From Acidobacteriota bacterium (GTDB taxonomy: Bacteria; Acidobacteriota; Vicinamibacteria; Vicinamibacterales; CAVVIG01): 48,086 bases of DNA. The stretch is taken from the NCBI GenBank assembly GCA_003222535.1, contig QHWJ01000380.1, positions 20,752 to 68,837 on the forward strand. Reading direction: 5' to 3'. A program made the position numbers and the translations under genes. This document shows, piece after piece, positions 1 through 48,086 of this stretch (position 1 is its first letter; the number at the start of each line of letters is the position of its first letter). Below the pieces are notes generated by a model, which saw only the letters and a list, made by a program, of their open reading frames with translations, searched no databases and was not told the origin of the DNA.

Positions 1-2
1 AT

Positions 3-893
3 CTGCAGGACGAGCCGATCGCCGACCCGGTCTGCGTCCCCCTGTTCTATGTCGCGAAGCTCGCCCGCGACAACGGCGTCACGGTATGCCAGTTGGGCGA
101 GGGCGCCGATGAGATGCTCATCGGTTACCCCAACTGGTTGCAGGCGCTCGAGCGGCAGCAAATGGACGACTGGCCGGTGCCGCGACTGCTGAAGCGCGCC
201 GCCTCGTCTGCCCTGGACCTGGCGGGATACGGCCACGCCTGGCAGACCGAATACCTGCGCCGGGGCGGAGCCGGACAGCCGCTCTTCTGGAGCGGCGCCG
301 AGGCGTTCTCGGAATGGGAGAAGCAGCAGCTGCTCTCGCCGCGCCTCAAACGCTCGCTTCGCGGGCTCACGTCGTGGAGTGCCATCGCGCCGATCCACGC
401 GCGATTCCGCGCGCGCGCCTGGGATCAGTCCCCGCTGTCGTGGATGAGTTATGTCGATCTGCATTTGCGCCTCCCCGAGCTGCTGCTCATGCGCGTCGAC
501 AAGATGACGATGGGCGTGGGGCTCGAAGGACGTGTGCCGTTTCTCGATCATCGGCTCGTGGCCCTGGCGATGAGCATTCCGTCGTCGCGCAAGGCCAGCG
601 GCGGACGGCTGAAGCATCTGCTGAAGATCGCTGTGCGCGGGCTGGTGCCGGACGCGCTGATCGACCGCCGCAAGCAGGGTTTCGGCGTGCCCGTTGACGA
701 GCTCTTTGAAGGGCGCCTGGCCACGCTCGCCCAGGTGCAACTCGATCGATTCTGCGACGAGACCGATCTGCTCGACCGCGGGGAGGTGAATCGGCTGATC
801 CAGAGCGGGCAGGGCTCGAAGATCTGGTATCTGCTGAACCTCGCCATGTGGTGGCGCGAGTACATCACGCGCGACGTGCCGGCGGCGGCGTGA
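3..893 (+). CDS. Asparagine synthase-type amidotransferase, C-terminal part (5' end outside window)
   Basis: The open frame runs from the first bases of the window, so the gene starts upstream and only the C-terminal synthetase domain is visible. In asparagine synthase family proteins this domain adenylates a carboxylate and passes ammonia to it. Seen here: the QLGEGADE motif near base 90 (the family's GDGGDE-like loop), then LRLPELLLMRVDKMTMG and EGRVPFLDHRLV, and a late RRKQGFGVPVDELF block. All are typical of Asn_synthase domains. The next gene begins inside its stop codon (TGATG at 891-895), so it heads a translationally coupled glycosyltransferase run. That context favours amidation of a cell-surface glycan over free asparagine synthesis, but this is inference. 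Whether an N-terminal glutaminase domain exists cannot be seen. Confidence 0.9.
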   Translation: MQDEPIADPVCVPLFYVAKLARDNGVTVCQLGEGADEMLIGYPNWLQALERQQMDDWPVPRLLKRAASSALDLAGYGHAWQTEYLRRGGAGQPLFWSGAEAFSEWEKQQLLSPRLKRSLRGLTSWSAIAPIHARFRARAWDQSPLSWMSYVDLHLRLPELLLMRVDKMTMGVGLEGRVPFLDHRLVALAMSIPSSRKASGGRLKHLLKIAVRGLVPDALIDRRKQGFGVPVDELFEGRLATLAQVQLDRFCDETDLLDRGEVNRLIQSGQGSKIWYLLNLAMWWREYITRDVPAAA

Positions 894-2491
894 TGGGACG
901 CCTGACCGTTCTTCGCCACGGCTCGAACCAGTGGCAGGTCTCGGGCGACGAGACGATCACCACAGTGGACCGGCTGAAAGACTGGCTGCGTCACGGCGCG
1001 CTCGAGTCACACCTGTTCCGCTACGACGAGGCACGGCTGCTGACGCACCGCCTGGAAAGCATCGGCCGGCCGCTCAAGCTCGGGCTGATGCTGCGCGTGC
1101 TGAGTCGCGGCCCCTGCTACGTGGAGGACGAGCGTGGCCATCGCCGGTTGCTGTCGATGCCCCTGCTGGCGCGGTGGGGCTGGCGGGCGCTCTGCGAGCC
1201 CCTTCAGAAACGGCCTCTGCTCGGGAGGATCGGACGCGAGGTCGGTGCGCTGGAACGCCGCTTCGCCGGCGGTCGCCGGCCCCGCCTCGATCTCCGTGCG
1301 AGTCCGCTGTATCTCAGAGCAGACATGGGCGTTGGGATCACAGCCGGCGGCTCGGTTGGGCATATCGCGGGCGTGCTCAATCATCTTGCCGAGTTCACAG
1401 GACCACCCGTGATGCTGACCACAGACGTTGTGCCGACGGTGGATCGCGGGATTGAGGTCCATTGTGTCACGCCGCTGGAGGCGTTCTGGGAGTACGCCGA
1501 GCTGCCGAGTTTCATGATCAACCGCGCGTTCGATCGCGAGCTGCCGAAGGTGGAGGGCCGTGAGCTTGCGTTCGTCTATGAGCGCTACAGCCTGAACAGC
1601 TTTACCGGTGCGCGCATCGCGGCCGAGCGCAACGTGCCGTTCGTCCTCGAATACAACGGCTCCGAAATCTGGATGAGCCTGCACTGGGGTAGTCCGCTCC
1701 AGAACCAGGCGCTATCCGAGCGCATCGAGATGCTGAATCTCGCGGCGGCCGACCTCGTGGTGGTCGTGAGCCGCGCCATGGAAGACGGGTTGGTCGCACA
1801 GGGGGTGCCGAGGGAAAAGATTCTGATGAATCCCAATGGAGTCGAACCCGATCGGTACTCCCCCGATATCGACGGCGCTCCCGTGCGCCGGCTGCTCGGC
1901 CTCGAGGGCAAGACCGTCGTCGGCTTCATCGGAACATTCGGGCACTGGCACGGCGCGGAAGTTCTGGTCCACGCGTTCGGACGTTTGATAGCGCGGCGTC
2001 CGGAGCTGCGGGCCCATGTTCGGCTGCTGATGATTGGTGACGGCGCACGTATGCCCGAAGTGCGGCAGGTGATGGTGCGCCACGGCATCGAAGACGTGAC
2101 GGTGCTGACCGGTCTGGTGGCTCAGGCTGACGGTCCGCGCTATCTGGCCGCCTGCGACATCCTGGCGTCGCCACACGTGCCCAATTCCGACGGCACGTCG
2201 TTCTTCGGATCGCCCACCAAGCTGTTCGAGTACATGGCCATGGGAAAGCCGATCGTCGCCTCCGATCTGGATCAGGTCGGCGACGTGCTCGAACACGGGC
2301 GCGCAGCGGTCATGGTCACGCCCGGCGACCCTGACTCGCTCGTCGGCGGCCTTGCCGCGCTGATTGACGATCCGTCGAGAGGCCAGGCGCTCGCCCGCGA
2401 GGCCCGGCGGCTCGTACTCCTTCGCCACACCTGGCGAGCGCACACCGCCTGCATCATCGAGCGCCTGACCGAACGGCTCGGCGCCCGATGA
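893..2491 (+). CDS. GT4-type glycosyltransferase
   Basis: A retaining glycosyltransferase (GT-B fold, family 4-like) of about 532 residues, predicted to transfer a sugar from a nucleotide donor during polysaccharide assembly at the cytoplasmic face. Seen: an unusually long N-terminal region of about 150 residues with no recognised motif, then FVLEYNGSEIWM, the linker-type GFIGTFGHWHG loop, and a donor-site block SPTKLFEYMAMGKPIVAS close to the C-terminus. The frame is also open to an upstream ATG at 848. I place the start at the ATG at 893 because it overlaps the previous stop (TGATG), like the other junctions in this operon. It overlaps the following gene by 4 bases (ATGA). Donor and acceptor are unknown. 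Confidence 0.9.
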   Translation: MGRLTVLRHGSNQWQVSGDETITTVDRLKDWLRHGALESHLFRYDEARLLTHRLESIGRPLKLGLMLRVLSRGPCYVEDERGHRRLLSMPLLARWGWRALCEPLQKRPLLGRIGREVGALERRFAGGRRPRLDLRASPLYLRADMGVGITAGGSVGHIAGVLNHLAEFTGPPVMLTTDVVPTVDRGIEVHCVTPLEAFWEYAELPSFMINRAFDRELPKVEGRELAFVYERYSLNSFTGARIAAERNVPFVLEYNGSEIWMSLHWGSPLQNQALSERIEMLNLAAADLVVVVSRAMEDGLVAQGVPREKILMNPNGVEPDRYSPDIDGAPVRRLLGLEGKTVVGFIGTFGHWHGAEVLVHAFGRLIARRPELRAHVRLLMIGDGARMPEVRQVMVRHGIEDVTVLTGLVAQADGPRYLAACDILASPHVPNSDGTSFFGSPTKLFEYMAMGKPIVASDLDQVGDVLEHGRAAVMVTPGDPDSLVGGLAALIDDPSRGQALAREARRLVLLRHTWRAHTACIIERLTERLGAR

Positions 2492-3738
2492 AGCAGCTGC
2501 TCGCGGTGTCGTGGGAAATGCCGCCGTTGTCAGGGCCCCGCGCCGTGCAGGTGACGCGGACGCTGCGGGAGCTCTCACGCCTGGGCTGGCGGTCGCGCGT
2601 CGTCTGCTTCGGTCCCCGCTCCACTCGATATAACCAGGATTACCACGTTCCGCCCGATGCCGACGGCGCCGTGCGGCTTCTACGGGTTCCGTCTCCGGAA
2701 GAGTGGCTCGTGTTCCGCGCGCTCTGGCGGATCTGTCCGGCGGCGAAACGGCTGCCGGATGAAAAGCGTGTGTGGATGCCCGTCGCGCTGCGCGCGGCGC
2801 GCCGGGCACTCGCGTCGGAGCCCGCTGATCTGCTCATGTCGTTCGCCCAGCCCTGGTCCGATCATCTGATCGGTTTGCGGCTGCACCGGGAAGCCGGGCT
2901 CCCGTGGGTCGCGCACTTCTCGGATCCGTGGGTCGACAGCCCCTACATCCAGGGTACGGCCTGGCAACGCCGCATCTGGTCCCGCATGGAACACGACGTC
3001 ATGGCCGCGGCCACGCGCATCGTGTTCATGAACAAGCAGACGGCAGACCGCGTCATGGCGAAGTATCCGGCCGAATTCAAACGGCGCGCCCGAGTCGTTC
3101 CTCAAGGTTTCGACGCGAGTCTGACTCCCGCCGTGCCCGGCGCGCGTCGGCCTGGCCCCTTGCACATCGTCTACACGGGGCGCTTCTATGCGGGCGTGCG
3201 GACCCCGGACGCGTTTCTGACGGCGCTGGCGATCCTCCATCGGCGCGCCCCGCTCGATGGGCGGCTGGCGGTCACGTTCGTCGGCGGGGCGATGGAGGCG
3301 TATCAACGCGCGTCGGCGCGGCTCGCCTTGAGCGCCATCGTCACATTCTGCGGCCGCCGCTCGCCGAACGAAGCGCTCGCCGTGGCCTCGACGGCCGACG
3401 TGCTTCTGGTCATCGACGCGCCGAGTGACGGTCCAAGCCTGTTTCTTCCCAGCAAGCTCGTTGACTACCTGCCGCTGCGCAAACCGATTCTCGGCCTCAC
3501 GCCGTCGGAAGGCGCCTCGGCCGAGCTGCTCGGCCGCCTCGGCTATCGCACGGTCGATCCGTCGGACGCCGAAGCCATCGCGCGCGAAGTCGATCGGTTG
3601 CTCCAGTCGCCGCAGCCCGACGTGCTGGAGGTGTCCGAGCGTCATGATGAAGTGTCGGGCGCCTACGACATTCGTGCGACCACCTGCGCCTTTGAAGCGG
3701 TGTTGCGAGAGGCCCTCGAGGCGAGGCAGTCGGCATGA
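2488..3738 (+). CDS. GT4-like glycosyltransferase
   Basis: A 416-residue GT-B glycosyltransferase, third in the coupled operon. The N-terminus has the acceptor-domain pattern LAVSWEMPPLSGPRAVQVTR, followed by VAHFSDPWVDSPY, VVPQGFD, then HIVYTGRFYAGVR at the start of the donor domain and FLPSKLVDYLPLRKPILGLTP at the nucleotide-sugar site. The classical E-x7-E pattern is degenerate here (SKLVDYL replaces it), which is common in the exopolysaccharide-type members. It starts at ATG 2488 inside the ATGA overlap with the preceding stop and ends in another ATGA overlap at 3735-3738. Product specificity cannot be read from the sequence. Confidence 0.9.
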   Translation: MKQLLAVSWEMPPLSGPRAVQVTRTLRELSRLGWRSRVVCFGPRSTRYNQDYHVPPDADGAVRLLRVPSPEEWLVFRALWRICPAAKRLPDEKRVWMPVALRAARRALASEPADLLMSFAQPWSDHLIGLRLHREAGLPWVAHFSDPWVDSPYIQGTAWQRRIWSRMEHDVMAAATRIVFMNKQTADRVMAKYPAEFKRRARVVPQGFDASLTPAVPGARRPGPLHIVYTGRFYAGVRTPDAFLTALAILHRRAPLDGRLAVTFVGGAMEAYQRASARLALSAIVTFCGRRSPNEALAVASTADVLLVIDAPSDGPSLFLPSKLVDYLPLRKPILGLTPSEGASAELLGRLGYRTVDPSDAEAIAREVDRLLQSPQPDVLEVSERHDEVSGAYDIRATTCAFEAVLREALEARQSA

Positions 3739-4946
3739 GCGAACATGCGCGGCAGCCGTCCGGCATCTTGATGGTGACCGGTGCATATTTTCCGGAGTTG
3801 AGCGGCGGCGGCCTGCAGTGCAAGGCGACGATTGATGCACTCCACGGAGCGCTCCGGTTCACTGTGCTGACGACCAGCACGGATGCGTCGCTGCCGGTGG
3901 TCAGCGAGGTCGACGGAACGCTGGTCTACCGCGCGAACGTCGACGTCACGAGCCGCTGGTCGAAGGCGAAGGCGGCGTGGGCGTTCCTCTGGTCCTTCCT
4001 CAAGCTGAGCGGCTCGTTTGATATCGTCCATCTGCACGGCTTCTCTCAGAAATCCACGCTGCTCGTGCTGCTCGCGAAGATGCTCGGCAAGTCGATCGTG
4101 CTGACGCTGCATACCGCCGGGCAGGACGAGCCTGCCGGGGTGCGGGCGCGTGGGCGTTTGGCGTACTGGGCGTACTCGCACGTTGATCTCTTCATGGCCG
4201 TCAGCCCGCCGCTCGCGGACCGGCTGGAGGACGCGGGTTTCAGTGCTTCGCGCGTGTGCCGCGGAACGAACGGCCTCGACATGGCGCGCTTTCATCCCGC
4301 CGAACCCGGTGAGCGGATCAGGCTGCGGCGGACATTGGCCCTGCCCGAAAGCGGTGCGCTGATTCTGTTCGTCGGGTTCTTCTCGCTCGACAAAGGAGCA
4401 CACGTGCTCTTCGAAGCCTGGCGGCGGATAGCGAACGGCGTGGGCGCCGGATCGTCACTGGTGTATGTCGGATCGACCAGGTCCCGGTACTATGAGATCG
4501 ATCCGGCGCTGGCGGACCGCATTCGCGACGCCGCCGGCCGCGAAGGCCTGGCAAACCGCATCGTCTTTGTCGAGGAGACGCGCGTTATCGATCAGTACTA
4601 TCGGGCGGCAGACGTGTTCGTGTTTCCGTCGCGCCGCGAGGCGTTCGGCATGGCGCTCGTCGAGGCCATGGCCTCGGGGCTGCCGTGCATCGCGTCGCGG
4701 CTGCCTGGTGTCACCGATGACATCGTGAAGGACGGCGAGACCGGGTTGCTGGTCGAACCCCACGACGCGAACGCGCTGGCGGCGGCTCTGGCGCGTGTGC
4801 TGACCGATTGCGCTTTTGCGAGTCGGCTCGGTCGGGCGGGCCGTCAGGCTGTCGACCCGCGCTTTGCCATCGAACGGACCGCGCACCTGACGCTGGACGC
4901 GTACCGACGCGTGTTGAACACGCCGACCCTGTCAGTCACGTCCTGA
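3735..4946 (+). CDS. GT4 glycosyltransferase
   Basis: A 403-residue canonical GT4 enzyme. Seen: an N-terminal MVTGAYFPELSGGG glycine-rich acceptor loop, DIVHLHGFSQKS, CRGTNGLDMARFHP between the two Rossmann lobes, ILFVGFFSLDKGAH, and a textbook donor motif in VFPSRREAFGMALVEAMASG (E-x7-E). It is coupled by 4-base overlap to the gene before. Its stop TGA at 4944-4946 shares its last base with the start of the gene after, so these enzymes are probably made in stoichiometric amounts for one glycan. Family assignment is secure; the sugar is not known. Confidence 0.92.
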   Translation: MSEHARQPSGILMVTGAYFPELSGGGLQCKATIDALHGALRFTVLTTSTDASLPVVSEVDGTLVYRANVDVTSRWSKAKAAWAFLWSFLKLSGSFDIVHLHGFSQKSTLLVLLAKMLGKSIVLTLHTAGQDEPAGVRARGRLAYWAYSHVDLFMAVSPPLADRLEDAGFSASRVCRGTNGLDMARFHPAEPGERIRLRRTLALPESGALILFVGFFSLDKGAHVLFEAWRRIANGVGAGSSLVYVGSTRSRYYEIDPALADRIRDAAGREGLANRIVFVEETRVIDQYYRAADVFVFPSRREAFGMALVEAMASGLPCIASRLPGVTDDIVKDGETGLLVEPHDANALAAALARVLTDCAFASRLGRAGRQAVDPRFAIERTAHLTLDAYRRVLNTPTLSVTS

Positions 4947-6790
4947 TGATGCAGCGCCGTTCAGACATTCTGTGCGTCTCGTCGATCGACTGGGATTTCA
5001 TCTGGCAGGGTCACCAGGAGATCATGTCGACGTTGGCGGCACAGGGACACCGGGTGCTCTTCATCGAGAACACGGGCGTCCGCCCGCCGAGCATGCGCGA
5101 CCTGCCGCGTGTGCGCCAGCGGCTGTCCAACTGGTGGCGGAGTACCAAAGGCTTCCGGCAGGTGAGCGACAACCTGTTCGTCTACTCGCCGCTCATCGTG
5201 CCGCTGCCGTACTCGCGACCAGCCCGATGGGTCAACCGCTCGCTGCTGCTCCGGAGCCTCCGCCGCTGGATGGCCGCCACCGGGTTCAACCGGCCGATCA
5301 CCTGGATGTTCCTGCCGACGCCGCTCGCGCGGGATCTCGTGACGCGTCTCGACAGCGAGTTGACCATCTACTACTGCATCGACGATTTCGCGTCGTCCTC
5401 GCCGGAGGCGAGACGCATCTCGGCGAGCGAAGAGCAGCTGTTCCGGGACGCGGACCTGATATTCGTCACCTCGGATCAGCTGCGCCAGCGCGCCGCCCGC
5501 TTCAGCAACCGGGTGCACCTGTTTCCGTTTGGCGTGAGCCTCGAGGGATTCGAGCGCGTCCGCGCGTCAGACGACCCGCTGCCGGCCGACATCGCGGCGA
5601 TTCCCAGGCCCATCGTGGGTTATGTCGGCGGGCTGCATCAGTGGGTGGATTGCGAGTTGCTGTGCGAGGTGGCCCAGCGCATGCCGGAGGCGTCGATCGT
5701 GCTCGTCGGGCCCGAGCAGGCCGACATGTCGGCCCTGCGCACGTTTCCGAACGTCCATCTGCTGGGCCAGAAGCCACACGCGGACGTGCCGCGCTACGTC
5801 AAAGCGTTCGATGTCGGCCTCGTGCCCTACCGGCTCAGCGAGTACACCGCCAACGTCTATCCGACCAAGCTGAACGAGTATCTGGCGATGGGCACTCCGG
5901 TCGTGGCGACCAATCTCGCGGAAATCCGTCGCTTCAACGCCGACCATGGGGACATCGTGTCGATCGCGGGCACTCCTGAGGGGTATGTTGCGGCGATTCG
6001 TCGTGCCCTGCGACCGTCTTCCGACGCTGAGGGCGCGCGAAAGATCAGCGTCGCTCGCACCAACAGCTGGAGCTCGCGCATCGCGGAGATGTCCAAGTTG
6101 ATTGAGACGGCAATCGCGACGAAGGGATCCTCCGACACCGGCTGGGAAGAGACGCTGCGCCGCACGTACCGGGCCACGCGGCGGCGCGCCGCCGAAATCG
6201 TCGTGGGTCTGGCCGCGGTCTACCTGCTGCTGTTTCAGACCTCGATCCTCTGGTGGTCTGCGGGGCCGCTGAAGCTGTCGTCGCCGCCGGTGCAGGCCGA
6301 CGCGATCGTCGTCTTTGCGGGCGGCGTCGGCGAGTCGGGGCAGGCCGGTGGCGGCTATCAGGAGCGCGTCAAGCAGGCGATCGACTTGTACAAGGCCGGC
6401 TACGCCAAGTATCTCGTCCTGTCGTCCGGGTATGTGTACTCGTTTCGTGAAGCCGAGGTCATGCGCGCCCTTGCGCTCGACAACGGCGTGCCTTCGTCTG
6501 CGATCGCACTCGAATTGAAAGCGAAGAGCACCTATGACAACGTGCGTTTCGTGAAGGAGATCCTCGATGACCACCGCTGGACGAAGATTCTGCTCGTGAG
6601 CTCGCCGTACCACATGCGGCGGGCGGTGATGACCTGGCATCGGGAGGCGCCGGCCATCACGGTCGTGCCGACGCCGCCTCCGCAAAGCCAGTTCTACGAT
6701 CACACGCGCGGCGCCACCCTCGAGCAGATTCGCGGCATCGTGTGGGAGTACTTGGCGATATTCGCGTACTGGCGCCGCGGCTGGCTATGA
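4946..6790 (+). CDS. Fusion: GT4-like glycosyltransferase plus membrane-anchored DUF218 (YdcF/SanA/ElyC) domain
   Basis: A 614-residue two-domain protein. Residues 1 to about 390 form a GT-B glycosyltransferase (RVLFIENTG at the N-terminus; VGYVGGLHQWVD near 225; PTKLNEYLAMGTPVVATNL near 307-324). A hydrophobic segment follows at about 416-437. Residues about 449-614 match the DUF218 family: ADAIVVFAGG, SGYVYSFREAEVM, KSTYDNVRF and VSSPYHMRRA. DUF218 proteins such as SanA and ElyC act in envelope polysaccharide or lipid-carrier homeostasis; the exact chemistry is unsettled. The frame is open upstream to 4808, but I choose ATG 4946 because it overlaps the previous stop and begins a GT-like N-terminus. 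The fusion links sugar transfer to a membrane-proximal DUF218 unit. A separate DUF218 gene lies at 21019-21813. Confidence 0.9.
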   Translation: MMQRRSDILCVSSIDWDFIWQGHQEIMSTLAAQGHRVLFIENTGVRPPSMRDLPRVRQRLSNWWRSTKGFRQVSDNLFVYSPLIVPLPYSRPARWVNRSLLLRSLRRWMAATGFNRPITWMFLPTPLARDLVTRLDSELTIYYCIDDFASSSPEARRISASEEQLFRDADLIFVTSDQLRQRAARFSNRVHLFPFGVSLEGFERVRASDDPLPADIAAIPRPIVGYVGGLHQWVDCELLCEVAQRMPEASIVLVGPEQADMSALRTFPNVHLLGQKPHADVPRYVKAFDVGLVPYRLSEYTANVYPTKLNEYLAMGTPVVATNLAEIRRFNADHGDIVSIAGTPEGYVAAIRRALRPSSDAEGARKISVARTNSWSSRIAEMSKLIETAIATKGSSDTGWEETLRRTYRATRRRAAEIVVGLAAVYLLLFQTSILWWSAGPLKLSSPPVQADAIVVFAGGVGESGQAGGGYQERVKQAIDLYKAGYAKYLVLSSGYVYSFREAEVMRALALDNGVPSSAIALELKAKSTYDNVRFVKEILDDHRWTKILLVSSPYHMRRAVMTWHREAPAITVVPTPPPQSQFYDHTRGATLEQIRGIVWEYLAIFAYWRRGWL

Positions 6791-6810
6791 GGCGGGCCGC
6801 TCCAAACCTT

Positions 6811-7100
6811 TCACCTTTCATAAATCGCGAACGACGCCGTGTTATCCGGTTCCTTCACGACATCGACTTTGCGCAATTGACCTGTCTTCGTCAAGGTCTC
6901 AACCGTGGCTTCACCGACCCTGCTCAACAGAATGCTGCGCGCCGGCATCGTTTGCACCAACAGCTTCGCCGCTTCAAAATATGTCGTGCGCTGTAGAAGA
7001 TCCTCTCGACCATCACCAGTTGCCGGCTTGCATAGATCTCTCCAACCAGGACAACCCCTAGTGCGGAATCTGCAGTCAACTGATCCTCGAGTTGGTGGCC
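6811..7100 (-). pseudogene. Decayed C-terminus of an unidentified protein
   Basis: Between the DUF218 fusion and the SGNH gene, two minus-strand frames read like protein but join only through a shift. The upstream piece contains LTADSALGVVLVGEIYASRQ and LVMVERIF (about 7079-6985). The downstream piece contains YFEAAKLLVQTMPARSILLS and ends DNTASFAIYER before a TGA at 6811. The shift lies near 6985. I do not recognise the family; the ending is loosely like those of membrane glycosyltransferases. Neither frame has a plausible start, so this is a fragment and not a gene. Confidence 0.45.
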
Positions 7101-7131
7101 ACGAAGCCGCCCGGCGTTCGCGCCTGACGTG

Positions 7132-8307
7132 ATGTCCATTCGCGGTCGGAAAGTGCTCACCATCACGGTGCCCATCCTGATCGTCACCGCACTCGCGCTT
7201 GGGGCGGGCGTGGAGGCATGGGTGCGCTGGCGGTGGGATCCGCTCAAAGGTTCGCCCGGCTTTTTCCAGTCGGATCCGATGCGCCGACAACGCCTCGCCC
7301 CTGGCTACACCGGCTGGTTCGCCGGCGTCCCGGTCCACATCAACAGCCTGGGCTTCCGGGACGACCGCGAATACTCGCTCGAGAAGGGCCCGTCCACGTT
7401 CCGGATTCTCGTGCTCGGAGATTCCGTCACCTTCGGGCACGGCTCTGTGGCGGAGCACACATATCCGTTTCTCTTCGAGCAAAAGTTGAAGGCCTGGCGG
7501 CCGGACGTCGATTGGCAGGTCTGGAACCTGGCCGTGCCCGGCTACAACACCAGCCAGGAGCTCGCGCACCTGCTGCAGGTTGGCCCCGTTTACAAACCGG
7601 ACCTCGTGATCATCGGATTCTTCGACAACGACCTGATCGAGAACTATGACGTCGAACCTTCAGGTCGCATTCAAAGCGCCGTCGCCTATCTCAAGTCGTT
7701 CCTGCGGCGGTACCTGTACTCGGTTGAGCTGTACCGCCGTGTGTACCTCACGCTGGCGTGGAAGCTGGCCGGGACCGACGAGTATCACAAACGCGTCGAA
7801 CACCTGGCCGTCGAAGACGAACTGCTGGCGAACATGCGTCAGGTGAACGGTCTCAACGAGCAGCAGCTCACGCCGGTGGACCGGTTCACGGACGATCAGG
7901 TGCAGACCATGGTCTGCGTTGGTGGGCAGAAGCCGAACCCCACGGTGATTGACAGCCTGCAGCGCGACAGCGGCTTCGCACCGTGGCTGCGTGCGGTGCG
8001 TCGCCTCCAGGCCTTGAACCGGTCGGGCGCGTACCGCCTGGTGTTCTTTCTGAACATCACGCCGCCCGTCTGCCCGAACACCGACACGTTTTATGACGGC
8101 GGAACGGCGGCCATCAACCGCTTCTTTCTGAACACCTTCTCCGACGGCGTGCCGACCGTCAGCACCTACGATGAGCTGCGGCATCGCCGTCCATCTCAGA
8201 TGCCGAACGCGTGCTGCCACGCCATCGGCAACACTAATCTCGTGAAGGCCGAGGTCCTGTTCGACTTCCTGCGCGATCGAGTGCTGCCAGCAGCGTCAGG
8301 GCGATGA
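7132..8307 (+). CDS. Membrane-anchored SGNH/GDSL hydrolase-like protein
   Basis: A 391-residue protein with an N-terminal hydrophobic segment (about residues 8-30) and an extracytoplasmic SGNH hydrolase-like domain. Seen: block I GDSVTFGHG with the nucleophile Ser, a GYNT block, GFFDND resembling the block III Gly/Asn region, and a late CCHAIGN segment that could supply the catalytic His. The canonical D-x-x-H spacing is not clear, so activity is uncertain. SGNH proteins in polysaccharide loci often act as O-acetyl transferases or esterases, and that role is inferred from context. A GTG lies directly upstream at 7129; ATG 7132 is my choice and no strong ribosome site separates them. Its 3' end overlaps the convergent gene by 74 bases. 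Confidence 0.85.
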   Translation: MSIRGRKVLTITVPILIVTALALGAGVEAWVRWRWDPLKGSPGFFQSDPMRRQRLAPGYTGWFAGVPVHINSLGFRDDREYSLEKGPSTFRILVLGDSVTFGHGSVAEHTYPFLFEQKLKAWRPDVDWQVWNLAVPGYNTSQELAHLLQVGPVYKPDLVIIGFFDNDLIENYDVEPSGRIQSAVAYLKSFLRRYLYSVELYRRVYLTLAWKLAGTDEYHKRVEHLAVEDELLANMRQVNGLNEQQLTPVDRFTDDQVQTMVCVGGQKPNPTVIDSLQRDSGFAPWLRAVRRLQALNRSGAYRLVFFLNITPPVCPNTDTFYDGGTAAINRFFLNTFSDGVPTVSTYDELRHRRPSQMPNACCHAIGNTNLVKAEVLFDFLRDRVLPAASGR

Positions 8308-10234
8308 AGGCAAACACGAGCGGCTGGACGGTGACCGTGTACCGCATGTTCGTCAGCACCCAGGCGATGGTCACCGGCACGTACAGAATGGGTGCCCCGA
8401 TGACGAGCAGCCGGCGACGCTGCCGGATCGCGATAATCACGCCGCAGAGAAACAGCACGAGAAACGTCACGCTCACGACCGTTGCTGCCTTGTAGACGAG
8501 CCGGCTGCCCCGAAATTGATAGGCGGTGTGGCGATCGTCGGTCCCCTGAACGACGAACAGGCGCCAGACACGGTAGACGCACGACGCGAGGTACGCGCCC
8601 GGGTCGTGGCCGATGTTGTCCCACGCCAGTGCCGTGTAGCGCCGCATGGAATCCGGCTCGGCGAGATAGAACGCTCGGTTCACGCCGACGTGGCCGAGCG
8701 GACGGCATTCGTGCAGCTTCGCCGGGCGAACCGGCGCGTGCCCGGCCACGGCCCAGAACGGCACGGCGGCATTCACCAGTCTTCCTGCGTACTCGCCTTC
8801 GGGAACGATGTCGCTGAGACGTTCGGACGACGATCGCGGCACCGTCAACGTCGACGAGTCCGCGAACACGATGACGGCACGCGCCGTTTCAGTGCGAAAC
8901 GCCGCGACCACTTCGCCCGGTGCCAACGCGCCGGGCTGAGATCGCACGAGGATGTCGACGGCACGGCGCAGATCGCGCTCGGTCACCTGGCCGTCCCCGT
9001 CGAGATCGATTCGATCGGTGTGGAGCAGCGGTTCGCTCCACGCGACGCTCCGGGCCATTCGCATGACGTCGAAGATATCGAGCAGGTCGCCATGCAGGTC
9101 GAGGTCCATCAGGTGCGCGTCGTTGATGAAATGGATGGCGGGCTGAAGCAATCCGCCGGCCGGCACGCGCTCGACAGCGCCTTGCGGCGCCTCCTCGCTG
9201 GGCGGCCAGCGTGCCTCGACGAAATAGTAGAGAACCGTTGGAATGGATTGTCCAGGTACATTCCAGCTGAACTCGTTGCCCTGCGGCCGATTCGCGGGAA
9301 GGCGCACCGGTTCGCGGTGACGATCAGTCCAGTACACCAACTCGATCGACGCCGGCGACGGTGCGCACGAAGACACTTCGGCCGACACGAGAAGCGGGCG
9401 CCCGGCGACGCTCGAGTAGTCGAACCCAGAGAACTCGAAGGCCGAGCGCGGATTGTAGACGCGGCTCTCGAGGTAAGGTCCCGCCTGCAACGTGCCGTAC
9501 CACAGTTGCATGCCTCCGTGCGTGCTCGTCGGAAGTAACAGACCGATCAAACGATAGTTGCGAACGGTCCAGGGCGCCAACATAACAGCTGCTGCCGCAA
9601 GATACACGAGCGCCTGAGCGATCTTCGCGCGCTTTGCAGGTCTGGCGAGAAGATACAGGCCGGCCAGCGCGGGCGGCAGCATCACGAGGTTCGGGCGGAA
9701 CTGCGGCGCGAGCCCGAAGAGCGCGCCCGACCCGGCAAAGCACAGCAGGCCGCCTCGCGTGCGTCCTTCCGCGAACAAGAGCAGAGCGGCGACAAAGACC
9801 ACGGTGCAGACGGCGTCCGACGATTGGGTCGAGGCGTAGAGCGTGTTGAACGAGAAGAACCCGGTGAGTATGGCCGCCGCCGCGCCGGTTCGCCGATCGA
9901 GCTCGAGCGAGACGAGCCGGTACAGCAGGATCGGGACGAGCCCGTTGAGCGCGGCCTGCGCGAGCAGCGGGATCCACGGGCGGTCGCCAAACACCCGGTA
10001 GAACGGGGCGAGAAAGTAGGCGTAGCCCCAGGGCACATCCGTGGTTGGAAAGGGCTCGCCACGCGCCAGCAGGCGCCCGAGATCGTGATAGTGATCGAAT
10101 CCTTCCCATCCCCACGGGTGAGGCGCCCAGACGAAGATGAACACGCACGCGATGATGACCGATGCGGCCGATGCGACGTAGACGGCTGCGGCGCCATCGA
10201 GCGCGCGGTCAAGCGATCGCATGGAAATGTTCAC
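8234..10234 (-). CDS. GT39-like membrane glycosyltransferase with dockerin-like calcium-binding insert
   Basis: A 666-residue integral membrane protein. The N-terminal half has the GT-C/GT39 look: a first membrane segment, then WGWEGFDHYHDLGRLLARGE with candidate acidic residues in the first periplasmic loop, and GYAYFLAPFYRVFG. Hydrophobic segments continue to about residue 235. A large soluble region, about 240-530, interrupts the membrane part. In it residues about 377-430 resemble a pair of dockerin/EF-hand units; the second has a perfect calcium loop, DLDGDGQVTERD (410-421), and the first is weaker (DLDLHGD). Membrane segments resume near the C-terminus. The start is GTG 10234; ATG 10222 is an alternative. 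The likely role is lipid-linked sugar transfer outside the membrane. The function of the calcium module is unknown. Confidence 0.85.
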   Translation of the reverse strand: MNISMRSLDRALDGAAAVYVASAASVIIACVFIFVWAPHPWGWEGFDHYHDLGRLLARGEPFPTTDVPWGYAYFLAPFYRVFGDRPWIPLLAQAALNGLVPILLYRLVSLELDRRTGAAAAILTGFFSFNTLYASTQSSDAVCTVVFVAALLLFAEGRTRGGLLCFAGSGALFGLAPQFRPNLVMLPPALAGLYLLARPAKRAKIAQALVYLAAAAVMLAPWTVRNYRLIGLLLPTSTHGGMQLWYGTLQAGPYLESRVYNPRSAFEFSGFDYSSVAGRPLLVSAEVSSCAPSPASIELVYWTDRHREPVRLPANRPQGNEFSWNVPGQSIPTVLYYFVEARWPPSEEAPQGAVERVPAGGLLQPAIHFINDAHLMDLDLHGDLLDIFDVMRMARSVAWSEPLLHTDRIDLDGDGQVTERDLRRAVDILVRSQPGALAPGEVVAAFRTETARAVIVFADSSTLTVPRSSSERLSDIVPEGEYAGRLVNAAVPFWAVAGHAPVRPAKLHECRPLGHVGVNRAFYLAEPDSMRRYTALAWDNIGHDPGAYLASCVYRVWRLFVVQGTDDRHTAYQFRGSRLVYKAATVVSVTFLVLFLCGVIIAIRQRRRLLVIGAPILYVPVTIAWVLTNMRYTVTVQPLVFAFIALTLLAALDRAGSRTGPRPSRD

Positions 10235-10275
10235 GTATCATCATATAACGTTGGTTCGCTCGCCTCCGTCCACGC
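10235..10275. promoter_or_regulatory. Short divergent promoter region (candidate)
   Basis: Only 41 bases separate the start of the minus-strand GT39-like gene from the start of the plus-strand GT2 gene. The stretch is noticeably AT-richer than its surroundings (CATCATATAACG), so it must hold the signals for at least one of them. TATAAC at about 10243 could be a -10 box; no convincing -35 box is visible. Confidence 0.25.
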
Positions 10276-10971
10276 ATGAAGCTGTCCATCATCATTCCGG
10301 TCTACAACGAAGAGCAGACGATCGGCGAAGTGATCGAGCGCGTCTGGATGGTCGCCCTCGGCGGCCTGGACCGTGAGGTGATCATTGCCAACGACGGATC
10401 GAGCGACGGCACGCGCCGCGCGATTGACGCCAGCCCATGGGCCAACGACCCGCGCGTGAAGAGCTACGACAGCCCGATCAATCTTGGTAAGGGCGCCGCC
10501 GTCCGATTGGGACTGGGCTTCGCGACCGGGGACATCCTCCTCGTGCAGGACGCGGACCTCGAGCTCGATCCGAACGAGTACGGACGGCTGCTGGCCCCGA
10601 TCCTCGAAGGGCGTGCGGAGGTCGTCTACGGCTCGAGGTTCCTGGCCTCGACCGGCCACGTCGCTCTCAGGCGGCGTCTCGCCAATCGTTTCCTCACGAT
10701 GCTGACCAATATTCTGTTCGGCTCGCGGCTGACCGACATGGAGACGGCCTACAAAGTGTTCAAACGGGAAGCGCTCAATGGCATCCGCCTCCGCTGCGTG
10801 GGCTTCGATTTCGAGCCCGAGATCACGGCCAAGGTGCTCAGGTCCGGGCGCCGGATTCTGGAAGTCCCCATCGGGTACAAGCCGCGTCGCGAGGATGAAG
10901 GAAAGAAGATTCGCTGGATCGATGGCGTCGACGCGATCTACGCGTTGATCAAGTGCCGCCTGGGCGCGTGA
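10276..10971 (+). CDS. GT2 glycosyltransferase, dolichyl-phosphate mannose synthase-like
   Basis: A 231-residue GT-A glycosyltransferase. It has the DPM1/DPG-synthase signature: SIIIPVYNEEQTIGEVI at the N-terminus, the nucleotide-binding ANDGSSDGTR, NLGKGAAVRLGL, the metal-binding QDADLELDP, GSRFL, and a C-terminal TDMETAYKVFKREAL block. Such enzymes make polyprenyl-phosphate sugars, which are the donors used by GT39/GT-C membrane transferases. A functional pair with the divergent GT39-like protein is therefore plausible. It lacks the C-terminal membrane anchor of some family members. It is followed by 260 bases of repeat-rich DNA. Confidence 0.93.
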   Translation: MKLSIIIPVYNEEQTIGEVIERVWMVALGGLDREVIIANDGSSDGTRRAIDASPWANDPRVKSYDSPINLGKGAAVRLGLGFATGDILLVQDADLELDPNEYGRLLAPILEGRAEVVYGSRFLASTGHVALRRRLANRFLTMLTNILFGSRLTDMETAYKVFKREALNGIRLRCVGFDFEPEITAKVLRSGRRILEVPIGYKPRREDEGKKIRWIDGVDAIYALIKCRLGA

Positions 10972-11020
10972 CCGTCGAGGGGGGCCATGGTCCTGGTTCT
11001 TCGGGCTTGGTCCGTCCAAG

Positions 11021-11053
11021 GGTCCCTGGTCCTTGGTGCGCGGACCAGGGACC
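11021..11053. repeat. Perfect 12-bp inverted repeat (hairpin)
   Basis: GGTCCCTGGTCC at 11021-11032 and its exact reverse complement GGACCAGGGACC at 11042-11053 are separated by a 9-base loop. It sits 50 bases downstream of the GT2 stop and just before the 18-bp tandem array. It could fold as an RNA hairpin and end transcription, but there is no T-run. Confidence 0.8.
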
Positions 11054-11090
11054 ACGGACTAGGAACGGACCAAGGACTGTCTCAAAGACC

Positions 11091-11180
11091 GGACCAAGGA
11101 CCAAGGACGGACGAAGGACCAAGGACGGACCAAGGACCAAGGACGGACCAAGGACCAAGGACGGACCAAGTACCAAGAAC
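11091..11180. repeat. 18-bp tandem minisatellite, five units
   Basis: Five consecutive units of the form GGACCAAGGACCAAGGAC begin at 11091, 11109, 11127, 11145 and 11163. The first, third and fourth are identical; the second has one change and the last two changes. The unit is itself built from the 6-mer AAGGAC/CAAGGA. Open frames across it give only low-complexity LVLGP-type peptides, so it is non-coding. It ends about 50 bases before the amidotransferase start. Confidence 0.9.
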
Positions 11181-11232
11181 ATAGGACAAAGGACCTGACA
11201 CACACCTCGCGGTTGATGAGATAGCGTCCAGG

Positions 11233-13137
11233 ATGTGCGGCATCTGCGGTGAGGTCTCGTTCGACCGGGCCCGGCCGGTGTCGGCCGACTCCGTGCGCGC
11301 GATGCGCGAACAACTCGTCCACCGGGGTCCGGACGCCCACGGCATCTTCGTGTCTCCGGACGGCATGGCCGGGCTCGGCTTCCGGCGGCTGGCCATCATC
11401 GACCTGAGCGCCGAGGCCAATCAGCCGATGTCCAGCCGGGACGGGTCGATCCACGTCGTCTTCAACGGCGAGATCTACAACTTCCGCGGGTTGCGCGCGG
11501 AGCTCGCCGCGCGCGGACGCGCGTTCCACACGCAGTCGGACACCGAGGTGATCGTGCGCCTGTACGAGGAGCGCGGCGCGGCATTCGTCGACGCGATCGA
11601 CGGCATGTTCGCCATCGCGGTGTGGGACGGCCGGCAGAAGCGGCTCATCCTGGCGCGGGACCGCGCCGGCAAGAAGCCGCTGTTCTACTACCGCGACGCC
11701 CGCCGGGTCGTGTTCGGGTCCGAGATCAAGGCCCTGTTCGCGCATCCGGAGGTACCCAGCAAGGTCGACGTTGCAGCCCTGCCGCCGTTTTTCTCGTGCG
11801 GCTACGTGCCGCATCCTGCAACTCTCTATTGCGGCATCCGCCAGCTCGACCCCGCATCGGTCATGACGGTCGATCCGGACGGCCGTGCGAGCGAACGCAC
11901 GTACTGGCGACTCGAGTTTCCCCCTGCGGGCTCACTGCCGGCCGTCGACGCACACGCTGCGCGCGACCGCGTGCGCGAGCTCGTCACGGCGGCCGTCGAC
12001 CGGCGGCTGGTCAGCGACGTGCCGCTCGGGGCGTTCCTGAGCGGAGGCGTCGACTCGACCGTCGTCGTCGGCGTCATGAGCCGTCTGACGCGCCAGCCGG
12101 TGAAGACGTTCACGATCGGCTTTGAGGGAGACGCGGCGTACGACGAGACCGCCGCCGCGCGGCAGGTGGCTGAACGCTTCAAGACGGACCACCACGAGTT
12201 CCGCGTCAAGCCGTCGGCCGTGCACCTCATCGATCGGCTGATCTGGCATCACGACGGGCCGTTCGGCGACTCGTCGGCCATCCCCACGTATCTCGTCTCC
12301 GAGCTCACGCGCCAGCACGTGACCGTCGTCCTCACCGGAGACGGCGGGGACGAAGTGTTTGCCGGGTACCTCCGCTTTCGCGCGGCGCTCGCGGCCGAAC
12401 GGCTGCCCAGGGGGACCGCCGCCGTGCTGGGCCAGGCGCTGCGCTTTCTGCCGGATGCGCCGAACGAGCGGCATCTTGTGGCACGCGCGCGCCGGTTCGC
12501 GCGGTTCATGAATCTGCCGCTGCTCGCGCGGGCGGCGCGATGGAACAGCGTCTTTCAGGATGATCTCGCGTCGTTCCTGCAGCCGGAATTCGCCGAGGGG
12601 GCCGAGGCCTTTGATCCGCTGGCACACCTCGGGTCCGAGCTTTGGGCGATCCGCGGCTCGTCACCGCTCAGCCAGCTCCTCGCGGCGAACTTCGCGTCGT
12701 ATCTGCCCGACGATCTGCTGGTGAAGACGGATCGCTCGACCATGGCGACCTCCCTCGAGGCGCGCTCGCCGCTGCTCGACACCTCGCTCGTCGAGTACGT
12801 CGCCACGCTGCCGGACGCCTTCAAGCTCCAGCGGGGACGGACCAAAGGGATCCTGCGCGACGCCTTCGCCGACCTCATTCCGCTGGCGATCGATCGACGT
12901 CCGAAAACCGGCTTCGGCGTCCCGCTCGACGCCTGGTTCCGCGGCGAACTCCGGGATTTCGTGCGCGACACGCTGCTGGCGCCGTCCGCGGCGTCACGGG
13001 AGTACCTGCGGCCCGTTCGTCTCCGCGAGCTCGTCGACGATCACCAGGCCGGCCGTGCCAACCACGGCCATCGGCTGTGGACGCTCGTCTGCTTCGAGCG
13101 GTGGCTGCAACTCCTGCCGGCGTGGCGCCGGCGATGA
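11233..13137 (+). CDS. asnB: Glutamine-hydrolysing asparagine synthase (AsnB-type amidotransferase)
   Basis: A complete 634-residue protein. The start MCGICGEV puts Cys2, the nucleophile of class II glutaminase domains, directly after Met. The glutaminase domain (residues 1 to about 215) shows HRGPDAHG and FNGEIYN. The synthetase domain shows the pyrophosphate loop FLSGGVDSTVVVG and LTGDGGDEVFAGY, then KTDRSTMATSLEARSPLLD and RPKTGFGVPLDAWF. Length and domain order match AsnB. Members in polysaccharide or exosortase-type loci probably amidate sugar carboxyls, so free asparagine may not be its product; this rests on context only. The partial gene at the window's left edge is a paralogue. Transcription probably starts just beyond the minisatellite. 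Confidence 0.95.
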   Translation: MCGICGEVSFDRARPVSADSVRAMREQLVHRGPDAHGIFVSPDGMAGLGFRRLAIIDLSAEANQPMSSRDGSIHVVFNGEIYNFRGLRAELAARGRAFHTQSDTEVIVRLYEERGAAFVDAIDGMFAIAVWDGRQKRLILARDRAGKKPLFYYRDARRVVFGSEIKALFAHPEVPSKVDVAALPPFFSCGYVPHPATLYCGIRQLDPASVMTVDPDGRASERTYWRLEFPPAGSLPAVDAHAARDRVRELVTAAVDRRLVSDVPLGAFLSGGVDSTVVVGVMSRLTRQPVKTFTIGFEGDAAYDETAAARQVAERFKTDHHEFRVKPSAVHLIDRLIWHHDGPFGDSSAIPTYLVSELTRQHVTVVLTGDGGDEVFAGYLRFRAALAAERLPRGTAAVLGQALRFLPDAPNERHLVARARRFARFMNLPLLARAARWNSVFQDDLASFLQPEFAEGAEAFDPLAHLGSELWAIRGSSPLSQLLAANFASYLPDDLLVKTDRSTMATSLEARSPLLDTSLVEYVATLPDAFKLQRGRTKGILRDAFADLIPLAIDRRPKTGFGVPLDAWFRGELRDFVRDTLLAPSAASREYLRPVRLRELVDDHQAGRANHGHRLWTLVCFERWLQLLPAWRRR

Positions 13138-13151
13138 TCCCAAGACGCGCC

Positions 13152-13180
13152 TTGCCGCGTCCGACCCTTCTTGTTACGAT
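13152..13180 (+). promoter_or_regulatory. Candidate sigma-70-type promoter
   Basis: TTGCCG (13152-13157) and TACGAT (13175-13180) are separated by exactly 17 bases and lie immediately before the start at 13196. If used, the transcript would have a very short leader. This is a pattern match only. Confidence 0.35.
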
Positions 13181-13195
13181 GCTGACGCTCAACCG

Positions 13196-15052
13196 ATGAT
13201 CTCCGCGATCGGTCTGCCGTTCCTCATGGCGCTGACGCTCTCGCTGGTGTGCGTCCCGCTCTGCCGTCTGGTCGCCCTCCGCCGCGGGTTTGTCGCCCGT
13301 CCTCGCGAGGATCGCTGGCACCGCCGTCCGGTCGCCCTCTTCGGCGGTGTCGGGATCGCGTTCGTCCTCTTCGCGTGTGTGGCCATCTTCGGCCTCACGC
13401 GCGAGCAGCCCGTCCTGGTGATCACGGCGTTGGCTATTTTCGTCACCGGCCTGGTCGACGATGTGCTCTCGCTCAAGCCGGCGACGAAGCTGATCGCGCA
13501 GATCGGGCTGGCCTCGGCGCTGCTGTTCTTCGGCTACCGCCTCAACTGGCTGGAGTCGACGACGCTCGACAGTCTGCTGACGCTGGTGTGGATTGTCGGC
13601 ATGACGAACGCCTTCAACCTGCTCGACAACATGGACGGGCTGTGCGCCGGCATCGCCATGATTGTCGGCGTGGCCCTGATGATTGATTTGCTGCCTGGCG
13701 CGGCAGGCACGCTGATGTTCTCCGACGTGCGGTATCTCGCGATTCTGCTCGGCGCGACCGGCGGGTTTCTCGTTTACAACCTGCACCCGGCGTCCATCTT
13801 CATGGGCGACAGCGGCAGCCTCCTGCTCGGCTTCAGCTTCGCCGCCGTCACGCTCAGCTCCGGCCGCCAGGCGCCCGGCCGATCCGACATCCTGTCGATC
13901 GTCGCCGCTCCGCTGCTCGTCCTCCTGATCCCGATCTTCGACACGACGCTCGTGACGCTCTCGCGGTGGTTCTCGGGCCGCCGCGCGTCACAGGGCGGCC
14001 GCGATCACTCGTCGCACCGCCTTGTGGCCATCGGGTTGTCCGAGCGCCGCGCCGTGGCGCTCCTCTGGGCGCTCGCCGCCGTCGGCGGCGGCCTGGGCGT
14101 CGTGCTCGACCGGTTCCACACGAGCTACTCGGCGATGGCCGCCGCCTTCACGTTCCTGGTGAGCATGGTCCTCTTCGCCGCGTATCTGGCCGGCATCCGC
14201 GTGTACGACGACGCCGATGCGCGGATGAAGCAGGGCACCTTGACGCCGATCGTCGTCGAGTTCATGTACAAGCGGCGCGTGGCCGAGGTCATGCTCGATT
14301 TCTGCCTCGTCACCGTCTGCTATTACGTCGCCTTCCGGCTGCGCTTCGAGGATCCCGAAGAGTTCATGAAGAACTTCACGATGTTCACGAGCTCGCTGCC
14401 GATCGTCGTGACGGCGCAGCTCGTTGCGTTCTTCGTCGTCGGCGTCTATCGCGGCGTTTGGCGCCATTTCGGCCTGATGGACACGCTCGCCATCGCGGGC
14501 GGCGTCTTCCTCGGCACCTGCAGCGCGGTCCTCGTCATCCTGTTCATCCCGTACTTCTTCACGTATTCGCGCACGGCGTTCGCGATTTACGCCGTGCTGC
14601 TCCTCATGGGTGTAACCCTCTCGCGCGCATCGTTCCGGCTCGTCAGTGAGTTCCTGCAGCGCCAGCGCCAGTCGGGACGCCGCGTCGTCATTTACGGTGC
14701 AGGTGACGCCGCCGGCCTGGTGATTCGCGAGCTGCTGGGGCCCGATGCCAGAGACGCGCGGATTCTCGGCTTCATTGATGACGATCCGCGAAAAGCGGGC
14801 ATTCGCGTGATGGGCTACTCGGTGCTGGGCGGGTACTCCGCCGTGACGGTGCTGATCAAGGCCGCCTCGGTGGACGCCGTCGTGGTCAGCGCCCGGACGA
14901 TGCCGCCGGAGCGCCTGAACAACCTCCAGGTGCTGTGCGCCGAGTGTGGCGTCGGGCTGACGCGCCTGCGCGTCGGCCTCGAAGAAATCGTGGACGTCGA
15001 AGCCGGCTCCGACAAGCCGGCCGCAGGCGTCATCCGGCAGTTCGGCTCCTGA
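13196..15052 (+). CDS. Fusion: WecA/MraY-type polyprenyl-phosphate phosphoglycosyltransferase plus CapD/WbpM-like N-terminal module
   Basis: A 618-residue protein. Residues 1 to about 345 form a polytopic phosphoglycosyltransferase that starts lipid-linked glycan synthesis. Seen: GLVDDVLSLKPATKL (85-99, the DDxxD-like Mg motif), NAFNLLDNMDGLCAG (138-152), FMGDSGSLLLGF (202-213) and the cytoplasmic RDHSSHR loop (269-275). From about 357 the sequence changes: four more membrane segments, then a soluble Rossmann fold with VVIYGAGDAAG (497-507) and FIDDDPRKAG. This is the membrane plus CoA_binding_3-like region found in front of CapD/FlaA1 epimerases or WbaP transferases, yet no epimerase or transferase domain follows; it simply ends. 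The frame is open upstream to 13055, but that part is basic and non-membrane, so I choose ATG 13196. Confidence 0.9.
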   Translation: MISAIGLPFLMALTLSLVCVPLCRLVALRRGFVARPREDRWHRRPVALFGGVGIAFVLFACVAIFGLTREQPVLVITALAIFVTGLVDDVLSLKPATKLIAQIGLASALLFFGYRLNWLESTTLDSLLTLVWIVGMTNAFNLLDNMDGLCAGIAMIVGVALMIDLLPGAAGTLMFSDVRYLAILLGATGGFLVYNLHPASIFMGDSGSLLLGFSFAAVTLSSGRQAPGRSDILSIVAAPLLVLLIPIFDTTLVTLSRWFSGRRASQGGRDHSSHRLVAIGLSERRAVALLWALAAVGGGLGVVLDRFHTSYSAMAAAFTFLVSMVLFAAYLAGIRVYDDADARMKQGTLTPIVVEFMYKRRVAEVMLDFCLVTVCYYVAFRLRFEDPEEFMKNFTMFTSSLPIVVTAQLVAFFVVGVYRGVWRHFGLMDTLAIAGGVFLGTCSAVLVILFIPYFFTYSRTAFAIYAVLLLMGVTLSRASFRLVSEFLQRQRQSGRRVVIYGAGDAAGLVIRELLGPDARDARILGFIDDDPRKAGIRVMGYSVLGGYSAVTVLIKAASVDAVVVSARTMPPERLNNLQVLCAECGVGLTRLRVGLEEIVDVEAGSDKPAAGVIRQFGS

Positions 15053-15072
15053 CCTCCCGCCCTCGACTTGCC

Positions 15073-16413
15073 TTACAGGTGGCTGGCGGCGCGCAGCGTT
15101 GCGGTGACGCCTGACTCCGCACGCCGTCGCGTCCAGGCGACGATCGCCACGACGAAGAGCACGTCGTAGGCGAGCAGCAGGGCGTGCCAACGACGACTCC
15201 CGAAGAACGACCAGAGATTCCAGTAGTAGTCGTCCATGACGATCGTGCGATTGAGCGCGGCGAACACGCTCGGACGGAGTGAACCGGCGTCGCGAAAGGC
15301 CGTCGGAGACGTCAAGACGTCCGGGATCGACCAGAGCACGCGTTCGGAAACCCCCTGGGCCAGTCCAAGGACCGTCAGTAACAGCCCGCTCTTGAGAATC
15401 GTCCAGCGCTGTTCGGCAGCGCGTGCCGCCAGGACGTAGACAACGGGGAGAGCCCAAAACAACACACGCTCGGTGTCCGTGCCTCCGAAGAAGCCGAGGA
15501 GGCCGCACGCGCTCAGGTAGAAAGCGAGGTGCGGGCGGTGCTTCAGAAACTGAAGAGCGCCCTTCCCGTCAGCGCAGATCACCGCCACCACGCCGGGTCC
15601 GAACGTGATGAACCAGGCCAGGGCCCAGGTGAAGACTGGCTTCTGCCTGGACATCCTGAGGACGGCTTCCGTTGCAGAGTACGGGGACTTCGGCGCCACG
15701 ACCACGTGCGCAAAGGCGAGCGCCAGAAGCGAGGACACCAGCGGCGCCCCGACCGCGGGCAGATCACGTCGCCAGTTCCATCCTCGCGGTCCGGCGGTGA
15801 ACGGATTGTGCGCGACGATGAATGTGAGCGGTATGAGGATCATGGTCTCTCGGCAGAGCGTCCCCAGCACGCAGATCAGCGTCAAGAGCGGCGAGATGCG
15901 TTCGGGCGCATCCTCGCGGCTGTTGTCGATCAGCATCAGCCCGCCGAGGAGAAAGACCATGAATGGCGGATCGACATAAATGGGATAGAAATGGACGAAA
16001 CGAGCGGGGCCGTGCCACTCCGCCAGGAACAGCGCGACGACGAGGAGACGAACGCTGCGCGACTCGACGAACTTCCGGAGCCAGACGATCAGGAGATATG
16101 TCGTGACGAGAGCGGCCGTCACGTTGATCGCATAGTAGGGGTACGCGATCACGGAGTACGGATATCCACGAGTCAGGAGGTACCGGAAGGGAAAAGAGGC
16201 AAGCCACGGTATCAGGATGCGATACACCCACGGCGCGGACGCCCGGACCGGCTGGTGCGTGGCCATGTTGTACGTCATCCAGTAGTACTCGTCGCTGTCC
16301 CAGAATCGAATCAGCGTAATCTTTTGTGCATACCAGCTGAGGACGCTGATGAGCGTGAACAGGAGCGTCGCCACGCCGAATTCCAGGATCGTCGATCGTG
16401 TGGGCCGTGACAT
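15073..16413 (-). CDS. Polytopic membrane protein of unknown function (GT-C-like)
   Basis: A 446-residue hydrophobic protein. The start ATG at 16413 lies 7 bases after the stop of the upstream minus-strand gene, and it begins directly with a membrane segment (ILEFGVATLLFTLISVLS). The long upstream open frame (to 16806) is antisense shadow. An early loop has IRFWDSDEYYWMTYNMA and PWVYRILIPWLASF. Acidic residues in the first extracytoplasmic loop and the YRILIPWL pattern are reminiscent of GT-C-type or uncharacterised bacterial membrane glycosyltransferases, but I do not recognise a named family. It faces the WecA-like fusion tail to tail, 20 bases away, with no clear terminator. It is probably co-transcribed with the propeller protein. 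Confidence 0.8.
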   Translation of the reverse strand: MSRPTRSTILEFGVATLLFTLISVLSWYAQKITLIRFWDSDEYYWMTYNMATHQPVRASAPWVYRILIPWLASFPFRYLLTRGYPYSVIAYPYYAINVTAALVTTYLLIVWLRKFVESRSVRLLVVALFLAEWHGPARFVHFYPIYVDPPFMVFLLGGLMLIDNSREDAPERISPLLTLICVLGTLCRETMILIPLTFIVAHNPFTAGPRGWNWRRDLPAVGAPLVSSLLALAFAHVVVAPKSPYSATEAVLRMSRQKPVFTWALAWFITFGPGVVAVICADGKGALQFLKHRPHLAFYLSACGLLGFFGGTDTERVLFWALPVVYVLAARAAEQRWTILKSGLLLTVLGLAQGVSERVLWSIPDVLTSPTAFRDAGSLRPSVFAALNRTIVMDDYYWNLWSFFGSRRWHALLLAYDVLFVVAIVAWTRRRAESGVTATLRAASHL

Positions 16414-16420
16414 GTGAGGG

Positions 16421-18097
16421 TTAGAGATCGACAGGTTCGGAGAAGCCCGGTCCGCCGGCGGAGACGTAACCGCGACTGGCGCCGGATGCCGAAGCGCTGA
16501 CCCAGAAGGCGTAGAGGTCGCCGTTCCGGAGGGAGAAGCGGAATCGCACGGGCCGCCCCGCCAGCGCGGACACGTCGTGCACGCCCTCCCACGAGATGGC
16601 CATCCGGGTCGCGTCTCCGCTGATCGGTCCGCATCGATCGGCGCTGAACGGTTCGATGGTCCGGCCCTCGCGGTCCAATATCTCGACGCGAAGCTCCCCG
16701 GTGACGCTTGCGTTGACGAACAGAAAGCGCCCGCTGAACCTGACCGGCCGTGTGATGAGCGTGCCGCGCGGGAGCGCCGGCTCTGCGCGGCTGACGCCGC
16801 GACCATCGTCGCGGTCGCTCATCGACACGAAGCCGTCGCGCCGAAGCGTCGCCAGACCGGTGCTGCAGGCGCCGGGATCGGTCGTTCCGGGCACTCCGCG
16901 TCGCCCGCTGACGTAAAAGTACAGCCGGTCGCCCACCACCAGACAGCAGCCACCCGCGGACTGAACGTTGGCCCAGTTCCAGTCGCCGACATGTTCGGAC
17001 ACGGGAATGAACGCGTGCCGATCCGGCCGGGCCCAGTGAAAGCCGTCGCGGCTGTAGCCGACGCAGATGTCGTTCGGCTTCTCGCGGTCCAACCGTTCAC
17101 CCCGGAAGATCGTGAACAAGCCGAGCAGGATGCTCTCGTAGGCGACGCAATCCAGGTTGTAGAGCTCGGCTGGGACGTTGTATTCAGGCCGGCGCGGATC
17201 CTCCCGGTCGGCGCTCGCCCACAGCACCGGCTGCTTGGCATCCCAGCGCGCGCCCGCGACGAAGTCGGGAGTTTCCCAGTAACGGCGGTAGCGTGTCTGC
17301 CCTCCGGGAACCTCGCCGCGGATGCTGAACACCCAGAGTTTGCGAAACGGATTGTAGAAGAACGTCGTGCGATCGCCGGCCAGCCCTGTCCGGCCGCGCT
17401 CGCGCCAGTGAATACCGTCGGGCGAGTCATGCAGCACCAGGTAGTTGTCGTACGAATACGCCAGCTTGTAACGGCGATTGGCATCGCGCTCCGACAGGTC
17501 GAGCCACACGGTCGACGAGTCGCGATGACTGACGACGGTGATGTTCGTGCCGGGCACCACATCCAGTGACGGTTTTTCCCACGTCAGCCCGTCGTGCGAG
17601 AACGCGTAGCAGGTATTCTGCGAGTATCCGCCCATGTACCACATCTTGAACAGCCGGTCCCGAGGGTCGTAGAACACGCCGTCGCTGAATACCATCGCGG
17701 CCGGATTCGAGCGCGTCTTGGTGCGCTCGGCGTATTCGTCGTACTTCTCCCACTTCGTGGACGGCCACAGCACCGGGTTACCGGTGTGGTACTCTGCGCG
17801 ATGAAAATGTCGCTCGAGAGAGGTGCCCTCGATCAGGAAATCATCAACGAACAGCTGCCGGCCGACGTCGATCGCGATCACATCGGGAGGATTGACGAGA
17901 TACGGCGGGGTGATTGCGCGGTCGGGAAAGCTGCGGCGGTCCGGCGGCCACGGAGAGGCAAGGCGAATGCCGTTGTAAATCGTCTGGCCGGCCGACTGTG
18001 CCTCCGGCCCCGCCGAGAGCGCCAGACCGGCGGCGCCCGCGACCGCCGCTTTCATGAAGGTGCGGCGATCGACGCCTCTCAGGTGTCTCGGGCTCAC
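16421..18097 (-). CDS. Tat-exported glycosidase-like beta-propeller protein
   Basis: A 558-residue protein with an N-terminal twin-arginine signal: DRRTFMKAAVAG at residues 10-21, followed by a hydrophobic stretch and an AQSA-type cleavage region. The mature part resembles five-bladed propeller glycosidases (GH32/43/130 style) in its repeated aromatic-rich blades: SDGVFYDPRDRLFKMWYMGG, YAFSHDGLTWEKP, DICVGYSRDGFHWARP. These HDGLTW/RDGFHW signatures are typical of secreted sugar-hydrolase-like proteins. Catalytic acids cannot be assigned with confidence. A C-terminal beta region of about 110 residues follows. The start is GTG 18097, only two bases from the divergent gene's start. It is likely periplasmic and may process the glycan or a plant or soil polysaccharide. 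Confidence 0.8.
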   Translation of the reverse strand: MSPRHLRGVDRRTFMKAAVAGAAGLALSAGPEAQSAGQTIYNGIRLASPWPPDRRSFPDRAITPPYLVNPPDVIAIDVGRQLFVDDFLIEGTSLERHFHRAEYHTGNPVLWPSTKWEKYDEYAERTKTRSNPAAMVFSDGVFYDPRDRLFKMWYMGGYSQNTCYAFSHDGLTWEKPSLDVVPGTNITVVSHRDSSTVWLDLSERDANRRYKLAYSYDNYLVLHDSPDGIHWRERGRTGLAGDRTTFFYNPFRKLWVFSIRGEVPGGQTRYRRYWETPDFVAGARWDAKQPVLWASADREDPRRPEYNVPAELYNLDCVAYESILLGLFTIFRGERLDREKPNDICVGYSRDGFHWARPDRHAFIPVSEHVGDWNWANVQSAGGCCLVVGDRLYFYVSGRRGVPGTTDPGACSTGLATLRRDGFVSMSDRDDGRGVSRAEPALPRGTLITRPVRFSGRFLFVNASVTGELRVEILDREGRTIEPFSADRCGPISGDATRMAISWEGVHDVSALAGRPVRFRFSLRNGDLYAFWVSASASGASRGYVSAGGPGFSEPVDL

Positions 18098-18099
18098 GA

Positions 18100-19380
18100 G
18101 TGAGCATTCTACCAGTCGATTGCCTTCGCGCTCTCGGCGTGCTGGCGTTGGGAATCGCCTGCGGCGGCGCTCGGCATGCGGAACCTTTGGACGTTCGGCA
18201 ACGGTTCGAAACGACCGGGCTTCCTCCCGTCGACGTGCGGCTCAGCATCCAGCCGGAACATGGGGGCGCGCTTCAGCGGTATGTCCGCGCCGCGATGGCG
18301 ACGCTGAAGAACCACGGTGAGTGGCTCGGGCCGCTTCCGCAGCAGTCGTTGACGATTGTCGATCCCCCCTGGCACGGGTCGCCGGTCACGATCGCGGGAC
18401 GTGCGGTTGTGCTCGAGCGGACGCCGTGGTGGAGCACGACGACATCAATGGCGCCAGAGCTCGCGACGGCTCGCGCCGTGAGCCGCCGCTTCTGGACGGC
18501 GCTCGTCGACACTCAGGCGCTTCCGCCGTGGTTTGTCGACGGTCTCGCGGAGTACGCGGCGCGCCGCGTCGTCGCCGCGCTGTTCGAGCAGGAGAATCTG
18601 CCGCCAGGATACGGGTTCGTCGAGGAGCGATATGTCGACCATTTCGTACCGCTTCGTCTGCGGATCCGCCGGCTGCCCGAGACCGACGGCGATCCGCTGC
18701 CGGCCTACCGGGCCAACCCGGTGGCGAGCGTGGTGCCGAGCCCGCCATCGGCAGCCGACGCGCGCGCGCTCGAGGCGAAGACCGTCCTGACGCTGGGGAC
18801 GCTCGAACGATGGGTGGGGCGTCCCGTATTCGATCAGTTCGTCGCCGAATTTGTTCGCGAGTCGCGCTCCGGCCGTCCCACCCTCGCCGATTTCGCGCGT
18901 ACGGCGACCGAAGTCAGCGGACAGGACCTGTCGTGGCTGTTCGATGAAACCTTCGGCTCGTCAAGGGTATTCGACTACGGCGTCGGCCTCCTCACGAGCG
19001 AGCGGGAGCAGGATGCTGCATTCGTCACCGTCGTGGTCGCGCGCCGCTTCGGCGATGCACAGTTCACCGGCGCGAGCGCCGCGCCGATCGGCCCGTTCGA
19101 AAGCGGACGCGGCATCACGCTGCGCGTCATGTTCGAAGACGGTCAGCAGCGCACCGACTACTGGGACGGCCGGAACCGGGAGAAGACGTTTCATTATCGC
19201 AGCCCCGCTCGGGCGGTGTCCGCGGCCGTCGATCCGGATCGGACGCTGCTCCTGGATCTGATGCAGACCAACAACACCATGACGCTGGCCCCACTCGCGA
19301 GCGTCGCGGCGTCGCGCTGGGCTGCCCGCTGGCTGACGTGGCTGGAGGACGCACTGTTGAATTACGCCGTCTTTGTCTGA
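18100..19380 (+). CDS. Secreted M1-aminopeptidase-like protein lacking the zinc-binding motif
   Basis: A 426-residue protein with an N-terminal signal peptide (hydrophobic ALGVLALGIAC; the Cys at 21 could be lipidated although the lipobox is poor). The middle region follows the gluzincin M1 layout: PPWFVDGLAEYAARR (residues 142-156) matches the family's WLNEGFAEY block. The place where HExxHxWW should stand reads RAVSRRFW (125-132), so both His ligands and the catalytic Glu are absent; the third ligand Glu is Asp147. A C-terminal region about residues 235-370 resembles the domain after the catalytic one (GQDLSWLFDETFG, FDYGVGLL). Hence it is probably a non-catalytic binding protein. The start is GTG 18100, giving a two-base divergent gap to the Tat protein; a later start is possible. 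Confidence 0.75.
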   Translation: MSILPVDCLRALGVLALGIACGGARHAEPLDVRQRFETTGLPPVDVRLSIQPEHGGALQRYVRAAMATLKNHGEWLGPLPQQSLTIVDPPWHGSPVTIAGRAVVLERTPWWSTTTSMAPELATARAVSRRFWTALVDTQALPPWFVDGLAEYAARRVVAALFEQENLPPGYGFVEERYVDHFVPLRLRIRRLPETDGDPLPAYRANPVASVVPSPPSAADARALEAKTVLTLGTLERWVGRPVFDQFVAEFVRESRSGRPTLADFARTATEVSGQDLSWLFDETFGSSRVFDYGVGLLTSEREQDAAFVTVVVARRFGDAQFTGASAAPIGPFESGRGITLRVMFEDGQQRTDYWDGRNREKTFHYRSPARAVSAAVDPDRTLLLDLMQTNNTMTLAPLASVAASRWAARWLTWLEDALLNYAVFV

Positions 19381-19462
19381 TCGGGGCGCAGTTGAACTTC
19401 CATTTAGCGAATGGACCAGAGATCGGGGGACCGTCATTGATATCCCGTGCCGGATCGCGCAG

Positions 19463-21022
19463 ATGATTGCAGGTCTCCCTGCGGTCGACGCGGCGATCAT
19501 CGTCACATACCTCGCGGCGCTGACCACGGTCGGATTGTATTTCTCGCGCCGCCAGACGAACCTCGACGACTTCTTCCGCGCGCGGCAGTCGATGGCCTGG
19601 CTGCCCGTCGGGCTGTCGCTGATGGCCGCGCTCAACAGCGGCATCGATTACCTGATGCAGCCGGCGTCGACGATCAAATACGGCCTGATCCTGCTGGTCG
19701 GCACCAGTTCCTGGCTCTTCCTGTATCCCTGGGTCTCGCACGTCACCCTGCCGTTCTACCGGCGGCTGGGCTCGTTCACGGCCTACGAGTTCCTGGAAGC
19801 GCGGTTCGACGCGCGCGTGCGCCTGCTGGCCGCGAGCATTTTCATCATCTGGCGTCTTGGCTGGATGGCGACCGCGATCTACGTGCCGTGTCTGGCGATC
19901 AATGCGGCCACCGGCGGGCGCGCCGATCTCACGACGATGATTCTGGTGCTCGGCGCGCTCGTCACCCTCTACACGATGCTCGGCGGCATCCAGGCGGTGA
20001 TCTGGAACGACGTCATCCAGTTCTGCATCATGTTCGGCGGGCTCGCGGCGACCGTCTGGATCTCGCTGACGCACGTGCCCGGCGGGCTCGCCGAGATCTG
20101 GACCGCGGCGTCGCAGGCGGGCAAGACCTCGCTCGCCACGCCGCTCGTTCTCCCGGCGGGGCCCGGACTCGCCGACCGCATCCGCGTGTTCTTCGAGCAG
20201 CCCATCAACGTCCCCGCGATCCTCTGCGCGATCGTGTTCGGTCGGATGGCCGGCTACACCAGCGACCAGGTGATGGTGCAGCGATTCCAGACGACGCGGT
20301 CGGTCGACGATTCGCGGCGCGCGTTCGTCGTCAATGCAGCCGGTGACGCGCTGTGGATGTTCGGCTTGTCGTTTGTCGGTCTCGCGCTGCTCGCGTATTT
20401 CAACCATCACACGCTGCCGGCGGATCTCGCGCCCGACAAGATCCTGCCCTACTTCATGAGACAGGCGTTCCCGGCCGGCGCCGTGGGGCTGGTCATCGCG
20501 GCCATCCTCGCCGCGTCGCTCTCGAGCATCGATTCGGCCATCAACTCGTGTACCTCGGTCCTGGTGATCGACGTGTACGAACGGTTCGTCCGCCCGCGCG
20601 ACACCGCGCCGGCCGACGATCGTCACCAGGTGAGGGTGTCGCGCCTCGCCACCGTGCTGTTCGGCACGATCGGGACGCTGCTGGCGACGAACGTCTCACG
20701 GATAGGCACGCTCCTCGAGATCGCGAACAAGCTGGTCAACGCGTTCAGCGGACCGCTGTTCGGCATCTACATTCTTGCGATGTTCAGCCGCCGCGCGACG
20801 GGCAGCCCCACGCTGCTTGCGGGCATCGTGGGCACGCTGGCCAGCTACGTCGTCGCGTACCGGACGCCGATCGGTTTCATGTGGCCGTCAACCTTCGGTC
20901 TGGCGGCGACGGCGGTCACCGGCTGGGCGTTGAGCCAATGGCTTCCGGGCCCGACCGAGGACGCGCTGCGGCTGACGTGGTGGCAGGTGATGCGGCGCGA
21001 AGAGGTCGTGGTGCGCTCGTGA
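19463..21022 (+). CDS. Sodium:solute symporter (SSS family)
   Basis: A 519-residue LeuT-fold transporter with about a dozen hydrophobic segments. Seen: VDAAIIVTYLAALTTVGLYF at the N-terminus; DDFFRARQSMAWLPVGLSL, the typical SSS first-helix region; ALNSGIDYLMQPAS; VTLYTMLGGIQAVIWNDVIQ, a hallmark block; and AAILAASLSSIDSAINS, which holds the Ser/Asp residues linked to the Na2 site. The start is ATG 19463. The frame is open back to 19373 but that would overlap the previous gene with a polar leader. The stop overlaps the next start (GTGA), coupling it to a DUF218 protein. Substrate unknown: SSS members carry sugars, amino acids, vitamins or sialic acid. Confidence 0.9.
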   Translation: MIAGLPAVDAAIIVTYLAALTTVGLYFSRRQTNLDDFFRARQSMAWLPVGLSLMAALNSGIDYLMQPASTIKYGLILLVGTSSWLFLYPWVSHVTLPFYRRLGSFTAYEFLEARFDARVRLLAASIFIIWRLGWMATAIYVPCLAINAATGGRADLTTMILVLGALVTLYTMLGGIQAVIWNDVIQFCIMFGGLAATVWISLTHVPGGLAEIWTAASQAGKTSLATPLVLPAGPGLADRIRVFFEQPINVPAILCAIVFGRMAGYTSDQVMVQRFQTTRSVDDSRRAFVVNAAGDALWMFGLSFVGLALLAYFNHHTLPADLAPDKILPYFMRQAFPAGAVGLVIAAILAASLSSIDSAINSCTSVLVIDVYERFVRPRDTAPADDRHQVRVSRLATVLFGTIGTLLATNVSRIGTLLEIANKLVNAFSGPLFGIYILAMFSRRATGSPTLLAGIVGTLASYVVAYRTPIGFMWPSTFGLAATAVTGWALSQWLPGPTEDALRLTWWQVMRREEVVVRS

Positions 21023-21813
21023 TACAGGCCGTCGTCGACGTCTTGAAGGAGTTTGCCCGTCCCGCGTCCCTGACCTTCTTCGTCGCGGTGGTAGGGGTCG
21101 GCGTGGCGCTCTCGTTCATCCGGCGCACGCAGCGGCTCGCGCGGTGGTATTTCGCGGCGGTCGTCGCGACGTACTGGATTGTCACGTCGCCCGCGTGCGC
21201 GGAGCGGCTGGTGCAGTGGCGGGGCCACGGCTATGGTCCGCTGGCCGCCGCGGCCGACGCGCGGGGGGCCACGGTCGTCGTCGTGCTCGGCGCCGGCAAC
21301 GAGACGATTCAGGCGCGTGGGCTCACGATCAACCGGATTTCGTGGGCCGGGGCGCTTCGCGTCCTCGAAGGCGCGAGGCTCTACCGGCTGCTCGATCGCC
21401 CGACGATCATCGTGTCGGGCGGCGTGACCGGCCGTGACGAGGGCGCGCGGCCAGAAGCCGAGGCTATGCGCGACGCCATCCTCCAGCTCGGCGTCCCGGC
21501 CGATCGCGTGGTAATCGAGGCCGAGTCGAAAACCACGCGCCAGGAAGCGATCCTCATCGCACGCATGCTTGCGGACCGCCCGCGACAGCCGATCGTGCTC
21601 GTCACATCGCCGACACACATGCCCCGCTCGCTCGCGGTGTTCCGCGCGGCCGGGCTCGATCCGGTGCCGTCGGTTGCGGCGTACAAGTCGGACCATTCGG
21701 TCGAGCGGCTTCGATGGGTCCCGAGCGACGTCGGGCTGATGCTGGTCGACACCGTGCTATATGACGGGGCCGCGGAGTTGTATTACCGTGCGCGCGGATG
21801 GATGGAGCACTGA
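21019..21813 (+). CDS. Membrane-anchored DUF218 protein (YdcF/SanA/ElyC family)
   Basis: A 264-residue protein. It starts with GTG 21019 inside the symporter stop (GTGA) and has two N-terminal hydrophobic segments (about 16-32 and 42-58). The DUF218 domain follows: ATVVVVLGAGN, TIIVSGGVTGRDEG, PEAEAMRDAI, ESKTTRQEA and VTSPTHMPRSLAVF. This matches the domain fused to the glycosyltransferase at 4946-6790, but here it has the usual stand-alone architecture of ElyC/YdcF. A longer frame from 20353 is an overlap shadow of the symporter. Role: probably envelope polysaccharide or undecaprenyl carrier homeostasis. Operon with a symporter is unusual. Confidence 0.88.
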   Translation: MIQAVVDVLKEFARPASLTFFVAVVGVGVALSFIRRTQRLARWYFAAVVATYWIVTSPACAERLVQWRGHGYGPLAAAADARGATVVVVLGAGNETIQARGLTINRISWAGALRVLEGARLYRLLDRPTIIVSGGVTGRDEGARPEAEAMRDAILQLGVPADRVVIEAESKTTRQEAILIARMLADRPRQPIVLVTSPTHMPRSLAVFRAAGLDPVPSVAAYKSDHSVERLRWVPSDVGLMLVDTVLYDGAAELYYRARGWMEH

Positions 21814-21824
21814 TCGCCTTGCCT

Positions 21825-21841
21825 GAGGAGTCGCGCTCCTC
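21825..21841 (+). terminator. Small hairpin after the DUF218 gene
   Basis: GAGGAG, a five-base loop and CTCCTC form a 6-bp stem 11 bases after the stop codon. Only two T residues follow, so intrinsic termination would be weak. Confidence 0.3.
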
Positions 21842-21904
21842 TTGCTGAGCGACCCGCCCATGCGAAGTTGGTCTTCCCATCTTTCAAAAGTTGTGACCGA
21901 CGAC

Positions 21905-22241
21905 ATGCCGCGAAGACTGCTCTGTTCCGGTCTGTTCCTGCTCGCGGCGTTCGTTCTCTCTCGCCCCTCTTCTCGTGTTCGTGCCGGTGGGTCTCGCGCG
22001 GGTTGCGACCGACCGACGGACTCCCATCACACTGCTCGTGCTCAACGGGTTCTTCGCCGCGCCGCTCGCGGCGTGTCTGGTCGTGCCGGAACCCTATGCG
22101 GTCGATCGAGAGCTGGGACTGTTGCCGTTCGGCGTGCTGGCCGCGACCTTCGGCGTGAAGTACCTGATCGACGAGCGCGGGAACGCGTCGAGGATCGCGG
22201 GGCTGTGCCTGCTGGCGCTCGTCCCACTGCACTTCCGGTAA
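21905..22241 (+). pseudogene. Fragment of a GT39-like membrane protein C-terminus
   Basis: Two overlapping frames make one membrane-protein-like sequence only if a shift near 21951 is allowed: MPRRLLCSGLFLLAAFV in one, then APLLVFVPVGLARV, GFFAAPLAACLVVPEPYAVD and LGLLPFGVLAATFGVKYL in the other, ending at 22241. The VPEPYAVDRELGLLPFG pattern looks like the last membrane segments of large GT39/GT-C-type proteins. A stand-alone small membrane protein of 88 residues starting at 21975 is an alternative. It lies between the DUF218 gene and the methyltransferase. Confidence 0.4.
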
Positions 22242-22281
22242 TAATGACCCATTTTGACATCATGAATTCAAGGATTTCGGC

Positions 22282-23589
22282 ATGAGCCCCGACAAACTCG
22301 ATACGCTCGAGTGCGAGCGGCACGACGCGGACCGGCTATACAACGAGGCGCTAACCGCGTTCGATGCGGCGCTGTTCCACCCGATCGCGCCCGCCGCCGC
22401 CTCGCTCGCCGTCGATTCGACGCCACCGCCGCCGCCATCGGGCTGGCGCGCACGCGGACTCCGCAGCGTGCGGCAATGGCTCCTGCCCTGGATCGAGCGC
22501 CAGCACGCGTTCAACGCGCGCACGGCCGATGCGATTGATGCGCTGATCAGTCGGGATCGGGAGCGGGCGGCGGCCTTCGGCGGGTTTCAGTCGGCGCTGA
22601 TCGTCTTTCTGCAGCGCATCAATGCCTTCATCGATACGAAAGACAAACTGCTGAGCGCAATCGCCGAGCGGCGCCTTGACGAGCACGACCGCGCGCTGCA
22701 GGCACTCCTGAAAGACACGCTGCCTGAGCTGCGGACGCAGATCGCCGTGCTCGATCGGGCCGTGGCGATGTTGAAACGCCGCATCGCCGATCCGCTCGCG
22801 GATCCGGCGGGGAAGAAAGCGACTTCGCGATCACAAGCAGAGACATCGACGACCGATCCCCGTGGCGGCTCGGGCGACGACTACAAGTACGTCGGCTTCG
22901 AAGATCAGTTCCGGGGATCCGATGAAGGCGTCGCGGCGAAGCTGGATGCGTACTTGCCGATCTTCGCCGGCGCGTCTGACGTCGTCGACCTCGGCTGCGG
23001 GCGCGGAGAGTTTCTCGCGGCGCTGGAGGCGGCGGGCGTGCGCGCGCGCGGCGTCGACCTGAATGACGGCATGGTGGCGGTTGCGCGCGAACGCGGGCTC
23101 GACGTGACGCGCAACGACGCGCTCGACTATGTCGCCGCGCTTTCCGACGCGTCCATCGGCGGCGTCATCGCCACGCAGGTCATCGAGCACATGGATCCCT
23201 CGTATCTGCTCCGGCTGCTCGACGCGTTGTCGCGGACGCTTCGGCCGCAGGCGCCGATCGTGCTCGAGACGATCAATCCCGCCTGCTGGTACGCGTTCTT
23301 CAGCAGCTACCTCCGGGATCTCACGCACGTTCGTCCGGTGCATCCCGAGACGCTGCAATACCTGCTTCGCGCCAGCGGCTTCGAACGGGTCGAGATTCGA
23401 TATCGCGCGCCTGTGCCGGAACACGCGCAGCTGCAGATGCTGCACATGCCGAAAGAGATGCTCGTCTCGGCGGACCCTTTGGCGGAGGCGATCAGGCGCG
23501 GCGTCCACGTCCTCAACGGCAATACCGATCGGCTCAACGAGTTGATGTTCGGACCGATGGACTACGCGGTCGTGGGCTACCGGAGCTGA
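22282..23589 (+). CDS. Class I SAM-dependent methyltransferase with N-terminal coiled-coil-type domain
   Basis: A 435-residue protein preceded by AAGGA seven bases before ATG 22282. Residues 1 to about 175 form a charged, helical N-terminal region: DRLYNEALTAFD, RQHAFNARTADAID, ALIVFLQRINAFIDTKDKLL. A low-complexity linker follows, then a class I methyltransferase from about 200: motif I VVDLGCGRGEFL (234-245), GVDLNDGMVAVA, and IEHMDPSYLLRLLDAL. The C-terminus has MLHMPKEML. Such proteins sit in polysaccharide loci and probably methylate a sugar or a chain end, possibly with the helical part controlling chain length; this is inferred. Its N-terminal region is closely mirrored by the protein at 39625-40305, which lacks the methyltransferase half. 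Its 3' end overlaps the convergent GT4 by 13 bases. Confidence 0.9.
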   Translation: MSPDKLDTLECERHDADRLYNEALTAFDAALFHPIAPAAASLAVDSTPPPPPSGWRARGLRSVRQWLLPWIERQHAFNARTADAIDALISRDRERAAAFGGFQSALIVFLQRINAFIDTKDKLLSAIAERRLDEHDRALQALLKDTLPELRTQIAVLDRAVAMLKRRIADPLADPAGKKATSRSQAETSTTDPRGGSGDDYKYVGFEDQFRGSDEGVAAKLDAYLPIFAGASDVVDLGCGRGEFLAALEAAGVRARGVDLNDGMVAVARERGLDVTRNDALDYVAALSDASIGGVIATQVIEHMDPSYLLRLLDALSRTLRPQAPIVLETINPACWYAFFSSYLRDLTHVRPVHPETLQYLLRASGFERVEIRYRAPVPEHAQLQMLHMPKEMLVSADPLAEAIRRGVHVLNGNTDRLNELMFGPMDYAVVGYRS

Positions 23590-24632
23590 TTCCCGACGAG
23601 ACGTTCGACGACGCCGGTCCACGTCACGCGCGCCGCGCGCTCGAAGCCGGCTTCGCCGAGCCGACGCGCAAAGGGACGATCGTTGGCGAGACGGGCGATC
23701 GCCGCCGCGAGGGCCGCGGGGACCGGATCGGCGACGAGACCGTTGACGCCCTCCTCGACGAATTCGAGCGGCCCTCCGGCATCCGTTGTCGTGACGATCG
23801 GTTTTCGCGCGAGAAACGCCTCGAGGGTGACGTAGCCGTAATCCTCGTCGAACGGCGGATAGACCACGGCCAGCGCGTTCGCATACAGATCGACGAGCTC
23901 CCGATCGCTGACGTCTCCGGTGAACGTGACGCGATCTCGGAGATCGAGTGTCGACACGAGCGCATCGAGACGCGGCCGATCCGCCCCGTGTCCGGCGATG
24001 ACCAGCCGCACCGAAGGGTCGGTCAGGGCCATCGCGCGAATGATCAGATCGACGCGCTTGTTCAGTTCAAGCCGGCCCACCGACAATGCGTAATCGCCAA
24101 ACGGCCCCGGTTCGAGCGCCCCTGCGAGCGGCGGCGGGTGGTACAGGGGTTCAGCGACCAGACCGTTGTACTTCGCCAGACGGGTCGCGGGATTCCGTGC
24201 GTTGCTGAAAAGACGCTTCGACTCCGCCAGCGCCTCGGTGTCGAGCGTGATCAGCCGATCGCGCAGGCGGACGTCGCCTTCCGCATGGCTGAACTCGCTG
24301 AACGCCGTGCCGCACAATTCGTAAATGCCGCGGTACTGGTGAAACAGCCAGGTGACTTTGTTGGGATGCCGGACGAAGTAGGTCGGAAACTTGGTGGCTA
24401 TCACCAGATCGACCGGCTCGTAGTTCGCCTCGGAGAGATCGACGAGCCTCCACAGGGCGACCTGCGTGAGCAGCTCGCCCTTGGGATACGGTTTGAACGG
24501 AATCGAAACTTTTTTCGCGCGATACCCCTGGCGACGCAGTTCGGCGACAAGAGCGCGCACGTGGCGCTCGGCGCCGCCGTACACAAACGGCACCTGCGCC
24601 TCACACACGAGAACGGTACGAACGGCAGACAT
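23577..24632 (-). CDS. GT4 glycosyltransferase
   Basis: A 351-residue GT4 enzyme from ATG 24632 (the frame is open to 24719, but MSAVRTVLVCEAQVPFVYGG is the natural GT-B N-terminus). Seen: FVYGGAERHVRALVAELRRQ (acceptor lobe), VDLVIATKFPTYFVRHPNKV, SVGRLELNKRVDLIIRAM at the start of the donor lobe, and PPFDEDYGYVTLEAFLARKP, the E-x7-E type donor motif (DYGYVTLE). The GGAERHV start and DEDYG signature resemble mannosyl/rhamnosyl transferases of O-antigen loci. It is transcribed divergently from the large YfhO/ligase fusion with a 77-base gap, and converges with the methyltransferase. Confidence 0.9.
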   Translation of the reverse strand: MSAVRTVLVCEAQVPFVYGGAERHVRALVAELRRQGYRAKKVSIPFKPYPKGELLTQVALWRLVDLSEANYEPVDLVIATKFPTYFVRHPNKVTWLFHQYRGIYELCGTAFSEFSHAEGDVRLRDRLITLDTEALAESKRLFSNARNPATRLAKYNGLVAEPLYHPPPLAGALEPGPFGDYALSVGRLELNKRVDLIIRAMALTDPSVRLVIAGHGADRPRLDALVSTLDLRDRVTFTGDVSDRELVDLYANALAVVYPPFDEDYGYVTLEAFLARKPIVTTTDAGGPLEFVEEGVNGLVADPVPAALAAAIARLANDRPFARRLGEAGFERAARVTWTGVVERLVGNQLR

Positions 24633-24709
24633 CGATGATGATCGAGGCTGGACTATATCATCGCGCTGACGGCGATCACGCTGTGGTACCATCCGAGAAA
24701 CCAGCCTCC
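24633..24709. promoter_or_regulatory. Divergent intergenic region between GT4 and YfhO/ligase fusion
   Basis: These 77 bases must carry the promoter of at least one of the two divergent genes if the large gene starts at 24710. GACTATATCATC at about 24650 is the only AT-rich stretch and could be a -10 element on either strand. The large gene could instead start at 24635, which would leave almost no spacer. Confidence 0.2.
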
Positions 24710-27700
24710 ATGGCGCCATTCTCGCGACGCGCGCTTGGCACCTGCGCGCTGTACGGCATTCTCAGCATCGTTTTCTGCCTGCCATTCGATTCCGCTCAGC
24801 ATTTCGAGTATCGCCAGCTGCCGTTCTGGATGTGGCACCTCCCGCAGGTCGCGATTCTCAGCCCGGCGTCTCTGCTGAGCGCGATCGTACCGCTCTCATT
24901 GGGCATCGAGATCAACGTCGTTCTGCATTACTGGGTCGCCTTCCTCGGCATGCATCTGCTGTTGACCCGCGCGATCGGGCTGTCGTTCCTGCCGTTCGTC
25001 GTGTTCGCGGCGTCAGTCTTCACGCTGGGCGGCGCGATGGCAATGCACCTGGCGGTCGGAGACCAGACGGTTCTCCCGGTATTCTATCTGCCGCTGCTGA
25101 TGTTCTTCGTGTATCGGACGGCACGGACCGGGGCGCTGCGTGACGCGTTGTTTGCCGCGGGGATCCTTGCGCTGGCCATCTACAACGGTGGCTTTCAGAT
25201 TGTTCCAATGGCGCTCATGGCGGTTGGCGCGTGGGCGGCATGTGTCGCTGTGGGCGCGCGCGACTGGCGGCCGATCGCGATCGCCGTGCTGGTCGTCGTG
25301 TGCGCCGCGGCGTACGCCGGGCCAAAGCTCGCGCCGGTGGCGGAATTCGTGTCGGGCGATCAGTTCCGCCGGACACTCGAGCCGATCGACCATCCCGATC
25401 GGATGACGCCTGACATGATCTGGCGCGCGTACACCGATTCGTCGCTCGGCGCGCAATCACACGTCTCGGGGGCGCAGCGGCACGGCTGGTGGGAATACGG
25501 CAATTACATCGGCCTGCTCGCCGCGAGTGGCATCGGCCTGAGCGTCCTCTGGCCCCTTGTCGTTCCGTCGACAACACCGCAGCGATCGTTCGCCGTCATG
25601 TTGGCGCTCATGGCTGTGTGGTTCCTGGTGGTCTCGGCCGGCGAGTTTCACCCGTTTGCGCCGGCGCTCGGCCTTGCGCGTCTGCCGCTCGTGTCGTCGT
25701 TTCGCATTCCCAGCCGGTACACAATCGCCTTCGGACTGTTCGGTGCGCTCACGATCGGCGCGGCGGCGCGAGCCGCCGCCCGGCTGCTGCCAGCGACGCC
25801 GCGGCTGCAGCGCGCGGTCGCTGTCGTGTGCGCGATTGCGGTCGCGGAGCTCGTGTTCGTCAACCAGCGGCATTTCCGGAACGCGGCGTCGCAGACGCCA
25901 GTCGTGAACGAGATCCAAACCGCGGACGCCGAACGCCCGCGCGTCTGGTCCGACGGCACGGCGAAGGTCACCGACGTCGTCCCGACATTCAACGGCGCGC
26001 GGTTCTCGGTGATCGGCGGCTACGAGCCGTCGAAAGTGTTCTTGAACCAGCGATACGCGCCCGGCTGGCAGAGCTCCGCCGGAACGGTCCGTCCCGATCC
26101 ACAGACGGACGGCAGGATGTTTGTGCAGGTGGCCGCCGGACAGACCGGACGCTTCTCGTTTTCTTTCGTCCCACCGGGATTGACCGCGGGCATGGTGCTG
26201 CTCTTCGTTGCAGTGGCGGTGTCGGCGCTCGTGTGGAATCGCCGGTGGTCGCCTGTCGCCTTCGAGCGCACGGCCGGCACGCGTCAAGCGGCGGAGCGGA
26301 CCCAGTTCGCCGATCGCGCCGAGCGCGTCACCAAGAACGTCGTCCTGTGGTCGATGGCCGGTGCCATCATGGCCAGGGCGTTCGTGGGTGGCCCCAATCA
26401 GACGACGCTCATTGTCATCGTGATTGGCAGTTTCGCGATCGCAAGGGCCACCAGCGCGCGCTGGGAACATGCCGACGGCATCGTGCTGGCGTCGATGTAC
26501 GTTGCGCCGGCTGTGTTCTCGCGCTTCTGGGTGCACGACGGAAGCGTCTATTCAATGTACCTGGCCGCGGGCCTGCTGGGCGCGATCTGGCCGCGATGGT
26601 CGCGGCGCCAGTGGAGCCTGCCAACGCCGTGGCGAGTACCGCTGGTCGGCTGGGCACTCACGGCGGCGGTCGGTTGGCCGATCATCGCGGCGCGCGAGGT
26701 CGATTTCCATCCCGAGCTGGCAGGCATTCTCGATATGCCGAATTCCACCCTCGGCATCAGCGCCCGGGGGGCAATCGCCATCGCCGCGGACGCTGCGGCA
26801 ATGCTGATGCTCGGGATCGTGTGGCTCGATTGGCTGTTCGAACGGTACGCCAACGATGGACCGCGGTTCCGCCGAACCATCATCCTGCCGCTGATCGTGA
26901 GCGGCTGCATCGCGTCCGTGGTCGCCGCCTACCAACTGTTCGGCGACATGACGTTTTTGAACCCCGGCTGGGCCGAATTCCATCGCGCGAGCGCAACGAT
27001 GGTGGACGCCAACGCCTTCGGCATGTCGGCCGTGCTTTGCAGCGCCGAGATGATTGCACTCGCGTTCGCGGCCCAGTCGCTGCTCCGTTCACCCGTCTCG
27101 GGCGACCACGTGCCGCGGCGGCACGGTCGACGACCTCTGGTGCTGGCCATCACCTCTGTCGCTGCGGCAGTGCTCTTGGTGGCGTTTAGACATACGGGAC
27201 CGGTCCTCCGGCTTGGGTGGATCCTTCCAACGGCCTCCCTTGAATCGATTGCGGGCTTCACGAAGCAGATGCTGTGGGTCCGCGCCGGGTACGGCACGGC
27301 CGCCGTCGAAATGATCCGTTCGAATCCGTGGTTCGGCGTGGGCATCGGCTCCTTTCCGTTGATCGTCGGTGATTACCCGTTCTCGCATCTCGGAGGGCCG
27401 CTGGCGCCGGACAACGCGCAGAACTGGATTCGGCATAACCTTGCCGAACTGGGGCTGATCGGCAGCATCGGATGGATTCTCTGGACAGTCGTGCTGCTCA
27501 TCGCGCTCTTCCAGCGGTCGGGCGCGTGGCGGGACCGTCGCGCCACGATCGTTGCCGGCACGTTCGTGGGAGTTGTGGTCGTTTCACAGGTCGGCATGCC
27601 AACACAGAACCTCGCCGTGGCGATCACGTTCTGGACGTTCCTCTTTTGGCACTGCTCGTATCGATGGCCGACCGCGGCCCCGCCTGGCAGGGGATTCAGC

Positions 27701-28186
27701 GAGTCGTGGAAATGGGCGCTGATGGGCGTATTGCTGGCAACGTTCGCCGCCGGCACGCTGCGGACGAGCCTGACGACGCTCCGGCCGCCGATGCGGGCGA
27801 GACACGCCGGATGGAACTACGACTACGGTTTCTATCTGCCCGAGCGGACCGCGGACGGTGAAGAATACCGATGGACGAAACAGAACGCCGTCGCGGTGAT
27901 TCCGGCGGCGAGCCGCGCGGTGAAGCTGATCGTCTGGGCGGTGCGCGCGGACGCCCACCATCCGGTGATGGCGCGCGTCTGGCACGACGAGCAGCTCGTC
28001 ATCGACACCGTCCTGCACGATAACCGGCCGGTGTCGGCAGACGCCGTCATCGACAAGAATCCGCAGTGGTTGATGATCAGGACGTATCTGGATCGCACGC
28101 TGCCCGAATCGCAGCCGGACCTCGGTCTGGCGGTTCAGTGGACGTTCGCCGGCGCTCCGACTCATGCGAGCACCTCGGTCCGATAG
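24710..28186 (+). CDS. Giant membrane fusion: YfhO-like half plus O-antigen ligase/polymerase-like half
   Basis: About 1158 residues. The first half (to about residue 540) is a polytopic membrane protein of YfhO/PTPS-related type: LHYWVAFLGMHLLLTRAIG, FTLGGAMAMHLAVGDQTVLP, LPLVSSFRIPSRYTIAFGLF, plus an extracytoplasmic part with VIGGYEPSKVFLNQRYAPGW. After a polar linker (about 530-560) a second polytopic unit follows with the Wzy_C signature WFGVGIGSFPLIVGD and NWIRHNLAELGLIGSIGWI (about 900-960). The last about 110 residues are soluble: YDYGFYLPE, GEEYRWTKQNA, PAASRAVKLIVWAVRA. They resemble the tail of the ligase at 37442-39628. It probably handles polyprenyl-linked glycans on the outer face. 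I chose ATG 24710; upstream ATGs at 24635/24638 remain possible. Confidence 0.85.
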   Translation: MAPFSRRALGTCALYGILSIVFCLPFDSAQHFEYRQLPFWMWHLPQVAILSPASLLSAIVPLSLGIEINVVLHYWVAFLGMHLLLTRAIGLSFLPFVVFAASVFTLGGAMAMHLAVGDQTVLPVFYLPLLMFFVYRTARTGALRDALFAAGILALAIYNGGFQIVPMALMAVGAWAACVAVGARDWRPIAIAVLVVVCAAAYAGPKLAPVAEFVSGDQFRRTLEPIDHPDRMTPDMIWRAYTDSSLGAQSHVSGAQRHGWWEYGNYIGLLAASGIGLSVLWPLVVPSTTPQRSFAVMLALMAVWFLVVSAGEFHPFAPALGLARLPLVSSFRIPSRYTIAFGLFGALTIGAAARAAARLLPATPRLQRAVAVVCAIAVAELVFVNQRHFRNAASQTPVVNEIQTADAERPRVWSDGTAKVTDVVPTFNGARFSVIGGYEPSKVFLNQRYAPGWQSSAGTVRPDPQTDGRMFVQVAAGQTGRFSFSFVPPGLTAGMVLLFVAVAVSALVWNRRWSPVAFERTAGTRQAAERTQFADRAERVTKNVVLWSMAGAIMARAFVGGPNQTTLIVIVIGSFAIARATSARWEHADGIVLASMYVAPAVFSRFWVHDGSVYSMYLAAGLLGAIWPRWSRRQWSLPTPWRVPLVGWALTAAVGWPIIAAREVDFHPELAGILDMPNSTLGISARGAIAIAADAAAMLMLGIVWLDWLFERYANDGPRFRRTIILPLIVSGCIASVVAAYQLFGDMTFLNPGWAEFHRASATMVDANAFGMSAVLCSAEMIALAFAAQSLLRSPVSGDHVPRRHGRRPLVLAITSVAAAVLLVAFRHTGPVLRLGWILPTASLESIAGFTKQMLWVRAGYGTAAVEMIRSNPWFGVGIGSFPLIVGDYPFSHLGGPLAPDNAQNWIRHNLAELGLIGSIGWILWTVVLLIALFQRSGAWRDRRATIVAGTFVGVVVVSQVGMPTQNLAVAITFWTFLFWHCSYRWPTAAPPGRGFSESWKWALMGVLLATFAAGTLRTSLTTLRPPMRARHAGWNYDYGFYLPERTADGEEYRWTKQNAVAVIPAASRAVKLIVWAVRADAHHPVMARVWHDEQLVIDTVLHDNRPVSADAVIDKNPQWLMIRTYLDRTLPESQPDLGLAVQWTFAGAPTHASTSVR

Positions 28187-28189
28187 CGA

Positions 28190-30400
28190 ATGAACCCGAC
28201 GTTGCGTCGTTACGCCGGCGCGTTGCTGTGGACGGCAATGGATGATGCACGGCGGTCTGGCGTCACGGCCAAAGAGATCGGCGCGGTGCTCGCCGGCCTC
28301 GTCGCGCTCGCCCTGGTCGCCACGTTTCCGCTGATCCTCCATTTCACGACGTACCTGCCGAACGATCTCGGGGATCCGGTCCTGAACGCATGGATTCTCT
28401 GGTGGGACGCGACGGCCGTGCAGCACGGCTTCAGCCATGTGTGGGACGCCCCAAGCTACTTTCCGTACCTTCACACGCTCGCGTATTCCGATCATCTGTT
28501 CGGTCTCGCGGTATTCACCGCGCCCGTCCAATGGGTGACGGCGAATCCGGTGCTCGTCTACAACATCGCGTTCATTGCGTCGTACGCGAACGCTGGAATC
28601 GGGATGTACCTGCTCGCGAAGCTCCTGACGGGGCGCCGCGACACCGCGACCCTGGCGGCGCTGATGTATGCGTTCGCCGCATTTCGCGTCGCCCACTTCG
28701 CGCACGTGCAATGGCTCACGACCGGGTGGCTGCCCCTGAGCCTCTGGGCGCTTCATCGCTACTTCTCCTGCGGCGCGTGGCGCTACCTGTTCGCCAGCGG
28801 CGCCGCGTATCTGATGCAATGTCTCACGGCGAATTATTTTGCATACTTCGGGCTGCTGCCGTTGGCGGCGGCGGCGATAGCCGAAGCGTGGCATCGGCGC
28901 CCGCCGTTGTGGCGCACCCTGGCACAGACGATCGCAGTGGGCGCCCTTGTCGGGGTCACACTCGCGCCGATCGCCCTTGTGTACTATCGCGTGCGGCAGG
29001 AAAACGACTTCCGACGCACCGCCACTGAAACCGATTCGCTCAGTGCCGATCTCAGCGACTATTTCCGCGGACACAGTCAGATCTGGCTGTGGCGGCGTGC
29101 GCGCCCCGGTGGCGGCGAACACGAGCTCTTTCCTGGCGCGATCGCGCTGGGGCTGGCCGCCATTGCACTCTCGACGCGACGCGGTCGGGCGACGCCGCAT
29201 ATCGTCACCTACGCGACGATTGCCGTGACCGCGCTGGTGCTGTCGCTCGGACCGCATCCGGCTGCGTGGGGGCACCGGACGGCCGTTCCCGGTCCGTACC
29301 AGCTGCTGCTCGAGGTCGTGCCCGGCCTCGACGGCTTGCGTGCCGTGTCGCGTCTGGGCGTCATCGTCGTCCTCGCCGTATCGGTCCTGGCCGCGCAGGG
29401 AGCCGTTTACTTGTTCGATTGGATCGGGCCACGGAGGCAACTGACCGCGATTGTCCTCGGAATCCTCATCGTTGCCGAGTCGTGGGCGGTGCCGGTACGC
29501 GTGGCGGCGTTCGATCCCACACCCGATCCGGACGATCGGCAGGCGTACGCATTCCTGAAAACGAGCGCCGAAGGCGCGGTGTTCGAGCTGCCGATCGCCG
29601 TCACCGACGAAGAGCGGCAGATGAGATATCAATATCTGACGCTCGTGCACGGTCATCGAACGGTCAATGGGCACAGCAGCTACGATCCGCCGCTGGCGAA
29701 GTTTCTCGCGGGACGCGACTACTCGCCGTTCAACGAGCGGGAACGGTTGATTGCCGCCTTCCGTTTGATTCGAGCGATTGGCGTGCGTTACATCGTCGTG
29801 CACCGAGGGCGCTTCGAGAATCCGTCCCTCGAGGCGGCGATGATGCAACAGCTCGAAGCCGATCCAGGGCTGGTGGCGGCGCGGAACGACTTCGGCCGGA
29901 CCGTGGTGTTCACACTGAACTCCGACGACCAGCGGCCGGACGACGCAGCACGCTGGCGCCCCGTCTCCGCCGGGACGATGCACGTGCGCGCGTCGCATTC
30001 GCCGGACAGAGTCCCGCTGATGTTCGACGGGGATCGCGATACGCGTTGGCTCAGCGCCGGTCCGCAAACCGGCAGCGAATGGATCGAGATCGAGTTCGAC
30101 GCACCGCGAGATATCGCCCGCCTGCGCATGCAGACGGCGGAGCGCAGCTTTGGCGACTATCCGCGCGAGCTGGCGGTGGAAGCCGTGGAACCGGATGGTA
30201 CTCAGACGCTGTTTCGCGGATCGGTGCTGCCGCAGTTCGGTCGAGGATTCGTCGTCGACCACGCCTATCCAAACATCGACGTGCTGCTGCCGGTCAATCA
30301 CGCGCGGATGATTCGTCTGCGGCAGCTGGGCCGCACCGACGAGCTGTTCTGGACGATTCACGAATTGCAGCTGTGGGAGCGCGGACGTGGCACAGATTGA
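28190..30400 (+). CDS. GT-C-like polytopic membrane protein with C-terminal discoidin (F5/8 type C)-like domain
   Basis: A 736-residue protein, three bases downstream of the giant fusion, so probably one operon. Membrane segments fill residues about 30-430. The first periplasmic loop, DLGDPVLNAWILWWDATAVQ, with its acidic residues, and YFPYLHTLAYSDHLFG are typical of uncharacterised GT-C-like proteins in polysaccharide loci. The part after about 430 is soluble, with RAIGVRYIVVHRGRFENPS. The final about 140 residues look like a galactose-binding discoidin domain: SPDRVPLMFDGDRDTRWLS, GSEWIEIEFDAPRDIARLRM. So a membrane-embedded transferase-like core is tied to an outer carbohydrate-binding module. 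The exact reaction is unknown. Confidence 0.82.
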   Translation: MNPTLRRYAGALLWTAMDDARRSGVTAKEIGAVLAGLVALALVATFPLILHFTTYLPNDLGDPVLNAWILWWDATAVQHGFSHVWDAPSYFPYLHTLAYSDHLFGLAVFTAPVQWVTANPVLVYNIAFIASYANAGIGMYLLAKLLTGRRDTATLAALMYAFAAFRVAHFAHVQWLTTGWLPLSLWALHRYFSCGAWRYLFASGAAYLMQCLTANYFAYFGLLPLAAAAIAEAWHRRPPLWRTLAQTIAVGALVGVTLAPIALVYYRVRQENDFRRTATETDSLSADLSDYFRGHSQIWLWRRARPGGGEHELFPGAIALGLAAIALSTRRGRATPHIVTYATIAVTALVLSLGPHPAAWGHRTAVPGPYQLLLEVVPGLDGLRAVSRLGVIVVLAVSVLAAQGAVYLFDWIGPRRQLTAIVLGILIVAESWAVPVRVAAFDPTPDPDDRQAYAFLKTSAEGAVFELPIAVTDEERQMRYQYLTLVHGHRTVNGHSSYDPPLAKFLAGRDYSPFNERERLIAAFRLIRAIGVRYIVVHRGRFENPSLEAAMMQQLEADPGLVAARNDFGRTVVFTLNSDDQRPDDAARWRPVSAGTMHVRASHSPDRVPLMFDGDRDTRWLSAGPQTGSEWIEIEFDAPRDIARLRMQTAERSFGDYPRELAVEAVEPDGTQTLFRGSVLPQFGRGFVVDHAYPNIDVLLPVNHARMIRLRQLGRTDELFWTIHELQLWERGRGTD

Positions 30401-30722
30401 CGTCGCGGTAATCGGCGCCGGCGTCAGCAGCCTCGCCGCGGCGGCGCCATCGCGCAGCGCGGACACTCGGCGTGCGTACTCGAACGGCATCCGCGTCTGG
30501 CCTCGACACGAGCTCGCACAACAGCGGTGTCATCCACGCCGGGCTCTACTATCCCGCCGGCACGCTGAAGGCGCGACTCTGCGTCGAAGGCGCGCGTCTG
30601 ATGTACGAGTTCTACGGCATCCACGGCGTGCGCACGCACGCTGCGGTAAGCTCGCGGTCGCGCAGGGCGGCACCGATCAGGCGACGCTGGAGGAGCTGCG
30701 GCTGCGCGCCACGGACACGTCG
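30387..30722 (+). pseudogene. lhgO: Decayed N-terminus of an L-2-hydroxyglutarate oxidase-like FAD protein
   Basis: Starting with GTG 30387 (overlapping the preceding stop by 14 bases), four frame pieces together spell the N-terminal region of LhgO-type flavoproteins. They are the FAD-binding [18 protein letters not shown], then [17 protein letters not shown], then [20 protein letters not shown] with [18 protein letters not shown], then [11 protein letters not shown]. Each junction needs a shift (near 30445, 30510 and 30640), and the similarity stops near 30722 after roughly 110 residues of a protein normally about 400 long. It is non-functional. The first part could still be translated by coupling from the upstream gene. 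Confidence 0.82.
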
Positions 30723-30859
30723 TGAACCTGTTCGTGTTCCTGATGTTCCTCTCGCCGATTGGATTCAAACCCGATATGATGCCGCTCATTTCGTTCCACC
30801 GGACCTGACGAAATCCGTATATGCTTTTGCCGAAACCATTCTCCTTTCGTGAGGCCTCC

Positions 30860-32221
30860 ATGCCGTTTTCAGATCGTCGCCTCTTGGCTGCAACGGCCCT
30901 GTTACTGGTCGCCGTTGCCTGTTCGAAAAACACGAACACCAGTCCGACGACGCCCGGAACGTCGTGTACGGTGACGACCGGTACAATCAGCAGTTCGTCG
31001 TTCGGTGCGCCGGGTGGAACCGGGTCCGTGCCCGTGACGGCCGGGACCGGGTGCACGTGGACGGCGACGAGCAGCGCGACCTTCGTCACAATTTCTGCAG
31101 GTACATCCGGCAGCGGCAACGGCACGGTAACATTTACGGTCGCGGCAAACACTGGCGCCGCACGAACGGCGACGCTGACGGTTGCGGGCACGACGTTTAC
31201 GGTCACTCAGAGCGCTGCCGCGCCGCTGCCGCCGGGCACCCTCTCGGCTCCGACGGCGAGCTCGCCGGTCGGAGGCCAAACCGTGACCGCGACGCGCCCG
31301 GATCTGGTGGTCACCAACGCCATCGCAAGCGGCAACGTGGGAACGGTGACCTACCGATTCGAAATCTCTGACCTCAACACGTTCCCGAACGATCCCGTTC
31401 GCACGTTCACCGCGGACGGCATCGCCCAGGGCGCTGGCACAACGAGCTGGACCGTCAATCGCGATCTCGGCCCGGACGTCCTGTGGTACTGGCACGCGCG
31501 CGCGACCGACGGTGCGACGACGAGCGCCTACTCGCCGACCGAAACGTTCAGAACACCGACTTCGTGTCGCTACTCGATTTCGCCGACGAACCTGAGCATC
31601 AACAGCACGAGCGCCACGTCGACAATCGTCGTCACGACGAACAGCGGGTGCGCGTGGACCGCGAGCACCACCTCGCCATTCATCACGATCCTCACGGGCG
31701 CGAGCGGAATCGGCAGCGGCAGCGTGTTCATCGCGATTCCCGACAACCCCGGCCCATCGAGGACTGGCACGGTGACGATTGCCGGGCAGACGTTTACCGT
31801 CACCCAGGCCGGCGCTTCCGCCTCCGCGGGATTCCAATTGACCGATCCGGGGACGAGCGGGTCCTCACCGACGACCGAATGCCGAATCCGCAGCTCGACA
31901 CCGCTGCCGGCACCGCCCGCGCCGACGACATGCACGCTCCAATCGACTTCGATCCCGCTCGGCACGGCTTCCATCGTCAATTATGCGTGGGTCGTCCAGT
32001 ACACCTACGTGACGGGAAAGACGCTCACGCAGAGCGGCTCGAGCCCAACGTTCTCGTTCACCGATACCTGTGGACAGGCCACGAGCACCGACGACGGCAT
32101 TTCGCAGCCACTGTCGGTGATGCTGACGGTCACCGACAACAACGGTGCTACGGCAACAGCGACGTCAGGCACCGGCAATCAGCCGCCGCTCTTTATCCGA
32201 CTGTTCACCTGCGGATTGTAA
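30860..32221 (+). CDS. Secreted lipoprotein-like protein with two BACON-type domains
   Basis: A 453-residue protein beginning MPFSDRRLLAATALLLVAVAC, a signal peptide ending in Cys and likely a lipoprotein although the lipobox is not perfect. After a Thr/Pro linker come BACON-like beta domains: SVPVTAGTGCTWTATSS with TATLTVAGTTFTVTQ (about residues 45-125), and SGCAWTASTTSPFITI with GTVTIAGQTFTVTQ (about 245-325). Between them is a fibronectin-III-like stretch (TVTYRFEISD, VLWYWHARATDG), and a PKD-like tail follows (VMLTVTDNNGA). BACON domains bind glycans or mucins; here the role is probably surface carbohydrate binding. The frame is open to 30821, but GAGG before ATG 30860 and the signal peptide support the later start. 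Confidence 0.85.
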   Translation: MPFSDRRLLAATALLLVAVACSKNTNTSPTTPGTSCTVTTGTISSSSFGAPGGTGSVPVTAGTGCTWTATSSATFVTISAGTSGSGNGTVTFTVAANTGAARTATLTVAGTTFTVTQSAAAPLPPGTLSAPTASSPVGGQTVTATRPDLVVTNAIASGNVGTVTYRFEISDLNTFPNDPVRTFTADGIAQGAGTTSWTVNRDLGPDVLWYWHARATDGATTSAYSPTETFRTPTSCRYSISPTNLSINSTSATSTIVVTTNSGCAWTASTTSPFITILTGASGIGSGSVFIAIPDNPGPSRTGTVTIAGQTFTVTQAGASASAGFQLTDPGTSGSSPTTECRIRSSTPLPAPPAPTTCTLQSTSIPLGTASIVNYAWVVQYTYVTGKTLTQSGSSPTFSFTDTCGQATSTDDGISQPLSVMLTVTDNNGATATATSGTGNQPPLFIRLFTCGL

Positions 32222-32229
32222 GCTGCGCG

Positions 32230-32775
32230 TTAGACGATGTCTGACGTTGAGCCGGTAACAGTTACGACTTTGTCGAGCGTCTGGTAACTTGTGGCGGGTG
32301 CGGAGACGGTCATTGAGCCGGCGGAAATTCCTGAGATCGAATACTTGCCCGTGGAGTCCGTCGTCGTGGATAGTCCGGCGTTGGTACCGGTCGTGATCGA
32401 CATTCGGATACCAGGCAGGATACCGCCGGACGTTCCGTCCGTCACCGTGCCACTCAGCGTATAGATCAAGACGACCGGTTGTGGAACCGTCAGACGAACG
32501 CTCCCGTTGACGTTCTGATACGTGGCTGTGATGTCGACCGTTCCAGCCTGCAGCGCCGTCACCAGCCCGCTATTCACCGTCGCGACAACCTGATTCAACG
32601 ACTGCCAGGTTGCCTGGCTCGTCACATTTTTGTGTTGTGCTGTTCGACAACGTCGCCGTGGCCGTCAACTGGGAACTCTAGCCCGCTGGCGGCGCGGAGC
32701 CCGTGACCGAGACCGACGACACGGTCGGTGTCGCTGCTGGTGTCGGCGGCGTCGGGGTTGTCGGTGTCGAAGTGT
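32230..32775 (-). pseudogene. Broken Big2 plus carboxypeptidase-regulatory-like lipoprotein
   Basis: The last 131 codons (32230-32625) are intact. A Big2-like strand set comes first (VTSQATWQSLNQVVATVNSG, then GTVDITATYQNVNGSVRLTV), followed by a carboxypeptidase-regulatory-like domain (LSGTVTDGTSGGILPGIRMS, STTTDSTGKYSISGI). Upstream on the minus strand the same protein continues only through shifts: QLTATATLSNSTTQ and then PTVSSVSVTGSAPPAG with a TAG just after it, preceded by a Thr/Pro-rich lipoprotein linker. The signal peptide is gone. It lies tail to tail with the BACON lipoprotein, 8 bases away, so the two share the same style of surface protein. Confidence 0.75.
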
Positions 32776-32788
32776 TGGAACCTTCTTT

Positions 32789-33020
32789 GTCCTACGCCAT
32801 CGCAGTCTCGATATGACCGCGTACTACGCCAAGGTCGATATCGCGTTACTGAAACAGGTGACCCGGCCTTGGCCGAGGGTACGCTCATGAGGCAAGCCGT
32901 TGACCGGTACCTCGCGATGCGGACGCCGCCGGCTTGACCTCGTGAACGCGGCGTATCTGTTGCGCAGTTCGCGCGTGCGGCCGCCGAGCGGGGCGAGACC
33001 CACGTGGGGGCGGCGAGGAC
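32789..33020 (+). pseudogene. Remnant of a tandem tyrosine-recombinase (RIT-like) element
   Basis: From 32789 the frame reads VLRHRSLDMTAYYAKVDIAL then LKQVTRPWP and stops at 32890. This is the C-terminal end of a tyrosine recombinase: the H-R-S helix and the YAK motif with the nucleophile Tyr region. Its TGA overlaps an ATG at 32887, which opens MRQAVDRYLAMR, the N-terminus of the next recombinase. After a shift that one continues DLVNAAYLLRS and then, in another frame, AAERGETHVGAA. Overlapping consecutive recombinases are the hallmark of recombinase-in-trio elements. Only about 230 bases survive, bounded by the Big2 pseudogene and unrecognised DNA. Confidence 0.7.
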
Positions 33021-33115
33021 GTCGGCCCTCTTCGTGCTTTCGCTCATTGCGTCGCAGGCGGCCGGCGATCTGAAGCTCGTCGACCCGGTCACCAGGCCGG
33101 ACGGCCAGATCTCGT

Positions 33116-35218
33116 TCACAATTCTCGAGGGTCGACGCAGGGCGCGGTGCGTCCGCTGGGAGCGCGGCGACGTGCGCGGCCGATCCATTGCGCGCAGCCG
33201 CACGTCGCCAGCGCGCACGTGATCGGCAGCACGTGAACCGAGAAGCGGCCGGCATACACCCATCCACGGGTGATGAACGCGCCGGCAATGGAGGCGAAGA
33301 AGAAGAGCACAGCCACTGCCGGCAGCTCGCGTAAGCGAGGCGCGCCGATGACGCTCAACATTGCAATGAGCGCCCCGCCGAGAACCGGCAGCGCATAGAC
33401 ATCGAAGCGCGGTGGATCGTTGACTGTCAAGACGAGCATCACGTTGTATATGAGCCCCTCGACGTACGCCTTGAGCGCCATGCCAGGCTGCCAGATGGCG
33501 ACGATGTAGCGCTGCGTGCCGTAGAACACGCTGAACACGCCGGTGAAGTGGTAGGTGCGCCACGCAAAGAACAGCAGGCCGAGGGCGATCACACCGCCGA
33601 CGCCGAACACCGTGCGCCACGACACGCGCCGCCACCACGCGGCCGGTCGGACGATCGTGCACAGAGGCAGACTGAGCGGCAACGCAAACAATGCGACGCC
33701 CACGGCCATGATGCCGTTGTTGAGGCGGGTGTAGAACCCGAGCGTGGCCAGCACGCCTGCGGCGATCGCGGCGATCGTGCCGCGCCCGCGGCTCCGGATC
33801 GCGTACAACGCGGCCATGCTCATCAGCCCGGCCGATGAAATCTCGCTCAGACCGTAGCCAATCAAATAGCGGGCGGTCCCAAGCGCAAACACCGCAAGCG
33901 GCATGGCAGTGGCGACGAGGCCCCAGCGGAAACCGGCGAACGGCCGCGTGATGCGGAAGCTGAGCAGCGCGCCGGCCAGCAGACACATTCCGTCCCAGAA
34001 TCGCTCCCCGACGCTCGAATCGCCGAACACGGCATGGAGCAGCCCGCTGATCCATCGGTAGAAGGGCTGGAAATAGAACACCTGCGATCCGCCTTCGAGC
34101 CAGTAACCCTGCATGACGATGCGATAGCCGAATCGTTGGTACATCCAGTAGTCGTCGCCGGACGTATAAATCCGGAAGCGACCGATCGATGGAATGCCGC
34201 CCACCAGTACGAACGTGAGCCACGGGATGCCAATCAGCGCGCACGCGCCGCAGATGTTGCGCAGCCGCGGCGGCACCGGCACGAGCACGGCGGCTCCGAG
34301 CGCGGCAATCGCCCATCGGGACAGGACGGGATTGTCGAAGTATGTGAGTAATCCGATCAGCATCGACATGCCGGTCATCCACGCGAGCACCGGCATGTCG
34401 CCGATGCGAGCGATCGCGGAGGCGGCCCATAACGACAGCAGCGAGAGCACCGCGAGCGTCGGAATCCACCGGATCCAGGGGCGCACGGCGAGATCGATCG
34501 GCGACGGCCGGCGCACCGTCGCGGTCGCGCGCTGCCACAAATCCAGCCCATTCCACCGGGCGATGAGCGCCCAATCGTTGCCGGTCAGCACCGCGTCGAT
34601 GGCGATGTAATGCCTGCCCGGCCCGACCGATGCGGCCGGTGACACGCCGGTCAGCCGCCGCCCGTCGACACTCGCCCAGCCGCCGACGCCTGGAGCGCCT
34701 TCGAATTGCAGAACGCCCGCGCTCGGCGCGCTCACATATCCGTGGACGCGCATCGCGACGGTCGCCGCCGGCGGCCGGTCGACGGGCTCTGGCCAACTGT
34801 CATTGGGCGGCGGCAAGTTGAAGAACCACGCGGGGAACTCGGAGAGCTCCCTGTAGGACCGCGTCATGATCGCCGAACATGCCGGATCCGGAGCGCGCCA
34901 GTCCGCACGCAGATCCCATGCGTGGGGCGCACGACCGGCATCCTTGGCGAAGGGACGTGCCGGCTCGAACGTGACGCACCAACCGTCCTGTACGAAAAGC
35001 AGAGTGGAGCAGATTTTCCAGGCGACCAGCACGAGGATGCAGGCGTGCGCGCGCGTGGTCCGGAGGAATCGGGGATGAAACCACCACAGCGCGGGAAAAA
35101 CGAGGCCGATGAGCGCCGCCTCCGCGAGACCATCCAGCGGCACACCGTCGAACGGCCCGCTGATGCGGTCGGGCCAGAGGATCGCCACCGCGGCCATCAG
35201 ACCCCACAACCACGTCAT
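33116..35218 (-). CDS. Large polytopic membrane protein (GT-C-like) with PA14-like extracytoplasmic region
   Basis: A 700-residue membrane protein. Its ATG at 35218 overlaps the TGA of the upstream GT2 fragment (ATGA). It has two N-terminal membrane segments. A soluble region about residues 85-235 has beta features (GYVSAPSAGVLQFEGA, GWASVDGRRLTG, PGRHYIAIDAVLTGNDWALI) reminiscent of PA14-like carbohydrate-binding folds. Many further membrane segments follow. One loop has YTSGDDYWMYQRFGYRIVMQ, whose acidic pair in a loop is typical of GT-C transferases, and YWLEGGSQVFYFQPFYRW. The last residues (RARRRAPSGRTAPCVDPREL) look like read-through into decayed DNA. I infer lipid-linked sugar transfer outside the membrane; no named family is recognised. 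Confidence 0.8.
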   Translation of the reverse strand: MTWLWGLMAAVAILWPDRISGPFDGVPLDGLAEAALIGLVFPALWWFHPRFLRTTRAHACILVLVAWKICSTLLFVQDGWCVTFEPARPFAKDAGRAPHAWDLRADWRAPDPACSAIMTRSYRELSEFPAWFFNLPPPNDSWPEPVDRPPAATVAMRVHGYVSAPSAGVLQFEGAPGVGGWASVDGRRLTGVSPAASVGPGRHYIAIDAVLTGNDWALIARWNGLDLWQRATATVRRPSPIDLAVRPWIRWIPTLAVLSLLSLWAASAIARIGDMPVLAWMTGMSMLIGLLTYFDNPVLSRWAIAALGAAVLVPVPPRLRNICGACALIGIPWLTFVLVGGIPSIGRFRIYTSGDDYWMYQRFGYRIVMQGYWLEGGSQVFYFQPFYRWISGLLHAVFGDSSVGERFWDGMCLLAGALLSFRITRPFAGFRWGLVATAMPLAVFALGTARYLIGYGLSEISSAGLMSMAALYAIRSRGRGTIAAIAAGVLATLGFYTRLNNGIMAVGVALFALPLSLPLCTIVRPAAWWRRVSWRTVFGVGGVIALGLLFFAWRTYHFTGVFSVFYGTQRYIVAIWQPGMALKAYVEGLIYNVMLVLTVNDPPRFDVYALPVLGGALIAMLSVIGAPRLRELPAVAVLFFFASIAGAFITRGWVYAGRFSVHVLPITCALATCGCAQWIGRARRRAPSGRTAPCVDPREL

Positions 35219-35370
35219 TGCGGCTTCGCGGTCCCCTGAGTGCCCGAGCGCCGCAGCGTGTTCATGATTTGACCGCCGAAATGCGTGATCACAGTGTTCG
35301 GATGGTACATGACTTTCCAGGCTGTCAGCTTCATTCGCCAGCAGCAGCCCGTGTCTTCGCCGTACAGGTG
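35215..35370 (-). pseudogene. C-terminal fragment of a GT2 (rhamnosyltransferase-like) glycosyltransferase
   Basis: The sequence DQEDHLYGEDTGCCWRMKL followed by AWKVMYHPNTVITHFGGQI matches the end of GT2 rhamnosyl/galactofuranosyl-type transferases (the FFLYGEDVDWCWRM block and the IIHxGG ending). Nothing upstream of about 35370 on this strand resembles the rest of such an enzyme, so roughly the first 200 residues are lost. The stop overlaps the following gene's start (ATGA), which suggests the two were once a working operon. Confidence 0.7.
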
Positions 35371-35727
35371 GTCCTCTTGGTCGAGGCCGTTAGCATGTCG
35401 GAGCGGCCGTGATTCCGGGCGAACGCTTCGCGCGGCAACGTTCCATGGAACGCTGTGGGCGAAAGCCAATGTGGCAGCGGATGAAGCAAGTTTTCGCCAG
35501 TTGGGCTTTAGAAGCTGTCTTAGCGGCCGCACGGCGGCCGCCTGGAAACGAAGATTCGCTCGCCGACGGAGCGTCGCGCGGCGGTTTGACGCGAAGCTTT
35601 GTTACTTTCTAAGGAGTTCGTATCTTTGACGTTCGGCGCAATCTGGCACGCTCGGGCACCACACCACCGTGGGAACGGCGCGCGCGCTGCGGCCTGGCGC
35701 GAATCGACGTGATAGAGTATTTCGCTC
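35371..35727. other. Gene-poor stretch, nothing recognised
   Basis: About 360 bases between the GT2 fragment (minus) and the aminotransferase (plus). Short open frames exist on both strands but have no recognisable domain, start signal or codon bias. A perfect 12-bp palindrome, CGTTCCATGGAACG less its ends, sits near 35440, and AAGGAGTTCG near 35609 resembles a ribosome site without a following gene. The promoter of the aminotransferase probably lies in its last 100 bases. Confidence 0.5.
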
Positions 35728-36897
35728 ATGGCGCCTGGCACGCACCCGGTTACGCACGCGATTCCGCTGCATCGGACGCCTTTCGAAGACGCTGACAGCG
35801 ACCTCGTCGGCAAGGCCTTGAAGAGCGGCCTGCTCGTCGGCGACGGCGCGGCAAGCCATGTGCTGGCGGCCGCCGCCAGGCGCACGCTCGGGTGCAGCCA
35901 CGCCTTCACGACGCCCTCGTGCACCCACGCGCTCGAGTTGATGATGCGGGCACTGCCGCTGGAACCGGGCGACGAGGTGATCTGCCCGTCGTTCACGTTC
36001 GTTTCGGCGGCGAACGCCGTCATGCTGGCGGGCGGACGCGTCGTCTTTGCCGAGGTGGAGCCCGACACGTTGAACCTCGATCCGACCGACGCGGCGTCGA
36101 GGATCACCGGGCGGACGCGGGCGCTCATCACGGGGCACTACGCGGGCGTGGCCTTCGGCCTGGAGGAACTGGAGCGGCTCGCCGAGGCGCACGGCTGTGC
36201 ATTTCTCGAGGACGCCGCGCACGCGCTCGGCGGCCGGTTCAACGACCAGCCGCTCGGAACGCTGGGCGCCGCCGGCGCGTTCTCCTTCCACGGCACGAAG
36301 AACGTCGTGTCCGGGGAAGGCGGGATGTTCGTGACGAGCGACCCCGAGATGGCGGACCGCGCCGAAATCATCCGTGAGAAGGGCACCGATCGGTCGCGGT
36401 TCACGCGTGACGAGATCGATCGCTACACGTGGCAGGAGATCGGCAGCTCGTATCTGATGAGCGATCTGCTCGCCACGCTCGTGCTGTCGCAATGGCAGCG
36501 GCTGGAGGCGATCACCGCCGCCCGGCGCGCGCGGTTCGAGACTTACCAGGCCGCCTTCGAGCCGTTGGCCGCGGCAGGAGCAGTAACCCGGCCGACCGTG
36601 CCCGCCGGCTGCGAGCCGGCGTACCACATCTACTATGTGCTGGCCGAGACTGTCGGCGCGCGCAACGAGCTCGCGTCGTTCCTGCGGCAGCGGGGTATCG
36701 AGGCGTCGTCCCACTACGTGCCACTGCACCTGTCGCCGTTCGCGCAGCGCGCGCTGCACACAAGGCCGGGCATGTTCCCCGTCACCGAATCGGTGGCCGA
36801 CCGGTTGTTGCGCCTCCCGCTCTATCCCTTTCTCTCGCGCGACGATCAGCAATCGGTCGTCGACGCCGTGTTTGCCTTCTTCGGCCGGCGTGCCTGA
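35728..36897 (+). CDS. wecE: DegT/DnrJ/EryC1/StrS aminotransferase, WecE/RffA-like (dTDP-4-amino-4,6-dideoxygalactose transaminase)
   Basis: A 389-residue PLP-dependent sugar aminotransferase. Seen: IPLHRTPFEDADSDLVGKAL and SGLLVGDGA near the N-terminus, TTPSCTHALELMMRAL, PGDEVICPSFTFVSAANAVM, EDAAHALGG (the Asp that holds the PLP pyridine), and FSFHGTKNVVSGEGG carrying the Schiff-base Lys. IREKGTDRSRF and GSSYLMSDLLATL are especially like WecE/RffA, which convert dTDP-4-keto-6-deoxyglucose to the 4-amino-galacto sugar. The match is to the subfamily; substrate is inferred. It supplies an amino sugar for the surface glycan. ATG 35728 fits the family length. The stop (TGATG) is overlapped by the first codon of a decayed DXS-like fragment. 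Confidence 0.92.
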   Translation: MAPGTHPVTHAIPLHRTPFEDADSDLVGKALKSGLLVGDGAASHVLAAAARRTLGCSHAFTTPSCTHALELMMRALPLEPGDEVICPSFTFVSAANAVMLAGGRVVFAEVEPDTLNLDPTDAASRITGRTRALITGHYAGVAFGLEELERLAEAHGCAFLEDAAHALGGRFNDQPLGTLGAAGAFSFHGTKNVVSGEGGMFVTSDPEMADRAEIIREKGTDRSRFTRDEIDRYTWQEIGSSYLMSDLLATLVLSQWQRLEAITAARRARFETYQAAFEPLAAAGAVTRPTVPAGCEPAYHIYYVLAETVGARNELASFLRQRGIEASSHYVPLHLSPFAQRALHTRPGMFPVTESVADRLLRLPLYPFLSRDDQQSVVDAVFAFFGRRA

Positions 36898-37386
36898 TGT
36901 TCGCGGAACGGCCGGCCGGGATCATGCGGTGTCGGGCAGGGCAGGTGCTGGTGGGTCGTGCCGTACGGCCCGGTCGACGAGCTCGATCCCGGCGTGCTCG
37001 ACGAATCCGCCGCGGCATTTGCGCGGCCGCAGGTCGTGACGGCGGGATCGACATGACGATCGTGGCGGTCGACCACAAGTTCCGCGTCGCGCGACAGGCG
37101 GCGGAGCGGCTGCGCAACGCGGGCGTCGACTGCGGCCTGGTCAACCTGCGATACCTGAAACCGCTGCCTGAGCACGCGCTCGCGGAGATCCTGTCGACGA
37201 TCCCCCGCGTTGTCACGCTCGAGGAAGGCGTCCTCGACGGCGGAGTGGGCAGCGCGATCGCCACGGGCCTCAGATCACCAGCTCACGTGCGAAGTGCTTC
37301 GCCTCGGCTTGTCGCGCACGTTCGTGAGCCGGGATCGCAGGACGAGTTGTGCCGGATCCACGGCCTCGACGTCGACGATTTGGAAT
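36897..37386 (+). pseudogene. dxs: Decayed C-terminal domain of a DXS-like (1-deoxy-D-xylulose-5-phosphate synthase) protein
   Basis: Pieces in different frames spell a transketolase C-terminal domain of DXS type: ERPAGI with RAGQVLVGRAVRP (36900 on), VDELDPGVLDESAAA, then SDMTIVAVDHKFRVARQAAE, NAGVDCGLVNLRYLKPLPEH, PRVVTLEEGVLDGGVGSAIA, VLRLGLSRTFV and EPGSQDELCRIHGLDVDD. At least three shifts are needed, and the first about 450 residues of a normal DXS are missing. PDH-E1-beta or another transketolase-like protein is the alternative, but the closing GSQDEL/GLD pattern favours DXS. It ends at an AT-rich repeat. Confidence 0.75.
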
Positions 37387-37423
37387 TCGTGACGCATTCC
37401 AAATTCCAAATTCCAAATTCCGA
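37378..37423. repeat. 7-bp tandem repeat with hairpin
   Basis: Four units of ATTCCAA (last one ATTCCGA) run from 37396 to 37423. The first forms a 9-bp stem with ATTTGGAAT at 37378-37386 across a nine-base loop. The same unit in the opposite orientation (TTGGAAT) ends the window at 48061-48086. AT-rich units like this stand out sharply in the GC-rich background. It lies between the DXS remnant and the O-antigen ligase stop. Confidence 0.85.
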
Positions 37424-37441
37424 ATTTCACGGGCACTTGGT

Positions 37442-39628
37442 TCAAGGGCCCGTGACGGGCTCGCCGACCTGCACGCCCAGCACGCGCACATCCGAGCGTC
37501 CGCCGAACAGCGCGGCCGGTGACCACGTCGGCTCGGTGATGATGTCGATCCGCTGAAATGCCTCATCCTCCGGCAGGAGCGGGAGTCGCATCCGCACGTT
37601 GACCCATTCGTCGTTCGGGAGCCGGAGGCGATGGAAGACGCGGCCGCCGATGGCGATCGACACGTCGGTCGGCGCCAGATTCGAACCGACGTGGATCGCG
37701 CGCACCGGCAGATGGAGCTCGCGCGCGTTCAACGGGATGAAGAAGGTTGCGCGGCGGCTCGTCCACCGGAAGCGCTGCCCATCTTCCTGCTCCCAGTCGT
37801 AGAAGCCGAAGCTGAACCGGCCGAAGTCGATCGTCGCCATCTGCCGTTTCGCGCGAACCGGCACCGAAACCGCGAGCACGGCGATGACGGCACCGACAAG
37901 GACGTGGGCACCCCTAAAGGGGCGCCCTACGATCGATAAAGGGAGCCCTACGATCGATAAGGGGCGCCCTGCGATCAATAAGGGGCGCCCTGCGATCGAT
38001 AAAGGGAGCCCTGCGATCGATAAGCGGCGCCCTGCGATCGAAGCTGCGCGCGACGGGACATCCGGTGACGCGAGCGGCGGCTGCGCGTTGCCGTCCGCGC
38101 GCGCCAGCGCCACGCCGAGCAGCATCCAGAATGGGTACGCCACCTCCGCGACGAGCATCGGATGGCTCGTCATCCACGTCGCGACGAACGCGCCAAGGCC
38201 CGCAAGCGCTCCGACGAGCAGCCGGTCGCCGGGATCGGCGCCGGCGCCGCGAACGATGCGAATCGCGGCCACCGCCAGGAGCCAGACGAACGCCGCCAGC
38301 CCCGCCAGGCCGAGCTCGCCGCCGATCTGAAGGAAATTGTTGTGCGCGTTCTCGTGAAAGTAGAACCAGTAGATGGACGGGGGCATGAACCGGCCCGACA
38401 TCTCGAAGTACCGCCCGACGCCGACGCCGAAGATCGGCGCGCTCGCCATCATGCGGAGGCCGGTGACCATGAAGTCGGCGCGCATGCTGAGCATCCGCGA
38501 CGTCGACCGGGCAGGTGACGGCCGCGGATCGAGGCCGATCGCCAGCGCGGCGAGCAGCAGGGCGCCGGCCACGATCGCGCCGGCCATCGCCCCCTTCGGC
38601 GCGCGCGCGAGCCACAGCCGCCTGGCAGTCCCGAGGACGGCGGACTTCCGCCACGGACCGCTGACCGTCATCGCGACGACCCCGAGCGTGCCGATGACCG
38701 CCAGCACGGCCATGCGCGACCCGGTGATCCACATCGCGCTCAATATCAGCGCCGCGGCGGACAGCCACAGGCCGTGCCCTAGCGCCAGCCGCCTCGGCGC
38801 GCGCGGGTGGCGCCGATTCGCGGCGAAGGCGAGCGCCACCCACGCGGTCATCGCGAAGAAGGAGCCGGCGGCGTTCGCGTCGGCGACGTGCACGGTCATC
38901 CGGCTGAAGGCAAGGCGCCAGAAGAACTCGCGCACCGACGCCGCCTCGAGCGCCGTCGTGACGAACGTCTTGAGGGTCAGCGCCGCAGCAAGCGCGCCCG
39001 CGAGCCCGATGGCGGCAAACAACTGCGCCGGCCGCGCCACGCCGTCGCGCGCGTGCCGCGCGACAAGGAACGCGAGGCCGATTCCTTCGAGGAGCAGCGC
39101 GGCGTCGGCGACACCGGCGAAGGATCCTGGCGGTCCGACGAGGTAGTCGCGCGTGAGGAACACAAGAACGTCTCGAAGGAACGGCCAGGGCGCATGCGTG
39201 CCGGCCTGCATCACCTGCAGCATGACGGCGGCCGAGGCGCACGTCACGGCGGAGAACACGCCGGCGGCCGGGCCGAGGGCGGGCCGCTGGCCCTCGAGCG
39301 GCGTGCGGGGCGGCCGCGCCGCGGCGATGATCGCGCCCGACAGCACCACAAGCACGAGCGCCTCCGCAGAGCGCACCGGCGGAGCATCGAAGGCCACGAA
39401 CAGCCATGAAGCGAACGGGACGATGACGATCACGGCCGTGATGGCCCAGTCGGGCCTCGCGATCGCCGTGACCCAGAGGGCCACCAGCAGGATGCGGAAC
39501 CCGAGGGGAATGGCCGGCGTGCTGAGCGCGGAAAGGAGTGGGATCAGAAGGGCGATCCCGCCGAGCCGGCGGGTCACGGCTCGCGGCCTTCGACCAGACC
39601 GGGCCCGGCCCTTCGACTCACCGCTCAT
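37442..39628 (-). CDS. O-antigen ligase/polymerase (Wzy_C-type) with C-terminal beta domain
   Basis: A polytopic protein of up to 728 residues. Membrane segments begin at about residue 25 (GIALLIPLLSALS). The Wzy_C region has APIFGVGVGRYFEMSGR and HENAHNNFLQIGGELGLAGL, including the periplasmic His typical of WaaL-like ligases. Residues 530-571 are seven-residue repeats (SIAGRPL/SIVGLPL) encoded by a 21-bp minisatellite, just before a last membrane segment. The soluble tail (FGFYDWEQEDGQRFRWT, IPLNARELHLPVRAI) matches the tail of the giant fusion at 24710-28186. ATG 39628 lies inside a REP hairpin, so the first 17 residues (MSGESKGRARSGRR...) derive from or adjoin the repeat. GTG 39577 may be the original start. 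Confidence 0.9.
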   Translation of the reverse strand: MSGESKGRARSGRRPRAVTRRLGGIALLIPLLSALSTPAIPLGFRILLVALWVTAIARPDWAITAVIVIVPFASWLFVAFDAPPVRSAEALVLVVLSGAIIAAARPPRTPLEGQRPALGPAAGVFSAVTCASAAVMLQVMQAGTHAPWPFLRDVLVFLTRDYLVGPPGSFAGVADAALLLEGIGLAFLVARHARDGVARPAQLFAAIGLAGALAAALTLKTFVTTALEAASVREFFWRLAFSRMTVHVADANAAGSFFAMTAWVALAFAANRRHPRAPRRLALGHGLWLSAAALILSAMWITGSRMAVLAVIGTLGVVAMTVSGPWRKSAVLGTARRLWLARAPKGAMAGAIVAGALLLAALAIGLDPRPSPARSTSRMLSMRADFMVTGLRMMASAPIFGVGVGRYFEMSGRFMPPSIYWFYFHENAHNNFLQIGGELGLAGLAAFVWLLAVAAIRIVRGAGADPGDRLLVGALAGLGAFVATWMTSHPMLVAEVAYPFWMLLGVALARADGNAQPPLASPDVPSRAASIAGRRLSIAGLPLSIAGRPLLIAGRPLSIVGLPLSIVGRPFRGAHVLVGAVIAVLAVSVPVRAKRQMATIDFGRFSFGFYDWEQEDGQRFRWTSRRATFFIPLNARELHLPVRAIHVGSNLAPTDVSIAIGGRVFHRLRLPNDEWVNVRMRLPLLPEDEAFQRIDIITEPTWSPAALFGGRSDVRVLGVQVGEPVTGP
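37916..38041. repeat. 21-bp in-frame minisatellite inside the ligase gene, six units
   Basis: Six 21-bp units of the form TAAGGGGCGCCCTGCGATCGA (plus strand) start at 37916 (first base lost), 37937, 37958, 37979, 38000 and 38021. Units differ by one to three bases (AAGGGAG versus AGGGGCG). Because 21 is a multiple of three, unit number can change without breaking the ligase frame. Each unit encodes seven residues such as SIAGRPL. Confidence 0.92.
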
Positions 39629-39646
39629 CCTGAGCCTGTCGAAGGG
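39609..39646. repeat. REP-type palindrome at the junction of two genes
   Basis: CCCTTCGAC (39609-39617) pairs with GTCGAAGGG (39638-39646). The loop, with GCTCATCCTGAGCC, is the widespread TTCGACAGGCTCAGGATGAGC-type bacterial interspersed repeat. The stop of the coiled-coil gene and the start of the ligase gene (ATGA, 39625-39628) both lie inside it, so the repeat has been recruited as coding ends of both proteins. Confidence 0.88.
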
Positions 39647-40305
39647 TGAGCGTCCCGCTCAGGACAGGCCTTTTCGAGCGCCTGCTGGATCGCGAGCATC
39701 TGCCGGTGGAGCGCATCCATCCGCGCGTCGAGATCGGACACCCGCAGCTCGTGGCGCCGATCGCGCGTCAGCATCGTCTCGGACCGCTTCATCGTTTCGT
39801 CGGCGACGGCGTCGATCGCGCCGGACAGTCCGCGCAGCAACCCCGCCACGTCGCGATCGCGCGTGTCGACGTACGGCGTGATCTGCTGGAGGAACACCAC
39901 GAGCAGGCTCTCAAAGCGGACCAGCTCGCCAATCGTGTCGCGCAGCACGGTCAGCGTGCTGGCAATCGACTCGCGCGTCTCGCGCGCCGGCGGCACGCTG
40001 CGGTTGACGTGATCGACGACGGCGGCATTGAACGCCTGCTGCTGATCGAACAGCGGCGCGACGCTGCGGCGCACCGCGGAGACGAAGCGGCCGCGCCACC
40101 CGCGGCCGGGGCGCGGCACGTCGATCTTCCAGAGTGTGTTGAGCGGCGTGATCTGGTGTTCGTCCGGTCCGGGCGGCGGCTGCGGGAAGTCGGGCGGGAG
40201 CTGCTGGACGGCGCGATCGAGACGCGTGAGCGCCTCGTTGTACTCGCGGTCGGCGGCGGCCCGTTCGGCCTTCAGCGCCGCGAGATCGTCCGGGCTGTTC
40301 GGCAT
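39625..40305 (-). CDS. Coiled-coil protein, truncated paralogue of the methyltransferase N-terminal domain
   Basis: A 226-residue charged helical protein starting at ATG 40305, three bases after the thiG stop on the minus strand. It mirrors residues 1 to about 170 of the methyltransferase at 22282-23589: REYNEALTRLDRAV against RLYNEALTAFDAAL; GWRGRFVSAVRR then DQQQAFNAAVVDHVN against RQHAFNARTADAID; LLVVFLQQITPYVDTRDRDV against LIVFLQRINAFIDTKDKLL. The methyltransferase half is absent: the frame runs into a REP palindrome and ends HPSTGSG, a typical translation of that repeat. It is probably a truncated relic or a stand-alone regulator; DNA context (operon with an O-antigen ligase) suggests a glycan role. 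Expression is likely coupled to thiS-thiG. Confidence 0.8.
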   Translation of the reverse strand: MPNSPDDLAALKAERAAADREYNEALTRLDRAVQQLPPDFPQPPPGPDEHQITPLNTLWKIDVPRPGRGWRGRFVSAVRRSVAPLFDQQQAFNAAVVDHVNRSVPPARETRESIASTLTVLRDTIGELVRFESLLVVFLQQITPYVDTRDRDVAGLLRGLSGAIDAVADETMKRSETMLTRDRRHELRVSDLDARMDALHRQMLAIQQALEKACPERDAHPSTGSG

Positions 40306-40308
40306 CGT

Positions 40309-41082
40309 TTACCGGCCGACCAACCCTTCGACCGGGCTGCTGGCGTTCGCGTACATTTTGCGCGGGATGCGCCCCGCGAGAAACGCAAGGCGTCCGGCGC
40401 GGACGGCCAGCTTCATCGCTTCGGCCATCGCGACCGGATCCTGCGCGCCGGCAATGGCGGTGTTCATCAGCACGCCGTCGGCGCCCAGCTCCATCGCCAG
40501 CGCCGCGTCCGACGCCGTGCCGACGCCGGCGTCGACGATGAGCGGCACGCGCGCGCACTCGCGGATGATGCGCAGGTTGTTGGCGTTCTGGATCCCCAGC
40601 CCCGATCCGATCGGCGCGCCCAGCGGCATGATCGCGGCGGCGCCCGCGTCCTCCAGCTTGCGGCAGACGATGGGATCGTCGGTCGTATATGGCAGCACGA
40701 CGAATCCTTCGGGCACGAGGAGGCGCGTCGCTTCGATCAGCGCCTCGTTGTCGGGGAACAACGTGCGCTCGTCGCCGATCACCTCGAGCTTCACCCAGTT
40801 CGAGAGGCCGGCCTCGCGCCCGAGACGTGCCGTGCGCACGGCCTCGTCGGCGGTATGGCAGCCGGCCGTGTTGGGCAGGAGGAAGTACTTCGACGTGTCG
40901 ATGTAATCGAGAAGCGATTCCTTCGAGCGGTCCGAGATATTCACCCGCCGCACGGCGACGGTGATCATCTGGGCGCCGGACGCGTCGTGCGCCTGGACCA
41001 TGACCGCCGGCGACGAATACTTGCCGGTGCCGACGATCAGCCGCGACGAGAACGTTTTATCCGCGATTGTAAACAGGTCCAC
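40309..41082 (-). CDS. thiG: Thiazole synthase
   Basis: A 257-residue TIM-barrel enzyme that forms thiazole phosphate from 1-deoxy-D-xylulose 5-phosphate, dehydroglycine and ThiS thiocarboxylate. Seen: [16 protein letters not shown] at the N-terminus, [41 protein letters not shown] with the Schiff-base Lys, and [25 protein letters not shown], the phosphate-binding loop (shown here in part). GTG 41082 gives the normal ThiG length. The frame is open to 41169 but the extra residues overlap the thiS gene. It is followed by thiS upstream (28 bases) and by the coiled-coil gene downstream (3 bases). Confidence 0.96.
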
Positions 41083-41110
41083 CGTTAACGCCCTCAGCCC
41101 TACTGAGCCC

Positions 41111-41323
41111 TCAGCCCTCTTGGACCCCGCCGCCGACGAAGTTGACGATCTCGATTTCGTCTCCGTCACGCACCATCGTCACGTCGAACGCGTCACGCTT
41201 GAGCACGACCAGGTTGTGCTCCACCGCGACACGGCGCCCGTCGATCTCGAGGCGCGCCAGCAGCTCGTTCACCGTCAGGGGGCCGGCGACCTCGTGCGCG
41301 TCGCCGTTCAAGGTAATCTGCAA
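41111..41323 (-). CDS. thiS: Sulfur-carrier protein ThiS with C-terminal extension
   Basis: A 70-residue ubiquitin-fold protein that carries sulfur as a C-terminal thiocarboxylate to ThiG. Seen: [49 protein letters not shown]. Normal ThiS ends exactly at Gly-Gly. Here the frame continues four more residues (VQEG) before TGA at 41111, so the diglycine is not terminal. The DNA after the GG codons is a short GAGGGCTGAGGGCTCAG repeat, which may have displaced the stop. Either the tail is trimmed or the protein cannot be adenylated. It is the first gene of the minus-strand operon. Confidence 0.9.
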
Positions 41324-41371
41324 TTTCCGAAGCCCATTCTAGCAGCCCGCGGTGGAAATCCGCCTGCATTC

Positions 41372-41406
41372 GGGGCCCCCAGCGCGGCTGCCGCGCTGGG
41401 GACCCC
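41372..41406. repeat. Palindromic element, copy 1
   Basis: CCCCAGCGCGG (41377-41387), loop CTG, CCGCGCTGGGG (41391-41401): a perfect 11-bp stem, extended by GGGG/CCCC on the outside. Copy 2 lies 151 bases away. Confidence 0.9.
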
Positions 41407-41522
41407 GTTCGGCCGGCGCTGCATCCCTCCTCCACCCCAACGCGGCTGCGATCAGATGCCGGTAAGCGAGCGGCCCGTGGTGGAAGTCCGCCGTCGCACC
41501 GAAGGCGGCGATGCGCCCGGCT

Positions 41523-41557
41523 GGGGCCCCCAGCGTGGCTGCCACGCTGGGGACCCC
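41523..41557. repeat. Palindromic element, copy 2
   Basis: CCCCAGCGTGG (41528-41538), loop CTG, CCACGCTGGGG (41542-41552). It differs from copy 1 by C to T and the matching G to A on the other arm: a compensatory pair that keeps the stem intact. Confidence 0.9.
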
Positions 41558-41764
41558 TGGCAAGGCGCGACGACCGTGTGAAGGAATCACGTACAACGCA
41601 GAAACCGCGGAACCCGCAGAGAAAAATGCTCAATTCACAGACTCTAAAGCCTGAACAGGACGCCGGAGGTTCGCTCTTGAAAACAGCTGACTCCTGATCT
41701 CGCGATCTCCTGTGGAGCCTGCTGAACAGATTTAAGGCCGTCCCCGCGACCGTTTCGTATCAAG

Positions 41765-43123
41765 ATGCACATCATGGCTCTCGACCGCTCCGCCGTTGTC
41801 GCGCGATATCGCCGGAATCGCGCGCGCTCGCGCGCGCTGTTCGACCTCCTCGCCGAGGACGCGTACTACAGTCAGCCTATCGCGCTGCGCCATCCGATCG
41901 TGTTCTATGAGGGTCATTTGCCGGGCTTCAGCTTCAACACGCTGGTGAAAAAAAGCCTCGGGCTGGCGAACGCCGACGAGAGGCTCGAAGCGCTGTTCGC
42001 GAGAGGAATCGATCCGCACGAGAGCGCGGTTGGAGGGGCAGGACTGCCGGGAGAGGCGGAAAAGGCAGGAGGCGCGTGGCCGTCTCGCGACGTCGTCCAC
42101 CAGTTCGCGGAGGAAGCCGATCGTCGGGTGATCGACGCGCTTCTGCACGCCGAGATCGAACAGCCGGGCCATCCGTTGCTCGATCGCGCGGAGGCGGTGT
42201 TCAGCATCCTCGAGCACGAGGCGATGCATCAGGAGACGCAGCTCTATATGTGGCATCGCCTGCCGTTTGCGCAGAAGCGCCGGCCGGCGGAGTACCAGCC
42301 GCGTGTGAACGGGTTGTCCCCTGCGGACGACTGGGTCGAGATTCCCGCCGGGTGCGCGACGCTTGGCGTGGAGCGCGGGTCGATTGCCTTCGGATGGGAC
42401 AACGAGCTCCCGGCGCTCAGCGCCGAGGTCCCTGCGTTCTCGATCGGGCGCCACGATGTGACCAACGAGCGGTTCCTCGAGTTCGTCGACGCCGGCGGCT
42501 ACCGTGACGCGGCGTGGTGGCAGCCCGAAGACTGGGAGTGGATCCAGCGGGACGGGGTGGCGCATCCGCTGTTCTGGGAGCGAGACGGCGACCGCGGCAG
42601 CCGATGGTACTGGCGCGGCATGTTCGACCTGATTCCGCTGCCGCTCGCGTGGCCGGTCTACGTGAGCCACGCGGAGGCGTCGGCCTACGCGCGATGGCGT
42701 GGCGGGCGGCTGCCGACTGAAGCGGAATTCCAACGGGCCGCGTTCGGATCGCCGCATGGGGATGCCACCGGGCGTGCGCATCCGTGGGGGAATGCGGAGC
42801 CGACCGAGGCGCACGGCGCCTTTGATTTTTCATGCTGGGATCCAGAAGCCGCCGGCAGCCATCCAAAGGGTGCGAGCGCGTGGGGCGTCGAGGACCTGGT
42901 TGGCAACGGCTGGGAGTGGACGAGCACGACGTTCGGGCCGTTTCCCGGGTTCCGCGCCATGGCGTCGTATCCGGAATACTCCGCCGATTTCTTCGACGGT
43001 GAGCACTTCGTCATGAAAGGAGCGTCGACGGCGACGGCGCGGGAGCTGCTGCGGCCGACATTCCGCAACTGGTTCCGCCCGCGCTATCCGTACGTGTATG
43101 CGACCTTCCGTTGTGCCCGATAG
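41765..43123 (+). CDS. egtB: Ergothioneine biosynthesis sulfoxide synthase EgtB
   Basis: A 452-residue non-haem iron enzyme joining trimethylhistidine to a thiol (cysteine or gamma-glutamylcysteine) with oxygen. The N-terminal DinB_2-type domain supplies the three-His iron site: H51 in YEGHLPGF, and H151 and H155 in EHEAMHQETQ. A formylglycine-generating-enzyme-like domain follows from about residue 190: WVEIPAGCATLGV, GRHDVTNERFLEFV, GGRLPTEAEFQRAA, VGNGWEWTST, and the end ELLRPTFRNWF. Start is ATG 41765 or 41774. The 3' end overlaps the (truncated) egtD start by 26 bases, the normal compact egtBD arrangement. The last about 125 bases recur at 46944-47068. The related SenA (selenoneine) is less likely because egtD is adjacent. 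Confidence 0.95.
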   Translation: MHIMALDRSAVVARYRRNRARSRALFDLLAEDAYYSQPIALRHPIVFYEGHLPGFSFNTLVKKSLGLANADERLEALFARGIDPHESAVGGAGLPGEAEKAGGAWPSRDVVHQFAEEADRRVIDALLHAEIEQPGHPLLDRAEAVFSILEHEAMHQETQLYMWHRLPFAQKRRPAEYQPRVNGLSPADDWVEIPAGCATLGVERGSIAFGWDNELPALSAEVPAFSIGRHDVTNERFLEFVDAGGYRDAAWWQPEDWEWIQRDGVAHPLFWERDGDRGSRWYWRGMFDLIPLPLAWPVYVSHAEASAYARWRGGRLPTEAEFQRAAFGSPHGDATGRAHPWGNAEPTEAHGAFDFSCWDPEAAGSHPKGASAWGVEDLVGNGWEWTSTTFGPFPGFRAMASYPEYSADFFDGEHFVMKGASTATARELLRPTFRNWFRPRYPYVYATFRCAR

Positions 43124-43424
43124 CACGACCGGCCGCTCCGCGGCCGGCTCGTTCGCCGGCGACGTCAAGTACTACCTCACGCAGACGCCGAGGCAGCTGC
43201 CGTCGCGCTATTTATACGACGCGCTCGGGTCGGCGCTGTTCGAAGCCATCTGCGAGCTGCCGTGGTATGGAATCACGCGCGCGGAGGGGCGCCTCCTCGC
43301 GAGTCGAGGCCGCGAGATCCTCGCCCGCGTCGATCCGCTGTCGACGCTCATCGAGCTCGGTCCCGGCAGCGGTGAGAAGCTGGCCACGCTGATCAAATCC
43401 GGAGCCGGCGAATCTCATCACCGG
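42999..43424. repeat. 426-bp direct repeat, left copy
   Basis: Spans the end of egtB and the first 327 bases of egtD. It matches 46944-47369 without any gap (constant offset 3945) and with 13 mismatches by my count, about 97% identity. Similarity ends abruptly at CATCACCGG (43424). Confidence 0.93.
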
Positions 43425-43484
43425 TCCGTTGACCTCAGTGCATCCCTGATCCGCCGGCGAGCTGCTTCACCAGCTCGCCGATGA
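43098..43484 (+). pseudogene. egtD: Truncated egtD (5' fragment)
   Basis: Starts at ATG 43098, 26 bases inside egtB, like a normal egtD. It encodes the first 109 residues of EgtD: YYLTQTPRQLPSRYLYDALG, CELPWYGITRAEGRLLASRG and the SAM-binding ELGPGSGEK. At 43424 homology to the complete egtD stops; the frame runs 60 bases into the antisense of pntB and ends. The SAM-site GSNIGNF half and the histidine site are missing, so it cannot methylate histidine. Compared with the intact copy it has Leu for Phe in SRYFYD and Lys for Glu in DVEYY, consistent with relaxed constraint. Confidence 0.92.
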
Positions 43485-44844
43485 CGCTCTTCGCATCCCC
43501 GAAGAGCATCCACGTGCGATCCGAGAAGTACAGCTCGTTGTCGATGCCGGCAAATCCCGGGTTCTTGCTCCGTTTGATTGCGAACACCGCGCGCGCTTTG
43601 TCGGCGTCGATGATCGGCATCCCGTAAATCGGGCTGCTCTTGTCCGTGCGCGCCGCGGGATTGACGACGTCGTTGGCGCCGACGACGAGCGCGACGTCGA
43701 CCTGGGGCATGTCGGGATTGATCTCGTCCATCTCCACGAGGTCGGTGTACGGAATGTCGGCTTCGGCGAGCAGCACGTTCATGTGGCCGGGCATCCGTCC
43801 CGCGACGGGGTGAATCGCGAACTTCACCGTGATGCCACGCTTCTTCAACTGATCGTACAACTCGCGCACCTTGTGCTGCGCCTGCGCGACGGCCATCCCA
43901 TAGCCCGGAATGAGGACGACGAGGCTCGCCTGCTCGAGGACCTGCGCGGCGCCCTCTGGCGTCTCCGACTTGTAGACGTTCTCCGCCCCGGCGCCCTTCG
44001 CCTGCTGCACCTGACCGAACGCCCCGAACAGCACGTTCGTGAACGAGCGGTTCATCGCCTTGCACATGATGATGGCGAGGATGAGACCGCTCGATCCGTC
44101 GAGGGCGCCCGCCGTGATCAGGAGCTTGTTGTCCAACGCAAAGCCCATCGCGACCGCGGAGAGTCCGGCGTATGAATTCAGAATCGCGATGACCGTCGGC
44201 ATGTCCGCGCCGCCGATCGGGATGATCAGCAGCACGCCGAAGAGCAACGCCAGCCCGATGATCACCGGAAACAGCAGGGGTGCCCACGGTGCCGTCGGAT
44301 GGAGGGTAATCGCCGCCGCCAGTGCCAGCGCGAGACCGAACAGCGACAGGTTCGTCACGTTCTGCCCCGGATACGTGACCGGCCGCTGCGGCACCCACGT
44401 CACCTCCTGCAGCTTGCCGGCGGCCATCAAGCTGCCGGTGAGCGTCAGGTACCCGAGGAGGATCTCCGCGATCAGCGCAACCATCCGGAAGGTCGTGAGA
44501 TGTTCGGGCCCTTCAGACACTCCCAGGTAATACTCGGCCGTGCCGACCAGTCCTGCCGCGGCGCCGCCGAACGCGTGGGACAGCGCCGTCCGCTGCGGCA
44601 CGGCGGTCAGCGGCACTCTCGAGAGCGGCACGCCGACGACGAAGCCGGCGAGGATCGCGAGCACAATCCACACGTGATGCGTGACGGTCGGCTGCGCCCA
44701 GGTGAAAATGACGGCGATGGTCGTGGCTGCGACACCCGCGTATACGCCTTTGCGAGCGGTGGGCGGCGTGTTCATCCAGTGCAGCGCGAAGATGAACAGC
44801 GCCGACGCGACGAGATACGCGAGCTGGGTGACGCCGACGATCAC
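43435..44844 (-). CDS. pntB: NAD(P) transhydrogenase, beta subunit
   Basis: A 469-residue subunit of the proton-translocating transhydrogenase, which uses the proton gradient to reduce NADP with NADH. The N-terminal half is membrane domain II (TQLAYLVASALFIFALHWM, and many further helices). The C-terminal about 180 residues are the NADP-binding domain III: VLIPGYGMAVAQAQHKVREL, HPVAGRMPGHMNVLLAEADI, VALVVGANDVVNPAARTDKS, IYGMPIIDADKARAVFAIKR. Length and motifs match PntB. Its ATG overlaps the pntAB stop (ATGA, 44841-44844). Its stop lies only 11 bases from the end of the 426-bp egt repeat, so the island boundary has nearly cut the gene but left it intact. Confidence 0.96.
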   Translation of the reverse strand: MIVGVTQLAYLVASALFIFALHWMNTPPTARKGVYAGVAATTIAVIFTWAQPTVTHHVWIVLAILAGFVVGVPLSRVPLTAVPQRTALSHAFGGAAAGLVGTAEYYLGVSEGPEHLTTFRMVALIAEILLGYLTLTGSLMAAGKLQEVTWVPQRPVTYPGQNVTNLSLFGLALALAAAITLHPTAPWAPLLFPVIIGLALLFGVLLIIPIGGADMPTVIAILNSYAGLSAVAMGFALDNKLLITAGALDGSSGLILAIIMCKAMNRSFTNVLFGAFGQVQQAKGAGAENVYKSETPEGAAQVLEQASLVVLIPGYGMAVAQAQHKVRELYDQLKKRGITVKFAIHPVAGRMPGHMNVLLAEADIPYTDLVEMDEINPDMPQVDVALVVGANDVVNPAARTDKSSPIYGMPIIDADKARAVFAIKRSKNPGFAGIDNELYFSDRTWMLFGDAKSVIGELVKQLAGGSGMH

Positions 44845-45143
44845 GAGTGGCCCCCGTCGCCACGCTTGTCGGTCTTGAACATCTTCAGCATCCGATCCGT
44901 GATCAGAAAGCCGCTGACGATGTTCGTCATCGACGCGAAGAGCGCGATGGCGCCGAGAACACGGATCCGAAGCGGGTACTCGCCGCCGGTGACGAGGATG
45001 GCACCGACGACGGCGATGGCCGAGATCGCGTTCGTGATCGACATCAGCGGCGTATGCAGCAGGCGCGACACGCGGCGGATGACGCCCATGCCGATGAACG
45101 ACGCCAGGACGAACACATAGAGAGTGGGCCAGAAATCAGTCAC
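44841..45143 (-). CDS. pntAB: NAD(P) transhydrogenase, alpha-2 subunit (membrane part)
   Basis: A 100-residue membrane protein corresponding to the C-terminal membrane part of single-chain PntA: FWPTLYVFVLASFIGMGVIR, SRLLHTPLMSITNAISAIAV, VLGAIALFASMTNIVSGFLI and the charged end MLKMFKTDKR. The HTPLMSxTNAIS block is the hallmark. It makes the three-subunit form known from Rhodospirillum together with pntAA and pntB. It starts 93 bases after pntAA and overlaps pntB by 4 bases. Confidence 0.95.
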   Translation of the reverse strand: MTDFWPTLYVFVLASFIGMGVIRRVSRLLHTPLMSITNAISAIAVVGAILVTGGEYPLRIRVLGAIALFASMTNIVSGFLITDRMLKMFKTDKRGDGGHS

Positions 45144-45236
45144 TTCTTAGTCCCTCGCGGAGGGGCACGGCTCGAAAGCCTTCGCGCGACATTCGACGTC
45201 GTAGCGCGAGCCTTCAGGTGAGCGATCCGACGGTGG
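45144..45236. other. pntAA-pntAB spacer with a REP-like sequence
   Basis: This 93-base spacer contains complementary Cys-rich-type codon fragments CGCGCGAC...GTAGCGCG and the 14-mer GCGCGAGCCTTCAG (45204-45217), which recurs at 46675-46688, next to the kinase remnant. An interspersed palindrome probably inserted between two genes that are normally adjacent. Confidence 0.45.
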
Positions 45237-46385
45237 TCACAAGCCTGCCTGTTGAAGCGCCTCGCGCGTTCGCGCGTGCTTCACTTCCCCGTCGTGCGTG
45301 ATGAGCGCGCCCTGTTGAATGTCGTCGTTGAAGTCGAGCTGAAACGCCTTGTCTTTGGTGAACGCCTGGATGAACGCCGTCAGATTCCGTGAGAACAACA
45401 GGCTCGCGTGATACGGCATCGTCGCCGGCAGATTCAGCGGCGCCATGATGGCCACCCCACCGACGTAGACCGTTTCTCCCGGTGTCGACAGCTCACAATT
45501 GCCGCCACCGTCCGCGCCGAGATCCACGATGACCGATCCCGGCTTCATGGTCTTCACAGTATCGCCGCTGATCAACCGTGGCGCGAAGACGCCGCCGATC
45601 AATGCCGTTGTGATCACCACATCCGACTGCGCGCACTCCTGCGCCAGCAGCTCGCTCTGGCGGCGGCGATCGTCATCCGACAGCTCTTTGGCATAACCAC
45701 CGCCGGCCGCGGCGCTCTCTTTCAGCTCGATGCCCACGTACTTGGCGCCGACGCTTTCGATCTGCTCCTTGACCTCCGGACGGACGTCGGTCGCGACGAC
45801 GTTGGCGCCCAGCCGGCGCGCGGTCGCGATCGCCTGGAGACCGGCCACACCAGCGCCGATCACGAACACTTTGGCGGGCCTGACCATCCCGGCCGCCGTC
45901 ATCAACATCGGAAAGTACTTGGGGAGCTCCACCGCAGCCAGCAGCACACCTTTGTACCCGCCAATGTTGGCCATCGACGAGAGCGTGTCCATCGCCTGGG
46001 CGCGAGTCGTGCGCGGGATCGCGTCGGTCGAAAAGGCGGTGATCTTGCGCGCCGCGAGCGCACGAACGGCCTCGAGATTCCGCAGCGGCATGAGCGAGCC
46101 GAGATAGATCGTCCCCGGCCGCATCCACCCCGCCTCGTCGCGCCCAGCGGCGGCCGGGGCCGTCACCTTCAGCACGAGATCGCCGGAGCCAAGAAGCGCT
46201 GCGGGATCCGGTGCGACGCTCACGCCGAGATCCCGGTACTCGGCGTCCAAGAAGCCGGCGGCCTCGCCGGCGCTGCCCTCTATCGCGATGTCATACCCGG
46301 CCTGCATGAGTTTCTTACACGACTCGGGGACGAGAGCCACACGCCGCTCGCCCGCAGAGGTTTCTTTGGGGACTGCGATACGCAT
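45237..46385 (-). CDS. pntAA: NAD(P) transhydrogenase, alpha-1 subunit (NAD-binding)
   Basis: A 382-residue soluble domain I of the transhydrogenase, which binds NAD(H). Seen: MRIAVPKETSAGERRVALVP (the alanine dehydrogenase/PNT N-terminal signature), SLMPLRN, IPRTTRAQAMDTLSSMANIG (the RxQ-D region contacting domain III), VFVIGAGVAGLQAIATARRL (dinucleotide-binding loop), and GADGGGNCELSTPG. It lacks a membrane tail, in keeping with the three-subunit form. ATG 46385 is the natural start. It is the first gene of the pntAA-pntAB-pntB operon, which runs opposite to egtB/egtD. Confidence 0.96.
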   Translation of the reverse strand: MRIAVPKETSAGERRVALVPESCKKLMQAGYDIAIEGSAGEAAGFLDAEYRDLGVSVAPDPAALLGSGDLVLKVTAPAAAGRDEAGWMRPGTIYLGSLMPLRNLEAVRALAARKITAFSTDAIPRTTRAQAMDTLSSMANIGGYKGVLLAAVELPKYFPMLMTAAGMVRPAKVFVIGAGVAGLQAIATARRLGANVVATDVRPEVKEQIESVGAKYVGIELKESAAAGGGYAKELSDDDRRRQSELLAQECAQSDVVITTALIGGVFAPRLISGDTVKTMKPGSVIVDLGADGGGNCELSTPGETVYVGGVAIMAPLNLPATMPYHASLLFSRNLTAFIQAFTKDKAFQLDFNDDIQQGALITHDGEVKHARTREALQQAGL

Positions 46386-46708
46386 TCGGCCTCTTCGTTG
46401 GGCCGGCTAAGTCCGGCCCCTGCCAATCACTCCGATTGACACCATCCCGGCTGACACCCGTGTGATGGAGACCGTGAAGACCGGCGAGCGTCCTCGGGCC
46501 GCCAGGTCTCTTCGATTGGAGGGGAGCTTGGAGCCAGAGACCACGAACACGCGCTCGATCTTCGACAGCGGATCGCGAGCGGCCAGTCGACGGTCGATGT
46601 CAATCATCTGAATGATTCAATGTCATAGCGGGTGATTGTAACCGGTGTGGACGTGGCGCGGGCCCGCGGACGTCGCGCGAGCCTTCAGCCGAGCGTGTAA
46701 GGCTGCGG
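46386..46708. other. Upstream region of pntAA, no supported gene; REP-like element near its right end
   Basis: A minus-strand frame of 66 codons (46407-46607) has no recognised domain. Its beginning, ARDPLSKIERVFVV, faintly recalls the N-terminus of phosphoesterase-family proteins (KIEHVFVLMLEN) but turns into unrelated sequence, so I do not call it. TTGACA at about 46602 on the minus strand has no matching -10 box. Around 46675-46715 the 14-mer GCGCGAGCCTTCAG is followed by AAGGCTGCGGCTC, an imperfect palindrome that abuts the kinase remnant. Confidence 0.5.
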
Positions 46709-46834
46709 CTCGAGTAACCGATCGAGCGGGAACCCCGCCGATGCAATCTCGCCGTCGAGCGACCGCCCCTCGACGAGCTCCATCGTCAGGAAATGCACGC
46801 CATCGGCTTCTTCCACCGAATAGATCATGACGAT
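46709..46834 (-). pseudogene. Internal fragment of a Ser/Thr protein kinase
   Basis: The reading IVMIYSVEEADGVHFLTMEL followed by VEGRSLDGEIASAGFPLDRL matches the strand-hinge region of PknB-type kinases (HPNIVxIYSVEEADGxxFLxMELVEG). Neither the ATP-binding loop before it nor the HRDLKPAN catalytic loop after it is present; the upstream part has shifted frame. It is about 42 residues of a domain of about 270. It ends at the REP-like palindrome. Confidence 0.72.
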
Positions 46835-46922
46835 AAGTCTCGGCGGTGTTCGCCGGGTGGCGTCGCTGACCATTCGCGAGAAACGCCGCGTTCGGCTCGG
46901 TAGGCCTTTCGCTCTCACACGC

Positions 46923-46928
46923 TACAAT
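46923..46928 (+). promoter_or_regulatory. Candidate -10 box upstream of the complete egtD
   Basis: TACAAT stands inside a small inverted repeat (ACACGC at 46917-46922, GCGTGT at 46933-46938), 16 bases before the right repeat copy begins. No good -35 box is visible. If active, it would give egtD its own transcript now that egtB is 3.8 kb away. Confidence 0.25.
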
Positions 46929-46943
46929 GAGCGCGTGTCTGGA

Positions 46944-47068
46944 GTGAGCATTTCGTCATGAAAGGGGCGTCGACGGCGACCGCGCGGGAGCTGCTGCGGC
47001 CGACATTCCGCAACTGGTTCCGCCGGCGCTATCCGTACGTGTATGCGACCTTCCGTTGCGCCCGATAG
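46944..47068 (+). pseudogene. egtB: egtB 3' fragment
   Basis: Repeats the last 41 codons of egtB (HFVMKGASTATARELLRPTF then RNWFRRRYPYVYATFRCAR) with a Pro to Arg change. The in-frame codons upstream hit a stop at 46928. An in-frame ATG at 46958 could open a 36-residue leader whose end overlaps egtD by 26 bases, so it might still serve translational coupling of egtD. Confidence 0.88.
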
Positions 47069-47369
47069 CACGACCGGCCGCTCCGCGGCCGGCTCGTTCG
47101 CCGGCGACGTGGAGTACTACCTCACGCAGACGCCGAGGCAGCTGCCGTCGCGCTATTTCTACGACGCGCTCGGCTCGGCGCTGTTCGAAGCCATCTGCGA
47201 GCTGCCGTGGTATGGAATCACGCGCGCGGAGGGGCGCCTCCTCGCGAGTCGAGGCCGCGAGGTCCTCGCCCGCGTCGATCCGCTGTCGACGCTCATCGAG
47301 CTCGGCCCCGGCAGCGGAGAGAAGCTGGCCACGCTGATCAAATCCGGGGCCGGCGAATCTCATCACCGG
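46944..47369. repeat. 426-bp direct repeat, right copy
   Basis: Right-hand copy of the 42999-43424 repeat, same orientation. Between the copies lie 3,519 bases carrying the pnt operon and remnants. Here the sequence continues into the complete egtD. Confidence 0.93.
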
Positions 47370-48050
47370 CGACTGGCCGTGCACCTCATCGACGTGTCAG
47401 CAGCGGCGCTCGATCTCGCCAGCCGAACGCTCAGGGCGGTGAACGCGGCCAGGCCTGTCGAGATTGTCGTGCACCAGGCGACGTACGAAGCGGGCCTCGT
47501 CGAGGTCGGGGCTGGGCGCCGGACGTCCGGATCCGGCGGCCGAACGCTGATGCTGTTTCTCGGTTCCAACATCGGCAACTTCGATCCGCCCGGCGCCGAC
47601 GCGTTCCTGCTCAACATCCGCGCCGCGCTCGCGACCGGCGACGCGTTGCTCATCGGCGCGGATCTGTTGAAGCCGGAGGAAGACCTGCTGCTCGCTTATG
47701 ACGACCCGCTCGGCGTGACCTCGGCCTTCAATCGTAATCTGCTGATCCGGATCAACCGCGAGCTCGGCGCCGACTTCGACGTCGACGCGTTCCGCCATCG
47801 CGCGCTGTGGAATGATGCCGAGTCGCGCGTCGAGATGCATCTGGCCGCCACGCGGCGGCAGCGGGTTCGCATTCCCGCGGCGTCGCTCGACGTGACGTTT
47901 GAAGAGGGCGAGACAATTTGGACGGAAAGCTCGTACAAATACCGGCGAGACGATGTCGTGCGGATGCTGGAGCGGGCCGGGTTCGGCCGCGTCGATCAGT
48001 GGATCGACGAGGCGGACGGCTTCGCGCTGACGCTGGTCGAGGCCACATAG
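47043..48050 (+). CDS. egtD: L-histidine N-alpha-methyltransferase EgtD
   Basis: A complete 335-residue SAM-dependent enzyme that trimethylates histidine to hercynine, the first step of ergothioneine synthesis. Seen: SRYFYDALGSALFEAICELP then WYGITRAE at the N-terminus, the SAM-binding ELGPGSGEKLATLI, LMLFLGSNIGNFDPPGADAF, GADLLKPEEDLLLAYDD, TSAFNRNLLIRINRELGADF, and the C-terminal WTESSYKYRRDDV. All are standard EgtD blocks. The ATG at 47043 lies 26 bases inside the egtB fragment. It shares its first 109 codons with the truncated copy at 43098. EgtB and a functional EgtD are thus both present but no longer adjacent. Confidence 0.95.
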   Translation: MRPSVAPDSTTGRSAAGSFAGDVEYYLTQTPRQLPSRYFYDALGSALFEAICELPWYGITRAEGRLLASRGREVLARVDPLSTLIELGPGSGEKLATLIKSGAGESHHRRLAVHLIDVSAAALDLASRTLRAVNAARPVEIVVHQATYEAGLVEVGAGRRTSGSGGRTLMLFLGSNIGNFDPPGADAFLLNIRAALATGDALLIGADLLKPEEDLLLAYDDPLGVTSAFNRNLLIRINRELGADFDVDAFRHRALWNDAESRVEMHLAATRRQRVRIPAASLDVTFEEGETIWTESSYKYRRDDVVRMLERAGFGRVDQWIDEADGFALTLVEAT

Positions 48051-48060
48051 AATTAAGAAT

Positions 48061-48086
48061 TTGGAATTTGGAATTTGGAATTGGAA
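48061..48086. repeat. 7-bp tandem repeat (TTGGAAT)
   Basis: Three full TTGGAAT units and a partial one close the window, 10 bases after the egtD stop. This is the reverse complement of the ATTCCAA array at 37396-37423. It may continue beyond the window. Confidence 0.85.

Follow-up and report, generated by a model that had tools for sequence, protein, structure and literature searches.

A polytopic phosphoglycosyltransferase fused to a CapD/WbpM-type module in Acidobacteriota and other bacteria

Why should an enzyme that would initiate surface glycan synthesis carry at its end the membrane and Rossmann module of a sugar dehydratase? The question is raised by one gene of an acidobacterial genome, lying in a stretch of 48,086 nucleotides that we analysed as a whole and call the window (Table 1). 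The gene is open from its ATG to its stop and its product matches two Pfam families, PF00953 (Glycos_transf_4) at residues 73-221 (E 4.9e-29, 101.8 bits against a curated cut-off of 27) and PF13727 (CoA_binding_3) at residues 424-565 (E 2.5e-12, 47.6 bits against a curated cut-off of 25). No PF02719 dehydratase, no PF02397 monotopic catalytic domain and no third Pfam match was found in the 618-aa protein, which stops after the module, so that the dehydratase or transferase that usually accompanies PF13727 is absent. The original prediction had described both modules in a single chain, with the catalytic partner of the second one missing, and both points were borne out, residues 345-360 being free of any stop or frame break. 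Among the NCBIfam models, the first half matches those of WecA/MraY and the second half the N-terminal parts of those of large PGTs (phosphoglycosyltransferases; TIGR03025, residues 366-583), all below their cut-offs; the model for WecA proper (TIGR02380, ECA) scores 97.3 bits against a cut-off of 326.05.

Table 1. Features of the fusion gene and of its upstream neighbour; positions are those of the window
Feature	Position	Strand	Basis and remarks
Asparagine synthase / glutamine amidotransferase, upstream	11233..13137	+	Pfam/NCBIfam; also at -1 in 7/66 scanned relatives
Whole gene, 618 aa, polytopic PGT + CapD/WbpM-type module	13196..15052	+	ORF; Pfam; homologues begin at same residue
PGT half, residues 1-332, 11 modelled transmembrane helices	13196..14191	+	Model; MraY Z about 30; PF00953
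Catalytic Asp pair D88-D89	13457..13462	+	Invariant in 48 sequences
NAFNLLDNMDG motif, residues 138-148	13607..13639	+	N138, A139, F140, N141, L142, D144, N145, M146, D147, G148 invariant, L143 nearly, in 48 sequences
GDSGS motif, residues 204-208	13805..13819	+	G204, D205, G207 invariant in 48 sequences
DHSSHR cytoplasmic loop motif, residues 270-275	14003..14020	+	D270, H271, S273, H274, R275 invariant in 48 sequences
Linker joining both halves, residues 333-359	14192..14272	+	Low model confidence; pLDDT 51-54 for residues 341-360
Four-helix membrane bundle, residues 360-490	14273..14665	+	Model helices 360-383, 387-415, 427-450, 459-490; D368, Y418, F462, R477 invariant
Cytoplasmic Rossmann domain, residues 491-600	14666..14995	+	Model; 3nkl Z 14.0; WbaP 8t53 Z 11.0 over module 358-593
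Rossmann loop GAGDAAG, residues 501-507, Ala for third Gly	14696..14716	+	Alignment, motif comparison
GFIDDDP motif after strand 2, residues 525-531	14768..14788	+	D528, D529 invariant; common to CapD-type modules

The same architecture, which it had been suggested to seek in other genomes, was found there: one alignment covers both halves in 39 of 60 relatives, and both are also covered in the 80 loci that we fetched as the best of at least 555 confirmed relatives in the genome collection, except in a few that are cut by contig ends or that have no Rossmann part. Since both halves are spanned in relatives and in other genomes, chance, an assembly join and a frameshift are ruled out, and the combination is an intact, real fusion. 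The best 80 of the at least 555 relatives are filed under Thermodesulfobacteriota (29), Myxococcota (20), Acidobacteriota (19), Actinomycetota (2), Nitrospirota (2), Chloroflexota (1) and Pseudomonadota (1), with six without a phylum, a breakdown that is rough as many of the titles are old MAG names. Within the Acidobacteriota, the phylum of the window, at least 33 of 199 genomes encode the same fusion over its full or nearly full length. The fusion is common to many soil and sediment bacteria, chiefly Acidobacteriota and Desulfobacterota-type genomes, and a relative (L054) occurs in a cultured species, Desulfosarcina alkanivorans.

On sequence and predicted fold, the protein is a polytopic PGT of the WecA/WbpL kind. 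The signature of these enzymes, an Asp pair, NxxNxxDG-type and GD motifs and a cytoplasmic loop containing His, is present and invariant or nearly so in an alignment of 48 sequences drawn from several phyla, which, together with the PF00953 score, upholds the WecA/MraY-type assignment first proposed. The model (pLDDT 85.6, pTM 0.83) has 11 + 4 helices plus a Rossmann domain; the PGT helices span residues 2-30, 50-64, 72-91, 95-111, 122-145, 147-169, 174-193, 204-219, 232-259, 283-306 and 311-332, and residues 1-308 of the model match the fold of MraY and DPAGT1 (Z about 28-31). With 11 PGT helices the linker is cytoplasmic, as the module requires, and the Rossmann domain and the catalytic loops lie on the same side of the membrane in the model. 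If the N-terminus is taken as outside, as in WecA, 23 Lys/Arg fall on inner loops and 8 on outer ones, the C-terminal domain excluded, which fits the positive-inside rule.

The second half proved to be of the CapD/WbpM type, as had been claimed, by tree, identity and motif. Its identity to CapD-type modules is about 26-34% (mostly 28-34%) and to the modules of large monotopic PGTs 21-29% (mostly 23-26%); the fusion motif YGAGDxG...GFIDDDP resembles YGAGDAG...GFVDDDP of the CapD type, the monotopic type having AGxGxLG...GFVDDR. In the tree a 100/97 branch sets the fusion modules, and with them L126, a fragment from the window's own genome, apart from other PF13727 proteins, most of which come from the same order. 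Tree, identity and motifs all disfavour a descent of the module from WcaJ/WbaP-type enzymes. The closest structural match, of residues 493-597, is 3nkl, deposited as UDP-quinovosamine 4-dehydrogenase, and module residues 358-593 match residues 11-243 of WbaP (8t53) with a large rmsd of 11.7 A, so that the placement of bundle against Rossmann domain differs from that in WbaP. The Rossmann loop, described as intact in the original prediction, is only partly so: Ala506 stands for the third Gly of GxGxxG. The family has GAGxGG as its consensus, and the nearest relatives have DG, GA, AS or AA at residues 505-506.

In some longer relatives the frame runs straight on from the module into a further catalytic domain, a glycosyltransferase in L142 (2230-5358) and L045 (7950-11111) and a polysaccharide deacetylase in L042 (7998-10658); a fused dehydratase was looked for in these proteins and one of these two domains was found instead. 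In L043 (7740-9422, with the same end as L029) and L052 (2968-4500), which share 57.5% identity, the PGT half and the bundle are kept and the protein ends just before the Rossmann domain; a search of the DNA flanking L043/L029 and L052 gave no remnant of it, and these loci indicate that some lineages can do without the domain. In one MAG (L068, 7725-9708) the fusion gene is interrupted within the module by a frame shift, which probably reflects a sequence error or decay of the copy.

In another set of fusions (L144, 2006-3964; L145, 2025-4070; L147, 1763-4036) the PGT half is of the classical WecA type, with an HxHHRL loop, and groups with ordinary WecA-type enzymes in the PGT tree. A single origin of every fusion, as traced by the PGT halves, is rejected (AU test, p 7e-5, L138, a contig-end fragment, being treated as unfused), and the module tree joins all fusion modules, a separate second group reaching p 0.08 and not being rejected. 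Taken together, these trees imply either that the pairing arose twice or that one fusion had its PGT half swapped, and do not decide between the two. As to the route, the unfused locus L140 (G029) has a 382-aa PGT followed by a 651-aa CapD-type gene (PF02719 + PF13727), the two sharing a frame and being separated by one TGA. On Pseudomonas plasmids, too, a gene annotated as glycosyltransferase family 4 is followed by one annotated as nucleoside-diphosphate sugar epimerase/dehydratase; loss of the stop and of the dehydratase would yield the fusion. Elsewhere in the window's own genome (8.06 Mb in 450 contigs), PF00953 is matched at two places and PF13727 at five. Two contig-end fragments of this genome, L138 (3-728, contig C6) and L126 (16180-17415, contig C117), resemble the two parts of another fusion gene, PGT and module respectively, and each groups with L147 in its respective tree. 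In the same phylum, WecA-type enzymes at L150 (1113-2720), L152 (958-2538), L153 (1579-3180), L154 (1663-3330) and L157 (1021-2667) are extended at the C-terminus by some 200 conserved residues that match no Pfam family; this extension may be a further regulatory domain attached to polytopic PGTs.

Judged by the genes around it, the context of the fusion gene is that of a polysaccharide locus. A GT2 glycosyltransferase and the asparagine-synthase-like amidotransferase precede it in the window, and several GT4-type glycosyltransferases, DUF218 proteins and Wzy_C/O-ligase-like proteins surround it. One ORF (4808-6790, start and frame putative) has a glycosyltransferase group 1 domain and then DUF218, and two large membrane proteins within 15 kb (24635-28186 and 37442-39628) have weak to clear matches to Wzy_C (O-antigen ligase).

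What could the module do in such an enzyme? UMP is also the product released by polytopic PGTs. The PGT half would transfer a sugar-1-phosphate to undecaprenyl phosphate with release of UMP, a UDP-HexNAc being the probable donor; the bundle and Rossmann domain of CapD/WbpM/PglF, placed behind the 11th PGT helix without the dehydratase, would pair two chains as in WbaP and may tune initiation by binding a uridine nucleotide, either UMP or a UDP-sugar, and such UMP feedback would keep undecaprenyl phosphate from being overspent. In a screen of 20 nucleotides the isolated WbaP domain was stabilised by UMP, UDP and UTP, full WbaP was inhibited by UMP (IC50 4.1 uM), the domain builds the dimer, and the authors propose one UMP feedback common to every carrier of the domain (PMC10942596). 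In favour of this account of the fusion, the pairing is seen with two PGT lineages, the catalytic motifs are invariant and the module matches WbaP 8t53 and 3nkl. With the behaviour of the WbaP domain and the release of UMP by polytopic PGTs considered together, the same control brought to a third fold is the most economical reading. Against it we count Ala506, a position that varies in the nearest relatives, the loci that have no Rossmann domain, the large rmsd, and the C-terminal beta-hairpin that forms the domain-swapped dimer of WbaP, which does not appear in the single-chain model, where the final residues have pLDDT <50. The original prediction had suggested that nucleotide or NDP-sugar sensing could control initiation, a proposal that leans on the WbaP result. 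By analogy with WbaP, we give about even weight to the module being a uridine nucleotide/UDP-sugar sensor that aids dimerisation and provides feedback on initiation.

The module could instead be a docking platform that anchors sugar enzymes (a UDP-sugar SDR, the first glycosyltransferase) or a regulator near the PGT, sensing being secondary. The extra catalytic domains behind the module and the retention of the bundle in lineages that lack the Rossmann domain both speak for this, as does the proposal that the equivalent domain of Myxococcus EpsZ, which lacks the hairpin, takes part in a contact with the response regulator EpsW that would drive the active dimer (PMC12802240). The -1 neighbour also speaks for it, encoding an extended SDR of UDP-sugar type in 16 of 66 relatives (the nearest solved relative of one being UDP-glucuronate decarboxylase) and a GT4-type transferase in 14, at times with a 4-base overlap. 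Yet neighbours vary by lineage: many Desulfobacterota-type loci have LptF/G (12) or AIRS (10) in that position, and 7 of the 66 have an asparagine synthase; overall we consider docking rather unlikely. It is improbable that the module is only a relic of fused adjacent wbpL- and wbpM-like genes which lost its dehydratase and now just stabilises the membrane part. The unfused gene order of L140 and of the Pseudomonas plasmids, the relaxed third Gly and the lineages that have lost the Rossmann domain would all agree with a relic, but YGAG, GFxDD and the bundle residues are invariant or nearly so across several phyla. By mean column entropy the bundle (1.80) is also as well conserved as the PGT half (1.77), the Rossmann part being more variable (2.14).

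The nature of the ligand bears on a further alternative, that the Rossmann domain senses the NAD(H) redox state, as in Rex, and not uridine nucleotides. A fold comparison of residues 493-606 ranks Rex repressors near the top (Z 9.3-12.7), but the sugar-enzyme module 3nkl is closer, the ligand does not follow from having a Rossmann fold in common, and the WbaP counterpart responded to uridine nucleotides; we consider redox sensing very improbable. CoA was considered as a ligand too; its one connection is the family name, and no support for it was found.

Compared with the large monotopic PGTs WbaP, WcaJ and EpsZ, the fusion likewise joins a bundle and PF13727 to an initiating PGT with UMP as product, but PF00953, an unrelated polytopic fold, replaces PF02397 as the catalytic half, and the module is C-terminal instead of N-terminal, nearer to the CapD type and modelled without the hairpin. 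With the UDP-sugar 4,6-dehydratases CapD, WbpM and PglF it shares the sequence of the module, the motif YGAGDAG...GFxDDDP and the bundle, but it has no PF02719 dehydratase and a PGT stands before the module. From WecA, WbpL and TagO, which have the same fold, catalytic motifs and, as in WecA, 11 helices, it differs by carrying the module, as these enzymes are usually a catalytic domain only, and, in the main fusion lineage, by DHSSHR where they have an HxHH loop. A structural study of 2024 lists polytopic PGTs as 'PGT only' and finds the module shared by WbaP and PglF puzzling (PMC10942596), and we found no published description of a polytopic PGT fused to a CapD/WbpM-type module in the open-access papers searched.

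We tentatively suggest, at somewhat less than even confidence, that the family is a widespread third carrier of one UMP/UDP-sugar-responsive module that occurs on three unrelated folds (monotopic PGT, dehydratase and polytopic PGT), with the polytopic pairing repeated or its catalytic half swapped, and that this module is a general control part at the first committed step of surface glycan synthesis. A large natural family with the module on a third, unrelated fold offers an independent test of the role of the module. If the fusion enzyme is not controlled by UMP or a UDP-sugar, a role in assembly becomes more likely; if it is so controlled, the module would be a general regulator of undecaprenyl phosphate use.
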